Origin: Devosia marina
GTDB taxonomy: Bacteria > Pseudomonadota > Alphaproteobacteria > Rhizobiales > Devosiaceae
Direction: 5' to 3'
Assembly (NCBI RefSeq): GCF_009758415.1
Contig: NZ_WQRF01000001.1
Location: 1,302,001-1,366,000, forward strand
DNA: 64,000 nucleotides
Shown: positions 1 through 64,000 of the stretch, piece by piece
How positions within the stretch are numbered: the stretch's first letter is position 1
How the letters are laid out: each line of letters starts with the position of its first letter
The notes under the pieces: generated by a model
The model's input: the letters and a program-made list of their open reading frames with translations, nothing else
Databases searched by the model: none
What the model was told of the DNA's origin: nothing
Made by a program: the position numbers and the translations under genes

Positions 1-1111
1 CCGCCCAGTGGGCAAGGTCACCGTCATCGGCACCATGCGCCGTCGCCATCACGAAGCCACTCGACACCTTGCGTAGTGTTACCGGCGTCGCGCTGTCCGC
101 CGCAGCGGCCAGGGCCGCACTAACACCCGGCACGATCTGATAGGCGATGCCCGCCTTGCGCAGCGCAGCGATTTCCTCACCGGCGCGCCCGAACACCATC
201 GGGTCACCCGATTTGAGGCGGGCAACCTTCTTGCCCTCGCTGGCGAGACGAACGATTAGCGTATTGATCTGCGCTTGACTGAAAGAATGATGTCCCCGCG
301 CCTTGCCGACGCAGATTTGCTCGGCGTCGCGGCGGCCCATCTCGACCACAGGCGCCGGCACGAGCTGGTCATGCACGATCACATCGGCTTGCTGCAATAG
401 CCGCTGCGCGCGCAGCGTCAGCAAGTCTTCGGCGCCCGGCCCGGCGCCGATCAGCCACACTATGCCCTGCCCGCTCCTGTCAGCCGCATGGGCGGACAAC
501 AGCTTTTCGGCCTCGGCGATCCCGGCAATGGGACTGGAGGCCACAGCCTGTTCGACAGCAGGCGAGGACACCAGATCCTCATAGTAGCGCCGCCGCGCCG
601 CCCCGTCATGAATCAGGCTCTCAACACGATGCCGCAAACCTCCGGCCAGACTCGCGATTTTCCCGACCCCCGGCGCCAGCAGCGCCTCGATCTGAGCCCG
701 CACCAGCCGCGCCAGCACCGGCGCATTGCCTTCGGTGGAGATCGCCACGGTCAGCGGCGCCCGCTCAACGATGGACGGGGTGTAGAAGTCGCATTCGCCA
801 GGCACGTCGACCACGTTGAGCGGAATGCCTAGTCGCCGCGCCTCCGCCTTGGCGAGCTCAGCATCCGCGCCCTCTTCGGCCACAAACACCAGCGCCGCCC
901 CAGCAACATCTTCCGCGCGCAAAGCGCGTTCGAACACCGCGACGGGAAAGGCGGAGAAATCGGTTTCGATCTGGCGGGAATAAATCTCTATCGATGCGGT
1001 CGTCTTAGCAACCAACCGGACTTTGTTAAGGGCTTCGTCGGCGCCACCGACGATGATGACGCGCCTGCCCTTGACCTTGAAGCTCAACGGAAATGTGTTG
1101 AGAAGTCCCAT
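1..1111 (-). CDS. cysG: Siroheme synthase CysG (C-terminus cut by window edge)
   Basis: The protein read leftwards from ATG 1111 has two parts. The N-terminal part is a Met8p-like precorrin-2 dehydrogenase/ferrochelatase with a dinucleotide-binding start (VIIVGGADEALNKVRL). It is followed by a uroporphyrinogen-III C-methyltransferase domain with VWLIGAGPGAEDLLTLRA and RLKSGDPMVFGRAGEE. Such fusions convert uroporphyrinogen III to siroheme, the cofactor of sulfite and nitrite reductases, in the cytoplasm. About 370 residues are visible; the end of the methyltransferase lies outside the window. In rhizobia cysG usually precedes a sulfite reductase operon, which would lie to the left here, but that is inference. 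The 190 bp upstream of the gene is AT-richer and presumably holds its promoter. Confidence 0.93.
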   Translation of the reverse strand, partial: MGLLNTFPLSFKVKGRRVIIVGGADEALNKVRLVAKTTASIEIYSRQIETDFSAFPVAVFERALRAEDVAGAALVFVAEEGADAELAKAEARRLGIPLNVVDVPGECDFYTPSIVERAPLTVAISTEGNAPVLARLVRAQIEALLAPGVGKIASLAGGLRHRVESLIHDGAARRRYYEDLVSSPAVEQAVASSPIAGIAEAEKLLSAHAADRSGQGIVWLIGAGPGAEDLLTLRAQRLLQQADVIVHDQLVPAPVVEMGRRDAEQICVGKARGHHSFSQAQINTLIVRLASEGKKVARLKSGDPMVFGRAGEEIAALRKAGIAYQIVPGVSAALAAAADSATPVTLRKVSSGFVMATAHGADDGDLAHWA

Positions 1112-1300
1112 AGTCGTCCTGTCTGATAGATGGGACAAAATAATCCAAAACGCGCGCTTGCAACAAGACGTTGAAAATCAATAGCTTTTATATTTCCCTG
1201 CGCTTGGCCGCCGTGGAAATCCAAGCGCGGCAGGCCATGCGAGCCGCCAAATGAATCCCTTCCGGCCCCAATGCACGAAAATTTTGCTCAAGCGTCGCGC

Positions 1301-1621
1301 TCAGCCCTGACGGCTTGGCACCTGCACCACGAGGCCGTCGATCTCGTCGCGCACCTTGATCTGGCACGAGAGGCGGCTGTTGTCCCGCACATCGAAGGCG
1401 AAATCGAGCATGTCTTCTTCCATGTTGGACGGGCCACCAACCACTTCTCGCCAGGCTTCATCGACGTAAACATGACATGTCGCGCAGGTGCAGGCACCGC
1501 CGCATTCCGCCACGATCCCCGGCACCGCGTTCACGATCGCGGTTTCCATCACTGTCGAACCATTTTCCCCTTCGGTTTCAATGCGTTCGCCATCGTTGGT
1601 AATATAGGTGATCTTGGTCAT
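1301..1621 (-). CDS. 2Fe-2S ferredoxin, adrenodoxin type
   Basis: A 106-residue soluble electron carrier. The ligand pattern of vertebrate/bacterial adrenodoxin-type ferredoxins is intact: Cys40-x5-Cys46-x2-Cys49 ([11 protein letters not shown]) and Cys86 (RLSCQI), with 36 residues between the last two. The acidic patch after the third ligand ([14 protein letters not shown]) is typical of the partner-docking helix. Proteins of this class feed electrons to P450s, to Fe-S assembly, or to heme and steroid hydroxylases; the partner cannot be told from the neighbours. It starts 21 bp after the methyltransferase stop on the same strand, so prfC, the methyltransferase and this gene may be co-transcribed. 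Confidence 0.93.
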
Positions 1622-1642
1622 TAGGTGCCTGTAGAACGTCGA

Positions 1643-2812
1643 TCAAAGGCCGAGCAGGCCCTCGAGATAATGTTTATCGATACCGAACATAGCCTTGACC
1701 GCCGCGATCCGGTCAAGCACCGACTGGCGGGAAGCTGCCTTGCCCTTTTGTGCAACGATCAGATTGTTCTTCGGTGTATGGGCGTCGGAGACAAACTCGA
1801 ACACTTTGGTGCGATAGCCATGCGCCTCCAGCAGCAGCGCCCGCAGCCCGTCCGTTACCATCTCGGCCTGCTTTTCCATGAAGGTGCCATGGCGCAGCAG
1901 GAACTCGAGCCGGTCGTCGGCCACGCCGATGCTCATTTCGCGCCGAATCTGCTTGTGGCAGCACGGCGCCACGGCAATCAGCCCCGCCCCCGCCGCGATT
2001 CCCCGAAAGATCGCGTCATCGGTCGCCGTGTCGCAGGCATGCAGCGCAATCACCGCATCGGCGCCACTAGCGTCATAGTCTAGAATGGACCCTGACTCGA
2101 ACCGCAGTCCGGCAAAGCCACTCTTCTGCGCCAGCGCATTGCCGGCCGACACCAGCGCCGCCCGCAATTCGACGCCAATGATCTCAGCGCTTCGCCCCTG
2201 CGCCTGCAGATGGTCATAAAGCGCAAAATCCAGATAGCCCTTGCCCGCGCCCATATCGAGGATCTTCGGATTCTCTGCCTTAAGCCCCTGAATCAGAGGA
2301 GCAAAAATTTCCACCATCTTGTTGATCTGGCGGAACTTGTCCTGCGCATCATTGCGCACCTGCCCGTCCTTGCCGGTAATCCCCAGCGCGTGCAGCCACA
2401 CCGCAGAAGTGTCCGATAGCGGCCGGTTCTTGGCCCGGTCGTGACTGGCTTCGGGCGCCGCACGGCCGCTGGTTTCTGTTCGCTTCAGCCGCTGCTTGTC
2501 GCCCTGCCGTTCAAACTGCAGGTCAGATCCGGTCGCTTCCAGTCGGGCAGAGCGCCACTCGGCGGCGAGCCCGTGCTCAAGAAAACCCGCAGCCTCGTCC
2601 AGCGTCAGATTTTTGGTGATGTCGCGGGTCTTGTAGCGAAACACAAAGCTCAGCCGCTCGCCGGCCTTGATCGACACCTTGCGCGCCTCCACCGATTTGA
2701 GCCCGGCTTCCGCGCCATGATAGCCGCCGCATTTGAGCCGGATCAGCGAGCCGTCCACAAAGGCATCGCGCAATGCCGCAACGAATTCGGCGATACGGTC
2801 CGGCGCGTTCAA
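1643..2812 (-). CDS. SAM-dependent methyltransferase of unknown substrate
   Basis: About 389 residues. The C-terminal half carries a Rossmann-type methyltransferase fold: motif I is DMGAGKGYLDFAL, followed by an acidic strand end (IIGVELR) and a later ALHACDTATDDAIF segment, as in the Methyltransf_32 group. The N-terminal about 150 residues are basic and may bind nucleic acid, so an RNA substrate is possible but unproven. An ATG further upstream (2875) would run deep into prfC. I prefer the TTG at 2812, which overlaps the prfC stop codon (TTGA) and has AAGGA 7 nt in front of it; this implies translational coupling to prfC. Cys-Cys-His near the C-terminus (APCCHKQIR) is conserved in this group as far as I recall. 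Confidence 0.8.
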   Translation of the reverse strand: MNAPDRIAEFVAALRDAFVDGSLIRLKCGGYHGAEAGLKSVEARKVSIKAGERLSFVFRYKTRDITKNLTLDEAAGFLEHGLAAEWRSARLEATGSDLQFERQGDKQRLKRTETSGRAAPEASHDRAKNRPLSDTSAVWLHALGITGKDGQVRNDAQDKFRQINKMVEIFAPLIQGLKAENPKILDMGAGKGYLDFALYDHLQAQGRSAEIIGVELRAALVSAGNALAQKSGFAGLRFESGSILDYDASGADAVIALHACDTATDDAIFRGIAAGAGLIAVAPCCHKQIRREMSIGVADDRLEFLLRHGTFMEKQAEMVTDGLRALLLEAHGYRTKVFEFVSDAHTPKNNLIVAQKGKAASRQSVLDRIAAVKAMFGIDKHYLEGLLGL

Positions 2813-4413
2813 TGCCGTTCCTTGGTGGTCAGGAAATCGATCTTGGGCCAGTCCTGCTTGGCCCGGTCCGCCCACCAGGCATTCTGCGCCAGGAATACCG
2901 GCGCGCCATTGCGATCTTCCACCATGTTGGTCTTCTGGGCGGCGATGAAGCGCTTGAGTTCCTCGGCGTCTTCACACTCGACCCAGCGCGCCACTTCAAA
3001 GCCCAGGCTCTCAAAGGTGATCGGCACCCCATATTCCTTGGCCACCCGTGCCGAAAGCACTTCGAGCTGCAATTGACCGACCACGCCCACGATCCAGTCG
3101 GCGCCCATCATCCGGCGGAAGACCTGGGTCACCCCCTCCTCCGCAAGGTCGTTCAGCGCCTTCGACATCTGCTTGGTCTTCATCGCATCGGTGAGGCGGA
3201 CGCGGCGGATGATTTCCGGTGCGAAGTTGGGAATGCCCGTGACATTGATATTGGCGCCCTCGGTCAGCGTATCGCCCACCGACAGGGTCCCGTGGTTGGG
3301 AATGCCGACAATGTCTCCTGCAACAGCCTCTTCAGCCAATTCTCGATTGCTGCCGAAAAAGAACATCGGATTGGACACGGCCATATCCTTGCCCGAGCGG
3401 ACATTTTTGAGGCGCATGCCGCGCTCGAACTTGCCCGAGCACAACCGAACAAAGGCAATGCGGTCGCGGTGATTGGCGTCCATATTCGCCTGCACCTTGA
3501 ACACGAATCCGCTCACCTTTTTATCCGAAGGCGGAATGGGCGCCGGCAAAGCTGGCTGCGGCCGCGGCTCCGGACCCCAATCCCCCAGCGTACGCAGCAA
3601 TTCGGCAACCGATACGCCCTTGAGCGCCGAGCCGAACAGCACCGGGCTCAGATGTCCTTCATGGAAGGTCTTGAGATCGAATCCCGGCAACATTGCCTGC
3701 GCCATTTCCAGTGTCTCAAGCGCACTCATGAACACCGGATTGTCGATCAGTTCCTCGACCTCAAGAAGATCTTCAAGCGCCTCGTACTCGGCCAGGATCT
3801 TGCCCTGTGGATTGAGCACGCGCTTCTCGACCAGGTCGATATAGCCGCCGAAATCCACGCCCTGCCCGATCGGCCACAATACCGGCGTCAGGTCGAGCGC
3901 CAGCTTGCCCTGGATTTCGTCGATCAGTTCGAGCGGGCTGAGCCCCTCGCGGTCCACCTTGTTGATGAAGGTGATGATCGGAATGTCGCGCAGCCGGCAC
4001 ACTTCGAACAGCTTCAGCGTCTGGCTTTCAATGCCCTTGGCCGCATCGATCACCATGATCGCGGCGTCCACCGCTGTCAGCGTGCGATAAGTATCCTCAG
4101 AAAAGTCCGAGTGGCCCGGCGTGTCGAGCAGGTTCAGCGTCAGCCCGTCAAATTCAAACGTCATCACCGATGAGGTGATGGAGATGCCGCGCTGCTGCTC
4201 CATTTCCATCCAGTCCGAACGGGTCGAACGCGCCCCGGCCTTGCCGCGCACCATGCCGGCCGACTGGATCGCCCCGGCAGCCGCCAGCAGGCGCTCGGTC
4301 AGCGTGGTCTTGCCCGCGTCCGGGTGCGAAATGATCGCAAAGGTCCGGCGGGTCTGGAACGGTTCAAGATTGGTCCGAGGCGCAGCCTCGATGGCAAGGG
4401 ACTGTGTCGACAT
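2809..4413 (-). CDS. prfC: Peptide chain release factor 3 (RF3)
   Basis: A translational GTPase of about 534 residues that recycles RF1/RF2 from the ribosome after termination. The G motifs are clear: P-loop HPDAGKTTLTERLL, switch II DTPGHSDFSEDT, and NKVD for guanine recognition. The RF3-specific C-terminal domain follows (GVVGQLQLEVLSARVAKEYG). Family length is about 525-530 residues. The in-frame codon at 4443 is TTG with no ribosome-binding site, so I take the ATG at 4413, though no strong Shine-Dalgarno precedes that either. Its stop overlaps the start of the downstream methyltransferase by 4 bp. Confidence 0.96.
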   Translation of the reverse strand: MSTQSLAIEAAPRTNLEPFQTRRTFAIISHPDAGKTTLTERLLAAAGAIQSAGMVRGKAGARSTRSDWMEMEQQRGISITSSVMTFEFDGLTLNLLDTPGHSDFSEDTYRTLTAVDAAIMVIDAAKGIESQTLKLFEVCRLRDIPIITFINKVDREGLSPLELIDEIQGKLALDLTPVLWPIGQGVDFGGYIDLVEKRVLNPQGKILAEYEALEDLLEVEELIDNPVFMSALETLEMAQAMLPGFDLKTFHEGHLSPVLFGSALKGVSVAELLRTLGDWGPEPRPQPALPAPIPPSDKKVSGFVFKVQANMDANHRDRIAFVRLCSGKFERGMRLKNVRSGKDMAVSNPMFFFGSNRELAEEAVAGDIVGIPNHGTLSVGDTLTEGANINVTGIPNFAPEIIRRVRLTDAMKTKQMSKALNDLAEEGVTQVFRRMMGADWIVGVVGQLQLEVLSARVAKEYGVPITFESLGFEVARWVECEDAEELKRFIAAQKTNMVEDRNGAPVFLAQNAWWADRAKQDWPKIDFLTTKERH

Positions 4414-4604
4414 GGGAACTTTTGGGCATGGGGTGCCGGACAATCGGCACGCGCGTCATAGTGGCCTGCTCTATAGAGAATGGCCGTTGCCCGGTCAAAT
4501 GACGGGGCTGGGAGGCCGTTGCGGCGACTTTCCGGGTTCATCGCGCAAGACCAAAAAACCGTCGGGACCAGGGGCACGGCGACGCATGCCGCTATCCCTG
4601 CCCA

Positions 4605-4619
4605 TTAAGCCGGTATTAA
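4605..4619 (+). promoter_or_regulatory. CtrA-type box, TTAA-N7-TTAA
   Basis: TTAA, seven bases (GCCGGTA), TTAA: the spacing of the full CtrA recognition site of alphaproteobacteria. It lies 41-55 bp before the start codon of the outer-membrane protein gene. CtrA is the cell-cycle response regulator, and an Omp25 gene is a known CtrA target in Brucella. Binding here is inference from the motif alone. Confidence 0.5.
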
Positions 4620-4643
4620 GCATAATCGTCGACGATAAGCTTA
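4616..4643 (+). promoter_or_regulatory. Inverted repeat in the omp leader
   Basis: ATCGTCGACGAT (4625-4636) is a perfect 12-bp palindrome, and the flanking TAAGC / GCTTA extend the dyad to 28 bp with a small offset. It shares its left end with the CtrA-type box and ends a few bases before the AGGAGG ribosome-binding site. It could be a second operator or a 5' UTR hairpin that affects mRNA life or initiation; nothing here distinguishes the two. Confidence 0.45.
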
Positions 4644-4659
4644 GACGCAGGAGGTATTT

Positions 4660-5319
4660 ATGCGCACACTCATGGTGGCTTCAGCCGCATTGCTATTGGC
4701 ATCGCCAGCGCTCGCTGCGGATAAATTCCTTCCTTACCAACCCGAGCCCTATTACCCAATGTCAAATGGCGGCTGGGGCGGCCAGTATCTCGGCGCCACT
4801 CTTGGCGGGCAACGCACGCGTATCGACGTCCCCAGCGAAGGGACCTTCGAAGACAATGGCTTCATCGGCGGCCTGTTCGCAGGCTACAATGTCCATCAGG
4901 AAAACCTGGTCTATGGCGCCGAAGCGGATGCTGAATGGTCTAGTTATGACCAGTCGGTGGCCTGCGGTACGCGCGCTGCCTGGACTTGCCGGGGCTATGT
5001 GAATTTCCAGGGCTCACTGCGCGCCCGGCTTGGTGTCGCAACCGACAGCTTCCTTGTCTACGGGACTGCCGGGCTTGCCGCAGCCCATGCCGGCGGTTCG
5101 ACCACCAGCCCGACCAATGTCAGCTATCACGACTCTTCTATCCGCTTCGGCTGGACCGTCGGCGCCGGTGCGGAACTTGCCTTCAATGAAAATTGGTTCG
5201 GTCGTGCAGAATACCGTTACACGGATCTGGGGGTGCGCGACATGACCTTCGATGTCGTTCATTCCGACGTAAAGGTCACCTCTCACGCCCTGCGAGCCGG
5301 TATCGGCTATCGCTTCTGA
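4660..5319 (+). CDS. Outer-membrane beta-barrel protein, Omp25/Omp31-like
   Basis: A 219-residue precursor with a clear Sec signal peptide (MRTLMVASAALLLASPALAA) and a mature part of alternating hydrophobic strands, such as GGQYLGATLGGQR, FIGGLFAGYNV and ALRAGIGYRF. It ends in the aromatic residue (Phe) that the BAM machinery recognises. This matches the eight-stranded porin-family/OMP_b-brl proteins abundant in Rhizobiales outer membranes, which have structural rather than transport roles. The ribosome-binding site is excellent (AGGAGG, 5 nt before ATG). A CtrA-type box and a palindrome lie directly upstream. It is monocistronic; a GC hairpin follows the stop. Confidence 0.9.
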   Translation: MRTLMVASAALLLASPALAADKFLPYQPEPYYPMSNGGWGGQYLGATLGGQRTRIDVPSEGTFEDNGFIGGLFAGYNVHQENLVYGAEADAEWSSYDQSVACGTRAAWTCRGYVNFQGSLRARLGVATDSFLVYGTAGLAAAHAGGSTTSPTNVSYHDSSIRFGWTVGAGAELAFNENWFGRAEYRYTDLGVRDMTFDVVHSDVKVTSHALRAGIGYRF

Positions 5320-5327
5320 TTGGAATT

Positions 5328-5345
5328 GCGGGGGTGCGCCCCCGC
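5328..5345 (+). terminator. GC hairpin after the omp gene
   Basis: GCGGGGG-TGCG-CCCCCGC, a perfect 7-bp stem 8 bp after the stop codon. There is no T-run, so this may stabilise the mRNA end or act with Rho rather than as an intrinsic terminator. Confidence 0.5.
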
Positions 5346-5368
5346 TTCTGCCCAGCTATGCGTGCCGG

Positions 5369-5761
5369 TCAGTCTTCCGGGCTGTTGGCCAGCATCCGCG
5401 CGATAAAGTCGCGCACTTCCTCCACCGCCATGCCCAGATCGTCGATCTGTTCGGCACGGAGCGGGCGGCCACCCTTGAGATCCTTTTCAAGGCGCTGCGC
5501 CAGATCGGCAACGCTCCAGGCACCGACACCGGCGGACGCCCCTTTTATCGAATGCAGGTTGATGGCGAGATCGTCATAAGCCGTGGCGAGCTTGAGGCGT
5601 CCGAAATAGGTGGACAGCGTCGTATCGAACAGGCGCAGCACTTCCAGTTCGAGATTTTCATCCCCCAGGCACTGCTTGGCCAGATGCACCAGATCGACGG
5701 GCCGTATCGGCCGATGCTGGGATTGAGGAAGCGCTTCCTCGACAATCGCTCTTTGCGCCAT
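5369..5761 (-). CDS. Hpt histidine phosphotransfer protein
   Basis: A 130-residue, all-helical protein with the Hpt signature LHSIKGASAGVGA; the phospho-accepting histidine is about residue 69. The fold is preceded by LEVLRLFDTTLSTYFGRLKLA and followed by DLAQRLEKDLKGG, as in stand-alone Hpt proteins that relay phosphate between hybrid kinases and response regulators. No kinase or regulator gene is in the window, so the partners are unknown. AGGAG lies 8 nt before the ATG. It is divergent from the growth-pole-ring-like gene across a 357-bp gap, so the two may share control. Confidence 0.88.
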   Translation of the reverse strand: MAQRAIVEEALPQSQHRPIRPVDLVHLAKQCLGDENLELEVLRLFDTTLSTYFGRLKLATAYDDLAINLHSIKGASAGVGAWSVADLAQRLEKDLKGGRPLRAEQIDDLGMAVEEVRDFIARMLANSPED

Positions 5762-6118
5762 TCTGGCTACTCCTGACTACACCGGCAGGCGCCATGGCCC
5801 CTGCCTTGTGCACAAGCCTAAGGCCCAGGGCGTGAACAGGGGCTTAAGCCACATCTTCGCCTTTGTTTGGCCGTCCAGTCCTTAACGTTTCCCACCCAAA
5901 AATTAACCTTTGGGTAAGAAACCGTTCGGTTTGCATAAAATTGAATGTATGAATGAGCTTTGAACCAGCGCGCGGCGGTGAGGGTTCGTGGGGACGATGC
6001 GGGGCATTTGCATCGAATTGTTCCGGTTTGGCGACCGGCCCGGAAAGGGCCATTATGCCATGACGACTCCTATTGTCCGCCGTGATGCTGTTGTGCCGAC
6101 GCGAGAGTTGTAAAGAGT
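5762..6118. other. Divergent intergenic region between hpt and the ring-protein gene
   Basis: 357 bp with no credible gene. The middle (about 5880-5950) is AT-rich and holds TTAACCtttGGGTAA, an imperfect inverted repeat at 5903-5917, and single TTAA half-sites whose spacing does not match a full CtrA box. A GACTC (GANTC methylation) site lies at 6065, 54 bp before the ring-protein start. Promoters for both flanking genes are presumably here but none stands out. Confidence 0.5.
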
Positions 6119-9100
6119 ATGGCGAAAAATCCGACACCCCAGAACGATCCGGCCGCATTGGCCTTCTCGGCCGTCGAGGATGCCCTGAAGGACTCCGTGT
6201 TCAATCTGGATCCGCCGGCCCAGCCCGCTCAGGAAAAAAAGCCCGAAAAGAAGCCCGACCCGGCGCGCTCCGAGCGCCTGCGCGCCGCCGACCGCATTGC
6301 CCAGCAGGCCGGGACCGTGGCCAATGACGACCGCGTCTCCGCCTCCAAGCTTCTCTACAACCTGCAGAGCCGGTCCTCGGCCACCCCGACCTGGCTGGCC
6401 CTGCTGCTATCGGTGCTCTGGATCGCCGCTGTTGCGACCGTCGCCTGGCTGCGCTTCGGCACGCAGATGCTCGATTTCGGCACCTTTGCCAGCACCATAG
6501 AATTTGTCGCCACCCTGGCCATCATGGTCGTGCCTGTTCTGGGCTTTTTTGCCGTGGCGACCCTGTTCCGCCGCGCCGCCGATCTGCGAAACGCCGCCTC
6601 CTCCATTACCCAGGCGGCCATTCGCCTGGCAGAACCGGAGGTGACCGCTGCCGACAAGGTCGCCTCGGTCGGTCAGGCCGTGCGCCGCGAAGTCAACGCG
6701 CTTGGCGATGGCCTGGAGCGCGCCCTGTCGCGCGCCGGCGAGCTTGAAGTGATGATCCACAATGAGGTCACCGCGCTCGAACGCACCTATTCGGATAATG
6801 AGTCGCGCATGCGTGCGCTCATCGCCGAACTGGCCAGCCAGCGCGAAAGCGTTTTGACCAATACCGAGCGGGTCCGCGAAGCCATTACCGAGAGCCACAC
6901 CGGCCTCGTCTTCGACCTCGACATGATCAGCCAGCGCATCGCCGGCACCATCGTGGACAGCGGCGGCAATCTCACCCGCGCGCTCGAGACCGCGGGCAAC
7001 ACGCTGACCACCGGCTTCTCCGAACGTGCCGACGGCTTTGTTGCCCTGGTCGATAACCGCACGTCCGACTTCCTCGGCGCTCTCGACGAAAGCACTGGAC
7101 GCCTGTCGCTCGGCTTCGAAGACAATGCAGCTGCCATCGGCAAGTCACTTGACGAACGGGCCGCCGAGATCAATGCCGGCATTGAAAGCCGCATCAGCAA
7201 GCTCAGCCAGGCGCTGGACCAACATGCCGACAGCATTGCGCTGGCCATGGATTCGCGCACCCAGCAACTCGAGGAACGCACCCAGGCCCTGACAGGCACA
7301 TTCGAGGACCGGACCCGCGCCATCGCCGGCCTGATCGAAACGGGCACCGGCAACCTCTCGACGGCTCTGGACGAGCGCACCGCTGCACTCTCCAACCTCC
7401 TGACCGATGGCGGCACGTCGCTGCTCGATCAGCTCCGCACCCGCGGCGAGGAAGTCAGCGAGGCCCTGGCTTCGATTGGTGCCCGCGTCTCCGGCGACAT
7501 CAGCGGCCGCGCCACCGAGGCCGAGCTGCTCCTGGCCACTCTCACCCGCCAGCTCGATGAATCGGTGTCGATCCAGCTCAACGCGCTCGATAGCCGCCTG
7601 CAATCGGCCATCATCGAGATCAATGGCGCCTTGGACGACACCTCCGAGCGCGCGCGCGAAACCCTGTCCACGGCGGGCCAGGATTCGCTCAGCCTGTTCG
7701 ACACGCGCCTGACCGAAATCACCGGCCTGCTCGACGAAAAGCTCCACGCCCTCGACAATGTCATCGGCGACAAGGGCGAGAGCCTGGTGCAGCGCCTTGA
7801 CCAGCAGGGCGTCAATTTCGCCGCTCGCGCCAACGTTCTGGAAATGGCGCTCAACGAGGAATCGGGTCGTTTCAACGACATCGTCGCCGATCGCACCCGC
7901 GAAATGAGCGAAGTGATCGGCGCCAAGACCAAGGCCATCACCGAGACGTTGACCAACCGCACCCAGGAAATCTCTGACAGCCTGGACGGCCACGCCGAGA
8001 TTCTCACCGAAGCGCTCGACAGCCGCACCGGCAAGCTCGACGAAATGCTCTCGACCCGCACCATCGAGGTCAGCGACGCCATCATTGCGCGCACTGGCGA
8101 GCTCGAGCAGACCCTGGTCAGCCGCAGCGCCGAGGTCAACGAGGCCATCCGCCTGCGCTCCCAGGAACTGGGCGAGACACTCTCGACCGGCACCCAGGCC
8201 TTCGACAGGGCCATTGCTGGCCGCACCCAGCGCATGGCCGACACCCTTTCGGGGCAGACCGAACGCTTCGAGACCACGCTCAACCAGACCACCCAGATCC
8301 TGAGCGAAACCATCTCCGAGCGCACCAATGCGCTCTCGCTCGAGCTGGAAACCCGCACCGGCGACTTTGCCAACCAGATCGACGAGCGCACCGGCACTCT
8401 GGTATCCCGCCTGGACGAACGCACCAGCACCCTGACCTCCGAGCTCGACCAGCGCACCAGCGCCCTTGCCACCGAGCTCGACCAGCGGACCACCACGCTC
8501 ACCTCCGAACTCGATCAGCGCACGACAGCGCTCAATTCCGGCCTCGACGCCCGCACTGGTGCCTTCACCGCACAGCTCGACGAGCGTGCCGAAGGCCTCA
8601 TCTCGCGCCTCGACGAGCGCACCCAAGACATGGCCGGCGCGGTCAACACCCGCACCCAGCAGCTCTCCGATGCGCTTAACGCCCGCACCCAGGCGCTGTC
8701 CGACACCCTCTCGACCCACACCGCCTCTATTGGCGAAACCATTGGCCTGCATACCTCCGAACTGGCAGAAACCCTCGACCAGCATAGCGCCAAGGCCCGC
8801 GACAGCATTGATGGTTCGCTGCGCGAAGTCACCGCGACCATGGAAACCCGGCTCGACGACATGTCGGTCCGCGTTTCGGGCAAGGTTGCCGAGGTCAATG
8901 ACACCCTCGGCGCCGGGCTCGACAATGCCATTGCCCGTATTTCCGACGCCGAACAGGGCGTTGCCGCCCGCATCGAAAGCGCCAGCGAGACCGTGGGCGA
9001 AAGCGCCCGCCAGGCCGCCGAACTCATCGAATCCGGCGTCAGCTCGGCACGCAAGGCCGTTATCGAGATGGTCGACCAGCGCCTGGGCACCCTGCCCGAG

Positions 9101-11599
9101 GCGATCACCGCACGCGCCGATATCACGGCCGAGCGCCTGGCCGCGCTCAACGCTTCGATCAGCACCTCGATCACCCAGTCCATGGCCGATCTCGAAGCCG
9201 GCGCCGACCGCATCGAGGAAACCATCGCCACCCGCATCACCGCGGCCACCAGCACCATTTCGGCCGATGTCGAAAATACTGCCAACCGTATGGACTCTGC
9301 GGTGCGCAGCGCGCTCGAACAGATCCGCATGGCCGCCAGCAATATCGACCAGTTGGTGTCGGTAAAGGCCGTTGGCGCCGCCGACGCCATCGAAGGGCGC
9401 CTGACCACCATCAACCAGTCCGTCGAACAGCATACCAACGCCTTCGCGAACCTGGTCACCGAGAAATCCGCGCAACTGGAAACCGCCCTGGCCAGCCACG
9501 GCAATCTGCTGCGCGATGCCCTGGGCGAAAATGCCCGCGAGGCCGAAGAGATCATGTCGGTCTCCACCTCGCGCATTCTTAACGACGTCACCAGCGCACT
9601 CAACAAGCTCAACGACTCCAACCTGCTGTTGCAGCGCGTGCTGGACGCTTCCACCGCAAATCTGGCGAGCCTGGAAACCAGCGTCGCCCAGCAGACCGCG
9701 AACTATTCCAACACCATGCGCGAAGCCATGGGCCAGACCGAACAGGCCGGCACCATGGTCACCCAGCATGTCGGCGCCCTGCAGGCCACCATTGCCGGCA
9801 TGGTCGAGCAGTTCTCCACCATGCTTGGCCGTCTCGACGCCGAGGCCTCCGGCCTCACCCAGGCCGCCCAGACACTCGACGCCTCCAGCTCCAATGCGCT
9901 GGAAAATCTCGAGGATCGCCGCGGCGCCATGGATGCGCTGGCGCAGAGCTTTGCCGCCCGTGCCGACGATATCGATGGCCGCATGCGCCTGTTCGCCCAG
10001 TCCATTGCCGATACGGTCAACGATACCGAACGCCGCCTGATCGGCGCCCGCCGCGCCATGGACGAAGCTCTCAACGGCACCACCCATGCGGTCACCGACG
10101 CCCTGAGCCAGACCACGGCCACCGTCACCCAGGCGCTTGAGCAGAACGCCAACAGCGTCACCGATGCGCTCTATGCCAATAATGAGCGCTTCTCGACCAC
10201 GCTGCAGAGCAATGTCTCGGAGATGGACAACGCTGTTCAGCGCGCCGCCGAAGCCGCTGCCGCCGCCCTCAACCAGACCTCGCAGTCGGTGCGCCTGGCG
10301 CTCAGCGAACAGTCCAGCCAGGTCAATTCGGCCCTCCAGGAAAATGCCGGCCGCGTCAATTCCGTCCTCGAGGACAATGCGGGCCGCGTAAACTCGGCTT
10401 TGGACGAGAATGCCAGCCGCGTCAGCGACGTGCTGTCCTCCACCGCCGGCAGCGTTACCGACGTTCTCACCTCCACCACCAGCACGCTGGCCGACACCAT
10501 CTCGGATTCGACCAGCTCGGTGCGCAACGCCATTGCGTCCAACACCGGCCAGCTGCGCCGCGCACTGGATGAAACCACCGGCGAAGTTACCGGCAAGCTG
10601 GGCGAGTTCCACGAAGTGGCCGACAGCGAAGGCCGCCGCGCCAACCAGGCCCTTCAGGAAGCCCAGCAGCGCATGGTCACCGAAATGCAGCGCGCCATCG
10701 AAGAAGCCACCCAGCGCTTTGCCGACACCGCCCGCGCCATGCGCGAAACGGCCCGCGAAGTGGGCACCGAGCTCGAATCCACCCGCGCCGAGCTGGCCCG
10801 TGGCGTCAACGAGCTGCCCGAGGAAACCCGTGCCAGCGCCGCCGCCATGCGCCGCGTCGTGGCCGAGCAGATCGAGGCCCTCTCCGAGCTCAACGCCATC
10901 GTGCGCAGCCAGCCGGCCAGCCACGACCTGACCGACCGTCGCGCCAGCCAGCGGCCCCCGCGTGCGCCTGAGCCCCCGGCCTATCAGCCGCCGCCGCGCC
11001 AGCCCGAGCCGCCGCGTGAGACCTATCGCGCCGAGGCCCCGCGCCAGACACTGGTCGATCCGATCCGCCCGGCCGCTATTGTCTCGCAGCCCGCCCCGGC
11101 CCCGGCCCCGGCACCCGCCGCCCCCGCACCCGCACCGCAGCAGGCGGCACCTGCCCCTACCCAGGCGCCCGCGCCTCGCCAGGCCACCGAAGCCGAAGGC
11201 GGCGGCTGGCTGCGCGACGTGCTGCGCAACGCCTCGGCCAAGCAGGCCGGCGGTTCCGCCCCGCAGGCCCTGTCCGGCCTCAGCGAGGAAATCGCCCGCG
11301 CCATCGACGATGCGGCCCTGGGCGAAGCCTGGGCCCGCTACCAGGCCGGCGAAAGCAATGTGTTCACCCGGCGCATCTATACGCTCACCGGCCAGGGCAC
11401 CTATGACGAAGTCCGCAAGCGCATCCAGCGCGACGCCGACTTCGCCAGGACCGCACAGGCCTATATGAGCGAGTTCGAACAGCTCCTCAAACGCGCCGCT
11501 GCCGGCCCCAACCCCGCCGCCGAAACCCGCGAATATCTGCTCTCGGACAAGGGCAAGGTCTACACCACCCTCGCCCACGCCAGCGGCCGCCTCGGCTGA
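6119..11599 (+). CDS. gpr: Giant apolipoprotein-like coiled-coil protein, growth pole ring (GPR/RgsE) family
   Basis: 1,826 residues. Order: a polar N-terminus rich in Pro, Lys and Glu (1-80); two membrane helices (about 91-112 and 124-150) forming an inner-membrane hairpin; then about 1,400 residues of almost unbroken alpha-helix made of 11-residue repeats of the form LDxRTxxLxxx; a Pro/Ala-rich flexible linker (about 1605-1690); and a compact C-terminal domain of about 110 residues (from about 1715, ALSGLSEEIARAIDD). The size, twin membrane helices, apolipoprotein-like body and Pro-rich tail match the growth pole ring protein of Agrobacterium and RgsE of Sinorhizobium, which organise polar growth at the new pole. 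Identification rests on architecture rather than alignment. The ribosome-binding site is weak. A strong terminator follows. Confidence 0.82.
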   Translation: MAKNPTPQNDPAALAFSAVEDALKDSVFNLDPPAQPAQEKKPEKKPDPARSERLRAADRIAQQAGTVANDDRVSASKLLYNLQSRSSATPTWLALLLSVLWIAAVATVAWLRFGTQMLDFGTFASTIEFVATLAIMVVPVLGFFAVATLFRRAADLRNAASSITQAAIRLAEPEVTAADKVASVGQAVRREVNALGDGLERALSRAGELEVMIHNEVTALERTYSDNESRMRALIAELASQRESVLTNTERVREAITESHTGLVFDLDMISQRIAGTIVDSGGNLTRALETAGNTLTTGFSERADGFVALVDNRTSDFLGALDESTGRLSLGFEDNAAAIGKSLDERAAEINAGIESRISKLSQALDQHADSIALAMDSRTQQLEERTQALTGTFEDRTRAIAGLIETGTGNLSTALDERTAALSNLLTDGGTSLLDQLRTRGEEVSEALASIGARVSGDISGRATEAELLLATLTRQLDESVSIQLNALDSRLQSAIIEINGALDDTSERARETLSTAGQDSLSLFDTRLTEITGLLDEKLHALDNVIGDKGESLVQRLDQQGVNFAARANVLEMALNEESGRFNDIVADRTREMSEVIGAKTKAITETLTNRTQEISDSLDGHAEILTEALDSRTGKLDEMLSTRTIEVSDAIIARTGELEQTLVSRSAEVNEAIRLRSQELGETLSTGTQAFDRAIAGRTQRMADTLSGQTERFETTLNQTTQILSETISERTNALSLELETRTGDFANQIDERTGTLVSRLDERTSTLTSELDQRTSALATELDQRTTTLTSELDQRTTALNSGLDARTGAFTAQLDERAEGLISRLDERTQDMAGAVNTRTQQLSDALNARTQALSDTLSTHTASIGETIGLHTSELAETLDQHSAKARDSIDGSLREVTATMETRLDDMSVRVSGKVAEVNDTLGAGLDNAIARISDAEQGVAARIESASETVGESARQAAELIESGVSSARKAVIEMVDQRLGTLPEAITARADITAERLAALNASISTSITQSMADLEAGADRIEETIATRITAATSTISADVENTANRMDSAVRSALEQIRMAASNIDQLVSVKAVGAADAIEGRLTTINQSVEQHTNAFANLVTEKSAQLETALASHGNLLRDALGENAREAEEIMSVSTSRILNDVTSALNKLNDSNLLLQRVLDASTANLASLETSVAQQTANYSNTMREAMGQTEQAGTMVTQHVGALQATIAGMVEQFSTMLGRLDAEASGLTQAAQTLDASSSNALENLEDRRGAMDALAQSFAARADDIDGRMRLFAQSIADTVNDTERRLIGARRAMDEALNGTTHAVTDALSQTTATVTQALEQNANSVTDALYANNERFSTTLQSNVSEMDNAVQRAAEAAAAALNQTSQSVRLALSEQSSQVNSALQENAGRVNSVLEDNAGRVNSALDENASRVSDVLSSTAGSVTDVLTSTTSTLADTISDSTSSVRNAIASNTGQLRRALDETTGEVTGKLGEFHEVADSEGRRANQALQEAQQRMVTEMQRAIEEATQRFADTARAMRETAREVGTELESTRAELARGVNELPEETRASAAAMRRVVAEQIEALSELNAIVRSQPASHDLTDRRASQRPPRAPEPPAYQPPPRQPEPPRETYRAEAPRQTLVDPIRPAAIVSQPAPAPAPAPAAPAPAPQQAAPAPTQAPAPRQATEAEGGGWLRDVLRNASAKQAGGSAPQALSGLSEEIARAIDDAALGEAWARYQAGESNVFTRRIYTLTGQGTYDEVRKRIQRDADFARTAQAYMSEFEQLLKRAAAGPNPAAETREYLLSDKGKVYTTLAHASGRLG
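8345..8806 (+). repeat. Fourteen tandem 33-bp (11-codon) units in the ring protein
   Basis: Residues about 743-896 read as fourteen consecutive hendecads, for example LDERTSTLTSE, LDQRTSALATE, LDQRTTTLTSE, LDQRTTALNSG. Leu/Ile occupies position 1, Arg-Thr positions 4-5 and a small or hydrophobic residue position 8. Eleven residues equal three helical turns, so one face stays apolar, as in apolipoproteins and right-handed coiled coils. Near-identity at DNA level between neighbouring units suggests growth by tandem duplication. Confidence 0.88.
10268..10597 (+). repeat. Ten tandem 11-codon units near the end of the helical body
   Basis: Residues about 1384-1493 form ten hendecads with a different consensus from the first array, for example LQENAGRVNSV, LEDNAGRVNSA, LDENASRVSDV, then Ser/Thr-rich units such as LTSTTSTLADT. 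The Arg-Thr pair of the first array is replaced by Asn-Ala/Ser-Arg, so the two arrays probably arose by separate local duplications. Confidence 0.82.
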
Positions 11600-11622
11600 G
11601 GCTGTTGAGAGCCAGGAAATGC

Positions 11623-11652
11623 AAAAGGCCCCGGAGCAATCCGGGGCCTTTT
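11623..11652 (+). terminator. Intrinsic terminator after the ring-protein gene
   Basis: A perfect 12-bp stem AAAAGGCCCCGG / CCGGGGCCTTTT with a 6-nt loop (AGCAAT) ends in TTTT, 24 bp after the stop. The symmetric A/T ends let it work in both directions. Confidence 0.92.
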
Positions 11653-11761
11653 GTTTGAATCAACGGTGCATGGCGCACTGTGCTGCCCTTGTTGCAGGAT
11701 TGCACACCCGGTCGGTCGCAGCGATGCTGCTCCCCCCATGAGCGTTGTGACCCTGAACCTC

Positions 11762-11777
11762 GTCAACAAGTGTTGAC
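11762..11777 (+). promoter_or_regulatory. Operator palindrome 1, GTCAAC-N4-GTTGAC
   Basis: GTCAACAAGTGTTGAC, a perfect 6-bp inverted repeat around 4 bp. Its right arm carries most of the -35 hexamer of the promoter that drives the HTH gene. The same arms recur 28 bp downstream. Confidence 0.75.
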
Positions 11778-11801
11778 AGCTTCATTGCCGTCAACTACAG
11801 T
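11773..11801 (+). promoter_or_regulatory. Sigma-70-type promoter giving an apparently leaderless transcript
   Basis: TTGACA (11773-11778), 17 bp, TACAGT (11796-11801). The -35 is perfect and the -10 matches TATAAT at four of six positions. The usual start point, about 7 nt after the -10, falls on the A of the HTH start codon (11808). There is no Shine-Dalgarno sequence before that codon, which fits a leaderless mRNA. Confidence 0.65.
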
Positions 11802-11805
11802 TGAC
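11790..11805 (+). promoter_or_regulatory. Operator palindrome 2, GTCAAC-N4-GTTGAC
   Basis: GTCAACTACAGTTGAC, with the same arms as the upstream palindrome. It covers the -10 element and ends 2 bp before the start codon. A dimer bound here would block RNA polymerase directly, so repression, probably by the HTH protein itself, is the simple reading. Confidence 0.75.
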
Positions 11806-11807
11806 AC

Positions 11808-12026
11808 ATGATCGACCTCCGCAACATCCAAACCCCCGACGACCCCGACGAAGCACTGGCTGCCGTGGTGGCACTGCGCCACTTGGCGGACCGCATGGAA
11901 GAAACGGCTGTAGGGACCGCCCTCGATGCAGGGTGGTCCTGGTCAAGGATCGCCCAGGCGCTCGGCGTCAGCAAGCAGGCCGCACACAAGCGTCTTTCGC
12001 ACCTCACCCGTCAAAACCCGACCTGA
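11808..12026 (+). CDS. Small helix-turn-helix protein of a Clp-N module
   Basis: 72 residues. The C-terminal half is a textbook helix-turn-helix (GWSWSRIAQALGVSKQAAHKR, about residues 45-65); the first half is helical (EALAAVVALRHLADRMEE) and could dimerise. The start codon lies 2 bp after an operator-like palindrome and at the expected transcription start, without a ribosome-binding site. The Clp-N gene follows 12 bp later with its own GAGG site. Small HTH proteins paired with stand-alone Clp-N-domain proteins occur in other bacteria, notably actinobacteria, as I recall. Autoregulation of the pair is inferred from the twin operators. Confidence 0.82.
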   Translation: MIDLRNIQTPDDPDEALAAVVALRHLADRMEETAVGTALDAGWSWSRIAQALGVSKQAAHKRLSHLTRQNPT

Positions 12027-12038
12027 AGAGGCAATACA

Positions 12039-12557
12039 ATGTTCAACGCCATCAAGTCCAAGCTTCGCGACATGGGCACGATAAAGCAGCTTTGCGAACG
12101 CGCAGAGAAACACGCACTGCATGACCGGCAGCCGGAACCGGGCGCCGAGCATTTTCTCCTCGCGGCGCTGGAGATGGAGGACGGCACGGCGCGACGCGCC
12201 TTTCAGGCAGCCGGAATGGATCCCGATGGCCTGAAGGCCGCTATCGCCCAGCAATACGTCGCCGCATTGGAATCAATCGGGCTGGCCGTTGAGCCGACTG
12301 CCGACCACCACGACGCCGTGGCCAGGCCTCCAGCGCCGGGTGCTTACCATGCAGCACCATCCGGGCAGGACGTCATGCAGGCATTGGCAGACTCTCGCAA
12401 CCAGCATGCCCCTCTTCTTGGTGCCCATGTCGTAGCCGTCGTGGCGGCCATGCCTCATGGGATTGCAGCCCGTGCGCTTCGCGGCATGGGCTCAGATCCC
12501 GTCCTGCTGCGCACGATGGCCGAGGAGGTGGCCGCAAGCTACTCGCCGGCCACGTGA
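12039..12557 (+). CDS. Stand-alone Clp N-terminal (R) domain protein
   Basis: 172 residues with two degenerate copies of the Clp-N repeat: GAEHFLLAALEMEDGTARRA (about residues 36-55) and LLGAHVVAVVAAMPHGIAAR (about 125-144), separated by a His/Pro/Ala linker. In ClpA, ClpB and ClpC this domain docks substrates and adaptors, but no AAA+ ATPase module follows here. The protein could compete for adaptors, sense misfolded protein, or regulate the HTH partner encoded just upstream; none of these is shown. GAGG sits 8 nt before the ATG. The flanks (terminator on the left, repeat-rich gap on the right) mark the pair as an accessory insert between core genes. Confidence 0.8.
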   Translation: MFNAIKSKLRDMGTIKQLCERAEKHALHDRQPEPGAEHFLLAALEMEDGTARRAFQAAGMDPDGLKAAIAQQYVAALESIGLAVEPTADHHDAVARPPAPGAYHAAPSGQDVMQALADSRNQHAPLLGAHVVAVVAAMPHGIAARALRGMGSDPVLLRTMAEEVAASYSPAT

Positions 12558-12936
12558 CCGGTGCCTGCTGTTCGACGTGGTGATCTCTGTCGCCACGGCC
12601 TTCAATGGCCCCACTCTGGCTTGCAGGACCGGACCACCGGCGGGAACGCCCCTACCGCTTCCTCGCCGCGATGCCCAACCCATTGCGCTGGCAGGCAATA
12701 CAGAGCCTCGCCGATCACCGCATTCTCTGGCACGCTGGCCGCAATAACCTCCGCACCACCCCTCCCCCTATCAGGGGGTGGCTGGGTGGGGGCATCCCCT
12801 TCAAAGAGCGCCTGCCAAAGCAAAAAGTAATCCCCGCGCCCAAAACCTCCCCCATAATCCCAGTCATCACTCCCGCGCGGACGGACTGCAGCGAACTTTT
12901 GCGGGGGGAGCCGGTTGGGCTCTGGGTCGCTCCAGG
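12558..12936. other. Gene-free region with a short GC palindrome
   Basis: No credible gene. It holds the hairpin CCCCCT-ATC-AGGGGG at 12764-12778, flanked by CCACCCC and GGGTGGGG. Similar short C-tract/G-tract palindromes recur at 17647-17660 and 32069-32087. Reading frames on both strands here are mutual shadows. Confidence 0.5.
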
Positions 12937-13107
12937 GCCTGCCTGCTCGTTGGGTCACCTTGCGACGAGCGATCAATAGGGGCCACGACAGCAGGAGAAA
13001 CCCGGTGTTCCGAGGCGGCGACGTCTCTATTACTTAGTTTTACCGAGACGCACGTGCCTCGGAACACGTCCACTGCACAACCGGAGGCCACTAGGGCCAG
13101 CTGGCGT
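12937..13107 (+). repeat. Dispersed intergenic repeat, copy A
   Basis: About 170 bp that recurs in inverted orientation at 37131-37374. Shared blocks are GGTCACCTTGCGACGAGCGA followed by TCAATAGG; GCAGGAGAAACCCG; GGCGACGTCTCTATT; and GCCTCGGAACACGTCC. In this copy GTGTTCCGAGGC (13005-13016) and GCCTCGGAACAC (13056-13067) form a perfect 12-bp stem, with an inner GTCTC/GAGAC stem. Edges are approximate. Confidence 0.72.
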
Positions 13108-13148
13108 ACATTCACGGCCTGAGCAATGGAAACGCCGTGACAAACGCC

Positions 13149-14348
13149 CTACCCCACCAGCGATTTCGGTGGCCGCATCTTGAGCGACCACAGCACGCAG
13201 CCGATCGCCAGCGACGAGGTCACCGTCGAATAGAAGAAAGCATAGGCACCGAAGAACTCGACCAGCACGCCGAACACGGTTAGCGCCAGCATGGCCATGG
13301 CCATGTTGAGCATGTTGAAAAAGCCCTGCGCCTCTGCCGCATTGGCCTCATTGGTCCAGTTGGCAATGAAGTGCACCACCCCGAAATAGCCCATGCCAAA
13401 GCTGAATGCGTGCAGCGACTGGGTGAGGAACAGCACCTCCACCGGCGGATTGAACGCCATGATGGTGAAGCGGATCAGCCCGGCAACGGCCCCGGCAAGG
13501 ATCATGTTACGTGCCGTCACCCGGCCACCAAAGCGCCGCCAGACAAACATCAGCACCGCTTCACCGACGGCTGCAAAGCCGAGCAATGGGCCCAGGAAGT
13601 AGCTCGGAATACCGTTTTCGTGCCAGAGCAACGCCCCGAACCCGCCAATCACGGCATTGGACGAGTTGACCAGCGCAAAGGCCAGCAGCGGCAGCACGAA
13701 CCAGGGCTGCAGCGCATCCTTGAGCCGGCTGGGTGGCGCCACCGCTTCAGGCGCCGCACCGGCCAGGGTCACCTGCGGTTTCGGGGCCCGGAACCGCGGC
13801 AGCAGGAACGCCAGCCCGGCCCGTGCGACGACCATGGCCACATAGAGCGTGATGAATGCACCCGAGCCGAGGACGTTGAGAAACAGCCCGATACCGCCCG
13901 CGCCCACGACATAGCCCACCGTCGCCCAGGCCCGGATGACACCGAAATCAGTGCCGTTGCGGCGTGTCATGCGCACTGTCGCGGCATCGATCACCGGCGC
14001 GACCAGGCCATTGCTGGAGGCGCACAGTCCCCAGACCAGCAAAATGCCCCAGAACTCGGAGACGAAATACATCGGTATCGCCGTCAACGCCGAAACAATG
14101 GAAATGCCGATCAGCGCCGTCCGCCAGTCATCGGCCCGGTCGGCAACGCGGCCGACGATCATGTTGAGGCCCAGCAGAAGCAGTGTCGGCAGCGCATTGA
14201 TCAGGCCGATCTGGTCGGCCGGAATGCCATGTTCGCTCAGCCAGATGCCCAGGAACACCGACGCGACGCCGCCCGGCAGATAGACGGTAAACTGATAAAT
14301 GGAAGCGCGCAGCTCGGGCGAATCCCAGCGCGAAAAGGCCGATGGCAT
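13149..14348 (-). CDS. MFS transporter, HcaT/MFS_1-like
   Basis: 399 residues with about twelve membrane helices and the loop motif GRVADRADDWR between helices 2 and 3. The best resemblance is to the MFS_1-like / 3-phenylpropionate (HcaT) transporter group (MGYFGVVHFIANWTNEANAA); the substrate is unknown. The first hydrophobic segment begins ASIYQFTVYLPGGVASVFLG. I chose the ATG at 14348, preceded by GGAG, over an earlier in-frame codon at 14432 that would add a basic, non-membrane stretch. It lies 115 bp downstream of the glycosyltransferase on the same strand. Confidence 0.88.
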   Translation of the reverse strand: MPSAFSRWDSPELRASIYQFTVYLPGGVASVFLGIWLSEHGIPADQIGLINALPTLLLLGLNMIVGRVADRADDWRTALIGISIVSALTAIPMYFVSEFWGILLVWGLCASSNGLVAPVIDAATVRMTRRNGTDFGVIRAWATVGYVVGAGGIGLFLNVLGSGAFITLYVAMVVARAGLAFLLPRFRAPKPQVTLAGAAPEAVAPPSRLKDALQPWFVLPLLAFALVNSSNAVIGGFGALLWHENGIPSYFLGPLLGFAAVGEAVLMFVWRRFGGRVTARNMILAGAVAGLIRFTIMAFNPPVEVLFLTQSLHAFSFGMGYFGVVHFIANWTNEANAAEAQGFFNMLNMAMAMLALTVFGVLVEFFGAYAFFYSTVTSSLAIGCVLWSLKMRPPKSLVG

Positions 14349-14462
14349 GGAAATGGACTCCCGGCGCAGAGGCGCGCCGCGTTCCCTCAACTGACTCGGA
14401 AGCGCGCGCGACGCAAGGGCATTTCCACCCAAATCGTCTGCAAAACCGGTCTCTGGAACGTT

Positions 14463-15518
14463 CTAGATGGCCCTTGCCAGCTTTGCGGGCGCATTGGCCG
14501 GCGTCAGCGCCGACAGGAATTGGTTGCCGCTCGCCGCCCAGGTGAACTGCTCGCCCAGCGCGCGCGCATCTGCGCGCCGCAGGGTCAGGCACCGGCGCAC
14601 CGCGGCGCCCAGATCTTCCGAGAGCGTGCCCGCTCTGGGGTCAGTGACCACGTCGCGCGGCCCGGTGACCGGATAGGCAGCCACCGGCGTGCCCGAGGCC
14701 AGGGCTTCGGTCACCACATTGCCAAACGTATCCGTGCGGCTGGGAAACACGAACACATTAGCGCTGCGATAGGCGGCAGCCAGTTCCTCGCCGTGCAGAT
14801 AGCCGACAAAATGCGCGTCCGGATAAAGCCGCTCCAGATGCGCCCGGTCCGGCCCATCCCCCACCACGATTTTGCTGCCCGGCACGTCGAGATCGAGAAA
14901 GGCCGTCACGTTCTTTTCCGCCGAGACACGTCCCACATACAGCAGATGTGGACCGGGCAGATCGGTAAACAGGGTCTTCTCGCCTGGATGGAAGCGCACC
15001 CCATCCACGCCCCGGCCCCACAGCGTCAAATGCGAGAAGCCGCGGCCACTCAGTTCGGTCCGCAGCGACGGCGTCGGCACCATGGTTGCCACCGCCGGAT
15101 CGTGGAACCAGCGCAGATAGCCATAGCTCCACTCCTCGGGCAGCGGCAGCCGCGCCGCCGCATATTCGGGAAAGCGGGTGTGAAAGCTGGTGGTGAAGGC
15201 CTTCCCCCGCTCCAGGCAATAGCGCCGCGCCAGCAGGCCCAGCGGGCCTTCAGTGGCGATGTGGATGTGATGCGCCCGCGACCGCGCCATGGACAGGAAC
15301 ACCTCCCGCCGCGAGGCCAGCGACAGCCTGATTTCGGGATAAGTAGGCACCGGCACGGTCCAGAATGGCTCCGGGGTGAGGAAGCTGACCTCGTGCCCCC
15401 AGGCTCTCAATTGCCCGGCCAGGCTCTCCAGCGTGCGCACCACGCCATTGATTTGCGGGCGCCACGCATCAGTGACGATCAGGATACGGCGGCGGGAAAG
15501 CTTGGGATCGATATACAT
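14463..15518 (-). CDS. GT4 glycosyltransferase, glycolipid-synthase-like
   Basis: 351 residues with the GT-B fold of family GT4: N-terminal ILIVTDAWRPQINGVVRTLE, donor-site LLYVGRVSAEKN, and the E-x7-E region in SRTDTFGNVVTEALASG. This is the signature of mannosyl-, sulfoquinovosyl- and diacylglycerol glycosyltransferases. In Agrobacterium a similar gene makes glucosyl- and glucuronosyl-diacylglycerol during phosphate starvation and is linked to plcP, which lies immediately upstream here. That link, plus the Pho-box-like repeat before this gene, favours phosphate-stress glycolipid synthesis. Sugar and acceptor cannot be read from the sequence. Confidence 0.85.
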   Translation of the reverse strand: MYIDPKLSRRRILIVTDAWRPQINGVVRTLESLAGQLRAWGHEVSFLTPEPFWTVPVPTYPEIRLSLASRREVFLSMARSRAHHIHIATEGPLGLLARRYCLERGKAFTTSFHTRFPEYAAARLPLPEEWSYGYLRWFHDPAVATMVPTPSLRTELSGRGFSHLTLWGRGVDGVRFHPGEKTLFTDLPGPHLLYVGRVSAEKNVTAFLDLDVPGSKIVVGDGPDRAHLERLYPDAHFVGYLHGEELAAAYRSANVFVFPSRTDTFGNVVTEALASGTPVAAYPVTGPRDVVTDPRAGTLSEDLGAAVRRCLTLRRADARALGEQFTWAASGNQFLSALTPANAPAKLARAI

Positions 15519-15575
15519 GGCGACACCACGATTGCTCGCAATGCCACCATGGTGCGCGTTCCCCGCGTCGCTTGC

Positions 15576-15604
15576 GTGACGGCCATGTGACGTTCACTTG
15601 ACGG
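15576..15604 (-). promoter_or_regulatory. Pho-box-like triple direct repeat
   Basis: On the minus strand: CCGTCAA-N4-ACGTCAC-N4-CCGTCAC, three 7-mers at exact 11-bp spacing, each with the GTCA core of the PhoB half-site (CTGTCAT). It begins 3 nt after the plcP stop and ends 57 bp before the glycosyltransferase start. No clear -10 follows, so function is tentative. Confidence 0.5.
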
Positions 15605-15606
15605 GT

Positions 15607-16407
15607 TTACTGCCCGGAACTCTGGCGCAATTTCGGCTTGCGGGTATCGCCGGTGACCATTTCGGTCCACTTGATCAGCTCGAACGCCCCATCGTCATTC
15701 TCAACGATGGCCGTGCAGCTCTCCACCCAGTCGCCGGTATTGATATATTGGATGCCCAGCCGGTCGTGGATGTCGGCAAAATGGATATGACCGCAGATCA
15801 CCCCATCGACGCCGCTCTCCTTGGCTTCGTGCACCAGGGCCTCCTCGAACCGGCCGATCACCGAAACGGCGTTCTTCACCTTCTGCTTGGCCCAGGCACT
15901 GAGCGACCAATATTGCAGCCCCAGCCGCCGCCGCACCCAGTTGATGGCAATGTTGACGCGCAGCGCCGCATTATAGGCCCAGTCCCCCACATGAGCGAGC
16001 CACTTGGCATTCATCACCACCACGTCGAACTGGTCGCCATGGATCACCAAATAGGTCTTGCCCGTCGCCGAAGTGTGGATGGTGCGATCCACCAGCTCGA
16101 TCTCGCCGAAATAGGTGCCGAGATATTCGCGCAGGAACTCGTCGTGATTGCCCGGCAGGTAGACGATCCGCGTACCGGCAGTCGCCTTGTCGAGCATGAT
16201 CTGGATCACCTCGTTATACTGGGCCGGCCAGTGCCACTGCTTGGCCAGCCGCCAGCCATCGAGAATGTCCCCGACCAGATAAATCGTCTCGGCATCATGC
16301 GCGAGCAGGAAATCGGCCAGTTGTGCACTGCGGATCGGCTTCATGCCCAGATGCACATCCGACAGGAAAAGCGCCCGAACACGCCTGATCTCGCGCTCTT
16401 CCGACAT
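15607..16407 (-). CDS. plcP: PlcP-like metallophosphoesterase (phospholipase C, lipid remodelling)
   Basis: 266 residues with the calcineurin-like metal-binding blocks in order: FLSDVHLG, VGDILDGW, LPGNHDEF, VIHGDQFD and CGHIHFAD. The family includes LpxH-type UDP-diacylglucosamine hydrolases and PlcP, which cleaves phosphatidylcholine and -ethanolamine to diacylglycerol in phosphate-starved Sinorhizobium. Adjacency to a GT4 glycosyltransferase is the known PlcP-Agt arrangement, so PlcP is favoured over a lipid A enzyme. It would act at the cytoplasmic face of the inner membrane. No Pho box was seen directly upstream of this gene; the candidate lies downstream. Confidence 0.8.
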   Translation of the reverse strand: MSEEREIRRVRALFLSDVHLGMKPIRSAQLADFLLAHDAETIYLVGDILDGWRLAKQWHWPAQYNEVIQIMLDKATAGTRIVYLPGNHDEFLREYLGTYFGEIELVDRTIHTSATGKTYLVIHGDQFDVVVMNAKWLAHVGDWAYNAALRVNIAINWVRRRLGLQYWSLSAWAKQKVKNAVSVIGRFEEALVHEAKESGVDGVICGHIHFADIHDRLGIQYINTGDWVESCTAIVENDDGAFELIKWTEMVTGDTRKPKLRQSSGQ

Positions 16408-16498
16408 CAGTCTCGGGCCTCCTCACTACGGGAGGGCATCTTATCGGCTGCGCCCGGCGCTGCAAACACGCCTGCCAAGAAAGCCGGGGAAAGCCTCT

Positions 16499-17587
16499 TC
16501 ACTGCACCCGCGCCTTGAGCGCCACGATTCGGCGATAGCTGTCCTCGATCCTATCGGCAAAGGCCTGGTCGGACGCAGCCTCGCTCATCAGGATGTCGAG
16601 CACCTCCCGGGCCAGCCCCGGGCGATAATCGGCCGTGTTGGAGAACAACAGGATGTCCATGCCCGCGCGCACCGCTTTGACGACCGTGTCCTCAAGCGAA
16701 AAATGCTCGCGAATCGCGCCCATTTCCAGATCGTCGCTGATTACCACGCCGTCAAAACCAAGCTCGTCCCGCAACACGCCATCGATCCAGCGGGATGACA
16801 AAGATGACGGGGTCTCCCCGTCCCCATTGGCATAATCGGCGTGGTAGAGATGCCCCACCATGACCATGTCGGCCATGTCTTCGGCGATCAATACCCGATA
16901 GGGTTCCAACTCATCTGGCGACCAACTCCGCGTGATATCCACGAAACCTTCATGACTGTCGGCGGTGGAAGAGCCATGCCCCGGAAAGTGCTTGAGCGCC
17001 GTCACGAGACCCGCGGCGCGATGCGCGCGCACAAAGGCCGCGTCATAGTCGATCACCACCATGGGGTCAGCCGAAAAGGCTCGCCCGAAACGCGCGATGA
17101 TCTGGTTTTCCGGATTTGTGTTAAGGTCCGCCACCGGACCGAAATTGACCGAGAAACCTTGCTCAGCAATGCTTTCGGCCATGCGAGCGTAGATCGCCTC
17201 CGCCTGCTCCGGCGTGTTGTTGGCGGCAACCGTTTCGGCATTGGGAATTTCGGTGAACCCCACATCGCGGGTCAACCGCTCCACCGCCCCGCCTTCCTGA
17301 TCAAGCGTGATGAAGGGTGGCAAGTCCGGGGACGCAGCACGGAAAATGCCATTCATCTCCCGCACGGTCTGCAGGCTCGACACATTTTTCTTGAGATACA
17401 TCACCCCGCCCAAGCGTCCGGCCTCAAGGTCGCTGACGACGGCTTTGACGCCGGCATCGGCAGGTGCGTCGCCCTCAAAACCGACAAGAATCATCTGCCC
17501 TGCCATTTCTTCCAGCGTCGCGGCCGCCGCCGGCTGCGCCAAGAATGGCAGGACAATAAGGGCGCAAAGCAATCGAAGCACGGACAT
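16499..17587 (-). CDS. nagZ: GH3 beta-N-acetylhexosaminidase, NagZ-like, exported
   Basis: About 362 residues. The diagnostic GH3 hexosaminidase motif KHFPGHGSSTADSHEGF is present, and the nucleophile Asp sits in VVISDDLEMGAI. These enzymes remove N-acetylglucosamine from muropeptides or chitin fragments. NagZ is normally cytoplasmic, but here the start at 17587 gives a signal peptide (MSVLRLLCALIVLPFLAQPA), so a periplasmic enzyme is likely; a longer in-frame start at 17635 would bury it. No linked cell-wall recycling genes are nearby, so the substrate is open. Confidence 0.86.
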   Translation of the reverse strand: MSVLRLLCALIVLPFLAQPAAAATLEEMAGQMILVGFEGDAPADAGVKAVVSDLEAGRLGGVMYLKKNVSSLQTVREMNGIFRAASPDLPPFITLDQEGGAVERLTRDVGFTEIPNAETVAANNTPEQAEAIYARMAESIAEQGFSVNFGPVADLNTNPENQIIARFGRAFSADPMVVIDYDAAFVRAHRAAGLVTALKHFPGHGSSTADSHEGFVDITRSWSPDELEPYRVLIAEDMADMVMVGHLYHADYANGDGETPSSLSSRWIDGVLRDELGFDGVVISDDLEMGAIREHFSLEDTVVKAVRAGMDILLFSNTADYRPGLAREVLDILMSEAASDQAFADRIEDSYRRIVALKARVQ

Positions 17588-18005
17588 CACCGGCTGAGGA
17601 ATCGGATCTGCAGAGTGCCCAGCAAATGGCGGCAAGACAATGGTCTCCCCTGAACAGGGGATGGCCGCAAGGGGCCGGGCAATGCCAAACCCTCACAAAG
17701 GTGGACGCAGGGTCGGATTTCTCAACCTTCTTCGGCTCCCCACCGAACTGGTCGGGTGGCAGGCACCGCGCCTCGCCGCCCGATCTTTTTCAGAAAACAG
17801 CCTCTCCGGCCGATTTTTTCAGAAAACTCCTGTGATTCTGAAAAAAATCGTTCCAACTGATCCATTTGCGTTATGCGCAATCGGAGTTTGCATCCATACT
17901 GAGCTCAAGGTGGTCGCAGGACCGGCGGTTATTCAACCTTCCAGCCGGCCCCCGCCGAACTGGAAGGGCGGTGGAACGTGGTGCCACCGCCCGATTTTTT
18001 TTGCC
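17588..18005. repeat. Repeat- and hairpin-rich intergenic region
   Basis: No credible gene in 418 bp. Two diverged copies of a 71-bp unit start at 17721 and 17932; both begin TCAACCTTC and end CCGCCCGAT plus a T-run. A 30-bp element with CGATTTTTTCAGAAAAC is tandemly repeated at about 17777 and 17806. CGATTTTTTCAGAA (17811-17824) and TTCTGAAAAAAATCG (17836-17850) form a hairpin, and GGCGGTGG / CCACCGCC followed by T8 (ending 18002) looks like a plus-strand terminator although no plus-strand gene precedes it. CCCCTGAACAGGGG lies at 17647-17660. Confidence 0.6.
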
Positions 18006-19958
<1,953 letters not shown>

Positions 19959-20135
19959 CGTCATCCTCCCTTATCTCTCCCGGCATCCGTAATAATGTTC
20001 CACCCCCATGGCGGCAAGGCCTAGTACCTGCGATTTAATGGGTTTTTCCGGCAAGGGTGTTTGCTCGATAGGCACGGCACCTGCCGTTAACCGGAACTGG
20101 ATACACTTTCCGCTCCTCTAGCGCGGAGCAGCATC

Positions 20136-20699
20136 ATGGCAGAAATGACCATCCGGGCCGCCACCCATGCGGATCTGGACCTTGTGTATCGCGAGCTGAG
20201 CGACGTCATCCTGACCTCGCCGCATTACAATGACCGCTTCAAGCAACATGAGGCGGGCAGGCTGGACCGGACCTTTCTCAAGGGGCTCATGGCCATCGAC
20301 CCATGGCACATCATGCTGATGTGCGCCGACGGTGTGCCGGGGGGCGCCATGGTGTCCGGGCCAGAATGCGGTTCGATCTTTCGCTACTGGAGCTGGGTAT
20401 TCCCCAGCCATCGCCAGACCAAGCTGGGCATGTTCGGCATGCGTGAATTCGATGCCCATTGGGACAATACCCGGTTTCATAAGGCCTACACCTATGTCCG
20501 CCCGGAAAACGAAATCGCCCGCATGCTGCTCAAGCGCTATGGCTACAGGGAAACCGCCCTGCTCGAGCAACACATCTTCGGCCAGGACTACCTGTTGATC
20601 GAGAAGTTCTATACGCGACCCGATGTCCCCTATGACAGCGGCTATGTGGGACGCCTGGGGCGCCTCAAGAACCGACTCAAGGGGCTGGTCGGGGCTTAG
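20136..20699 (+). CDS. GNAT-like acyltransferase of unknown substrate
   Basis: 187 residues. The N-terminus MTIRAATHADLDLVYREL has the strand-helix entry of GNAT folds, and PENEIARMLLKRYGY fits the later helix pair near the acetyl-CoA site. The central part (CGSIFRYWSWVFPSHRQTK) is unusual, and the pyrophosphate-binding loop is not a clear Q/RxxGxG/A, so catalytic ability is uncertain. The last about 30 residues are basic. GGAG precedes the ATG by 9 nt. It runs toward the flippase gene with only 3 bp between stop codons. Confidence 0.65.
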   Translation: MAEMTIRAATHADLDLVYRELSDVILTSPHYNDRFKQHEAGRLDRTFLKGLMAIDPWHIMLMCADGVPGGAMVSGPECGSIFRYWSWVFPSHRQTKLGMFGMREFDAHWDNTRFHKAYTYVRPENEIARMLLKRYGYRETALLEQHIFGQDYLLIEKFYTRPDVPYDSGYVGRLGRLKNRLKGLVGA

Positions 20700-20702
20700 C
20701 GC

Positions 20703-22025
20703 CTATTCCGCAGCCACCACGCGCCGGGCCTTGAACCACTGCAGGATCGACACGTCGATCTGGGCGGTTCTGAGCGCGATCAGCCAAAGGGCTACCGACC
20801 AGACCGAAATTGCGATGATCGCCGCCAGTGCTGCGCCGACCAGGTGAAATGCGGGCACCAGAACCAGATTGCCCACGAACAGGGTGCCCATGCCGAGCAA
20901 TACGGCAGGCAGGCTGGCCCAGGGCCGGTCATGGATGGACAGCACCATTGATGCGGGCCCCATGACCGAGCGCACTACCAGTCCCAGGCACAATATGGCC
21001 AGCGGCAGCGCCCCGGCTGTAAATGCGGGGCCGAACAGCAGCAAAGCGAACGGCGCTCCGACGATCACGAGGCCAAACAGCACCAGCGACACCGCGCTCG
21101 CCGCCAAATTGGCCTCACCCACCTTACGATGAAAAGCCGCGCGATCCGCATTGGCCTCGCTTTCGAACATCTCCGGCAGGATCACGGCATAGACCGCGGC
21201 TACACCGAATGACACCAGAGAAAATATCCGCGTGCAGACGCCGAAAATGGCAAGTTCCTCGCGGTCCAGCAGATTGGCCAGCAGCAACAGGTCGATATCG
21301 AAGAAGAAGTCAGTCGCCAGTGTGATGAGCACCCAGGGCGCGGCGAACCGCCACCAGCGGGGAGCGTCGGCGTCGCGCCTCTCAGCAGTCTCGCCGATGC
21401 GCGGCAGCGTGACGATTACAATTCCCATATGCACCAGCGCAATCAGCACATAGCCCAAGGCGGTGACCCAGAGCATGGTGCTGAAGGCTTCGACGGGCGC
21501 ACTCAGCATCGCTGCACAGGCAAGTACTGTTCCCAGCACCATCATGGGCCGGAAAATCCCGTCAGCGAAGAAACCTGCAAAAGGTCGCTTCAGCCCGACC
21601 AGTACGGCACCGTTGACATAGACCAGCGCTGTCGCAAGAGCGAGCAAGGCAACTGGCGTGTAATGCATGGCAACAACATGTTGTCCCAGCCCGAGCCAAC
21701 CCAGCACAAGCGGCCCCGCCAGCACAAGCGCCAGAAAGGTCAGGCCGACATGACCATAGGCGCGGACAACAAACGCAATGAGCTGGCGCCGATCGCTTCG
21801 GGCACGATACTCAGCAGCAAAATAAGTTCCGATGGTCTGAAAACCCAGGGGCATGGTTACGGCGATCAGGTTTACCGCAGCGATCACCACCAGATAGTCG
21901 CCCAGAATGGCAGCGCCCCAGACCTGCGCAATGAACGCCTGTACCAGAAATATCAGGCCGGCGCCGAACAGCCGTCCGCCGAAAATGATTGTCGATTGCG
22001 ATGCCAGCCGGCGTGCGAGGCTCAT
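20703..22025 (-). CDS. Polysaccharide flippase (Wzx/MATE-like)
   Basis: 440 residues with about twelve hydrophobic helices. The N-terminus SQSTIIFGGRLFGAGLIFLV and GDYLVVIAAVNLIAV are typical of oligosaccharide-lipid flippases. It would move an undecaprenyl-linked or lipid-linked sugar across the inner membrane. It overlaps the upstream FemAB-like gene by 4 bp (ATGA), so the two are translationally coupled. No glycosyltransferase cluster accompanies them, which makes the cargo unclear. Confidence 0.83.
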   Translation of the reverse strand: MSLARRLASQSTIIFGGRLFGAGLIFLVQAFIAQVWGAAILGDYLVVIAAVNLIAVTMPLGFQTIGTYFAAEYRARSDRRQLIAFVVRAYGHVGLTFLALVLAGPLVLGWLGLGQHVVAMHYTPVALLALATALVYVNGAVLVGLKRPFAGFFADGIFRPMMVLGTVLACAAMLSAPVEAFSTMLWVTALGYVLIALVHMGIVIVTLPRIGETAERRDADAPRWWRFAAPWVLITLATDFFFDIDLLLLANLLDREELAIFGVCTRIFSLVSFGVAAVYAVILPEMFESEANADRAAFHRKVGEANLAASAVSLVLFGLVIVGAPFALLLFGPAFTAGALPLAILCLGLVVRSVMGPASMVLSIHDRPWASLPAVLLGMGTLFVGNLVLVPAFHLVGAALAAIIAISVWSVALWLIALRTAQIDVSILQWFKARRVVAAE

Positions 22026-23197
22026 CGGAACTCTTCGGGCAATGGCAAGGGCGTCTGGTCGGGTCGGGCTCGCGAAGGTCGCACCGCCTCAATGTGGCGG
22101 CGCAGCTCGTTATAGGCCTCCCGCGCGGCAAAGGCTCCGGCGCCCAGCGCATAGGCCAAAGGCCGCGACGCAAAATTGGCCACCGGCGGCACAGGCCGGA
22201 TCAGGCCCGCATCACCCACCATGCCCTTTTTGAACTGGTGCAGCCCATGAAAGCCATCTGTGCCGCCCAGATCGTACCAGCTTGCACGGCTGTGGTCGCG
22301 TAGCCAGCGGATGATATGCCAATGCAGGAAATAGCCGGCGCGCAGCGGCAGGGCCCTGTCATTTGTGGCCCCGTAGAGATAGACGGCCCGATCCCCCGCT
22401 TTGAAGATCAGCGCGCCCGCAACCAGATCGCCGCTCTGCCGCACGAAAAACAATTCGGGCCGCAAAGGCTGATCGAGCGCCATCAGCGCGTCCAGCGTGT
22501 CGAAGGCCGAATAGTCAGGAAATTGCTTGCGATCGCTCATCGCCGCGTAGAGCGTTTTGAACGCATCGATGTTCTGGGCGCCGGCAGGCTCGAAGAGCAG
22601 GTCCGATTTCTCGGACTTGTTGAGCTGGCGGCGCCAGGTCTGCCCGAAGCTCTTGCGTTGCGCCTCGTCCGAGAGGCGCAGGTTGACCAGATAGCGGTCT
22701 GGAAATCGCAGGGTGGCCCCACGCTTGAAGCCGCGTGCGCGCAGCTCGCAATACTCGCCGTGATTCTCCTGGGTGCTGGCATGGGGCAGAATGGAGAGCA
22801 TCATGCCGCGCTGGTCGGCATATTCAGCCACCAGCGCCTCGATCATGCCCTGATAAAGCAATGCACCATCCTGAGCCTTGGTGTCCGCGAGGATCGGGCC
22901 CCATTTGATGATGGCAATCTGGCTCAGGCCGAGCGGCAGGCGCTGCACCATGACCAGCGAACCGCCTATGACGCGCCCATTGCGCTCGAACAGGCGGGGT
23001 TCAACCGTCACGCCGGGCCAGCGGATCGTGGCGAATGCATAAAGCTGCTCCTGGCAGACACCATCGAAGCCGCCGACGACAGCGTCCCATTCCTGCCCAT
23101 CAACTGGACGCACAAGCACAGCCGGCGCCGCCATGCGGGTCGGCGAGGACACAAGGGCTTCGGCGTCACTTTGGGCTGCTCGTGCAGATAAGGACAT
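22022..23197 (-). CDS. FemAB/BioF2-like acyltransferase
   Basis: 391 residues of the double-GNAT type. The C-terminal portion has the family pattern RAGYFLHWHIIRWLRDHSRASWYDLGG read in two pieces (YFLHWHIIRWLRD; ASWYDLGGTDG) and GLHQFKKGMVG. Proteins of this class transfer aminoacyl or acyl groups to peptidoglycan precursors, exopolysaccharide or lipids (FemX-, PEP-CTERM-associated and CelD-like members). It is the first gene of a pair with a flippase. Joint action on a membrane-linked sugar is plausible inference. Confidence 0.8.
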   Translation of the reverse strand: MSLSARAAQSDAEALVSSPTRMAAPAVLVRPVDGQEWDAVVGGFDGVCQEQLYAFATIRWPGVTVEPRLFERNGRVIGGSLVMVQRLPLGLSQIAIIKWGPILADTKAQDGALLYQGMIEALVAEYADQRGMMLSILPHASTQENHGEYCELRARGFKRGATLRFPDRYLVNLRLSDEAQRKSFGQTWRRQLNKSEKSDLLFEPAGAQNIDAFKTLYAAMSDRKQFPDYSAFDTLDALMALDQPLRPELFFVRQSGDLVAGALIFKAGDRAVYLYGATNDRALPLRAGYFLHWHIIRWLRDHSRASWYDLGGTDGFHGLHQFKKGMVGDAGLIRPVPPVANFASRPLAYALGAGAFAAREAYNELRRHIEAVRPSRARPDQTPLPLPEEFR

Positions 23198-23495
23198 GGC
23201 TCTGCTTCCAACTGATGCGCGTTCAGCCGAACGCTAGACCCAGCAGGTGTGCAAATCCCTATCCCGTCGCAACAAATGTCCCAAACTTCTGGCCTTGGTT
23301 ACCAAAGCCTACCGCTCTGGGAGGAGAGGACGAAGCGGCGTTCACTGGCCGCACCTTAAATGACGTCAGTTGTGCGGCGGCATGGCCAAATGTTCACCAT
23401 TGAACTCCACGGGCAGCGGACCACCAGTGCTCACGCCGTCAGGCCGGTGCCAACATGCCACCGGCGCATCTTGACCAAAATGTCATCAAGGGCTT

Positions 23496-23571
<76 letters not shown>

Positions 23572-23721
23572 GGGCTTTTTGAAGCGCCTCGGCACCAAAG
23601 TGGCGCCTATCTACCAAAGTGATTCAGAGCTGTCTAGCGCTCAAAATCAGATTGTGTGCAAAACTGTCATACAGGATAGCTGGGGGCGGCAACCCGGCCG
23701 CTTGGGCCGGGCTGTTCGGGA

Positions 23722-23919
23722 TCATTGCTGCAGATGCCGGTAATCGTTCAGCTCGACCACGTTACTGACCGGTTCGCGGGACTCCGCCCGCACCTCATCC
23801 ATGAGTCCGATCGTCCTTTCGATGATGTGTCGAAGCTGCCGAGACCGCTGATCGGCTCCTTGGAGGATGGTGGCGGCCCGCTGCAGGTGGTCACGCGCAA
23901 GCACGTAGGTTGGAGGCAA
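23722..23919 (-). CDS. Small hypothetical helical protein, TTG start
   Basis: 65 residues, highly charged and predicted helical (RDHLQRAATILQGADQRSRQLRHII), ending in an Asn/Val/Glu tail. I recognise no family. Support for being real: the TTG start has AAGGAG 7 nt upstream, and the composition is that of a soluble protein rather than of an antisense shadow. It begins 4 bp after the stop of another small ORF on the same strand, suggesting a two-gene unit. Confidence 0.55.
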   Translation of the reverse strand: MPPTYVLARDHLQRAATILQGADQRSRQLRHIIERTIGLMDEVRAESREPVSNVVELNDYRHLQQ

Positions 23920-23923
23920 TCGC

Positions 23924-24142
23924 TCACTCCTTCTGGCTGGAATTTAACTGAAGAATCGCCGTTTCCGGCTCCTCCAAAAGGTGGACCTGCATAGTTCCCG
24001 ACTTATTGCCCACCTGAATCGCATTCGATTCAAATGCCACCAATTGGGCCTGCGCCGTGTCAGCCAAGCGCAGCCGGGACTTTGCAGACCGTGAAGATTT
24101 TCTGCGCCTGTGCAAAACAGCGGGACCTGATCGAAGCTGCAC
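23924..24142 (-). CDS. Possible small hypothetical protein
   Basis: Up to 72 residues from a GTG at 24142; the true start may be further in. The C-terminal half (QLVAFESNAIQVGN; MQVHLLEEPETAILQLN) looks like a short beta-strand protein, and the ORF ends 4 bp before the next small gene, inside that gene's ribosome-binding site. I recognise no family, and the N-terminal third is Arg/Ser-rich and less convincing. It could be a remnant. Confidence 0.35.
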   Translation of the reverse strand: MQLRSGPAVLHRRRKSSRSAKSRLRLADTAQAQLVAFESNAIQVGNKSGTMQVHLLEEPETAILQLNSSQKE

Positions 24143-24282
24143 TCCGACCGTCTAGTTCTTGCCCTCTTCACGACATGGAATCATCAAATTCTCGACCGCT
24201 TCATCGAGAGGCCACAATGCACGCTGGAAAGCTCGGACGGCGCCGCTAGTATGGGTTCGGAATCGTCGCCAAGGATCCCATC

Positions 24283-25392
24283 TTGCCCCTGCCCCCATTC
24301 ACGCCCGTCGTCGAGGCACTGCCGGAAACCGTCCCCTTCGTCGGCCCCGAAGCGATTGAACGTCAGACCGGCATAGCCACAAGGGCCCGCATTGGTGCCA
24401 ATGAGTCGGGCTTCGGACCCAGCCCGCGCGTGATTGCCACCCTTCGCAATGCCGCGCCCGACGTCTGGACCTACCCCGATTCGGAGAACCATGCGCTGCG
24501 GACTGCGCTGGCCAAACATATAGGGGTCGCCAACGATGAACTGGCCGTCAGCGAAGGCATTGATGGACTGATGGGCTTGGTGGTCCGTCTCTTCATTGCG
24601 CCGGGTGATATCGTCGTCACCTCGCTGGGCGCTTACCCCACATTCAACTATCACGTGGCCGGATTCGGCGGCGACTTGCGACTTGTTCCTTACCGGCAAT
24701 TTCATGAAGATCCCGAGGCCCTGGCCGCTATGGCCCGCCAGACCGATGCGCGCGTGGTCTATCTGGCCAATCCCGACAACCCAATGGGGTCATTCTGGCC
24801 CGCCAGCGATATCGAGCGGTTCATCAACGCCGTGCCCGAGACCTGCCTCATCGTCCTGGACGAGGCCTATCTCGAGACGGCGCCGGACCAGGGCCCGCCG
24901 CTGGACACCGACCGGCCCAATCTGCTGCGCCTGCGGACTTTCTCGAAGGCCTATGGCCTGGCCGGATTGCGCTGTGGTTATGCCATAGGCAATCGCCGGC
25001 TTGCCGGTGCCTTCAATCGCATTCGCAATCATTTTGGCGTCAACAAGCTGGCCCAGGTTGCAGCCCTCGCGGCGCTGGATGACCAGGCCTATCTGCATCA
25101 CGCAGTCACCGCGATCGCTGCTGCACGCGACCGCATCGCACAGATCGCCCACGACAACGGATTGGTCGCCCTGCCCTCGGCGACAAATTTTGTCGCCATC
25201 GACTGCGGCAGCGATGGGCCCTTCGCCGCGCGGGTTCTTGAGGCCTTGGGGAAACAGGGTGTTTTCGTACGAAAGCCGGCCGCACCGGGGCTGGACCAGC
25301 ACATCCGCGTCAGTGCGGCGCCGGACCGCGAGCTGGACATTCTCTCAGAAGCCCTGCCCCTGGCCCTCAGGCAGGCTCATTCGGCCGCGTAG
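24283..25392 (+). CDS. HisC-like PLP-dependent aminotransferase
   Basis: 369 residues, fold type I. Visible: N-terminal ARIGANESGFGPSP (the LNxNExPxGPSP-type start of HisC), YLANPDNPMGSFW, DEAYLETAP, and the PLP lysine in RTFSKAYGLAGLRCGYAIG. HisC converts imidazole-acetol phosphate and glutamate to histidinol phosphate, but HisC-like paralogues also act on aromatic amino acids or cobalamin precursors. No his genes adjoin, so I leave the symbol blank. TTG start with AAGGA 7 nt upstream. Its end overlaps the convergent EEP gene by 16 bp. Confidence 0.85.
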   Translation: MPLPPFTPVVEALPETVPFVGPEAIERQTGIATRARIGANESGFGPSPRVIATLRNAAPDVWTYPDSENHALRTALAKHIGVANDELAVSEGIDGLMGLVVRLFIAPGDIVVTSLGAYPTFNYHVAGFGGDLRLVPYRQFHEDPEALAAMARQTDARVVYLANPDNPMGSFWPASDIERFINAVPETCLIVLDEAYLETAPDQGPPLDTDRPNLLRLRTFSKAYGLAGLRCGYAIGNRRLAGAFNRIRNHFGVNKLAQVAALAALDDQAYLHHAVTAIAAARDRIAQIAHDNGLVALPSATNFVAIDCGSDGPFAARVLEALGKQGVFVRKPAAPGLDQHIRVSAAPDRELDILSEALPLALRQAHSAA

Positions 25393-26321
25393 AGCCCGAT
25401 GGTGGCCCAGAGTGGGCGATGATTGGAGCCATGACTCTCCCCCGACTCCAGTGTCAGGATACGGGCATTGTCCCGAGTAAACATGTTGTCGATCGGCACA
25501 CCGAACGGCCCCAGACGGACCGGCCAGGTTGCAGGCGTGGACGGACCTGGCACCAATCGGCCTTCCTGCATCAACATGCCCACCGACTGCGTCCAGATGG
25601 CCGAATTGAAGTCGCCCGATAGCACCAGCGGCCCCTCGATATTGGCGAGCAGGCGCCGTAGGATCGCCATTTCTTGCCAGACCACGTGATCGTCATAAGG
25701 TTTGGTCAAATGGGTGCCGACAATGGTCACCGGCAACCCGTTAACCCGGACCCGCGCAGTGACCAACCTCTCCCGGTTGAACGGGCGGAATAGTTGGACG
25801 CCGCCTTCTTCTATGGGCAGTTGCGAATAAAGCGAAATATCGCAGCTTTCTGTCCTCTCGCAGCCCAGCCGATAAGGATAGATTTCAGCCAACCGATTGA
25901 GATGAGGCTCAATACCAGGTGTTTCCATCACCAGGACGACTTCGGGAGGATCAGCCAGCACGGCGTCAACCAGTTCGCTCGCCCGCGGATTGCCCGACAA
26001 GACGTTGAAGCTGAGGAACCGGAAGTGGGTCACCGGTGCCTCGTCCGGCATGGTGCGATTGGTATAGAGCTCCCCTACCAGCCAATAGCCGTGCAGCCCC
26101 GCCGCCAATAGCGGCACCAGCGCCAACGCCCCGCGCCAGCGTCCTCCGAGCGCAATCAGGGCCAGCGCCAGAACAATTCCGGCCGCCACGATGTGAAACC
26201 GCAAGCTCTGCAACAGAATGAGGCCGGGTAGGTACCGGCCCGAGACAACCACGGCCAGTGCTACAATCAGCGCGCCAAGGAGCACGAGGAGGCCGCCCCT
26301 GAATTCTGCTTTGCCCCACAT
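25377..26321 (-). CDS. Membrane-anchored EEP-family phosphatase/nuclease
   Basis: 314 residues. Three hydrophobic helices occupy residues 10-85, then an endonuclease/exonuclease/phosphatase domain: FLSFNVLSGN, VVLVMETPG (catalytic Glu), VTIVGTHLTKP, LSGDFNSAIW and ESHGSNHRPLW (catalytic His). The domain faces the periplasm if the helices insert as expected. Relatives degrade nucleic acids or phospho-substrates outside the cytoplasm; the substrate is unknown. Three membrane helices before an EEP domain is a common layout in Rhizobiales. Confidence 0.83.
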   Translation of the reverse strand: MWGKAEFRGGLLVLLGALIVALAVVVSGRYLPGLILLQSLRFHIVAAGIVLALALIALGGRWRGALALVPLLAAGLHGYWLVGELYTNRTMPDEAPVTHFRFLSFNVLSGNPRASELVDAVLADPPEVVLVMETPGIEPHLNRLAEIYPYRLGCERTESCDISLYSQLPIEEGGVQLFRPFNRERLVTARVRVNGLPVTIVGTHLTKPYDDHVVWQEMAILRRLLANIEGPLVLSGDFNSAIWTQSVGMLMQEGRLVPGPSTPATWPVRLGPFGVPIDNMFTRDNARILTLESGESHGSNHRPLWATIGLYAAE

Positions 26322-26460
26322 CTATCGTTCACTCCCAGACAGCCCGACCATGGCTAGACCATCTTGGGCGCCGGTGCGCAAGCATTGCGCGAGCAAGTGA
26401 TTAAGCAATGGGGCGCAGCCTGTCGACCGCGCCCCATGAATTTCCGCGATGTCCTCGCGC

Positions 26461-28014
26461 TCAGCCCGCCAGTGCGCCCTGCGCAGAAGCCCCGCGCTCA
26501 ATCATCACGCGATTGAGCGCATTGAGATAGGCGCGGGCCGAGGCCACCAGCGTATCGGGCTCCGCAGCGTTGCCCGAGGCGATACGGCCGTTCATCTCAA
26601 GGCGCACATGGGCCGAGGCCTGCGCGTCAGTGCCGCCCGTCACGCCATCAACGGCATAGAGCACCAGGTGCGGGTTCTGCCCTGAGACCGCCTTGATGGC
26701 ATTGAAGATCGCGTCCACCGAACCGGTGCCTTCGAGCGAAACACTGTTCTTTTCGCCATCGATGGTGACGGTCAGATCACAGCGATGCGTGCCGCCGGTT
26801 TTGCTGACGACTTCCATGTCGACCAGCCGGATGCGGTCGCCCACCGAGCCGACTTCGTCGTCGACCAGAGCGACGATATCGGCGTCATAGACATGCTTCT
26901 TGCGGTCCGCCAGATCCTTGAAGCGCTGGAACGCCTCCTGGAAGGCATTGTCGCCCAGCTCGTAACCCAGCTCCTTGAGCTTGTCCTTGAACGCGGCGCG
27001 GCCCGAATGCTTGCCCATGACCAGGGTGGTTTCCTTGATGCCGACGCTGGCCGGGGTCATGATTTCATAGGTTTCGGCATTTTTGAGCATGCCGTCCTGG
27101 TGGATGCCGCTTTCGTGGGCGAAGGCGTTCTTGCCCACAATTGCCTTGTTATACTGCACCGGGAAGTTCGACGCCGCCGAAACGATGCGGCTGGCGCGGC
27201 TGAGCTGCGTGCTGTCGATCTCGGTGTAGTAGGGCATGGCGTCGCCACGCGTGCGCAGCGCCATCACCACTTCTTCCAGTGCCGCATTGCCGGCCCGTTC
27301 GCCCAGCCCATTGATGGTGCACTCGACCTGGCGCGCGCCACCGGCCACACCGGCCAGTGAATTGGCGACTGCCATACCCAGATCATCATGACAATGCACC
27401 GAAAAGATCGCCTTGTCGGCGCCGGGCACCGTCTCGATGATCTCCTTGAACATGGCGAAATGCTCTTCGGGCACCGCATAGCCCACGGTGTCGGGCAGGT
27501 TGATCGTGGTCGCTCCGGCCTTGATCGCCGTCTCGACACAGCGCTTGAGGAATTCCATCGGGGTGCGCGTGGCGTCCATTGCCGACCATTCGACATCATC
27601 GATCAGGTTGCGGGCCTGCGTCACCGTGCGGGCGATGATCTCGATCACCTCGTCCTCAGTCTTCTTCATCTGGTGCGCCAGATGGATCGGCGAGGTGGAC
27701 ACGAAGGTGTGGATGCGCCCCTTCTGGGCATGGCGCACAGCCTCGCCGGCCCGATCGATATCGGCGCTGATGGCGCGGGCGAGACCGGCAACGGTCGCAT
27801 TCTTGACCTGCTTGGCCACCGCCACGACAGCCTCGAAATCGCCATTCGAAGCAATGGGGAACCCGGCCTCGATGATGTCGACGCCCATTTCATCAAGCGA
27901 CTCGGCGACCTGGAGTTTTTCCTCAAGGGTCATGGTGGCGCCGGGCGATTGCTCGCCATCGCGCAGCGTGGTGTCGAAGATGAAGACGCGTTCTTTATTG
28001 CTGTCGACGGACAT
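26461..28014 (-). CDS. leuA: 2-Isopropylmalate synthase
   Basis: 517 residues; first committed step of leucine synthesis (2-oxoisovalerate + acetyl-CoA). Motifs: FDTTLRDGEQSPGATM (metal and substrate site), SVHCHDDLGMAVANSLAG, and the GxxERAGNA-type segment NGLGERAGNAALEEV. The C-terminal about 130 residues form the LeuA dimer/regulatory domain where leucine feedback acts. I take ATG 28014 (AAGAGAAG before it) over an in-frame codon 13 residues upstream. A leucine-rich leader ORF and a long hairpin precede the gene. Confidence 0.97.
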   Translation of the reverse strand: MSVDSNKERVFIFDTTLRDGEQSPGATMTLEEKLQVAESLDEMGVDIIEAGFPIASNGDFEAVVAVAKQVKNATVAGLARAISADIDRAGEAVRHAQKGRIHTFVSTSPIHLAHQMKKTEDEVIEIIARTVTQARNLIDDVEWSAMDATRTPMEFLKRCVETAIKAGATTINLPDTVGYAVPEEHFAMFKEIIETVPGADKAIFSVHCHDDLGMAVANSLAGVAGGARQVECTINGLGERAGNAALEEVVMALRTRGDAMPYYTEIDSTQLSRASRIVSAASNFPVQYNKAIVGKNAFAHESGIHQDGMLKNAETYEIMTPASVGIKETTLVMGKHSGRAAFKDKLKELGYELGDNAFQEAFQRFKDLADRKKHVYDADIVALVDDEVGSVGDRIRLVDMEVVSKTGGTHRCDLTVTIDGEKNSVSLEGTGSVDAIFNAIKAVSGQNPHLVLYAVDGVTGGTDAQASAHVRLEMNGRIASGNAAEPDTLVASARAYLNALNRVMIERGASAQGALAG

Positions 28015-28095
28015 TGACTTCTCTTGGTTCCCTATCGGCCCCGAGGCAAACACTCGCAGGACCGCACATGTGTTGATGTTCGGTTTTTGCGCAAT

Positions 28096-28140
28096 CCCCT
28101 GACGACCCGCTCGCTATGGCGAGCTGCCGGTTATCAGGGG
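28096..28140 (-). promoter_or_regulatory. Leader hairpin between leuL and leuA
   Basis: CCCCTGA (28140 side) pairs with TCAGGGG (28102 side) and GCTCGC with GCGAGC around a CATA loop. The outer stem contains the leader-peptide stop codon, so a ribosome finishing the peptide would melt it, whereas a ribosome stalled on the leucine codons would let it form. No T-run follows, so it is not itself an intrinsic terminator. Confidence 0.6.
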
Positions 28141-28256
28141 CTGATAAGAAGGAGAAGCAACGCAGGGAGCAGCAGCAGGCCTGCGGCCAGCAGCAAACGG
28201 GCCTGAAGGGCCTGGGTTTGTGCGATGGCAATGGCTTTGGCGCGGCGGCGCTGCAT
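28134..28256 (-). CDS. leuL: Leucine-rich leader peptide of leuA
   Basis: 40 codons from ATG 28256 to a double stop (TGA TAA). After a basic, Gln/Ala-rich start the peptide has 13 leucines, in runs of three, four and five (ARLLLAAG, GLLLLP, ALLLLLISP). The last run uses the mixed codons TTG CTT CTC CTT CTT. It is 119 bp upstream of the leuA start and overlaps the hairpin above. This is the layout of amino-acid leader peptides that sense charged tRNA-Leu. The alternative, a small membrane peptide, cannot be ruled out. The ribosome-binding site is weak. Confidence 0.62.
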   Translation of the reverse strand: MQRRRAKAIAIAQTQALQARLLLAAGLLLLPALLLLLISP

Positions 28257-28353
28257 GAGTACGCTCTGGTACGGCTATCAATTGTCGGCCACAATGCGCC
28301 AAGCCGTTTCTCGGCGCAAGGGTAGCAGGCTGAATTATGTTACTTTTTTATCG

Positions 28354-28782
28354 TCACTCGAATGCAAACACCGCAGACAGCAGCACACCGAGAAACGCCA
28401 GGCCGGTGATCTTGTGCGCAATGTCAGCCAGCTTCGCCGCCTCCGCATCGCCCCTCTGCGACTTCTTGAACTGAATGCCGCCATAGATGATGGCCGCCAG
28501 CATCACGACCACCAGCGCCATCTTGATCCAGAACCAAAACGAAGCGCTGCCCAGCCCGCCATACTTCATGAACATGATCAACGGCCCGGTTATCAGCAGG
28601 GCGGCCATGGCCACCTTGCCCACCTGCGAGAGCGTATTCATCACGCCAAAATAGCCACTGCGCTGTTCCGCCGTCGCCGTCGCCATGCGAGCGCCAATAA
28701 CCGGCCCAACCACCGAATTCGAGCCGCCGGCGATAAACGCCACAACGTGCACCCAGATAAGAAGATTGATCACGACGTCCAC
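28354..28782 (-). CDS. Small four-helix membrane protein (CopD-like region)
   Basis: About 142 residues with four hydrophobic segments: VVINLLIWVHVVAFIAGG, VGKVAMAALLITGPLIMFM, FWIKMALVVVMLAAIIYGG and ITGLAFLGVLLSAVF. The His in the first helix (WVHVVAF) and the layout resemble CopD/DUF2214-type integral membrane proteins, but I am not certain of the family. The GTG at 28782 is preferred because GGGAGG lies 6 nt before it; an ATG nine codons upstream has no such site. It is 97 bp upstream of the leuA leader on the same strand. Confidence 0.72.
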   Translation of the reverse strand: MDVVINLLIWVHVVAFIAGGSNSVVGPVIGARMATATAEQRSGYFGVMNTLSQVGKVAMAALLITGPLIMFMKYGGLGSASFWFWIKMALVVVMLAAIIYGGIQFKKSQRGDAEAAKLADIAHKITGLAFLGVLLSAVFAFE

Positions 28783-28994
28783 GGCTACCCTCCCAATGTC
28801 CCCATTCACTAGAGTACCACAGCAGCGCCCCGGAGAAAGAGCAGGTTTAGATCTGGCTGAAGCAGCTTTTTCGGCAGCGGAAGGATCGGACCGGCCTTAT
28901 CGCCTCGAAAAACCAATTGCGTTCAGTCGAAATTCATTGCATAGATTATTCATTCAATTAAAAAGGAGGACACGTCTCGCCGCGAAATTATCGG

Positions 28995-29564
28995 ATGGAC
29001 AAGCGCAGCGGCGCCACCGCAGAAACGCGCGGGCGGATTGTCGCGGCCACGCTGGACCTGCATGCCAGGAAAGGCATCTTCGCCACCAGTTGGCAGGACA
29101 TTGCCCGTGCCGCAGACGTCTCGGTTGGTACGGTTTACAAGCACTTTCCCTCGCTGGAGCAACTGGTGCCGGCCTGTGGCGAGTTGCTCATGCAAAAGGC
29201 CGCTCCCCCGTCGGCGGATGACATCACGGGGATCATCGGCAAGGCCACCGCACCGCGCGAACGTCTCTTGCGTGTCTGCCGAGCACTGTTTGAGTTCTAC
29301 CACCGCAACGAGATCTATCTGGAGTCGGACCCTCGGGAGCGAGAATTGGCGGCAGTTCGCGAATGGGAGGAGCATTTGCGCACCACCGTTACGCATTTTG
29401 TGAAGGAGGCCGTCTTGCCGCAGCAACTCTCCGAGCCAGTCATGCAATGCGCTGCGGCCCGACTGGACTTCATGAGTTTTCGCGCCATGCGTCTGCGTGG
29501 CATTTCACTTGAACTGGCTGGCGAGATGACAGCTGACATGCTCACCGCTTGGCTCAATTTGTGA
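28995..29564 (+). CDS. TetR-family regulator
   Basis: 189 residues. N-terminal TetR HTH: TRGRIVAATLDLHARKGI, SWQDIARAADVSVGTVYKHF. The C-terminal helical domain (effector binding and dimerisation) has no recognisable ligand signature. A GGAGG sits about 25 nt upstream of the ATG, too far to serve it, so translation may start inefficiently. The cupin gene begins 45 bp after its stop and is probably co-transcribed. Confidence 0.88.
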   Translation: MDKRSGATAETRGRIVAATLDLHARKGIFATSWQDIARAADVSVGTVYKHFPSLEQLVPACGELLMQKAAPPSADDITGIIGKATAPRERLLRVCRALFEFYHRNEIYLESDPRERELAAVREWEEHLRTTVTHFVKEAVLPQQLSEPVMQCAAARLDFMSFRAMRLRGISLELAGEMTADMLTAWLNL

Positions 29565-29608
29565 CCGATCAACCCTGGCCCGCGGGCCAGCTATGCGAGG
29601 ATGACGTC

Positions 29609-30088
29609 ATGGACAGCACGAGTAAGTCACTTGCACCTTTTGTCCGCCACGCGGGCGAAGGCGAAGCCTATTGGTGGCTAGGTTCACTAGCCGTGATCAA
29701 GGCCGAGCGAAAGGAGACCGGAGGCCACTTTACTCTCATTGAAGTACTTGAAAACGAAGGAGAAACACCGCTTCACATTCACCACCGCGAGGACGAGACT
29801 TTTCTGGTTCTGCAAGGAGAGATTGAGTTCCAGGTGGATGGCAAGCGGATCAAGGCCGGTCCGGGCGACACTGTATTTGGCCCCAGGGGCATCCCCCACG
29901 GCTACACGGTGCGAAAGGGACCCGCGCGAATGCTTTTTCTGCTGACCCCTGGCGGTTTCGAGGACCTCGTACGTGCCAGCAGCATTCCTGCACTGGCAAA
30001 GCGGATACCAAGTGCGGAAGACGCCATTGCGGATTTCGCTGCACTTCCGCCAATCGCGATGCGCTTCGGTTGCGAAATGCTAGGCTAA
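29609..30088 (+). CDS. Cupin-domain protein, quercetinase-like
   Basis: 159 residues, single cupin barrel. Motif 1: TPLHIHHREDETFLVLQGE, providing His-x-His and Glu metal ligands; motif 2: GDTVFGPRGIPHGYTV with the fourth ligand His. This group includes small quercetin-dioxygenase-like and oxalate-type cupins; the substrate is unknown. I start at ATG 29609 (GAGG upstream), not at an in-frame ATG 20 codons earlier that overlaps the TetR gene. Regulation by the neighbouring TetR protein is likely. Confidence 0.85.
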   Translation: MDSTSKSLAPFVRHAGEGEAYWWLGSLAVIKAERKETGGHFTLIEVLENEGETPLHIHHREDETFLVLQGEIEFQVDGKRIKAGPGDTVFGPRGIPHGYTVRKGPARMLFLLTPGGFEDLVRASSIPALAKRIPSAEDAIADFAALPPIAMRFGCEMLG

Positions 30089-30124
30089 TGCGTCCGGGCC
30101 AGAGCGAGCCGGACGGTCGCGCGT

Positions 30125-31003
30125 TTAGAGATCCAGGACGCCTTCGCCGACCACCACCGCCTCGCCGCCAATGGCGCCATACACCAATACGTCATTGTCC
30201 TTGCGCAATTGCAGCGTGATGCGGCAGGGCCGTCCCATTTCGTGACCCTGGCGCAGGACATAGTCGGTCTGCCCGGTCCCCATCGCCTGCTCGGCCAACA
30301 GCCCGATCAGCGCCGCAGCGGCCGAGCCAGTGCCGGGATCTTCTCCGATATCCATCCCGAACATGCGCGCGGCAATATCGTTCTCGCGCTCTTCCGGGGT
30401 GAGAGTGAATACATAGGCAGAGTGATGTTCCTGATCGAACACCTGGTCCCAAGCCGTCTTGTTGACCCGCACCCGCTTGAGCACCGAGGCATCTCGGACC
30501 GGCACGAGGTGGAAGGTTACACCGGCTGAAAACACCGCCGGCTTATAGACATCGCAGCCAATCTCATCGACTTCGATCCCCAGTGCCTGCGCAATCCCCA
30601 GCCGGTCAGGCAATTCGGCAATGCGCGCCGGCAGCCGTGGCAAGGTAAAGCGCGCCTCCCCGCTCCGCCGGTCCAGCCGCTCGAACAGCGCGGTGACCAG
30701 ACCCACTTTTTCTTCCATGCGAATGGCCGAGGCCCGGCTGTTCAGCCCCAGCGAAACAGCCGCGCCAACCGTGGGATGACCGGCAAAGGGCAGTTCCTGA
30801 TGGGGCGTAAAGATGCGCAGCATGGCGCTGTTGCGCTCGTTCTGCGGCTTGCAGATAAAAACCGTCTCGCTCAGGTTGAACTCGCGGGCAATGGCTTGCA
30901 TCTCATTGTCCATCAGACCGTCCGCCTTGGGCACCACGGCCAGCGCATTACCCTTGAGCGGAATGCGCGTGAAGACGTCAAGGATCAGGTAGGACAGCCT
31001 CAA
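30125..31003 (-). CDS. PhzF-family isomerase/epimerase-like protein
   Basis: 292 residues with the pseudo-symmetric diaminopimelate-epimerase-like fold of PhzF. Seen: EFNLSETVFI (catalytic Glu), LPFAGHPTVGAA, and DPGTGSAAAALIGLL for the second half-site. PhzF in pseudomonads isomerises a phenazine precursor, but most members, like this one without phz neighbours, have unknown substrates. It overlaps the upstream UPF0303 gene by 4 bp, so the two are coupled. Confidence 0.88.
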   Translation of the reverse strand: MRLSYLILDVFTRIPLKGNALAVVPKADGLMDNEMQAIAREFNLSETVFICKPQNERNSAMLRIFTPHQELPFAGHPTVGAAVSLGLNSRASAIRMEEKVGLVTALFERLDRRSGEARFTLPRLPARIAELPDRLGIAQALGIEVDEIGCDVYKPAVFSAGVTFHLVPVRDASVLKRVRVNKTAWDQVFDQEHHSAYVFTLTPEERENDIAARMFGMDIGEDPGTGSAAAALIGLLAEQAMGTGQTDYVLRQGHEMGRPCRITLQLRKDNDVLVYGAIGGEAVVVGEGVLDL

Positions 31004-31497
31004 TTGGTCGCCTCCGCAAGGGCATAGTCCGCCCGCACCTTGCCCAGAAAGTCGCAGAGCGCGTCAACGGCCACGCCGTGGTCCTTGCGCCCCGGCAGTC
31101 CGGAAATAGTGAGGCAACCGATAATCCCGGCGCCGGTCACCCGGATGGGAAACCCGCCCCCGGCAATCACGAAGTCGGCTGGATCGGCACCGGACTGGGT
31201 TGGGAAAGGCGCCTCCCCCCGTTCCAGCACCAGCCGATAGCTGGCCCGCTGAAAACGCCGCACCGAATTGATCTTGCGCCGCACCCATTCGGCATTGTCA
31301 GCGCTGGTGCCGGGCGTGGCCGAAAAGAACAATTGGCGGTCCCAGGTTCTGAGGTCGACCACCAGCGACAGCCCTTCATTGAGAGCCCGCCCGCGGATGG
31401 CAGCGCCGATTTCGAAGGCCACTGCCTCGTCAAAACGCGACAGAACCAGTTCGTTTTCCTGGCGAGTGACCAATACAATATCGTCTTGTTTGCTCAT
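31000..31497 (-). CDS. UPF0303 / heme-degrading-domain family protein
   Basis: 165 residues of the HbpS/GlcG-like fold (Haem_degrading superfamily), with RKINSVRRFQRASYRL and ADFVIAGGGFPIRV, GAGIIGCLTISGLPGRKDHG, which are characteristic blocks of UPF0303. Biochemical role is unsettled; some relatives bind heme. It lies in a tight unit GFA-UPF0303-PhzF: it starts 3 bp before the GFA stop and overlaps PhzF by 4 bp. Confidence 0.82.
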   Translation of the reverse strand: MSKQDDIVLVTRQENELVLSRFDEAVAFEIGAAIRGRALNEGLSLVVDLRTWDRQLFFSATPGTSADNAEWVRRKINSVRRFQRASYRLVLERGEAPFPTQSGADPADFVIAGGGFPIRVTGAGIIGCLTISGLPGRKDHGVAVDALCDFLGKVRADYALAEATN

Positions 31498-31500
31498 GGC

Positions 31501-31965
31501 TTAGCTCTGATGCGCGCGGGTCCAGGCGTCGAAAAGCGGGGTCCGATCCGTAGCGCCTTTGGCGAAATTGACCTGGCCGGGGTCGATACCGGCCCAGGCC
31601 GCCTTGCTGTCTGTCCAGATATTTCCCACAGGTGCCGCCCAATCCATATTGTCCAGTGACCCGGCGCGCATCACCTTTATCCCGCCTGCCGGTGGGACGT
31701 TCCAGAGCCAGGTATGGCAGTTGGCGCAGAAATGCATGTCAATGACATTGCCGCTGTCGGCCGTACGGCCATAGCGCTCGGTGTCGCCGGACAGCACCTG
31801 CAGGTCGTCATCCTTGACGATCATTGACATGGACCAGCCGGCCCCGGAATAGCGCTGGCAATCCTTGCAATGGCAATTATAGACGCTGAGCGGACTGGCC
31901 TCGAGCTGATACCGCACCGCGCCACACGAACACCCGCCCTCGACCGGAAAATTTGGCAGAGTCAT
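31501..31965 (-). CDS. GFA-family zinc protein
   Basis: 154 residues. Zinc-ligand cysteines of the glutathione-dependent formaldehyde-activating (GFA) fold are in place: GGCSCGAVRY, NCHCKDCQRYSGAGW and FCANCHTWLW. GFA proteins were named for accelerating S-hydroxymethylglutathione formation, but most are of unknown function. First of a three-gene unit with UPF0303 and PhzF. Confidence 0.9.
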   Translation of the reverse strand: MTLPNFPVEGGCSCGAVRYQLEASPLSVYNCHCKDCQRYSGAGWSMSMIVKDDDLQVLSGDTERYGRTADSGNVIDMHFCANCHTWLWNVPPAGGIKVMRAGSLDNMDWAAPVGNIWTDSKAAWAGIDPGQVNFAKGATDRTPLFDAWTRAHQS

Positions 31966-32154
31966 GACTCATCTCCCTCGCTTGCAGGCCAACTTCTAGG
32001 CCAGTTGACCGCCGGGGGAAAGGTGGCTTCCTGCGCTTGCTGGCGAAGCTTGCACCCCACCCTTGCTTCCTTCCCTTGATGGGAGGGACCAAGGGTGTGA
32101 TGACGGCGGGCCCGGCGGGCCCGGCGCGCAAGCCAATGTGGCGGCGACAGTCCC

Positions 32155-33924
32155 CTACTCCGCTGCCGGCGTCTTGATACCGTGCTGTGCGTTATTGATC
32201 CGCTTCTGCTGGTCCAGCCAGGCAACTGCGTCACTGGTCTTGAACAGTTCGAGATCCTCCGCATCGTGCTCGTTGACCGGCGACATGGCGAGGTCGGTAT
32301 AGTCCTGCCGTTTGGGATCGCGCTCCACCTTGAGCTGCTTCAGCCCAAAGCGGAAGTAGAGCCAGGCCCATCGCGCCAGTTTCCAGCCCAGCTCCGCATA
32401 ATATTTCGGATAGAACAGCACAGCTGGCTCTATCGGCATTCCCGAGCGCCGGTTCAGCCGCGACTTCTTGCGGATCCAGCCAACCTCGAGCGGATGCACA
32501 CCCTCTATCTTGAGCGCGCCCATAAACCAGGTGCAAAGCAAGAGTACTTGCGCAGTGGACACACCCGAAGCTGCAGCCCGCCGCATGATCGTCTCGACAT
32601 GGTCGAGCGAGTAGTAGCGGCTCCAAGCGTCTGCATAGACCTTTTCGAACACGGCCTTGCTCATATTGGGATGGCCGGTGGTGTAGTGATTAAGGTCATA
32701 CTTGTTGAGATCGGGGTCCATCGCCACCCCGGCGCGATGCAATTTCTGGTGGTCCTCCGATCCTGGTAGCGGCGTGAGAAAGAAAAATTCCAGTATGTCG
32801 ACGGGCAACTCACGCTTGACCACGTCGATATCATGCATGATCCGCTCGGGCGTGTCGGTGGGAAAGCCCAGGATGTACCCGGCATAGGTGATCACATGCC
32901 ATTGCTTCCAGGCCTGCAGCATCGCCCGGTATTCGGTAATCTTGTTCTGCCGCTTCTTGGCATCCTTGAGATTGGCCGGATTGACGTTCTCCAGCCCGAT
33001 GAACACCCGCGTGACCCCCGCGCGGGAACACTTCTCGATAAACTTGGGAATCCGGTGGCAGAGGGTGTCGACCTGGATGATGAAATTGAAGTTCAACCCC
33101 TCGACCTCGCGCATGTGAATGAGGCGATCCAGGATCGCCTCCCAGTCTTTGTTGCGCGCGAAATTGTCGTCGGTGATGAAATAGCGATGCACGCCCTGGC
33201 TCATATTGAGCCGGATGATCTTCTCGATATCATCGGGCGAGCGGCGTCTGGACTTGCGCCCCTGCACATTGATGATGGTGCAGAATGAGCACTGATAGGG
33301 GCATCCCCTGCCCGCATCGAAGCTGGTCAGGTTATAGGCCGTGCGCGACACATGCTCGGCGGGCATGAAGGGCACCGGCGTATCCTCGATCCCCGGCAGA
33401 TCGTGCATGAAATTGTAGAGCGGCTGCAGCGTCCCGGCGATAGCATCGGCCAGCACTGCATCGGTCCGGCCCTCCATTTCCCCGGCAAACAGGGAAATGC
33501 CCATCGCCTGCGCCGTCTTGAAATCGGCGTCCTCGCCATTGAGCATCGAGATCACGCCAGAGACATGAAACCCGCCGATTGCCACCTGCACTCCAGCGAC
33601 CCTGAGCGGCCGGGCGATATCGAGCGCCCTCGGGAACTGGTTGGACTGCACGCCGATCAGCATGACCAACGCCGCGTCCGCCCTCTTGCAGTCGGAGATA
33701 ACCTCCTTGATGTCGATCTCGGTATTGGTCTCGTCGATGGTCTCGACATCGACGTCCCAATCGTCGCCCAGCGCCTTGCGGTCGATCACATCGCGCACCA
33801 GCCCATGTACCGAGGCGAGCGAATTGGACGGAATGGGGGAGAGTTTCCACTGAATGACATAGCCGTCATCATCATAGTGAGACGGCTTGATCAGATAGAG
33901 CGCGAACCGCTTGATCAAAGTCAC
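32155..33924 (-). CDS. B12-binding-domain radical SAM protein
   Basis: 589 residues. The N-terminal about 180 form a Rossmann-like cobalamin-binding domain (VMLIGVQSNQFPRALDIARP, VAIGGFHVSGV), lacking an obvious DxHxxG motif. The radical SAM core begins at about residue 205 with GRGCPYQCSFCTIINVQG, the C-x3-C-x2-C cluster motif, followed by YFITDDNFARN and VFIGLENVNP. Members methylate or rearrange unactivated carbons in natural products, hopanoids or tetrapyrroles; the substrate is unknown. About 200 residues of helical C-terminus follow the barrel. No partner biosynthetic genes adjoin. Confidence 0.87.
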   Translation of the reverse strand: MTLIKRFALYLIKPSHYDDDGYVIQWKLSPIPSNSLASVHGLVRDVIDRKALGDDWDVDVETIDETNTEIDIKEVISDCKRADAALVMLIGVQSNQFPRALDIARPLRVAGVQVAIGGFHVSGVISMLNGEDADFKTAQAMGISLFAGEMEGRTDAVLADAIAGTLQPLYNFMHDLPGIEDTPVPFMPAEHVSRTAYNLTSFDAGRGCPYQCSFCTIINVQGRKSRRRSPDDIEKIIRLNMSQGVHRYFITDDNFARNKDWEAILDRLIHMREVEGLNFNFIIQVDTLCHRIPKFIEKCSRAGVTRVFIGLENVNPANLKDAKKRQNKITEYRAMLQAWKQWHVITYAGYILGFPTDTPERIMHDIDVVKRELPVDILEFFFLTPLPGSEDHQKLHRAGVAMDPDLNKYDLNHYTTGHPNMSKAVFEKVYADAWSRYYSLDHVETIMRRAAASGVSTAQVLLLCTWFMGALKIEGVHPLEVGWIRKKSRLNRRSGMPIEPAVLFYPKYYAELGWKLARWAWLYFRFGLKQLKVERDPKRQDYTDLAMSPVNEHDAEDLELFKTSDAVAWLDQQKRINNAQHGIKTPAAE

Positions 33925-34018
33925 GATAGTCTCCCTGTTGGGAAGCCTGAAGACTGACGACGCTGATCAATAGCGTAACAGAATGAAATCGAGACGAAAG
34001 ACCCCTTCTCTGCTCGCC

Positions 34019-34867
34019 CTAGCGCACCCGCCGCGCCAGATCGGCCACCCAGGCGGCCGCTTCATGTCCGTGCACACTCGCCGAGCGCACCAGCTCGTCG
34101 AAATGCCGGGCCATCAGGCGAATGTAGGTGGGCGCCGTGAAGGCCAGGTAGCGTTGCCCCAGATAGATCGCCACACGATGCTGGCCATAGACCGAAAACG
34201 GCACCGAATAGAGCTCGCGGGCATCGAACGCATAGAGCCGAGCCGACGGGTAGAATTCCTCAAGCGAAGCGGCCATGGCCTCCAATTGCCGTTTGCGAAT
34301 CTCCGACGGCAGACCGCGCCATTGCCATTCGCCCGCAGCAAAGCTCTCCAAGGTCTGGACGGGAACAGCAATCTCCATATCCGTCTCCAGCCGCCGCAGC
34401 AGCGCAATTTGCGCCGCCGAATCGCTGATCGCCTGTTGAGGCGTGCGGCGCACCGCCGTTTCATATTCAAAGACATGAACTTCGTCGGTCTTGAAAATGT
34501 CGGGCAGCCCAGCCGGGACATGCCGGATTTTCGCGCCCAGCACCTCGGCATTCCACTTCAGCACCTGCTCATCCACCGGGTGGCGCGCCGCCTCCGTCAT
34601 CTGCACGGCCTGATCGAGTATTTCACTAGCCGCACCGCGATGATTGGACAGGCCCAGCAACCAGTCGGACGAAACCTGCAGGGCCGCCGCAATTTCAGCC
34701 AGAGCCTGGCCGCTCGGCAATCGCGGCTCTTCCGCAAGCAGCAATTGCGACACTGTTGACCGGTCAAGCCCGGCCGATTGCGCCAGCCGCGTTTGCGACC
34801 ACCCGGCCCGACCGACGGCATCGGTCAGTCTTTGCTTGAAGATTTCTGCCCGTTCGCGCTTGTCCAT
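34019..34867 (-). CDS. XRE-type transcriptional regulator with large C-terminal domain
   Basis: About 282 residues. The N-terminal HTH_XRE reads FKQRLTDAVGRAGWSQTRLA, GLDRSTVSQLLL and ALQVSSDWLLGL. The C-terminal about 190 residues have no domain I recognise; the helical part (EEFYPSARLYAFDARELYSV) may be a sensor. Two other in-frame starts exist (34888, 34915); none has a good ribosome-binding site. GTCGCA occurs twice, exactly 20 bp apart, at 34909 and 34929 upstream, which could be an autoregulatory site. Confidence 0.85.
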   Translation of the reverse strand: MDKRERAEIFKQRLTDAVGRAGWSQTRLAQSAGLDRSTVSQLLLAEEPRLPSGQALAEIAAALQVSSDWLLGLSNHRGAASEILDQAVQMTEAARHPVDEQVLKWNAEVLGAKIRHVPAGLPDIFKTDEVHVFEYETAVRRTPQQAISDSAAQIALLRRLETDMEIAVPVQTLESFAAGEWQWRGLPSEIRKRQLEAMAASLEEFYPSARLYAFDARELYSVPFSVYGQHRVAIYLGQRYLAFTAPTYIRLMARHFDELVRSASVHGHEAAAWVADLARRVR

Positions 34868-35026
34868 ATGCGGGCTTTTGCCACGCATGGTGATAAAAAA
34901 CAACAATAGTCGCAAAACGCACCGAATTGTCGCAGGGCGTCACCAATCCCTCCTTGTTGTCAGGCGTCTGGACTGACATCAGCGCTGCAACAGCAGCATA
35001 GCACCCCCATCTCTCAGGAGGATAAA

Positions 35027-35233
35027 TTGGAAAGTCCGGCCCGTTCCATCGTCAAAGCGGTCACATGGCAGGCCATTGGCCTGGTCACCATGACGCTGAT
35101 GGGCTGGCTGGCCACCGGGAGCCTGGTGGCAGCCGGTGGACTCGCCGTCTCGGGAGCGCTTTCCGGCTTCGTCTGCTTCATCCTCCACGAGCGGCTCTGG
35201 GCGCGAATCCAGTGGGGCCGTATCGAACAGTAA
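35027..35233 (+). CDS. DUF2061 small membrane protein
   Basis: 68 residues with two membrane helices (AVTWQAIGLVTMTLMGWLAT; GLAVSGALSGFVCFILHERL) and the conserved ending HERLWARIQWGR, diagnostic for DUF2061. Function unknown. Start is TTG with AGGAGG 5 nt upstream. It is monocistronic and convergent with ilvC, sharing a hairpin between them. Confidence 0.88.
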   Translation: MESPARSIVKAVTWQAIGLVTMTLMGWLATGSLVAAGGLAVSGALSGFVCFILHERLWARIQWGRIEQ

Positions 35234-35258
35234 AAAGGCGGGCCCGCAGACCCGCCTT
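35232..35258 (-). terminator. Terminator for ilvC (shared with the DUF2061 gene)
   Basis: AAGGCGGG / CCCGCCTT 8-bp stem with an 8-nt loop. On the minus strand it ends in a run of five T, so it is best suited to stop ilvC transcripts; it also lies just after the DUF2061 stop. Confidence 0.88.
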
Positions 35259-35284
35259 CCATTATTCCATCGCAGACGCGAGGA

Positions 35285-36986
<1,702 letters not shown>

Positions 36987-37130
36987 GGCAACCTCTTCGC
37001 TTCAAGGGGCAGCTCAATACCGCCCTGCCTTTCCTGACATGGGCGTACCGTACGGTACGGTTCGATGCAAGTGGAATTTTGTGGCTCTGTCGAGCCCAAC
37101 GGCTCCTGGTGGCCCACAGACATGTCTGCG
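36987..37130. other. TetR promoter region and approach to repeat copy B
   Basis: Holds the palindromic operator at 37044-37059 and then sequence that only loosely matches copy A of the dispersed repeat. Apparent reading frames continue the repeat and are not supported. Confidence 0.45.
37044..37059 (+). promoter_or_regulatory. TetR-type operator palindrome
   Basis: CGTACCGTACGGTACG, perfectly self-complementary over 16 bp, 58 bp upstream of the TetR start. Overlapping CCGTACGG/GTACGG elements are typical of autoregulatory TetR sites in alphaproteobacteria. Confidence 0.72.
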
Positions 37131-37374
37131 CGCCGGTCGACCCTGCGGCCTCCGGTTTTGCATTGGACGTGTTCCGAGGCGCGCGCGTCTCAGTAAACTG
37201 AAGTAAATAGAGACGTCGCCGCCCCAGCCATTCGCGCGTAGCGCTCATGGCCTTCTCACTTCAAATCACTCCACCGGAGAGATTTGCCCTGTCGGGACAG
37301 ATCGAAGCGGGTTTCTCCTGCTGCCGTGGTTCCTATTGATCGCTCGTCGCAAGGTGACCCGACTAGCAGGCAAG
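37131..37374 (-). repeat. Dispersed intergenic repeat, copy B (inverted)
   Basis: Reverse complement of the repeat at 12937-13107 with the same blocks in the same order, but about 80 bp longer: extra sequence lies between the GAAACCCG block and the GGCGGCGACGTC block, and the left arm of the long stem present in copy A is missing. The inner GTCTC/GAGAC stem is kept. Conceptual translation of both copies gives shared strings (CLLVGSPCDERSIG; PRNTS), which may simply reflect DNA identity. Confidence 0.72.
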
Positions 37375-37452
37375 GACGGTTGGCGCCCCTTGCCACAATC
37401 TGGGCACGCCCCTCTCCTAGACAGCCGCCATCTACGCGATAGAGGCCTCCCA

Positions 37453-37641
37453 ATGCCGACTGACATGTCCAGCCTTCTCGTCCTCGGCATCGGCGCCGCG
37501 ATCCTGCTCTGGCTGGTCTTTTCGGTGATGAAGAAGCTGTTCGGCCTGGCACTGGTCGCCGCGCTGGTGTTTGGCGGTTACATGCTCTGGACCAATCCGG
37601 ACCTGCAGCAGCGAGCCCTCGATCTCATCGGCATCGGCTAG
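37453..37641 (+). CDS. Small hypothetical membrane protein
   Basis: 62 residues with two hydrophobic segments (LLVLGIGAAILLWLVFSVM and LFGLALVAALVFGGYMLW) joined by a basic turn (KKLF), then a short helical tail. No family recognised. Start chosen at ATG 37453 with GAGG 8 nt upstream; the frame stays open further upstream, but that part is repeat DNA. Confidence 0.6.
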   Translation: MPTDMSSLLVLGIGAAILLWLVFSVMKKLFGLALVAALVFGGYMLWTNPDLQQRALDLIGIG

Positions 37642-37685
37642 CGGCACGGGCGCCAGGGCAAAGTGCCATTCCCTGGCCCGGCCCC

Positions 37686-38570
37686 CTACCCCAGATAACG
37701 CTCGAAAAAGCGCAACACGGCCGCGCGCATGCTCGGCGTCTCCTCGTGCCCAATGCCAGGCTCACTAATGAATTCGAGCCTGTCCGGTGCGGACGCATAG
37801 GCGGGGCGCAATTCGTCCATGGCGCGTGCCACGGCCTGCGGCGGGCTGAGATGATCGGCCTCCCCGACGCAGATGAGCTGCGGGCGCGGCGCGATCAGCG
37901 CGGCAATCGATCCGCCATCGGCTTCCTTGAGCAGCCCCGGCACGGTCAGATAGATGCCATGCCCATCATGCGCGCCCAGTTCGACCATGGTGCGGAAATC
38001 GGCAAAGCAGCACAGATGCGCCACCGCTGAGATGCGCTTGTCCAGCGCCGCCAGCCAATAGCTGAGCACGCAGCCCATCGAGAGTCCAAAAGCCCCGATG
38101 CGCGACACATCCACGTCATCACGCCCCGCCAGATAGGTCAGCGCGGCGGCGTGATCGGACAGCATCTCGCCGAACAGTGATCGACCATACCAGAGCAGTG
38201 CCTTGGCGGTCGCGCTTTCGGTGACGTTGGCGCGCTCACCAAAGACCGGCATGTCGATGCACAGGGTGACATAGCCGGCTCGGGCAAAGACCGGGCCCAG
38301 CGGACTGACCAGATATTCGCGCCCATCGAGCAGTTCGCGGGCGCCGACATCATACCGACCACCATGGGAATGCCCGTAAAGAATGGCGGGCAGCGGTGCA
38401 GCGATCTCTCTAGGACGGGTCAATATGCCCCGCACTTCGGCATCGCCAATACGCAATTGCAGATGCTCGACGACATAGTCGCCCATGGGTTCAACGCGCT
38501 TGTCCAGGCGCGTCACACCACGATCTTCAAAACCCAGGAGTTCACGAAAACGGCTAGCAGTGATGGGCAT
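37686..38570 (-). CDS. Alpha/beta hydrolase, dienelactone-hydrolase/esterase type
   Basis: 294 residues. Oxyanion segment ILYGHSHGGRYDVGA, nucleophile elbow GAFGLSMGCVLSYW (Ser), acid region LICVGEADHLSPPQA, and catalytic His in GIGHEETP. The long segment between strands is typical of the acetyl-xylan-esterase/abhydrolase_7-like group. Substrate unknown; cytoplasmic, no signal peptide. No close co-directional neighbour. Confidence 0.83.
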   Translation of the reverse strand: MPITASRFRELLGFEDRGVTRLDKRVEPMGDYVVEHLQLRIGDAEVRGILTRPREIAAPLPAILYGHSHGGRYDVGARELLDGREYLVSPLGPVFARAGYVTLCIDMPVFGERANVTESATAKALLWYGRSLFGEMLSDHAAALTYLAGRDDVDVSRIGAFGLSMGCVLSYWLAALDKRISAVAHLCCFADFRTMVELGAHDGHGIYLTVPGLLKEADGGSIAALIAPRPQLICVGEADHLSPPQAVARAMDELRPAYASAPDRLEFISEPGIGHEETPSMRAAVLRFFERYLG

Positions 38571-38722
38571 GGCGATTCCCGCTCTGAGGTCCAGGCGAGG
38601 AGCTATTCACGGAAATGCGTCATTCGCAACACAGCTTTCAATCATCGGCACTTGCCGATGAAGCAGGAAAAGGCCATGTAGGGATATTCCATCCAGCCTT
38701 CAGCCGGCCAAGGACTTTGCCA

Positions 38723-39844
38723 ATGTCAAAATTGCTTTCACCCGTCTCCCTTCGTGGCCTGACCCTGCGCAACCGCACCGTGGTTGCACCGATGTGCCAG
38801 TACTCGGCCATCGAAGGTTTCGCCAATGACTGGCACTTCGTGCATCTGGGCCGCTTCGCCCTGGGCGGCTTCGGACTGGTGATCGTGGAAGCCACGGGCG
38901 TCGTGCCCGAAGGGCGCATTTCCTACGCCGATCTGGGCCTGTGGAAGGACGAGCAGATTGCACCCCTGGCCCGCATTGTCGACTTCCTGCACGGCCAGGG
39001 CGCCGCCACCGGCATTCAGCTTGCACATGCCGGGCGCAAAGCCTCGACCCCGGTGTCCTGGCATACGCCCGAAGACCTTGCCAGCGAAGAGCGGCGCCGC
39101 GCGGTCGGTTACGAACACTGGCAACCGGTCGCCCCCAGTGCAGAAGCGCATGATCCGGCCAATCCTGAATTCCAGGTGCCCACCGAGCTCGACAAGGCCG
39201 GCATCCAGCGGGTCAAGGACGGCTTTGTTGAGGCGGCCATTCGCGCCGAAAAGGCCGGCTTCGACACCATCGAAATCCACGCCGCACATGGCTATTTGCT
39301 CAACCAGTTCCTTTCTCCGCTCTCGAACCATCGCACCGATGAATATGGCGGCAGCCGCGAAAACCGCATGCGCCTTGTGCTCGAAGTCACCGAAGCGGTG
39401 CGCGCTGTCTGGCCTGAAGACAAGCCGCTCCTCGTCCGCCTCTCGGTGAGTGACAACGCGCCGGGCGGCTGGACGCCTGAAGATAGCGTCGCCTTGGCCA
39501 TCGAGCTCAAGGCGCGCGGCGTCGATGCCATCGATTGCTCCAGCGGCGGCATGGCCCAGGGGCGCATCGCCTCAACCGCGGCCTATCAGGTGCCATTCGC
39601 CCAGACCGTTAAACAGGGTGCCGACATCCCCACCATGGCCGTCGGCCTGCTGGGCGACATCGAAGCGGCCGAAGCCATTCTGCAGCGCGACGAAGCCGAC
39701 TTCATCGCCTTGGCGCGTGGCGCGTTGGATGATCCGAACTGGGCCGCCCATGCCGCCCGCGTACTCGACCAGGACTATGATCTCTGGCCGGTACAGACCC
39801 AGCGCGTCTCCGGGCGCGATCGGGTGCTGGGCCTGCGCGCATAA
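38723..39844 (+). CDS. NADH:flavin oxidoreductase, Old Yellow Enzyme (YqjM/OYE-like)
   Basis: 373 residues, FMN-dependent TIM barrel. Seen: VVAPMCQYSAIEGFANDWH (the Cys that tunes FMN in YqjM-type enzymes), IQLAHAGRKAS, ETIEIHAAHGYLLNQFLSP-type segment (IHAAHGYLLNQFLSPLSN), and ALARGALDDPNW near the C-terminus. These enzymes reduce activated C=C bonds of enones and are used in stress or detoxification. Start at ATG 38723 with AAGGA upstream; an in-frame codon 36 residues earlier has no support. Confidence 0.93.
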   Translation: MSKLLSPVSLRGLTLRNRTVVAPMCQYSAIEGFANDWHFVHLGRFALGGFGLVIVEATGVVPEGRISYADLGLWKDEQIAPLARIVDFLHGQGAATGIQLAHAGRKASTPVSWHTPEDLASEERRRAVGYEHWQPVAPSAEAHDPANPEFQVPTELDKAGIQRVKDGFVEAAIRAEKAGFDTIEIHAAHGYLLNQFLSPLSNHRTDEYGGSRENRMRLVLEVTEAVRAVWPEDKPLLVRLSVSDNAPGGWTPEDSVALAIELKARGVDAIDCSSGGMAQGRIASTAAYQVPFAQTVKQGADIPTMAVGLLGDIEAAEAILQRDEADFIALARGALDDPNWAAHAARVLDQDYDLWPVQTQRVSGRDRVLGLRA

Positions 39845-39952
39845 GGCCTTCACAAGGTCACGGCGCGAACCAAATTTCGCCGCCTTGGGACGATCACTCT
39901 TGTTGCACACAAGAGTGATGCCCAAGTGAGGTGCATTGCAGGGAGACGTTTG

Positions 39953-40384
39953 ATGGATACCAAGGCCGCCATTTTCGCGCTGATGACCGTTTGGGGCGTT
40001 GGTACCTGTGCCGCCGCGCCGGCCATGGCCCAGAAGACGGAACCGCCGGCCGAGGAGTCCGAAGCGCACGAGGACAATTTGCTGCTCAACCGGGTCTGGG
40101 TGCGGCAGGAAGGCAGCGACGCCCTGCCCGGCGCCATGCATATCTTCCTCGCCGACGGCACCCTGGTGTCCGACAGTTGCTGGGAGACCTATCGCCTCTC
40201 CAACTGGCAGCAGCTTTCCGACACGGAAATTGCCTGGGACGAGGACGGCATGACCATCAATGCCGACATTGCCTCGCTGACCAGCGATGAGCTGGTGCTC
40301 ACCCTCAAGCTCGTCGGCGGTGTCGAGGAACAGCGTTTTGCCCCCGCCAGCGTGCCCTATCTCTGCCCCGACATGCAGAAATGA
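39953..40384 (+). CDS. Exported hypothetical protein
   Basis: 143-residue precursor with a signal peptide (about residues 1-26, cleavage after APAMA). The mature part begins Glu/Ala-rich, then reads as a small beta-sheet domain (NRVWVRQEGSDALPGAMHIF, LADGTLVSDSCWETYRL) with two cysteines (SDSC and PYLC) that could form a disulfide. The WETYRL-x3-W pattern recalls lipocalin-like META/DUF families, but I cannot assign it. GGGAG precedes the ATG by 8 nt. A strong terminator follows. Confidence 0.75.
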   Translation: MDTKAAIFALMTVWGVGTCAAAPAMAQKTEPPAEESEAHEDNLLLNRVWVRQEGSDALPGAMHIFLADGTLVSDSCWETYRLSNWQQLSDTEIAWDEDGMTINADIASLTSDELVLTLKLVGGVEEQRFAPASVPYLCPDMQK

Positions 40385-40406
40385 GGCCCACCGGGCCTCA
40401 TTTTTT
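40379..40406 (+). terminator. Intrinsic terminator
   Basis: AAATGAGGCCC-ACC-GGGCCTCATTT followed by TTT, overlapping the stop codon of the exported protein. The convergent kup gene ends 12 bp beyond, so it may serve both. Confidence 0.93.
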
Positions 40407-40417
40407 GAACTCAAAAA

Positions 40418-42340
40418 TCAGATGATGAGCTGCGTACCGATTTCCACCACCCGCCCGGTGGGAATGTGGAAATACTCCGTCGCATCGCTGGCATTGCGCG
40501 CCAGCCGGATGAACAGCCGGTCCTGCCAGAACCGGATCGGACCGGATTTCTGCCCCAGCTTGAGCGAACGGCGCGACAGGAAGAACGAGGTCGACATGAT
40601 GTCGAACTTCCAGCCCAGCTTGCGGGCCAGCGCCAGTGCCTTGGGAATGTTCGGCTCTTCCATGAAACCGAATGTCACCACCACGCGGAAGAACAAATTG
40701 TTATAAGCGTCGATGGTCACCTTTTCATCGTCCGGCACGCGCGGCGAAGTCGAGGTGCGCACGGTCAGGATGACGTTCTGCTCATGCAGCACCTTGTAGT
40801 GCTTCAGGCTATGCAGCAGAGCTGTGGGCGCGCCCTCGACATCGCTGGTGAGAAAAATCGCGGTGCCCGGCACCACAGTTGGCTTCTTCTTGGCGAGATT
40901 CTCGACCAGGAATTCAAGCGGCACTTCATCGCGGCGGGTTTTCTCCGCCAGCCGGTTCCGACCGGTCATCCAGCTCACCATGAGCAGCGACACGAACAGT
41001 GCGACAGCGACCGGCACCCAGCCGCCTTGGACGATCTTGGCCGAATTGACGGCGAAGAAACCACCATCAATTACCAGATAAAGCAGGCCGAACGCGATCA
41101 CCCCGCCCAGCGGCCACTTCCAGTTGCGGCGCATCACCACCAGCAATAACGCCAGGGTCACCACCATGATGCCGGAAACCGCAATACCATAGGCAGAAGA
41201 GATTGCCGTCGAGCTGCCAAAGCTCACCACCATGATCAGCACCATGATCATGATGATGGTATTGATCTGTGGCATGTAGATCTGGCCGCGCTGATCCTGC
41301 GAGGTGTGCTGCACGATCATGCGCGGCAGGAGATTGAGCGCGATGGCCTGCTGGGTGAGGCTGAACACACCTGAGATCACGGCCTGGCTGGCAATGATTG
41401 TCGCCATGGTGGCCAGTGCCACGAACGGCCCCAACGCCCAGTCCGGATGCATTTCGAAGAACGGGCTGACCACATTTTCCGGCCCCACATTGAGCACGAA
41501 GGCGCCCTGCCCGAAATAATTGAGCAAGAGGCACGGAAACACCAGGCCGAACCAGGCCAGCACGATCGGCTTGCGTCCGAAATGGCCCAGATCGACATAG
41601 AGCGCTTCCGCGCCGGTCACGGCGAGGAACACGGCGCCCATCACCACAAAGGCAATATTGGCATGTGTCGCGAGAAATTCGATCCCATGGTAAGGGTTCA
41701 GCGCCCATAGCACGAACGGATTCTGGACGATGTGGTAGAGTCCGATGCTCCCCATCACCAGGAACCACACGGCGGTAATCGGGCCGAAAACCACCCCCAC
41801 CTTGCCCGTGCCGAAACGCTGCACGAAGAAAACACCCAGGATGATGACCAGGGTAATGGGCACCACCCAGCGGGACATGTTGGGCGCCACCAGCTCCAAC
41901 CCTTCCACCGCCGACAGCACGGAAATGGCCGGGGTGATCATGGCGTCGCCGTAGAACATCGCTGCACCGGCCACCCCCAGCGCAGTAATCCATACTGGCG
42001 GCTTGTCAAAGGTTTTGCGCGCCAGCGCCATCAGCGAGAGCGTTCCGCCTTCGCCATTATTGTCGGCCCTGGTGACGAAGAAAACGTACTTGAACGCCAC
42101 GGTCAGGGCCAGGGCCCACACGATCAGCGACAGCAGACCAAGCACTTCAGTCTCGGTCGCCGCGACGCCGGGACGCACCGCCATGGCCTCGCGGAAGGCG
42201 TAGATCGGGCTCGTGCCGATGTCGCCATAGACGACACCAATGGCCCCCAGGGTGAGGAGCGGCAGACTCGATTTTCCGTGGCTGGCCTGTTCGGTCGCTA
42301 CGTCACCGGCTGGAGCGCCGGCAGTTTCCGCATGCGTCAT
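40418..42340 (-). CDS. kup: Potassium uptake protein Kup
   Basis: 640 residues: about twelve membrane helices, then a cytoplasmic tail of about 150 residues. Diagnostic start LTLGAIGVVYGDIGTSPIYAF and later GDAMITPAISVLSAVEGLE are hallmarks of the KUP/HAK/KT family of proton-coupled potassium importers. I use ATG 42340; a longer in-frame start adds 15 residues without support. It is transcribed alone. Confidence 0.95.
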   Translation of the reverse strand: MTHAETAGAPAGDVATEQASHGKSSLPLLTLGAIGVVYGDIGTSPIYAFREAMAVRPGVAATETEVLGLLSLIVWALALTVAFKYVFFVTRADNNGEGGTLSLMALARKTFDKPPVWITALGVAGAAMFYGDAMITPAISVLSAVEGLELVAPNMSRWVVPITLVIILGVFFVQRFGTGKVGVVFGPITAVWFLVMGSIGLYHIVQNPFVLWALNPYHGIEFLATHANIAFVVMGAVFLAVTGAEALYVDLGHFGRKPIVLAWFGLVFPCLLLNYFGQGAFVLNVGPENVVSPFFEMHPDWALGPFVALATMATIIASQAVISGVFSLTQQAIALNLLPRMIVQHTSQDQRGQIYMPQINTIIMIMVLIMVVSFGSSTAISSAYGIAVSGIMVVTLALLLVVMRRNWKWPLGGVIAFGLLYLVIDGGFFAVNSAKIVQGGWVPVAVALFVSLLMVSWMTGRNRLAEKTRRDEVPLEFLVENLAKKKPTVVPGTAIFLTSDVEGAPTALLHSLKHYKVLHEQNVILTVRTSTSPRVPDDEKVTIDAYNNLFFRVVVTFGFMEEPNIPKALALARKLGWKFDIMSTSFFLSRRSLKLGQKSGPIRFWQDRLFIRLARNASDATEYFHIPTGRVVEIGTQLII

Positions 42341-42433
42341 GAGCTTGGGGGCTCTCGCTGTTTCAGGGCGGGCGCCGCTATACACCCGTCACCCATCACA
42401 AACAACACCCGGTGACCTGAATAGTCCACATGC

Positions 42434-42467
42434 AAAAAAGGGGCTGCCCCACGAGAAAGCCCCTTTT
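42434..42467 (-). terminator. Terminator of the FMN reductase gene
   Basis: AAAAGGGGCT / AGCCCCTTTT 10-bp stem; on the minus strand it ends in six T, 30 bp after the reductase stop. Confidence 0.9.
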
Positions 42468-42496
42468 GCCTAGCGAACGCTGGTTATGCTGGCTGC

Positions 42497-43111
42497 TTAT
42501 TCTGCCGCAGCCGAGACCAAATTTTCTTCTTCGCGGGCGGCCTTTGCGGCCTCTGCCCACCAGACCAGCTGGTCGAGCATGTCGTTGGCCGAATTGCCGA
42601 TCGAGCCTTCGATCTCGCTCATGGGCTTGTTCTGCTGGCCCAGCGGATGCACGGCAAAGAAGTCGGCGCCGGCGATGTGCACGGCCGAACGGGTCGAGAC
42701 CATCTGCAGTTCAATACCGATTGTGCGCAGGTTTTCGATGGCGCGTGCAGCACCCACGGTGCCGTAGCCGACAGCCCCGAAAGCCTTCTTGTTCCAGTTC
42801 ACATAGGCCTGGTCGATGGCGTTCTTGAGCGCACCAGTAATGGCGCGATTGTATTCGGCGACTACGAAGATGAAGCCGTCAAATTCGGAAATCTTGTTCT
42901 GCCAGCGAACGGCCTCGGGGTTCTGCGAAGGCATCCAGGCATTGGAAGCCGCTTCGTCGAAGAACGGCAGGTTGAAATCGCGCAGGTCGATCAGTTCAGC
43001 CGCGATTTCCGGGCGTTCATTGGCCTTGTCCAGGATCCACTTGGCCGGCACTTCGCCGAAACGGGTGGGACGGGTGGACGAGATGATGACGCCAATCTTG
43101 AGCTTGGACAT
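42497..43111 (-). CDS. NADPH-dependent FMN reductase / NAD(P)H quinone reductase
   Basis: 204 residues with a flavodoxin-like fold: GVIISSTRPTRFGEVPAKWI (FMN phosphate loop), FIFVVAEYNRAITGALKNAIDQ (a conserved family block) and VGYGTVGAARAIENLR. Homologues reduce FMN, azo dyes, chromate or quinones. The C-terminal extension (ending EEENLVSAAAE) is acidic and longer than minimal relatives. Monocistronic, with a strong terminator. Confidence 0.92.
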   Translation of the reverse strand: MSKLKIGVIISSTRPTRFGEVPAKWILDKANERPEIAAELIDLRDFNLPFFDEAASNAWMPSQNPEAVRWQNKISEFDGFIFVVAEYNRAITGALKNAIDQAYVNWNKKAFGAVGYGTVGAARAIENLRTIGIELQMVSTRSAVHIAGADFFAVHPLGQQNKPMSEIEGSIGNSANDMLDQLVWWAEAAKAAREEENLVSAAAE

Positions 43112-43343
43112 TTGAGTGCCCTCCTTGGTAACAATTCGTAACTGAGGCGATATATGTGCCTGTCGCGAAAAGCCTCAAGAGGGCACGAGTTTGTCAGCCG
43201 GGGACATTTCCGTGCCCCGGTCACACTCATGTAAGCATAAGAAATCCAAGCAATTTCTGCATTCAGGGCAGCAACGCCACCTTAAATCCGGGTCATTACC
43301 TTGATTGCACGCACGAAGTGTTCTTCCTGAGCGAACAATCGCC

Positions 43344-44084
43344 TCAGGCCAGCACAGCGATGTACCGCCGGGTCGCCTCGGCAAATCCCATCAAAAGCGC
43401 ATCAGCCGTGATTCCATGGCCAATGGACACTTCCGCAACGCCAGGCACCGCCTTCTGGAAGGACGGCAGATTGACCAGTGTCAGGTCATGCCCGGCATTG
43501 ACCCCGAGACCTGCATCCAGCGCCGCGCCGCAGGTCACCGCCAGCGCCGATAATTGCCGCTCGGCCTCTGCCGCGTCGCCAAAGCAGGCACCATATGGAC
43601 CGGTGAACAGCTCAACGCGATCCGCCCCGGTGGCTTTTGCCGCGGCAATGCCGGCTTCACCCGCATCCGGATCGCAGAATAGCGAAATGCGGCGATCCGG
43701 CCGCTTCAGCCGTTGCACCACTGACCGCAGAAAATTGCCCTTGCCGGCAAAATCCCAACCATGGTCCGACGTCGCCTGCGCCGGATCGTCAGGCACCAGG
43801 GTCACCTGCTGCGGGTTCACCTGGTCGATCAACTCGAGGAAATCCTCGCTCGGGTAGCCTTCGATATTGAACTCGGCCCTGGGATAGTCTGCGCGCAGCA
43901 GGTCCGCCAAATCCAACACATCCAGGCGCCGGATATGCCGCTCATCCGGACGCGGATGCACGGTAATCCCGCTTGCCCCGGCATCGAGCACCACGCGCGC
44001 AATTCCCGTCACGCTCGGCCAGGGCAGATCGCGGCGATTGCGCAATTGCGCGACGGCATTGAGATTAACGGAAAGCAAAGTCAT
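43344..44084 (-). CDS. pdxJ: Pyridoxine 5'-phosphate synthase
   Basis: 246 residues. PdxJ condenses 1-deoxy-xylulose-5-phosphate with 3-amino-2-oxopropyl phosphate in DXP-dependent vitamin B6 synthesis. Seen: [55 protein letters not shown] and GHDLTLVNL, in the family order. The start at ATG 44084 gives the usual length; an in-frame codon at 44141 adds an unsupported stretch. Nearest neighbour ilvH ends 94 bp upstream, so co-transcription with ilvIH is possible. Confidence 0.95.
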
Positions 44085-44178
44085 GGCAGGAACCCGATAG
44101 AACTGGGCCCTGCCATACACCAGACTGGGCGCCTCGCCCAATCGAACCTTGTGATAAGAGCAATCAGCGTTTCGCTGA

Positions 44179-44733
44179 TTACATCCCCTCCGGACCGCGA
44201 TTAATCGCGGCTAGGCCCGTGCGGACCACTTCGACCAGCCCAAGCGGCTGCATCAGCGCGATGAAGCTGTCGATCTTGCTCGGCTTGCCGGTCACCTCGA
44301 AAACAAAGCTTTCCACCGTCGCATCCACGATCTGGGCGCGGAAAGCATCGGCCAGCCGCAGCGTTTCGGCACGATGGTCACCGGTGCCATTGACCTTGAT
44401 CAGGGCCAGCTCGCGCTCGAGATAGGCCCCTTCCGCGGTCAGATCATGCACACGGTGCACCGGCACCAGCCGCTCAAGCTGAGCCTTGATCTGCACCAGC
44501 ACCTTGGGCGTGGCGATCACAACGACAGTAATGCGACTAAGTCGCTTGTCGTGTTCGGTCTCGCTGACGGTCAGGCTTTCGATATTGAAGCCACGCGCCG
44601 AGAACAGGCCGACCACCCGCGCGAGAATGCCCGGCTCGTTGTCGACCAGCACGGAAAGGGTATGGCGTTCTGAGAGCTGGGTTTCCTGGGTCAGGAAATA
44701 GGCCGAACCGGTGGGCTGCAAATGTGCGTTCAT
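44179..44733 (-). CDS. ilvH: Acetolactate synthase small (regulatory) subunit
   Basis: 184 residues. N-terminal ACT domain ([30 protein letters not shown]) that binds valine for feedback control, followed by the ALS_ss C-terminal domain ([20 protein letters not shown]). It partners the catalytic subunit encoded 21 bp upstream. The first 20 residues are a poorly conserved leader, so the exact start is less certain. Confidence 0.95.
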
Positions 44734-44754
44734 GTCTTTGTCCTCCGCGGCGGC

Positions 44755-46524
44755 CTAAACCAGCTGCCGTCCCTTCTCGTCGATGATGTCGCCGATATTG
44801 GCCGTATCGGGCAGGATGATCTCGTTGTGCGGCTTGCCCGATGGGATCATGGGCAGGCAGTTCTCGTCCTTCTCGACCAGCACGTCGAACAGCACCGGGC
44901 CGTCATAATCGAGCATGGCGGCAATGGCCGCATCGAGCTCGGCCGGCGTATCGCACTTGATGCCCTTGGCCCCATAAGCTTCAGCGAGCTTGACGAAATC
45001 GGGCAACGATTCGGAATAGGAATGCGCATAGCGCGAGCCATGCAGCAGATCCTGCCACTGGCGCACCATGCCCATGCGCTCATTGTTGAGAATGAAGATC
45101 TTGACCGGCAGGCGATACTGCACCGCCGTCGAGAGCTCCTGCATGGTCATCTGCACCGAGGCTTCGCCGGCAATGTCGATGACCAGCGCGTCGGGGTGGG
45201 CCACCTGCACGCCGACTGCCGCCGGCAGGCCATAGCCCATGGTCCCCAGGCCACCAGACGTCATCCAGTGGTTCGGCTGGTCGAAGTGGAAATGCTGGGC
45301 TGCCCACATCTGGTGTTGGCCAACCTCAGTGGTGATGAACACCTCCTTGGACTGCTTCCTGGTCGCCTCATAGAGCCGCTGAATGGCCCATTGCGGCTTG
45401 ATGACCGTGTCGGAGTTCTTGAAGTTGAGCGAACCAACGTCACGCCACTTCTGGATCTGTGTCCACCAGCCGGCAATGGCTTCGGTGCGCGGCGCATTGG
45501 TACGGCTGCGCCAGATGCGGATCATCTCCTCCAGCACGCGATTGCAATCCCCGATAATGGGAACATGCACCTGCACCACCTTGTTGATGGAGGCCGGATC
45601 AATATCGACATGGATTTTGGTGCTGTTGGGCGAGAACGCATCGATCCGGCCAGTAATGCGGTCATCGAAGCGCGCGCCGATATTGATCATCACGTCGCAA
45701 TCATGCATCGCCATGTTGGCTTCATAGGTGCCGTGCATGCCCAGCATGCCCATCCATTGCGGATTGGAGGCCGGGAAGGCGCCCAGTCCCATCAGGGTCG
45801 AGGTCACGGGGAAACCGGTCAATTCCGCCAGCTCGCGCAAATTTTCCGAGGCTTCCGGGCCCGCATTGATGACGCCGCCGCCGGTATAGAAGATCGGCCG
45901 TTCCGCCTTCAGCATCAGATCGATGGCGGTCTCGATCGCCGCCAGGTCACCATCGACCTGCGGACGATAGGACTGGTGCCTCAGCGTCTCGGCCTCGGGC
46001 CGGAAATATTCGCCCACGGCGAACTGAATATCCTTGGGAATATCGATGACGACCGGACCCGGGCGCCCCGTGGTGGCGATGAGGAAAGCCTCGTGCAGGA
46101 TGCGCGGCAAATCCTCGATCGATTTGACCAGGTAATTGTGCTTGGTGCAGGAGCGGGTGATGCCGACCGTGTCACATTCCTGGAAAGCATCGGTGCCGAT
46201 CAGCGTCGTTGGAACCTGGGCGGTGATACAGACCAGCGGAATGGAATCGAGCAGCGCGTCGGTAAGGCCGGTGACCGCATTGGTCGCGCCCGGACCGGAG
46301 GTGACCAGGACCACGCCGGGCTTGCCGGTCGAACGGGCATAGCCCTCCGCCATGTGGGTCGCGCCCTGTTCATGGCGCACCAGGATGTGCTTGACGAAAT
46401 CCTGCTGGAACATGGCGTCATAGATCGGCAGCGCAGCACCACCGGGATATCCGAAGATGTGCTCCACCCCCTGATCGGTCAGCGCCTGAATCACCATTTC
46501 CGCGCCGGTCATCTTCTCGGCCAT
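44755..46524 (-). CDS. ilvI: Acetolactate synthase large (catalytic) subunit
   Basis: 589 residues; ThDP- and FAD-dependent enzyme making acetolactate or acetohydroxybutyrate, the first common step of valine/leucine/isoleucine synthesis. Seen: GYPGGAALPIYDAM, VLVTSGPGATNAVTGL, and LNNERMGMVRQWQ at the active-site end. The metal/ThDP motif reads DIAGEASVQM rather than GDGS; the Glu is conservative and I believe variants of this kind are frequent in alphaproteobacteria. It forms an operon with ilvH and is preceded by a leader peptide and terminator. Confidence 0.96.
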   Translation of the reverse strand: MAEKMTGAEMVIQALTDQGVEHIFGYPGGAALPIYDAMFQQDFVKHILVRHEQGATHMAEGYARSTGKPGVVLVTSGPGATNAVTGLTDALLDSIPLVCITAQVPTTLIGTDAFQECDTVGITRSCTKHNYLVKSIEDLPRILHEAFLIATTGRPGPVVIDIPKDIQFAVGEYFRPEAETLRHQSYRPQVDGDLAAIETAIDLMLKAERPIFYTGGGVINAGPEASENLRELAELTGFPVTSTLMGLGAFPASNPQWMGMLGMHGTYEANMAMHDCDVMINIGARFDDRITGRIDAFSPNSTKIHVDIDPASINKVVQVHVPIIGDCNRVLEEMIRIWRSRTNAPRTEAIAGWWTQIQKWRDVGSLNFKNSDTVIKPQWAIQRLYEATRKQSKEVFITTEVGQHQMWAAQHFHFDQPNHWMTSGGLGTMGYGLPAAVGVQVAHPDALVIDIAGEASVQMTMQELSTAVQYRLPVKIFILNNERMGMVRQWQDLLHGSRYAHSYSESLPDFVKLAEAYGAKGIKCDTPAELDAAIAAMLDYDGPVLFDVLVEKDENCLPMIPSGKPHNEIILPDTANIGDIIDEKGRQLV

Positions 46525-46615
46525 TGCTCAGCCCTTCCTAACTCTTTCGCCCCTCCCAGCGGGGCCTCTATCTCACCTGCCGCCTGTGTTTCCGCTCTTG
46601 AGGAAAAAAGGCAAT

Positions 46616-46637
46616 AAAAAAGGCCCCATTCGGGACC
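46616..46637 (-). terminator. Attenuator terminator upstream of ilvI
   Basis: On the minus strand GGTCCC-GAAT-GGGGCC (one G-T pair) followed by TTTTTT. It lies 91 bp before the ilvI start and 32 bp after the leader-peptide stop, so it is well placed to cut transcription before the operon. Confidence 0.82.
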
Positions 46638-46669
46638 TGTGTTCGGCGCACCAGCTTTCGCGCGGGGTT

Positions 46670-46720
46670 CTACCCCACGTTGCCGATGCGCCTGCTTACT
46701 ACGAGAATGAGTGCCCGCAC
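46670..46720 (-). CDS. ilvL: Branched-chain leader peptide of ilvIH
   Basis: 16 codons, GTG start to TAG: MRALILVVSRRIGNVG. Seven of sixteen residues are Leu, Ile or Val, including the block LILVV. GGAG lies 7 nt before the GTG. The ORF sits between a promoter-like sequence and an intrinsic terminator, the arrangement of ilv leader peptides in which stalling at branched-chain codons prevents termination. Which segments form the antiterminator was not resolved (GTGGGG at the end of the ORF is a candidate partner for the terminator's TCCC). Confidence 0.75.
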   Translation of the reverse strand: MRALILVVSRRIGNVG

Positions 46721-46750
46721 TGGACCGCTCCAAAAATTCTAGACGGCGCA

Positions 46751-46780
46751 TTGATAGAAGCACTGTCACGCCAAAGTCAA
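46751..46780 (-). promoter_or_regulatory. Promoter of the ilvIH leader
   Basis: Minus strand TTGACT (46780-46775), 18 bp, TATCAA (46756-46751). Transcription would start near 46744, about 24 nt before the leader GTG, leaving a leader of roughly 220 nt before ilvI. Confidence 0.6.
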
Positions 46781-46913
46781 GCCGCCATGCACCCATTGCC
46801 GCCAGCGAGCCGGGATTCCCGTGCACGGGCGCGTTTCCGGCCCGAATGGGGGCTGGCAGCACGCCATTGAGATGTTAAGGCGGAGCCAACACGAAAAATG
46901 ACAGTTCGGTGAC

Positions 46914-48413
46914 ATGGGCAAAAGCGCGCTCGACAAGGATCTGCAGCGGTTTTCGGGCCTCGAGAAAGCGACCCATAATCTGAGCCGCTCGCTGGCCGCA
47001 CCCGGCATTGCGCTGGTCTTCCTGCTGCTGGTGGGCGCCTGGGCCGCTTTCGTCATGGGCCAGGGTCCGGGCACCTATGTCGTAGTCATCGCCGCGCTGA
47101 TCGCCGGCTACATGGCTCTCAATGTCGGCGCCAACGACGTGGCCAACAACATGGGCCCGGCCGTGGGGTCCAAGGCGCTGACCATGGTTGGTGCCTTGAT
47201 TATCGCCGGTATTTTCGAGGCGGCGGGCGCCTTGCTGGCTGGCGGTGACGTGGTCAACACCGTTGCGCGCGACCTGCTGATCTCCCCAGAAATGGAAAGC
47301 CGCACCTTCATCATGGTGATGATGGCCGCCCTTCTGGCCTCCGCGCTCTGGGTCAACCTGGCCACTTTTGTTGGTGCCCCAGTCTCCACCACGCATGCTG
47401 TCGTCGGCGGTGTTGTCGGCTCGGGCATCGCCTCGGCCGGCTTTGCCATCGTCAATTGGCCCACCATTGCGGCCGTGGCAGCAAGCTGGGTCATTTCTCC
47501 GGTCATGGGGGGCATGATCGCGGCTGTGTTTCTGGTCATCATCCGCATGACCATCACCACGCGGCTCGACAAGATCACCTCGGCGCGCGTCTGGGTCCCG
47601 ATATTCGTTGCCGTCATGACCGGCATTTTCACGATGTATCTGGCCACCAAGGGGCTGAGCCGCATCTGGAAGCCCGGCTGGGGCATCCCGATCGCGCTCG
47701 GCATTGCCTTTGGCGCGCTGGGCTGGGTTGCCGCCATGCCCTGGGTCCGCCACCAGTCGCGTCACATGGAGAACCGCAAGAAGCACGTGGCCGCGCTTTT
47801 CCGCCTGCCGCTGATCGTCTCTGCCGCGCTGCTTTCCTTTGCCCACGGCGCCAATGACGTGGCCAATGCCATCGGCCCATTTGCCGCTATTGTCACCGCC
47901 ATTCAGACCGGTCACGGCGAAGTCTCGGGCATCACCCTGCCCCTTTGGGTCCTGGCCATCGGCGCCCTCGGCATCTCGCTGGGGCTGGCCCTGTTCGGCC
48001 CCCGCCTCATCCGCACGGTGGGCGAGCAGATCACCAAGCTTAATGAAATCCGCGCCTTTTGCGCCGCGCTTTCAGCGGCTGTTACCGTGTTGATCGCATC
48101 GGCATTGGGTATGCCTGTGTCATCCACCCACATTGCTGTCGGCGCGGTGTTCGGCGTCGGTTTTGTGCGCGAATATATCTCGCGCCGCGACTTGCAGGGC
48201 ACGGCCGTGCCGATCAATGCCCGCTTCGTCGACCCCAGCCAGCTCAATGCCACACCTGAAGAGGCCCTGGCCAATGCCCGTCGCATTGAAACTCGCATGC
48301 TGGTGCGGCGCCAGCATGTCTATTCCATCGCGGCGGCGTGGGTGATTACCGTCCCCGCCTCGGCGCTGGTCTCGGCATCGCTCTATTTCGGGCTGAGCCT
48401 GCTGATCCCCTAA
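46914..48413 (+). CDS. pit: Inorganic phosphate transporter, Pit family
   Basis: 499 residues with about ten to twelve membrane helices and the duplicated Pit signature: GANDVANNMGPAVGSKALT near residue 80 and HGANDVANAIGPFAA near residue 315, each followed by PVSTTHAVVGGVVGSG or PVSSTHIAVGAVFGVG. Pit proteins import metal-phosphate with protons at low affinity. This is the long form with a cytoplasmic loop between the halves. It is divergent from ilvI across a shared 389-bp region that holds the ilv leader. Confidence 0.94.
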   Translation: MGKSALDKDLQRFSGLEKATHNLSRSLAAPGIALVFLLLVGAWAAFVMGQGPGTYVVVIAALIAGYMALNVGANDVANNMGPAVGSKALTMVGALIIAGIFEAAGALLAGGDVVNTVARDLLISPEMESRTFIMVMMAALLASALWVNLATFVGAPVSTTHAVVGGVVGSGIASAGFAIVNWPTIAAVAASWVISPVMGGMIAAVFLVIIRMTITTRLDKITSARVWVPIFVAVMTGIFTMYLATKGLSRIWKPGWGIPIALGIAFGALGWVAAMPWVRHQSRHMENRKKHVAALFRLPLIVSAALLSFAHGANDVANAIGPFAAIVTAIQTGHGEVSGITLPLWVLAIGALGISLGLALFGPRLIRTVGEQITKLNEIRAFCAALSAAVTVLIASALGMPVSSTHIAVGAVFGVGFVREYISRRDLQGTAVPINARFVDPSQLNATPEEALANARRIETRMLVRRQHVYSIAAAWVITVPASALVSASLYFGLSLLIP

Positions 48414-48447
48414 AGCACTGCCCTTCGTCCGTCAGGACTGGCCCCCA

Positions 48448-48906
48448 CTAGCTCGAAATCACCCGGTTGTGCAGCGCCAGAGCCAGGCGCCCCAATGTCT
48501 GGTCTGCCAACAGGCGCCGCGCCTCGGACAATGTCGCCCAGTGGCGCATGCGCTGTCCCTTTTCCTTGTAGTCGTCGAACTGCTGCGTTACCCGCAGCGG
48601 ATAGAGATCGACGTCGACCAGCCCGACATTATCCCCGCCGGCGCCGGTCCGGTAGGTACCGATGATTTCGCTGGAAATCTCCCCGGTGACTCCCGCCTCC
48701 TCCTGCGCCTCAACCGCGGCGCTCTCCCAGGGCGTCATGTCGGGTTCGATGGCGCCCTTGGGAAAGATCCACTTGCCGCTGCGGCGCGATGTGATCAGCA
48801 AAAACGCCATGCGGCCTTCAATGATCGCATAGGGCATGGCGCCGGATTGGCGTAGGCTCGATGCGGTTTCGACCCGCGGGCTCCAATGTTTCAGTATTTC
48901 GCGCAT
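48448..48906 (-). CDS. NUDIX hydrolase
   Basis: About 152 residues. The NUDIX region reads GAIEPDMTPWESAAVEAQEE followed by AGV; the metal-binding EAQEE is intact but the Arg that usually precedes it is Val. The preceding WIFPKGAIE is the DIPP-like (diphosphoinositol/diadenosine polyphosphate hydrolase) form. Substrate unknown. I start at ATG 48906 because the in-frame upstream codon at 48975 abuts the terminator of the cold-shock gene. Confidence 0.85.
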   Translation of the reverse strand: MREILKHWSPRVETASSLRQSGAMPYAIIEGRMAFLLITSRRSGKWIFPKGAIEPDMTPWESAAVEAQEEAGVTGEISSEIIGTYRTGAGGDNVGLVDVDLYPLRVTQQFDDYKEKGQRMRHWATLSEARRLLADQTLGRLALALHNRVISS

Positions 48907-48975
48907 ATCGTTCAACGGCACATTCGACTCGTCACTTTCCCTAGGCGGACAGATCGTGCACACGATTGCAAGCAA

Positions 48976-48996
48976 AAGGGGCCCAACGGGCCCCTT
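48976..48996 (-). terminator. Terminator after the cold-shock gene
   Basis: AAGGGGCCC-GTT-GGGCCCCTT plus TT on the minus strand, a 9-bp stem 67 bp after the stop of the cold-shock gene and before the NUDIX gene. Confidence 0.88.
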
Positions 48997-49062
48997 CCAT
49001 TCCGGTTCTTCACCGTTTCCTTGGGGAACGGCAAAGACCGGTCAATAATCTGCGTCTCGTGC

Positions 49063-49278
49063 TTAGCTCAGCAGGGTCAGTTCGGTGGCCGAGACCTTGC
49101 CGTCGCGGCCGGTCTGCAGCTCGAAGCTCACCTTGTCGCCTTCATAAAGGCCCTGCAGGCCCGAACGCTGCACGGCGGAAATGTGGACGAATGCGTCCTT
49201 TTCGCCGTTGTCGGGCGAGATGAAGCCGTAGCCCTTGGTGGTATTGAAGAATTTCACGGTCCCGGTGATGGCGGCCAT
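49063..49278 (-). CDS. Cold-shock-domain protein (Csp)
   Basis: 71 residues, a single cold-shock domain with both RNA-binding motifs: KGYGFISPD (RNP1) and DAFVHIS (RNP2). It binds single-stranded RNA/DNA as an RNA chaperone. ATG 49278 (GAGGA 8 nt upstream) gives the canonical size; the frame stays open upstream without coding character. The upstream leader is long, as is common for cold-induced csp genes, but cold induction is not shown here. Confidence 0.95.
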   Translation of the reverse strand: MAAITGTVKFFNTTKGYGFISPDNGEKDAFVHISAVQRSGLQGLYEGDKVSFELQTGRDGKVSATELTLLS

Positions 49279-49514
49279 GTCTTGGTCCTCTAGGTCTGTT
49301 GTGCCGCAGTGTGCGGCGGAAGGGTTTGTCCGGGAGTGTGCAACTTTTCCGGACTTACGGTTCACGAGATCAGGAGGTAGCCAAGTTTCCGGCAAGCCGG
49401 TCGTTCAGTTAGCGCAAGACAAGTGGCACGTATGCCAAAATTATCGCTGTTTTTGTTGACTTTTTCAAGACCGCCCGGCGCGCTCAATCGATTGTCCGCA
49501 CGTGTTCAAAACAA
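49279..49514. other. Leader of the cold-shock gene
   Basis: No gene. It contains the presumed promoter and long 5' leader of the minus-strand csp gene; about 49420-49465 is AT-rich. I see no riboswitch or clear hairpin. Confidence 0.4.
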
Positions 49515-49540
49515 CACCCGGTCGGGGGGCCAACCGGGTG
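49515..49540 (-). terminator. Terminator of the glycine-zipper lipoprotein gene
   Basis: CACCCGGT / ACCGGGTG 8-bp stem with a 10-nt loop; on the minus strand followed by TTGTTTTG, 57 bp after the lipoprotein stop. Confidence 0.8.
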
Positions 49541-49597
49541 TCTGGCGCCTGGGGGCGCTTGGCCGCAGGGGGCGCTGCGGCTTGGCTATGCTGCGCG

Positions 49598-49873
49598 TTA
49601 TCCGCGCGGGCAGGTATCGATATAGCGGGTGCCGTCACGGCGCTCGTAAACACAGCGGTCGCGGCTCGTCCCGTAATAACCAAGAAGCTCGCCAGCAGCA
49701 GCACCGGCCACGGCGCCGATACCGGCACCAACAGCTGTGCCGACAACATTGCCGCCAGTTGCGGTGGCTCCGACGATGCCGCCACCAATGGCACCCACGG
49801 TCGCACCCTGCTGGGTGGTGGTGCAGGCGGCCAGGGACAGGCAGGTTGCGGCGATAATCAGGATCTTGTGCAT
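49598..49873 (-). CDS. Glycine-zipper lipoprotein (17-kDa-antigen-like)
   Basis: 91-residue precursor. Lipoprotein signal peptide MHKILIIAATCLSLAAC with lipobox LAAC (Cys 17). A glycine-zipper follows (VGAIGGGIVGATATGG, GTAVGAGIGAVAGAAAGE), then a tyrosine/arginine-rich end with two cysteines (DRCVYERRDGTRYIDTC). Such proteins insert in the outer membrane and are often called osmotically inducible or 17-kDa surface-antigen-like. GGAGG lies 6 nt before the ATG. Confidence 0.9.
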   Translation of the reverse strand: MHKILIIAATCLSLAACTTTQQGATVGAIGGGIVGATATGGNVVGTAVGAGIGAVAGAAAGELLGYYGTSRDRCVYERRDGTRYIDTCPRG

Positions 49874-49953
49874 TAATTCCTCCAACGAAACACTTGCACG
49901 AAGCAATGCACGGCTCCGTGAATGGTTCCGGCAGGGTTTTAATCTTTCTTAAC

Positions 49954-50313
49954 TCAATCCCGGCCCTTGCCCACCAAACCGGCCAGAGCCAGTCCTGCCC
50001 AGCCCAGCATCATCAGGCCGCCGCCCAGCGGTGCGGCCCCGCCAAACACCCCCTGCCCGGCAAATTCGCGCATCGCCAGGTCGCCGCCGAACAGCAGCGT
50101 GCCGCCTGCCAACACCAGTCCGGCACCCAACAGAACGCGTCCCTGCCCGAACAGCCCAAGCGCCACCAGCACTGGCGCATGGGCCAGAAACATCGCCGCC
50201 AGGGCGCTAAGGTTCCGGCTCTCGCCATGCGAGGCGGCAGCCGCTGCGGCAACGCCAAGTGCGCCCATCAGGCCGGCAAGCACCAGCAAATGTCTCGGCA
50301 CCAATCTGGCCAT
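49954..50313 (-). CDS. DUF423 membrane protein (YgdD-like)
   Basis: 119 residues with four hydrophobic helices; starts with HLLVLAGLMGALGVAAAAAA then SHG and later VLLGAGLVLAGGTLLFGGDL, matching DUF423. Function unknown. ATG 50313 is used; upstream in-frame codons have no membrane character. It is divergent from the MATE gene by 74 bp. Confidence 0.87.
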   Translation of the reverse strand: MARLVPRHLLVLAGLMGALGVAAAAAASHGESRNLSALAAMFLAHAPVLVALGLFGQGRVLLGAGLVLAGGTLLFGGDLAMREFAGQGVFGGAAPLGGGLMMLGWAGLALAGLVGKGRD

Positions 50314-50387
50314 CTCATGCTCCAGACATCGGTCGCGCTTTCGCACGGAACCGGATTGGACTACAGCATGGGCTGCGAGTGAGAGAC

Positions 50388-51809
50388 ATGACAATGAGCG
50401 ACAACGTCGCGGCGGCCCGTGCGGCGCCACAGAACCCCATGGCCAAATCCGGCTGGGGCACGGAGTTGCGTGCCACCTTTGCCCTGGCCTGGCCCCTGGT
50501 CATCGCCCAGGTCGCCCAGAATGCCCTGCAGGCCACCGATGTCCTGATGATGGGCTGGCTTGGACCGGAAGCGCTTGCCGCTGGCACTTTGGCGAGTAGC
50601 TTTCTGATGCCCCTGTTCCTGTTCGGCGTCGGCGCGGTTAGTGCCGTTGCACCACTAACGGCTCAGGCGCGCGGCCGACGCGATATCAAGGCCATTCGCC
50701 GCGTCGTCCGCCAGGGATTCTGGGCCGCTATTGCCTTGGCGCTGCTGCTCACACCGATCCTGTTGCAGATCCGCACCGTCTATGGCTGGCTCGGCCAGGA
50801 CCCGGTCCTGGCCGAAAGGGCCGAAGAATACATCCAGATCGCTGTTCTGATGCTGGTGCCCGCCATGGGCGTCATCGTCCTGCGCTCCTTCCTCTCCACC
50901 TTCGATTCCACGCGCATCATTCTGGTCATCACCCTGGGCGGTGTCATCGTCAACGCCATCACCAACTACCTGCTGATGTTCGGCAATTTCGGCCTGCCGC
51001 GGCTGGAACTGCGTGGCGCTGCCATCGCCACGGTCCTGACCAACCTGTTCATGCTCGGCGCCATGCTGACCTATGTGCTGCGCCACCGCCGCTTCAAGCG
51101 CTTCAACATACTTATCCGCTTCTGGAAGCCCGATTGGCCCCGCTTCCGCGAGATCTTCCGCATCGGCACGCCCATTGGCCTGACTGTGCTGGCCGAAGTT
51201 GGCCTGTTCGCCGCCGCCGCCATTTTGATGGGCCGTCTGGGCACCGACGAGCTGGCCGCCCACGCTGTGGCGCTGCAATGCGCCTCGCTGGCCTTCATGG
51301 TTCCGCTGGGGCTCGGGATCGCCGCCACGGTGCGCGTCGGTGTCGCCTATGGCCGCAAGGACACCGAAGGCATCCGCAAGGCGGGCTGGATGAGCTTTCT
51401 GCTCGGCACCGGCTTCATGGCTATCTCTGCCCTTGCCTTCATCCTGTTCGGCCCGGTCATAGTCGCCCTTTTCCTCGACCCTGCCCTGCCGCAGAACCAG
51501 AATGCATTGATGTTCGCTGCAACCTATCTCGCCATCGCCGGACTGTTTCAGATCGTCGACGGCGCCCAGGTGGTCGCCGCCCATGCCCTGCGCGGCCTGA
51601 GCGACACCAAAGTGCCCATGTTGATGGCCATTTTCGGCTATTGGCTGGTTGGCCTGCCCGTCGCCTGGCTGTTGGGATATGTGCTCGACATGCGTGGCGT
51701 GGGCATCTGGCTCGGCCTTGCCGCCGGTCTCGCCTTCGTCGCCGTCTTGCTGGTTGGTCGTTTCGCCCTCCGCGAGCGCCTGGGCCTGATGCGCTCCATC
51801 AACGCCTAA
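50388..51809 (+). CDS. MATE-family efflux transporter (NorM-like)
   Basis: 473 residues with twelve predicted membrane helices. Seen: LAWPLVIAQVAQNALQATDVLMMGWLG (read as LAWPLVIAQVAQNALQ and TDVLMMGWLG), VPLGLGIAATVRVGVAYGR and GIWLGLAAGLAFVAVLL. MATE proteins export cationic drugs by sodium or proton antiport. Two ATGs (50388 and 50394) are possible; GAGAG is better spaced for the second. Its last 4 bp overlap the convergent miaA stop. Confidence 0.92.
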   Translation: MTMSDNVAAARAAPQNPMAKSGWGTELRATFALAWPLVIAQVAQNALQATDVLMMGWLGPEALAAGTLASSFLMPLFLFGVGAVSAVAPLTAQARGRRDIKAIRRVVRQGFWAAIALALLLTPILLQIRTVYGWLGQDPVLAERAEEYIQIAVLMLVPAMGVIVLRSFLSTFDSTRIILVITLGGVIVNAITNYLLMFGNFGLPRLELRGAAIATVLTNLFMLGAMLTYVLRHRRFKRFNILIRFWKPDWPRFREIFRIGTPIGLTVLAEVGLFAAAAILMGRLGTDELAAHAVALQCASLAFMVPLGLGIAATVRVGVAYGRKDTEGIRKAGWMSFLLGTGFMAISALAFILFGPVIVALFLDPALPQNQNALMFAATYLAIAGLFQIVDGAQVVAAHALRGLSDTKVPMLMAIFGYWLVGLPVAWLLGYVLDMRGVGIWLGLAAGLAFVAVLLVGRFALRERLGLMRSINA

Positions 51810-52699
51810 GGGGCCTTACCCTCCAGGCCCAGACGCGGCCAGTCACCCATGCGGTTGCGGAACCAGGTACGTTGCCGCTTGGCATATTGATGGGTGGCGA
51901 TGGTGGCCAGCGTGATCGCCTCGCCCTGGCTATGTACACCATCGAGCCAGTCGGAAATCTCGCGCACGCCGATGGCTTTCATCACCGGCAGGCTCGGATC
52001 GAGCCTCTGCGCCCGCAACGTCTCAACCTCCTCGACCGCGCCACTGGCGAACATCGCTTCAAAGCGACGTGCAATGCGCTCGCGCAGTACATCGCGATCG
52101 GGTGAAAGCACCATGCGCTCGACCGACCATCCCTCCAGCAGGCCCGGTTGCTGATCGTCCTGGAAACTCGACAGTGCGCGTCCCGTCGCGCGCTTGACCG
52201 CAATGGCCCGCGTCACCCGCTGCGGATCGGCCACCTTCAGGCGCCGGGCGGTCACCGGGTCTTCCGCTTCCAGCAGGGCCATCCGCTGCGGTTCTTCAAG
52301 CGCTTGAATCTCTTGTTGAACTTCAAAGGTCAGCGTGGAAGAGATTTCCGGCACCTCAGCGAATCCATTTGTCAGCGCTTCAAAGTAAAGCCCTGTCCCA
52401 CCGACAAAAATCAGTTCGCGCGCCGGTTCGACCGCATCCAGGATCAGCTTCGCCGCCCGGACCCATTGCCCGGTCGAAAACCGCTCCGCGGCCGGCACAA
52501 TGCCGTAAAGGCGATGCTCTGCCTCTGCTTCATCCGCGACGCTCGGGCGGGCCGTCACGATCCGCAGCGTATCGTAAACCTGCATGGCATCGGCATTGAT
52601 GATGACGCCACCGCCTGCGCGCGCGCGCTCCAGCGCCAGCGCCGACTTGCCGCTGGCAGTCGGACCCGCTATCAGCACAGCGCGCCTTTGGCTCATCAT
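51806..52699 (-). CDS. miaA: tRNA dimethylallyltransferase
   Basis: 297 residues. P-loop GPTASGKSALALERARAG, NADAMQVYDTL and LIFVGGTGLYFEAL are the family blocks; the C-terminal RTWFRNRMGDWPRL is the usual ending that contacts tRNA. MiaA isopentenylates A37 of tRNAs reading UNN codons, which influences decoding at leucine and other codons and hence leader-peptide control. Two adjacent ATGs mark the start, preceded by GGGAG. The frame remains open upstream only because it is antisense to serB. Confidence 0.96.
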   Translation of the reverse strand: MMSQRRAVLIAGPTASGKSALALERARAGGGVIINADAMQVYDTLRIVTARPSVADEAEAEHRLYGIVPAAERFSTGQWVRAAKLILDAVEPARELIFVGGTGLYFEALTNGFAEVPEISSTLTFEVQQEIQALEEPQRMALLEAEDPVTARRLKVADPQRVTRAIAVKRATGRALSSFQDDQQPGLLEGWSVERMVLSPDRDVLRERIARRFEAMFASGAVEEVETLRAQRLDPSLPVMKAIGVREISDWLDGVHSQGEAITLATIATHQYAKRQRTWFRNRMGDWPRLGLEGKAP

Positions 52700-52717
52700 A
52701 GAACTCTCCCGAAAGTT

Positions 52718-53599
52718 ATGCCCGCCATGCCGGTTCTTTCTCTCATCGCCAATCCCGCCGACCCTGAGTTGAGCGTAACGCTGGCGCAGGCTGTGGTGGC
52801 CCAAACCGGCGGAGAACTCAACTGGCTGAACCACGGTGTGGCCTGCGACATTCTCGAGCCCGATGCACCAGATGCTCTGGCGGTCGCCCGCGACATCATC
52901 GGCGCCAAGGCCGTCGATGCCAATCTGGTAGCCACCGAAGGCCGCCGCAAGCTTCTGCTGGTTGCCGACATGGACTCCACCATGATCGAGCAGGAATGCA
53001 TCGACGAATTGGCCGCCGCGCTCGATCTCAAGCCACAGGTTGCGGAAATCACTGATCGCGCCATGCGGGGCGAACTCGACTTCGCCCAGGCGCTGGACAC
53101 GCGCGTTGCCCTGCTCAAGGGGCTGGAGCGCAAGGTGATCGAGGAGGTGCGCCGCGAAGCCATCACACTGGCGCCCGGCGGCCGCGCCCTGGTGCAGACC
53201 ATGAAGGCCTATGGCGCCTATACCTCGCTTGTTTCGGGCGGCTTTACCTTCTTTGCCGACTATTTCGCCAAGCGCATCGGCTTCGACGAAGCCATTGCCA
53301 ATGTGCTCGAATTCGATGGCGACAGGCTCACTGGAACGGTTGCCAAGCCCATTGTCGACAAGAATACCAAGCGCGAGCGCCTGCTGGCTCTGGCCGGTGC
53401 ACACAATCTCGACCTCGCTCGCACCATGGCGGTCGGCGATGGCGCCAATGACCTCGACATGATCGGGGTGGCCGGTTTTGGCGTGGCACTGCACGCCAAG
53501 CCAGCGGTTGCCGAAGCGGCCGGCATCCGCATCGACCATGGCGACCTTACCGCCCTGCTCTACCTGCAGGGCTATTACGACGACGAATTCGTCCGCTAG
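52718..53599 (+). CDS. serB: Phosphoserine phosphatase
   Basis: 293 residues. The N-terminal about 70 form a divergent ACT-like region, followed by a HAD domain: LLLVADMDSTMIEQECIDEL (nucleophile Asp84, acid Asp86), SLVSGGFTFFADYFA (motif II Ser), and AVGDGANDLDMIGVAG (motif IV). Last step of serine synthesis. An alternative ATG lies three codons in (52727). It starts 18 bp from divergent miaA. Confidence 0.95.
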   Translation: MPAMPVLSLIANPADPELSVTLAQAVVAQTGGELNWLNHGVACDILEPDAPDALAVARDIIGAKAVDANLVATEGRRKLLLVADMDSTMIEQECIDELAAALDLKPQVAEITDRAMRGELDFAQALDTRVALLKGLERKVIEEVRREAITLAPGGRALVQTMKAYGAYTSLVSGGFTFFADYFAKRIGFDEAIANVLEFDGDRLTGTVAKPIVDKNTKRERLLALAGAHNLDLARTMAVGDGANDLDMIGVAGFGVALHAKPAVAEAAGIRIDHGDLTALLYLQGYYDDEFVR

Positions 53600-53617
53600 T
53601 TGACCGCTCTAACAACG

Positions 53618-53649
53618 AAGGCCGGCGCAGTTTCCTGCGCCGGCCTTTT
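53618..53649 (+). terminator. Terminator between serB and hflC
   Basis: AAGGCCGGCGCAG-TTTC-CTGCGCCGGCCTT then TT, a perfect 13-bp stem 18 bp after serB. The convergent hflC ends 17 bp beyond and could use it in reverse. Confidence 0.94.
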
Positions 53650-53666
53650 GTTGACGTGCCCTGGGC

Positions 53667-54785
53667 CTACTGGCTGGCCGGCACTTCGGTCGGGGTTGCA
53701 CCCTCGACCGATGGCGGAGTCTCCTCAGCCGGAGGCGGGGCCTCTGTGCCCACGGTTGGCTGCAGTTCAGAACCATCGTCCAGCGTCATGGTCGGCGCCA
53801 CGGTTTCTTCGATGCCCAGGCCATCCAGTGCCGGCTCATTCGAGCTGGTGCTGGGGGTTTGAGGCGCCGATCGCTGCGGCAGCGGCGTTGCAAAGCTTGT
53901 GCTGGCCGCCGGGATTTCGCCGTCCGAACCGAAGTAGCGGAAAAAGGCGCTATCAGGCGAGAGGACCATGGTGGTGCCGGTATTGGCCAGCGCCGTCCGG
54001 TAGGATTCCATCGAGCGATAAAACTCGAAGAATTCCGCGTCCTGCCCGTAAGCCGAGGCAAAAATGCGGTTCCGTTCCGCATCGCCCGTACCACGGATGA
54101 TTTCAGCATCGCGTGTCGCTGCAGCGACGATTTCCACCGCCTGACGTTCGGCAATGGCGCGCAGGCTCTGCGCCTGTTCCTGACCACGGGCACGCAGCAG
54201 CGCGGCCTCAGCCAGACGTTCGGCACGCATGCGCTCATAAGTCCGTTCGGACACTTCATCCGCAAGATCCGTGCGCAGGATGCGCACATCGACGATCTCG
54301 ATGCCCAGTGCAGCCATTTCAGGCCGCATCAGATCGCGCGCTTCGGTCATCATCTGCGGACGCTGCTCGGACAGAGCGGCATTGAACTCACGCAGACCAT
54401 AGACCTGACGCAAGGCAGCATCGAAACGCGTCGCGATACGATCCTGGGCGACCGACAGCTGACCAAGCGCCCGCTGGCGGAACAGCACCGGATCCACGAT
54501 CTTGTAGGTCAGGAAAGCGTCCACCTCGTAGAACGCGCCGCCCGAGACCTGCACGGTCATGTCGGCGATATCCTGGCGCAGCAGACGATCTTCAATGATC
54601 TGTACGCTATCCACAATATCGGTCGGAATCTTGAAATAAAGACCCGGTTCGGTGCGGACATCGGTGATCTGGCCGAACCTCAGAACGATGGCCTGCTCAC
54701 GCTCATTGACCACATAGATCGATGAGAACAGCACATAGAGGGCCCCCACCAGGACGGCGCCGATGATAAAGAGACGATTGCTCAT
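53667..54785 (-). CDS. hflC: HflC, SPFH-family regulator of FtsH
   Basis: 372 residues: N-terminal membrane helix (LFIIGAVLVGALYVLFSSIY), then the SPFH/Band 7 domain (ALGIEIVDVRILRTDLADEV) and a helical region with AIAERQAVEIVAAATRDAE. A Pro/Thr/Ser/Glu-rich tail of about 70 residues extends beyond the usual end. With HflK it forms a periplasm-facing cage around the FtsH protease and limits its access to membrane substrates. It starts 3 bp after hflK. Confidence 0.95.
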   Translation of the reverse strand: MSNRLFIIGAVLVGALYVLFSSIYVVNEREQAIVLRFGQITDVRTEPGLYFKIPTDIVDSVQIIEDRLLRQDIADMTVQVSGGAFYEVDAFLTYKIVDPVLFRQRALGQLSVAQDRIATRFDAALRQVYGLREFNAALSEQRPQMMTEARDLMRPEMAALGIEIVDVRILRTDLADEVSERTYERMRAERLAEAALLRARGQEQAQSLRAIAERQAVEIVAAATRDAEIIRGTGDAERNRIFASAYGQDAEFFEFYRSMESYRTALANTGTTMVLSPDSAFFRYFGSDGEIPAASTSFATPLPQRSAPQTPSTSSNEPALDGLGIEETVAPTMTLDDGSELQPTVGTEAPPPAEETPPSVEGATPTEVPASQ

Positions 54786-54788
54786 GGC

Positions 54789-55889
54789 TTACTCCCCCGA
54801 ACCGGTGTTTGCGTTGGCGCGGGAGCGCAGTTCAGGCAACGGCAGGTAAGGCACGACGCCTGAGCCGCCGGCACCGTTCTCGACCAGAACCTTCTCCGAG
54901 GCACCCAGAACCTGTTCCATGGTTTCCAGGAACAGACGCTTGCGAGTCACTTCGGGTGCGTTGACATATTCGGCATAAACCGCGTTGAAACGCTCAGCCT
55001 CACCGGTCGCTTCCTGCACCACGCGGTTGGAGTAAGCAGCCGCTTCTTCGCGCAGCGCTGCGGCCTGACCGCGTGCGTCACCCAGGAGGGTGTTGGCGTA
55101 GGATCGGGCTTCTTCCTGCAAACGGTCTTCGTCCTGTTCGGCGCGCTGCACTTCGTTAAAGGCATCGGCCACTTCGGCGGGCGGCGCAGCATTCTCGATC
55201 GAGATCTGCTGTACTGAAACACCCATCCCGTAGGAGTCGAGAATGTCCTGGGTAATTTGCTGCACCTCGATCGCGATACCGGCGCGGTCGTCACGGAAAA
55301 TATCCTGTGCCGGACGGCGGCCGACAATTTCGCGCATCGCGCTTTCGGCAGCGTTGCGCACCATTTCTTCCGGATCGCGGACATTGATCACATAGTCGAC
55401 CGGATTGCCGACTGACCAAAGCACGGCAAAGCGGACATCGACGATGTTCTGGTCGCCAGAAAGCATCAACCCGTCATCGGCATTGCCGCGGGAACCTGAG
55501 CCCGTCGCCGTACCGATTGTGGTCTGGTTCTGCGAGGTGTTCACCTTCTCAACCGTTTCAATCGGCCAGAGATGGAAATGCAGACCAGCAGTGGATAAAT
55601 CCTGCTTGGGCGCACCCAGGCGGAATTCAACACCGACTTCGGCTTCTTCGACGGTATAGACCGAATTGACCACCCAGAAGGCACCCAAGAGCAGCACACC
55701 ACCGACCAGCAGCCAGCGGCCACCCGGCAATCCACCGCCAAACTGAGCGCGTCCGCGGTTCAGAATGTCTTCGAGATTGGGAGTATTGTTACCCGGACGG
55801 CGTGGCCCGCCCCCGCCTCCCCCAGGCGCCTGGCCCCACGGTCCGCCACTATTGCGGCCGCCTCCGCCACCATTATTCTCCCAAGGCAT
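54789..55889 (-). CDS. hflK: HflK, SPFH-family regulator of FtsH
   Basis: 366 residues: glycine-rich, disordered cytoplasmic start (NNGGGGGRNSGGPWG), a membrane helix (WLLVGGVLLLGAFWVVNSVY), and an SPFH domain (MGVSVQQISIENAAPPAEVA) with helical C-terminus. AAGGA lies 5 nt before the ATG. hflK-hflC are coupled, and folA lies upstream on the same strand, the common Rhizobiales order. No degP follows within this operon. Confidence 0.96.
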   Translation of the reverse strand: MPWENNGGGGGRNSGGPWGQAPGGGGGGPRRPGNNTPNLEDILNRGRAQFGGGLPGGRWLLVGGVLLLGAFWVVNSVYTVEEAEVGVEFRLGAPKQDLSTAGLHFHLWPIETVEKVNTSQNQTTIGTATGSGSRGNADDGLMLSGDQNIVDVRFAVLWSVGNPVDYVINVRDPEEMVRNAAESAMREIVGRRPAQDIFRDDRAGIAIEVQQITQDILDSYGMGVSVQQISIENAAPPAEVADAFNEVQRAEQDEDRLQEEARSYANTLLGDARGQAAALREEAAAYSNRVVQEATGEAERFNAVYAEYVNAPEVTRKRLFLETMEQVLGASEKVLVENGAGGSGVVPYLPLPELRSRANANTGSGE

Positions 55890-55952
55890 CGCATTCCTTT
55901 CGGTGTCTTCGAGAAATCATTGCTGCCATATATAGGCAAGGTGCCCGCCCGA

Positions 55953-56477
55953 TCAATGCGCGCCCCCCTGAATGCGTTCGTAAACTCTTATTGCATAGGT
56001 GGCGGGATCGCGCTCGGACCGGGGCATGTCCGGTTCATCGACAACCCGCCATTCGTCCGCGTCAATGGGCGGAAAATGCACATCCCCGTCCGGCGCGAGA
56101 TCGACATGGCTGATATAGAGCCGGTCCGCCAGCGGCAGCGCCTGCGCGTATATGTCGCCACCACCGATCACCATGATTTCATTCTGGTCGCTGGCCTCGG
56201 CCAGTCGCCGCGCGGCGGCCAGGGCCTCCTGCAGGCTGTGGCGCACCAGCACACCCTCGGGTCGATAATCATGCTGCCGCGTCACCACGATATGCGGTCG
56301 CCCCGGCAGTGGCTTGGAGAAAGTTTCGAACTGCTTGCGGCCCATGACCATGGGCTTGCCCATCGTGGTCTGCTTGAACCAGGCGAAGTCCGATGGAATG
56401 CGCCAGGGCATGGACTGATCGGCACCAATCACATTGTTGCGCGCCACGGCAGCGATGAGGGAAATGAGAACGCTCAT
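55953..56477 (-). CDS. folA: Dihydrofolate reductase
   Basis: 174 residues. NNVIGADQSMPWRIPSDFAW carries the substrate-binding Asp/Trp/Pro region, KPMVMGRKQFET the NADPH site, and MVIGGGDIYAQALPLADRLY the later Gly-Gly turn. It regenerates tetrahydrofolate, pairing with thyA 2 kb away. Its ATG overlaps the stop of the upstream GNAT gene (ATGA), and it has no ribosome-binding site of its own, so translation is likely coupled. Confidence 0.95.
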   Translation of the reverse strand: MSVLISLIAAVARNNVIGADQSMPWRIPSDFAWFKQTTMGKPMVMGRKQFETFSKPLPGRPHIVVTRQHDYRPEGVLVRHSLQEALAAARRLAEASDQNEIMVIGGGDIYAQALPLADRLYISHVDLAPDGDVHFPPIDADEWRVVDEPDMPRSERDPATYAIRVYERIQGGAH

Positions 56478-56956
56478 AGCTGACCCAGCTTGGAGAGCGC
56501 TTCTCCATCCACTCGCACCTTGGTCCACTCGTCCTGCATCACGCCCCCCTGGCTCTTGTAGAATGCAATGGAGGGTTCATTCCAGTCGAGCACCCACCAC
56601 TCGAACCGCCCCAGCTCCTCTTTTACGCAGCGTTGCGCGAGGTGGACCAGCAAGGCCTTGCCGATTCCCTGTCCGCGCAGTTCCGGATCGACGTAAATAT
56701 CCTCAAGCCAGATGCCGTGCCGGCCCTGAAAGGTCGAATAGGTATAGAACCAGAGCGCAAAGCCGACCGGCTCGCCCTCCCATTCGGCGATCTCGCAGAA
56801 CACCTTGGGTTCGGCTCCGAACAGGTCGCGCGCAAGATCGGCCTCGCTGGCCTGCACTTCGTGTTCGAGCTTCTCATAGACGGCCAGCGCGCGGATGAAT
56901 TCGACGATCTGGCCGGCGTCCGCTGGGACGGCGGGGCGGATAGTGAGCTTGGTCAA
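56474..56956 (-). CDS. GNAT N-acetyltransferase, diamine-acetyltransferase-like
   Basis: About 160 residues. Acetyl-CoA loop: DIYVDPELRGQGIGKALLVH (Q/R-x-x-G-x-G/A); also FALWFYTYSTFQGRHGIWLE and GRFEWWVLDWNEPSIAFYKS, the block shared with spermidine/diamine acetyltransferases (SAT-like). Substrate not proven. The start is uncertain: TTG 56956 fits the domain, while a GTG at 57025 gives a 183-residue form. It overlaps folA by 4 bp. Confidence 0.87.
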   Translation of the reverse strand: MTKLTIRPAVPADAGQIVEFIRALAVYEKLEHEVQASEADLARDLFGAEPKVFCEIAEWEGEPVGFALWFYTYSTFQGRHGIWLEDIYVDPELRGQGIGKALLVHLAQRCVKEELGRFEWWVLDWNEPSIAFYKSQGGVMQDEWTKVRVDGEALSKLGQL

Positions 56957-57055
56957 GTCCTTGATAACACGCCCCGCAAGGCGGGGGCCTCCATTGATTG
57001 CAATTACGACGACATCCGTTGGCACGGATGAGACTCGGGCCTGGCGATGTCGGCG

Positions 57056-58066
57056 CTATGGCGCCTCATAACGCTCCAGGATGAGGATATTGAGTTCTTC
57101 GCGCGGCCAGTAGTTTTCCTTGACCATTTCGAAGGTCGTCGGCCCGATCTTGGTCACGCCCTCACCGCAGAATGAGACCAGGTTGTCGGTACTGCCCTTG
57201 TCGATGACGAGCCGGAAATTCTCGATGCCGCCACCGGCCCAATTGCCACCCGTGGTCAGGATGTAGGAAATCCAGCTTTCGGTGAACGGCGCGCCCCAGG
57301 GTTCGTCCGGATCAGGCAGTGTCTTGCGCACCGCAGCGACGAAATTCTCATCGGTACAATATTTGCGCCGATATTCCGCGGCCGGATCATACCCATCCTC
57401 ATAGGGTTCGGACAGAAACGACACCCCGGTCGTTCCGCCGACGCTGGGCGTATAGCGATGCTCAACGGTAACCGTTTCACCCGCCGGGAAGGTCGCCTCC
57501 CAGGTATAGGTCGCACGATAGGTCCAGGCCGGCCAGTGGTGGGTTTCCCAACCCTGCCCCGCGTCGTATTCATCTGGCATGGCCAGGCCCAGATGCAGGA
57601 GCTCGGCAAGCCCCGCCTCATCCAGCCCATCGACTGCATCAATCGCCTCCTGGCTGATCGGCACCAGTGGAATATCAAGCTTTGTCAGAAGCTTGGTCCG
57701 ATCTACACCGGCCGCAAATGCATATTCGTGCAGTTCTGCCTCGACCGGCTCGCCCTCGAACCTTGTCTCGAACCCGAACAGATTATCACTCGCCCCCATG
57801 GGATAGGCCACCGGCGAGAAATGATCCGGCACAATGTCTGGCATAGGAAAGGCCACCAGCAGATCGTGGTCCCGGTCGCTGTCATTCCGGAACCGATAGA
57901 CGACACGGATCTCTTCGCGCGAAATGAACAGCTCCTCGCTCTCCATGGCGATTTGGCCATGCGAGACAAATTCCAGCCCACCCGTTGTCAGAACCGCCGC
58001 CGTATCATTGCCGAATGCCGGCGTGGCCGTCAGCACCAGCAACGCTGCGAAACATCTCCTCATCAC
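57056..58066 (-). CDS. Exported DUF4424 protein
   Basis: 336-residue precursor with signal peptide (about MMRRCFAALLVLTATPAFG). The mature protein is a beta-rich domain (EIRVVYRFRNDSDRDHDLLV, AFPMPDI) that matches DUF4424 as I know it. No catalytic motif is visible; a single late Cys pair is possible (KYCTDENF and VSFCGEGV). Probably periplasmic; function unknown. It stands between the thyA and folA loci. Confidence 0.8.
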   Translation of the reverse strand: MMRRCFAALLVLTATPAFGNDTAAVLTTGGLEFVSHGQIAMESEELFISREEIRVVYRFRNDSDRDHDLLVAFPMPDIVPDHFSPVAYPMGASDNLFGFETRFEGEPVEAELHEYAFAAGVDRTKLLTKLDIPLVPISQEAIDAVDGLDEAGLAELLHLGLAMPDEYDAGQGWETHHWPAWTYRATYTWEATFPAGETVTVEHRYTPSVGGTTGVSFLSEPYEDGYDPAAEYRRKYCTDENFVAAVRKTLPDPDEPWGAPFTESWISYILTTGGNWAGGGIENFRLVIDKGSTDNLVSFCGEGVTKIGPTTFEMVKENYWPREELNILILERYEAP

Positions 58067-58121
58067 GGCCCCCTCTCCTCCACGCCGGCATCCCTAGCAT
58101 GCCGCGCCCGGCCGGACACGG

Positions 58122-58448
58122 TCAAACCTGGGGCGAACGGGCTAGATATTTGAACCACTTCCGCTCTAGCGCCGCATCGAGGTCGATACCATTGTCGCGC
58201 GCAAACAGCAGTAGCATGGCAAGGACGTCTGCCGCCTCATCCTCCAGCGCCTGCCGCACATCGGCGGCATCGGCCCCCTTCATCCGCCCGCGGCCGGTAG
58301 CGCGTAGAAATTCGGCAACGAGTTCGCCCAGCTCTTCCTGCATCTTGAGCAGATACCAGTCATCGTCGCGGGTAATGTCATTGCGCGAGGCGTAGATATC
58401 GGACACTTCCGCGACCAGCGCAGTAAGTTCGGCCAGCGACCGGCTCAT
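58122..58448 (-). CDS. MazG-like NTP pyrophosphohydrolase
   Basis: 108 residues, all-alpha. [10 protein letters not shown] and [18 protein letters not shown] give the E-x2-E ... E-x2-x-D metal-binding arrangement of MazG-type enzymes that hydrolyse non-canonical NTPs. Coupled to thyA by a 4-bp overlap, so a role in nucleotide-pool hygiene next to dTMP synthesis is likely. Confidence 0.82.
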
Positions 58449-59239
58449 ACCGCAATCGGTGCAGCAATGCGGGGGTGCGGGTCGTAGCCTTCGAAGGCAA
58501 AATCCTCGAAGACGAAATCTTCCAGCCGTTTGCGCTCCGGATTCATCACCAGCTTCGGCAAAGGTCTCGGTTCACGCGAGAGCTGCAGGCGCGCCTGCTC
58601 GAAGTGATTGCTATAGAGATGCGCGTCCCCCAGCGTGTGCACGAAATCTCCAACCCCGAGGTCGCACACCTGCGCCACCATGTGGGTCAGCAACGCGTAG
58701 GACGCGATGTTGAACGGCACGCCCAGAAAGCTGTCGGCCGAACGCTGGTAGAGCTGGCAGCTCAACCTGCCATTGGCGACATAGAACTGAAACAGAGCGT
58801 GACATGGCGGCAGCGCCATATTGTCGACCTCGGCGGGGTTCCAGGCCGAAACGATATGCCGGCGGCTGTCAGGCTTGCTGCGGATCTGCTCGACAACGGC
58901 CTGCAACTGATCAATCTTGCGTCCATCAGGTGCCGGCCAGCTCCGCCATTGCGAGCCATAGACAGGACCCAGATCGCCATTTTCGTCGGCCCACTCGTCC
59001 CAGATGCTAACGCCGCGCTCCTGCAGCCAGCGGACATTTGTTTCGCCGCGGATAAACCAGAGCAGCTCATAAATGATCGATTTGAGATGCAGCTTCTTGG
59101 TCGTGACCAGCGGAAAGCCCTTCGAAAGGTCGAACCGCATCTGATAGCCGAACAGGCTGCGCGTACCGGTACCGGTCCGGTCCGATTTGTCGGTGCCGTT
59201 TTCGAGAATGTCGGAAAGGAGCTGAAGATAAGGCTGCAT
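58445..59239 (-). CDS. thyA: Thymidylate synthase
   Basis: 264 residues, the E. coli size. Seen: [20 protein letters not shown], the catalytic Cys in [12 protein letters not shown], and [20 protein letters not shown]. It methylates dUMP using methylene-tetrahydrofolate, producing the dihydrofolate that FolA reduces. First gene of a pair with the MazG-like gene. Confidence 0.97.
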
Positions 59240-59357
59240 GCGTGAATTCTACGGCGATTCGCATTCATCGGCCCGGCGGGATTTATGCGTTTTCAACTGA
59301 CACATCCTGCGCAACGGTGTTGCTACAGAAAGAGCGCACGACGAACGAGGTGACAAT

Positions 59358-59639
59358 ATGGGCCGGCCCAAGACCGATCTCGACCACAATATTCTCGGCT
59401 CACCGATCCCCGGTAAGCTGATCCGCCCAATCCAGCCCATGCCCGATTTCGTGCGCGCCGCCCTGGATGAACGCGGGCTCATGGCGTTTTATGAGGCCCG
59501 CCCCGCCTATCAGCGCAATGATTATCTAATGTGGATCAACAACGCCAAGCGCAAGGACACCCGCCGCAAGCGCTTGGGCCAGATGCTCGAAGAACTGGAA
59601 ACAGGCGGGATTTACATGAAGATGAAGTGGAACGGCTAG
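59358..59639 (+). CDS. YdeI/OmpD-associated-family small protein
   Basis: 93 residues. The C-terminal RPAYQRNDYLMWINNAKRKD, TRRKRLGQMLEELETG matches the YdeI/OmdA domain, where the WI-x-NAK-x-xT-R-x-R pattern is conserved. Relatives are linked to peptide or metal stress in other bacteria. GAGGTG precedes the ATG by 6 nt. It ends 2 bp before the convergent YkgJ-type gene. Confidence 0.82.
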   Translation: MGRPKTDLDHNILGSPIPGKLIRPIQPMPDFVRAALDERGLMAFYEARPAYQRNDYLMWINNAKRKDTRRKRLGQMLEELETGGIYMKMKWNG

Positions 59640-59641
59640 CG

Positions 59642-60193
59642 TCAGCCAAGCGCGCTCCGCAACGCCGTTTTGTCACGCTCCCAGACATGGGTCTTGTCGA
59701 TATGCGCCAGGGACCAGGCAAAAATTGTCTGCATCTCTCGTAGGTCGCGCTTTGCGACAGCCTCTTCGAGCAGTTCGTTCATGCGCATCTTGGCCGGCAG
59801 ATGCCCCGGCGGTCCCAGCCGCTCGAACTCCACGCCAAACCCTTCTTCTACCCAGCCCCCCACCATCCCGGCAAACTCTTCGGACACGAGGAAGGCGCTC
59901 AGTTCCAGGATGAGCAGCGTGACCGTGTCATTGTCGAAGCTCTCCGACCGGATCACCACCCCGCTCTGCTTGGGGTGCCATTCCGGGCCAAGCTCTTCGA
60001 GAAAGAACCAGCCACAGAAGAAACCCCGGCAGACATCGGGCCGTTGCGCATAGACGGTACACCCCTGCCCCTCGGCGCAATGCATGCACATTGTATTGGC
60101 CGGCTTCAGCAATGTTTCGCTGTGGATAGGCGGGAAGGAACAGCAGGCCGTGCAGCCATTGCAATCCCTGCCGCTCAACGGCTCCATCGACAT
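59642..60193 (-). CDS. YkgJ-type cysteine-cluster protein
   Basis: 183 residues. Cysteine pattern CNGCTACC near the start, then CMHCAEGQGC and CRGFFCGW, the zinc/iron-chelating arrangement of the YkgJ (CxxCxxCC) family. Function unknown. ATG 60193 has GGGAG 9 nt upstream; open frame further upstream is antisense to the adjacent hydrolase. Confidence 0.85.
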   Translation of the reverse strand: MSMEPLSGRDCNGCTACCSFPPIHSETLLKPANTMCMHCAEGQGCTVYAQRPDVCRGFFCGWFFLEELGPEWHPKQSGVVIRSESFDNDTVTLLILELSAFLVSEEFAGMVGGWVEEGFGVEFERLGPPGHLPAKMRMNELLEEAVAKRDLREMQTIFAWSLAHIDKTHVWERDKTALRSALG

Positions 60194-60334
60194 CGGTTGA
60201 AACTCCCTTGCCGGACCAACATGACCGCGCGCCACACGGTTTGTCCAGCGCCACAAACGAACCAAAATGAACGCATGTGAAAGACTTGATCTTTCGTTTT
60301 CTGGCTCTACTCTGCCCCACAAGAGGAGACCGGC

Positions 60335-61597
60335 ATGCGACAGCTTCTGGTGATTTTTCTGCTTGCGGTAACGGGAGGCGTGACCTTGGCCCAGGACAAC
60401 CGGATCGACCAGCGGCTGCCCGATGCGCCCGAACTGGCGCAGCCTGGACCGCATGCCGTCGGGGTCGTGACGATCGACCTGCTTTACACCGACCGGCCCG
60501 ATGTGCTCTCCGGCCCCCAGGCCCGATATGATCGTCCCCTTCGCCTGGAAATCTGGTATCCCGCCGATCCGCACACGGCCGGCACCGGCGGCAGCTACTC
60601 CAACGTTCAGATGGCCAATAGCACCGTGACGGTGACGCTGCATGGCCAAGCCGTGCGCGATGCCGCGCCCGACCAGGCCAGCGGCCCCTATCCGCTTGTC
60701 ATCATCTCGCACGGCTATCCAGGCAATCGCTATTTGCTCAGCCCGTTTGGCGAACACCTCGCCAGCCATGGCTATGTGGTCGCCAGCATCGACCATTTCG
60801 AAAGCACCTATGAAAACAAGCTGGGCTTTGCCAGCACCCTGGCGAACCGCTCACCTGACCAGCTCTTCGTCCTCGACCGCATTGCGGCGATGTCGGCCGA
60901 AGATGATGGATTTCTATCCGGTCTGGTAGACGCCGATAATAGCGCGATCATTGGTTACTCCATGGGCGGCTACGGCGCTGTCACGAGCGCCGGTGCGGGA
61001 CTGTCCGAAGCCGCCATGGGCTCGGGCATGGCACCACCAGGGGCGCTCGACACCCTCGCGGCCAATTCGGACGCCTATCAGGCTGCACGCGATCTGCGCC
61101 TGAAGGCTGCCGTCGCCATCGCGCCCTGGGGCGCGCAGCTTGGTCTCTGGGACGAGGCAGGACTGGCCGGTATCGAGATACCCCTCCTCGTGATCGGCGG
61201 CACCCAGGACGAAATTTCCGACTATGCCGGCGGCATCCGCCGCGTCTTCGAGGGCGCCGTCAACGCAGATCGCTATATGCTCAGCTTCCAGGGCGCCGGG
61301 CATAATGCAGCGGCCCCCATGCCGCCGCCAGCCGAAGCCCTGCAACAGGGCGGCCCAGGCAGTCCTTATGAGCACTACGCCGATTTTGTCTGGTCAAACG
61401 TGCGGATGAACAATATCGCGCAACACTTCCTGACGGCATTTTTGGGCCTGACCCTCAAGGCAGACGACAGCCTGGCACGCTATCTCGACCTGGCCTCATC
61501 TCCCTGGACCGAGCCAGCCGGCGACCGGACCTGGCCCGGATTTGCTCCGCGCACCACCAGGGGCCTGGTCGTCGAGCATCTGCCGGCCGAACGCTGA
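60335..61597 (+). CDS. Exported alpha/beta hydrolase
   Basis: 420-residue precursor with signal peptide (MRQLLVIFLLAVTGGVTLAQ). Oxyanion region ISHGYPGNRYLLSP, nucleophile elbow IGYSMGGYGAVTSA (Ser), acid region VIGGTQDEISDYAGG and a late His (GAGHNAAAP). The layout resembles platelet-activating-factor-acetylhydrolase/dienelactone-hydrolase types. Substrate unknown; it would act in the periplasm. AGAGGAG precedes the ATG well. Confidence 0.86.
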   Translation: MRQLLVIFLLAVTGGVTLAQDNRIDQRLPDAPELAQPGPHAVGVVTIDLLYTDRPDVLSGPQARYDRPLRLEIWYPADPHTAGTGGSYSNVQMANSTVTVTLHGQAVRDAAPDQASGPYPLVIISHGYPGNRYLLSPFGEHLASHGYVVASIDHFESTYENKLGFASTLANRSPDQLFVLDRIAAMSAEDDGFLSGLVDADNSAIIGYSMGGYGAVTSAGAGLSEAAMGSGMAPPGALDTLAANSDAYQAARDLRLKAAVAIAPWGAQLGLWDEAGLAGIEIPLLVIGGTQDEISDYAGGIRRVFEGAVNADRYMLSFQGAGHNAAAPMPPPAEALQQGGPGSPYEHYADFVWSNVRMNNIAQHFLTAFLGLTLKADDSLARYLDLASSPWTEPAGDRTWPGFAPRTTRGLVVEHLPAER

Positions 61598-61600
61598 ACC

Positions 61601-62152
61601 TCAGCACCAGTCTTGGCGATAACCCTGCCATTCATGCGCCAGCCCCTCGGCTACCAATTGGGCGCCGAGGGAATGCCCATCGCGCATCGCCACACGCAGC
61701 TTGCGGCCATATTGGTCCTCATCGCGCCCGTCCTGCACCAGCGCGAAGGGACCGGCATTGAGCAATTCCCGCAAACGTTCAGTCGCGCGCCGGCCCAGCA
61801 CGGCCTCCTGCGAGCATTGTGGCGAACTGACTTCGGGGGTGTTGATATCGGCAATGCGGATCTTGGTGCCATCAAGCCAGAACGTATCTCCGTCCACGAC
61901 ACAGGTAATACGTAGGGAACCCGAACAGATGCCGAATTGTCCCGAATAGTGCTGGCTTGCCGCTGGCGCCGCTCGATCATGCGTGCCTAGCAACCAGTCG
62001 CTCAGAGCGCTCCCATCGAGCATGGTGGTCACACCGCCCCCCACACCGAGGGCAACAAGCATCAGTGGCAGCAGCGGTAAAGTGTCCAGCACCCCACTGC
62101 GCCGCCTGCGGCCACTGCCGCGCCGCGCAAAGCCTTGTCGTGACGTGCTCAT
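61601..62152 (-). CDS. Thermonuclease-like (SNase) nuclease, membrane-anchored
   Basis: 183 residues. A basic start and one membrane helix (TLPLLPLMLVALGVGGGV) anchor a staphylococcal-nuclease domain: CVVDGDTFWLDGTKIRIADI (with the Asp and Arg of the active site), NTPEV, then EDQYGRKLRVAM. Three Cys pairs in the exported part suggest disulfides. Faces the periplasm by charge. Start at 62152 (GAGGG upstream). Confidence 0.87.
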   Translation of the reverse strand: MSTSRQGFARRGSGRRRRSGVLDTLPLLPLMLVALGVGGGVTTMLDGSALSDWLLGTHDRAAPAASQHYSGQFGICSGSLRITCVVDGDTFWLDGTKIRIADINTPEVSSPQCSQEAVLGRRATERLRELLNAGPFALVQDGRDEDQYGRKLRVAMRDGHSLGAQLVAEGLAHEWQGYRQDWC

Positions 62153-62255
62153 GCCTGCCCTCTTGTGGGCCCTCAGCATGATCACGAGTTGTTAAACAGA
62201 GCTGAATCGATCCATCCCGATTTGCATCCGCTTGCCCCCTCACCTATATAGGGAG

Positions 62256-62580
62256 TGCTCGCAAGGGCTATGGCAATAAACGGTCATTGTAATAAACCCA
62301 TCGGACCCGGGGGCAGTACCCGGCGTCTCCACCATCTCCCCTCCTTTCCAGGGAGGAGCCAATGGGGACGAAACAGGATCGACGAGGGCGTAAAGAGTGT
62401 GCTTTTGCTCGGTGAGGTACCACCGTTATCGGTCCGAAACTTATAGTTGCTAATGACAACAATAAGGCTCCGGTCGCTCTCGCCGCGTAAGCGGTGCTAG
62501 CACTGGGAATTTAAGTCCTCCGCCCCTAGCCGGGCGTCAGGCGGGGTTCGCAGGCACCTGGCAACAGAAGCCTGCACTCA
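62256..62580 (+). ncRNA. ssrA: Permuted two-piece tmRNA (ssrA)
   Basis: Pieces appear in circularly permuted order, as in other alphaproteobacteria. The acceptor piece (about 62256-62334) ends with the T-arm region and GTCTCCACCA; a 29-nt intervening loop follows (62335-62363, with a small stem); the coding piece starts at 62364 with GGGGACGAAACAGG, whose GGGGAC pairs with GTCTCC to make the acceptor stem. The tag frame (62449-62490) reads ANDNNKAPVALAA then TAA. Outer ends are approximate. It rescues ribosomes stalled on broken mRNAs. Confidence 0.93.
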
Positions 62581-62691
62581 ATTCCATTTGCTTGCAGTTC
62601 CTGCCGCCTTTGTTCTTGAATTTCATGGGAACGTAGGGCTGATATGGGCCGTTCGGGATTCGATCCGAACTCAAGAGGAGATTAGGGCACT

Positions 62692-63180
62692 ATGGCCGAA
62701 GACCACATGCGATACGACATTCTCGCCCAGGAAGCCCTGCGCGGCGTCGTGCGCAAGGTTCTGGCCGAGGTGTCGCGAACCGGCCTGCCTGGCGAGCACC
62801 ATTTCTTCATTTCCTTTGCTACGCGCGCGCCCGGCACCCGCATCAGCGAGGAACTGCTCAAGCAGTACGACAAGGAAATGACCATCGTGCTGCAGAACCA
62901 GTATTGGGATCTCAAGGTCACCGAAAGTGCCTTCGAGGTCGGCCTGAGCTTCAACGGCCAGCCCGAAATGCTGCACATCCCGTTTGCGGCCATCAAAAGC
63001 TTCTTTGACCCCTCGGTGCAGTTTGCGCTGCAATTCGACCCGGCCACCGCTCCCGACGAGCGCGAGGCGGATGAAGCCAACGCCGACGCAGTGACCGAAG
63101 CGGCATCGGGCGAGGCTGCGTCCGAAGAAAGCAGCGGCGAAAAAGTGGTCAGCCTCGACGCGTTCCGCAAAAAGCCCTGA
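62692..63180 (+). CDS. sspB: SspB-type ClpXP adaptor (alpha class)
   Basis: 162 residues. The N-terminal about 110 have the alpha-proteobacterial SspB fold: YDILAQEALRGVVRKVLAEV, HFFISFATRAPGTRIS and MTIVLQNQYWDLKV. An acidic, flexible linker follows, and the end VVSLDAFRKKP is the ClpX-docking motif. SspB binds ssrA-tagged proteins and hands them to ClpXP. The gene starts about 110 bp after ssrA, the RNA that makes those tags. Confidence 0.92.
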   Translation: MAEDHMRYDILAQEALRGVVRKVLAEVSRTGLPGEHHFFISFATRAPGTRISEELLKQYDKEMTIVLQNQYWDLKVTESAFEVGLSFNGQPEMLHIPFAAIKSFFDPSVQFALQFDPATAPDEREADEANADAVTEAASGEAASEESSGEKVVSLDAFRKKP

Positions 63181-63193
63181 AAACCGGTCAGGC

Positions 63194-63433
63194 ATGGAAA
63201 AGCGCTCCTTCTCCATTGCCGGCCATCGCACCTCAATTGCGCTCGAGCCGGAATTCTGGCGCGGTCTGGAGGACATGGCGTCAGCCCGCCAGTTGAGCCT
63301 TACTGGCCTTGTGCGCGATATTGACGAGAACCGGCACACCACGAACCTGTCTTCGGCCATGCGGCTTGCGGTTTTGGCCTGGTATCGGGACCGCCCCGTT
63401 ACTGACCCGGAAAAAGCGGGATCGGCTGGTTGA
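63194..63433 (+). CDS. Ribbon-helix-helix domain protein
   Basis: 79 residues. HRTSIALEPEFWRGLEDMAS and LTGLVRDIDENRHTTNLSSA match the RHH_4 family common in Rhizobiales next to sspB-like genes. Likely a dimeric DNA-binding protein; target unknown. It begins 13 bp after sspB and its last 35 bp overlap the convergent AsmA-like gene. Confidence 0.82.
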   Translation: MEKRSFSIAGHRTSIALEPEFWRGLEDMASARQLSLTGLVRDIDENRHTTNLSSAMRLAVLAWYRDRPVTDPEKAGSAG

Positions 63434-64000
63434 CGCCATTGCCGATGGGCTGGTTCACCCCGGGCTGAAAACCGAGATTGAGCGGCCCCGTAACCGGCCC
63501 CTCGTCCCCGGCCTCCTCTTCAGTCTGTTGTTCCTGCAGCAACTGCTCTTCCTCGAGCCGCTGCGCTTCTTCCTCCGCAGCCTGCCGCGCGGCTTCCTCA
63601 GCGGCGCGCCGGCGTTGCTCCTCGATCAGCCTGTTGCGTTCCTGTGCCGCCGCACGCTGCCGCGCCTCATCCTCAAGTCGCAAAGTCTCGAGCCGCTCGA
63701 CTTCCAATTCATTGGCCCGCACCTGGATGGCCGCCACCATCTCACTGAGATCGACGCGCACCACCGGCGCCAGTAGTGTACCGGTCACCTGCGCAATGAT
63801 CCGGGCCGTGTCAGGTTCCACCAGTCCATCAGGATCGACATAGTCACGCGGGGTCAGCACATAGTTGCCGTCCAGCCCGAGCGTATCGAGCACCAGGTTG
63901 AGGCTGCCGGCCAGCCGTCCGCCAACCCCTTCGATAATCAGATTGGCCACGCGCACCGTGCCCCCGGCAATGGTGAATGCGCCCCGCGCGTCCTCGGCCT
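63399..64000 (-). CDS. AsmA-like protein, C-terminal part (cut by window edge)
   Basis: About 199 residues enter from the right edge. The first about 90 fit the C-terminal AsmA/TamB-like beta structure (GAFTIAGGTVRVANLIIEGV, LDTLGLDGNYVL). A charged, Glu/Arg/Gln-rich helical segment follows (VERLETLRLEDEARQRAAAQ and on), then a Pro/Asn-rich end (NQPIGNGVNQPIPLFPGQ). AsmA-like proteins bridge or influence the envelope's lipid transport. The helical tail is unusual for the family. The start is outside the window. Confidence 0.75.
   Translation of the reverse strand, partial: AEDARGAFTIAGGTVRVANLIIEGVGGRLAGSLNLVLDTLGLDGNYVLTPRDYVDPDGLVEPDTARIIAQVTGTLLAPVVRVDLSEMVAAIQVRANELEVERLETLRLEDEARQRAAAQERNRLIEEQRRRAAEEAARQAAEEEAQRLEEEQLLQEQQTEEEAGDEGPVTGPLNLGFQPGVNQPIGNGVNQPIPLFPGQ

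What the first reader, a model, noticed from the sequence alone, without database searches (positions are those of the whole stretch)
11762..12557. Leaderless, doubly-operated HTH + Clp-N module
Seen: TTGACA-N17-TACAGT with the expected start point on the A of the HTH gene's ATG, no Shine-Dalgarno, and two perfect GTCAAC-N4-GTTGAC palindromes, one over the -35 and one over the -10 and start. The second gene encodes Clp-N repeats without an ATPase. Known: Clp-N domains bind substrates and adaptors of Clp unfoldases. Inference: a small self-regulated switch in which the Clp-N protein senses misfolded or adaptor-bound protein and adjusts the HTH repressor, or feeds it to ClpC/ClpA. It sits as an accessory insert between core genes.
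Basis: partly seen in the sequence, partly recalled or inferred. Interest (0 to 1): 0.72.

Follow-up and report, generated by a model that had tools for sequence, protein, structure and literature searches.

The report
Split ClpC2-type self-regulating decoy operon
Two small bacterial genes, a DNA-binding switch protein and a free-standing protease-chaperone "bait" domain, sit behind a promoter that the switch protein very probably shuts off itself; the pair is a two-piece relative of the mycobacterial antibiotic-sponge protein ClpC2, and its relatives show which part of such proteins reads the DNA.

Summary
In detail: two GTCAAC-N4-GTTGAC palindromes, TTGACA-N17-TACAGT and a leaderless-type ATG. 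Pair and double operator are conserved: in 9 of 136 family genomes, adjacent in 9 of 9.

It is a split relative of mycobacterial ClpC2, a published self-repressor and cyclomarin sponge with doubled GTCAAC-n5-GTTGAC operators and a probably leaderless start (PMC10030653). Here HTH and Clp_N are separate proteins, the spacer is N4, the host has ClpA and ClpB as its only other Clp_N proteins, and two of three cyclomarin-contact residues are not conserved.

New here: HTH recognition-helix residues covary with operator bases, so the HTH is the DNA reader. The ClpC2 paper put DNA binding on the Clp_N domain; its two crystal structures lack residues 73-93, where the recognition helix falls. In 9 pair-bearing genomes 16 of 17 perfect operator sites lie at the pair, so Clp_N itself is probably the output. 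Its ligand is unknown.

The parts
11762..11777 (.). distal operator GTCAAC-N4-GTTGAC; its right arm overlaps the -35
   Evidence: two operators 27-28 bp apart in 9 of 9 pair-bearing genomes of the genus (both perfect in 7 of 9)
11790..11805 (.). proximal operator GTCAAC-N4-GTTGAC; covers the -10, ends 2 nt before the ATG
11773..11778 (+). -35 TTGACA
11796..11801 (+). -10 TACAGT, 17 nt from the -35
11808..12026 (+). hth: 72-aa helix-turn-helix protein, presumed autorepressor, leaderless-type start
11970..11993 (+). recognition helix SKQAAHKR (residues 55-62); positions 2, 4 and 7 covary with operator bases 1, 5 and 6 across the family
12027..12031 (+). AGAGG, plausible ribosome-binding site of the second gene
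12039..12557 (+). clpN: 172-aa free-standing double-repeat Clp_N protein without ATPase, presumed ligand binder and sponge

Best explanation
The locus is a two-gene, self-limiting ligand trap of the ClpC2 kind, split over two polypeptides. The 72-aa HTH protein binds as a dimer to both GTCAAC-N4-GTTGAC palindromes, covers -35, -10 and start, and holds its own leaderless transcript off. The Clp_N protein is a free bait copy of an unfoldase N-domain. When a compound or protein that docks on Clp N-domains enters the cell, Clp_N binds it, the Clp_N/HTH interplay changes, repression is lifted, and the only product made in bulk is more HTH and Clp_N, which soaks up the ligand and spares the cell's own Clp unfoldase (here ClpA or ClpB). 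Shown by sequence: pair, promoter, double operator, leaderless spacing, conservation, HTH-operator covariation, absence of other perfect sites. Inferred from ClpC2: autorepression, ligand relief, sponge role. Unknown: the ligand, and how Clp_N passes the signal to a separate HTH protein (a contact is suggested by their fusion in ClpC2).
For: Conserved adjacency and operators: 9 of 9 strong carriers in the family. Search by operator alone: 100 of 119 stretches have the HTH gene beside it, 93 of these 100 with a start codon 2-4 nt after the operator, 72 with a separate Clp_N gene, 0 fused. Helix-operator covariation: position 2 K/R with base-1 G in 70 of 71 loci, A/P with base-1 A in 6 of 6; position 4 S with base-5 G in 3 of 3, A with base-5 A in 73 of 74; position 7 K/R with base-6 C in 69 of 70, other residues with non-C in 7 of 7. 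Dedicated operator: 16 of 17 perfect sites in 9 pair-bearing genomes lie at the pair. HTH profile matches the N-terminal fragment of ClpC2 (8ada, E 0.0056; E 0.076 with the same-genus profile); the broad Clp_N profile matches ClpC N-domains and ClpC2 (8ad9, E 5e-22). A fused ClpC2-type gene in Pseudonocardia carries the same helix start and half-sites. Published behaviour of ClpC2: PMC10030653.
Against: No binding, expression or ligand experiment exists for this pair. The proteobacterial Clp_N proteins have lost the F80- and E89-like contact residues and match solved ClpC N-domains only weakly on their own (best E 0.0015), so ligand and even ligand binding may differ. The host has no ClpC. The HTH profile match to ClpC2 is weak. 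Covariation rests on few independent changes (parsimony 3, 2 and 5); the sign tests on well-supported branches are not significant (median p 1, 0.5, 0.125). The arginine mutant R185A/R189A in the ClpC2 Clp_N domain does weaken DNA binding (PMC10030653), so Clp_N may also touch DNA.
Confidence: 0.5

Rival explanations
1. Proteostasis sensor (near the first reader's idea): Clp_N binds unfolded proteins or Clp adaptors; under protein stress it is titrated off the HTH protein, the operon is derepressed and Clp_N acts as a holdase or competes for Clp substrates.
For: Clp_N fold without ATPase. ClpC2 mRNA rises about twofold on heat and a holdase role is suggested (PMC10030653, passages and discussion).
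Against: Very patchy presence (9 of 136 family genomes; 3 strong matches of 199 in the Ensifer family) is odd for a general stress function; the heat response of ClpC2 is small beside the ligand response.
Confidence: 0.2
2. Anti-phage or anti-toxin decoy: the ligand is a protein of a phage or rival bacterium that docks on ClpA or ClpB N-domains.
For: Patchy, apparently mobile distribution; a Rhodococcus fascians plasmid carries the pair between a XerD-type recombinase and an integrase. The ClpC2 paper itself mentions phage proteins that bind a ClpC N-domain.
Against: No PADLOC match for Clp_N; HTH only Csa3 at E 0.028. No phage record encodes a relative of the Pseudonocardia HTH (only that protein was searched).
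Confidence: 0.15
3. Proteolytic switch: Clp_N delivers the HTH repressor to ClpAP, so that the operon reports Clp capacity.
For: Clp N-domains are docking sites (established knowledge); the two proteins are encoded together.
Against: In ClpC2 the two domains are one stable protein whose DNA binding is relieved by ligand; no evidence of HTH turnover was sought or found.
Confidence: 0.07
4. Toxin-antitoxin-like pair with the HTH protein as antitoxin.
For: The HTH profile matches the antitoxin RelI (9sdc, E 3e-9), which its authors relate to ClpC2 (PMC13284704, passages).
Against: The partner is a Clp_N domain with no catalytic part; deletion of fused clpC2 in M. smegmatis gave normal growth (PMC10030653).
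Confidence: 0.03

Closest known systems
ClpC2 of mycobacteria (Rv2667; PMC10030653)
   Same: Clp_N double repeat without ATPase; N-terminal domain related to the HTH protein; GTCAAC/GTTGAC half-sites; two operators over -35 and -10; start codon directly behind the proximal operator; presumed autorepression.
   Different: ClpC2 is one polypeptide, the window has two; operator spacer n5 (paper; also N5 in the fused Pseudonocardia gene L168) against N4; host is alphaproteobacterial without ClpC; F80- and E89-like contacts and the R185-like arginine are not conserved in the proteobacterial Clp_N rows.
Split HTH + Clp_N operons of Actinomycetota (72 of 119 stretches)
   Same: Same gene order, same N4 double operator, same start spacing.
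   Different: Actinobacterial Clp_N starts MFERFT and mostly keeps F80 (30 of 39 aligned rows have F). I found no paper on these split operons.
RelI antitoxin of the RelSI system (9sdc; PMC13284704)
   Same: Related HTH protein (E 3e-9).
   Different: Partner is a RelE-like ribonuclease; its authors found no evidence that it binds DNA (passage).
N-domains of ClpC, ClpA and ClpB
   Same: Two-repeat helical fold; best fold match ClpC N-domain 2y1q, E 2e-4.
   Different: No AAA+ modules; free-standing; 15-22% identity in the fold search.

Membership tests
ClpC2 (self-repressing Clp_N sponge) | HTH-type N-terminal domain fused to Clp_N in one protein | tested here: not met
   Two ORFs, 11808-12026 and 12039-12557; split in 9 of 9 genus members
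ClpC2 (self-repressing Clp_N sponge) | Clp_N double repeat without ATPase | tested here: met
ClpC2 (self-repressing Clp_N sponge) | N-terminal domain homologous to the HTH protein | tested here: inconclusive
   8ada matched at E 0.0056 and 0.076: right place and register, weak score; a fused Pseudonocardia gene matches at E 7e-10 to 2e-9
ClpC2 (self-repressing Clp_N sponge) | GTCAAC/GTTGAC operator 1-2 nt upstream of the ORF, often doubled over -35 and -10 | tested here: met
   2 nt in the window
ClpC2 (self-repressing Clp_N sponge) | operator spacer of 5 nt | tested here: not met
   spacer is 4 nt
ClpC2 (self-repressing Clp_N sponge) | cyclomarin-contact residues F2, F80, E89 (ClpC1 numbering) | tested here: not met
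   F2 kept; F80 to A and E89 to Q in the window by alignment; alignment near a gap
ClpC2 (self-repressing Clp_N sponge) | a ClpC unfoldase in the same cell to protect | tested here: not met
   Clp_N over the cut-off only in ClpB, ClpA and the window gene; genome 99.7% complete
ClpC2 (self-repressing Clp_N sponge) | binds its own operator; relief by ligand; protects the cell | not testable with these tools
   needs gel shift, expression and growth assays
Type II toxin-antitoxin (RelSI-like) | partner gene is a toxin | tested here: not met
   partner is Clp_N only
Known anti-phage system | match to a described defence protein family | tested here: not met
   PADLOC: none for Clp_N, Csa3 at E 0.028 for HTH

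The most novel reading that the evidence does not exclude
Bacteria carry a large, horizontally spread family of two-gene bait operons in which an HTH repressor with a readable helix-to-operator code is gated by a separate Clp N-domain mimic. Each lineage's mimic is tuned to another Clp-directed toxin, and the proteobacterial branch answers an undiscovered class of natural products or phage proteins aimed at ClpA or ClpB. In this family, ClpC2 included, the DNA reader is the HTH and the Clp_N part is the sensor and sponge.
Probability: 0.35. Interest if true: 0.8.

Novelty: new variant of a known kind. Interest (0 to 1): 0.6.

Why it matters
It carries the ClpC2 principle (sense a Clp-directed poison by binding it, then make more binder) out of Actinomycetota into Proteobacteria, into a host without ClpC, which predicts unknown ligands aimed at ClpA or ClpB N-domains. 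Because nature split the protein, the DNA-reading and ligand-binding roles can be tested apart. The covariation argues that the sequence-specific reader of ClpC2-type proteins is the HTH whose recognition helix falls in the stretch absent from both published ClpC2 crystal structures; this changes how cyclomarin relief of repression should be modelled. The natural helix-operator variants give a ready set of test pairs.

Tried and rejected
Chance palindromes: rejected by the tandem search and by conservation. Regulon of other genes in the genus: not supported; the single extra perfect site among 9 carriers (G041) recurs in two genomes without the pair, in an ORF-like stretch I take, from recall, for a common rRNA-region reading. 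Reversed-pattern control: one hit each in 4 of 20 genomes, so about that many chance sites are expected. Only perfect sites were counted.

RNA element: no Rfam match in 11500-13300. PADLOC: nothing useful. Weak Clp_N hits G020 and G035 and weak HTH hit G019 were not counted as carriers. In the class sample 9 of 385 genomes besides the own one matched: 8 in frames of 866-959 aa, taken as ClpA/ClpB by size; G210 (299 aa) was not followed up.

Covariation set: 99 distinct HTH loci found by protein searches; 22 were not used (18 had no operator pair by my palindrome search, 4 no helix or a weak match). L234 was kept, where it makes two of the exceptions through a GC-rich palindrome that looks spurious, and left out; L212 fell out for lack of a Clp_N row. 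Exception L174: K at position 7 with base-6 T. In L175, L227 and L235 position 4 S comes together with a changed position 7, so bases 5 and 6 are confounded there. Second set (26 loci from 22 genomes chosen by me out of 204 for weaker HTH scores; slightly looser palindrome search): 13 gave no operator pair, one was a duplicate (L271), one had another helix (L294). Of the other 11: position 2 agrees in 10 (exception L290: R with base-1 A and an AGCAAC half-site); position 4 in 11 (L273 has T with base-5 G); position 7 in 9, with 2 ties (L288, L292).

The classification profiles were retrained on loci of the same scan; the profile from the nine same-genus proteins alone already found the HTH in 66 of the 80 loci tried. 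One search ended with an error in a last display step, after its counts were printed.

HTH fold search: no match at E <= 0.001; best a sigma region 4 chain (3hug, E 0.21). 8AD9 is not among the 50 rows shown for the Clp_N model. No viral contigs or metagenome scan was made; no complex of HTH and Clp_N was modelled.

Full report
Observation. The tandem arrangement does not occur in 100 shuffles, while single near-matches are at chance level. The HTH gene codes for 72 aa, the second gene for 172 aa with a Pfam Clp_N hit. AlphaFold2 models built on family alignments are confident: HTH helices 13-40, 45-52 and 56-66 (mean pLDDT 89.1), and a Clp_N protein of two four-helix repeats (89.3) whose best fold match is a ClpC N-domain (2y1q, E 2e-4).

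Conservation. In 136 genomes of the family, 9 including the own one have strong matches to both proteins, all in one genus, and the two genes are adjacent in 9 of 9. All nine have two operators 27 or 28 bp apart (both perfect in 7, the distal one with a single change in 2) and an ATG 2 nt (8 of 9) or 3 nt behind the proximal one. In six of the eight relatives the flank holds the end of the same ABC-transporter gene (L003-L007, L009; read), which is not the window's neighbourhood (a 1826-aa coiled protein upstream and an MFS transporter downstream). With weak matches set aside, the pair is absent from most of the family; in a sample of 385 genomes of the class no other free-standing copy was recognised, one 299-aa hit being unexplored, and 3 of 199 genomes of the Ensifer family have strong HTH matches. 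A same-genus contig (G058:C34) has the same length as the contig of a record titled Alphaproteobacteria bacterium (L052).

Search by operator alone. In 100 of 119 an HTH gene of this family lies next to it; in 93 of these 100 the start codon is 2-4 nt behind the operator; 72 of 119 have a separate Clp_N gene, none a fused one; 28 have the HTH without a recognised Clp_N gene (3 of them with under 300 nt of sequence left); 19 have no HTH (3 of them cut within 62 nt on one side). Most named records are Actinomycetota; Ensifer and Shinella appear (L040, L077). Protein searches found the HTH in 204 of 298 genomes of an order holding Pseudonocardia (E <= 1e-10) and in 215 and 196 of 394 genomes of its class with two different query proteins (E <= 1e-3). 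Agarilytica rhodophyticola plasmid pSU1, a gammaproteobacterial record, has the pair with both operators, one arm with a single change.

Tree. On HTH plus Clp_N without the recognition helix (120 rows, quick method), 17 proteobacterial rows (14 distinct genes, three entered twice) stand on one side of a branch with SH-aLRT 98. The window's nearest rows are Ensifer sp. LC11 and Shinella, not most members of its own genus. This fits transfer between lineages; the root is not inferred.

Who reads the DNA. In 77 loci found by protein search, with operator pairs located by a palindrome search blind to the motif, helix residues and half-site bases vary together. Writing the helix as positions 1-8 of SKQAAHKR and the half-site as G1 T2 C3 A4 A5 C6: K or R at position 2 goes with G1 (70 of 71), A or P with A1 (6 of 6); S at position 4 with G5 (3 of 3), A with A5 (73 of 74); K or R at position 7 with C6 (69 of 70), E, H, A or Q with another base (7 of 7). 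On the tree the residue traits need 3, 2 and 5 changes and the base traits the same numbers. Fisher tests give 6e-8, 1e-5 and 4e-9 but ignore relatedness; tests on independent pairs all point the same way or show no difference but are too few to be significant. A second set of 11 loci agrees for position 2 in 10, position 4 in 11 and position 7 in 9 with 2 ties; L290 is a clear exception. I take this as good evidence that the HTH makes the base contacts.

ClpC2. Taylor et al. 2023 (PMC10030653; I read abstract, introduction, results apart from section 12, discussion and passages, not methods or supplements) report that ClpC2 binds cyclomarin A, represses itself through CGTCAAC-n5-GTTGACG sites directly upstream of its ORF, often doubled over -35 and -10, and is probably leaderless. 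They assign DNA binding to the Clp_N (C-terminal) domain from a conserved, charged surface and an R185A/R189A mutant that binds less well; the N-terminal domain is described as the dimeriser. Their structures cover residues 4-72 (cut by proteolysis) and 94-252. My HTH profile aligns to 8ADA up to residue 72 at profile position 57, just before the recognition helix. In a fused Pseudonocardia ammonioxydans gene of 245 aa (L168) residue 72 is V, residues 73-81 are SKQAAQKRF, and D46 and R57, the published dimer salt bridge, are in place. So the recognition helix falls in the 73-93 gap of both structures. That gene has two GTCAAC-N5-GTTGAC sites and the same helix start, as the code predicts. The R185-like arginine is R in 32 of 39 aligned rows and A in the four proteobacterial rows, whose operators are unchanged. 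The published loss of binding by the Clp_N part alone fits loss of the HTH as well as loss of dimerisation. An HTH region in ClpC2 has been noted in print by the RelI authors (PMC13284704, passages). I found no paper on the split operons or on a helix-operator code in my searches.

What it does. In nine pair-bearing genomes 16 of 17 perfect operator sites lie at the pair, and 9 of 11 genomes without the pair have none. The repressor therefore seems to control only its own operon, and the Clp_N protein is the likely output. The genome's other Clp_N proteins are ClpB and ClpA. A trap for a molecule that docks on Clp N-domains is the best reading by analogy with ClpC2. Cyclomarin itself is unlikely as ligand, since F80 and E89 equivalents are A and Q in the window. 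How a separate Clp_N protein talks to the HTH protein is open; their fusion in ClpC2 suggests contact.

Wider family. The same HTH and operator stand before ABC exporters in Microbacteriaceae-type loci, and double operators without the HTH gene stand 2-4 nt before hydrolase, DUF998, beta-lactamase-fold and methyltransferase genes. This looks like a general xenobiotic-response circuit in which Clp_N is one possible output.

Noticed in passing
L035, L049 (also L029, L054, L074, L075, L100): The HTH gene with the same double operator is followed by an ABC exporter gene instead of Clp_N (Pfam run for L035 and L049 only; others by reading).
   Followed up: partly
L042, L061, L083, L095, L106: Double operators without the HTH gene lie 2-4 nt before genes for an alpha/beta hydrolase, DUF998 proteins, a beta-lactamase-fold protein and a methyltransferase: possible targets in trans.
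   Followed up: partly
L174, Rhodococcus fascians plasmid pGS01: The pair sits between a XerD-type recombinase and a site-specific integrase.
   Followed up: no
window 11808-12026: The HTH resembles sigma region 4 (SigL 3hug, E 6e-4 by the same-genus profile; fold E 0.21), and its half-site holds TTGAC, the core of the -35 element: it may descend from a -35 reader.
   Followed up: no
window 6119-11599: A 1826-aa ORF, strongly helical-repeat in type (Apolipoprotein family hit, E 1e-59), stands upstream.
   Followed up: no
L217-L230 (TRQAVHKK group): A sub-group of HTH genes has no palindromic operator pair by my search although the helix is of the usual type.
   Followed up: no
L290: AGCAAC half-sites with an R at position 2: exception to the code.
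   Followed up: no
G210 (L157): A 299-aa frame with a weak Clp_N profile match in another alphaproteobacterium.
   Followed up: no
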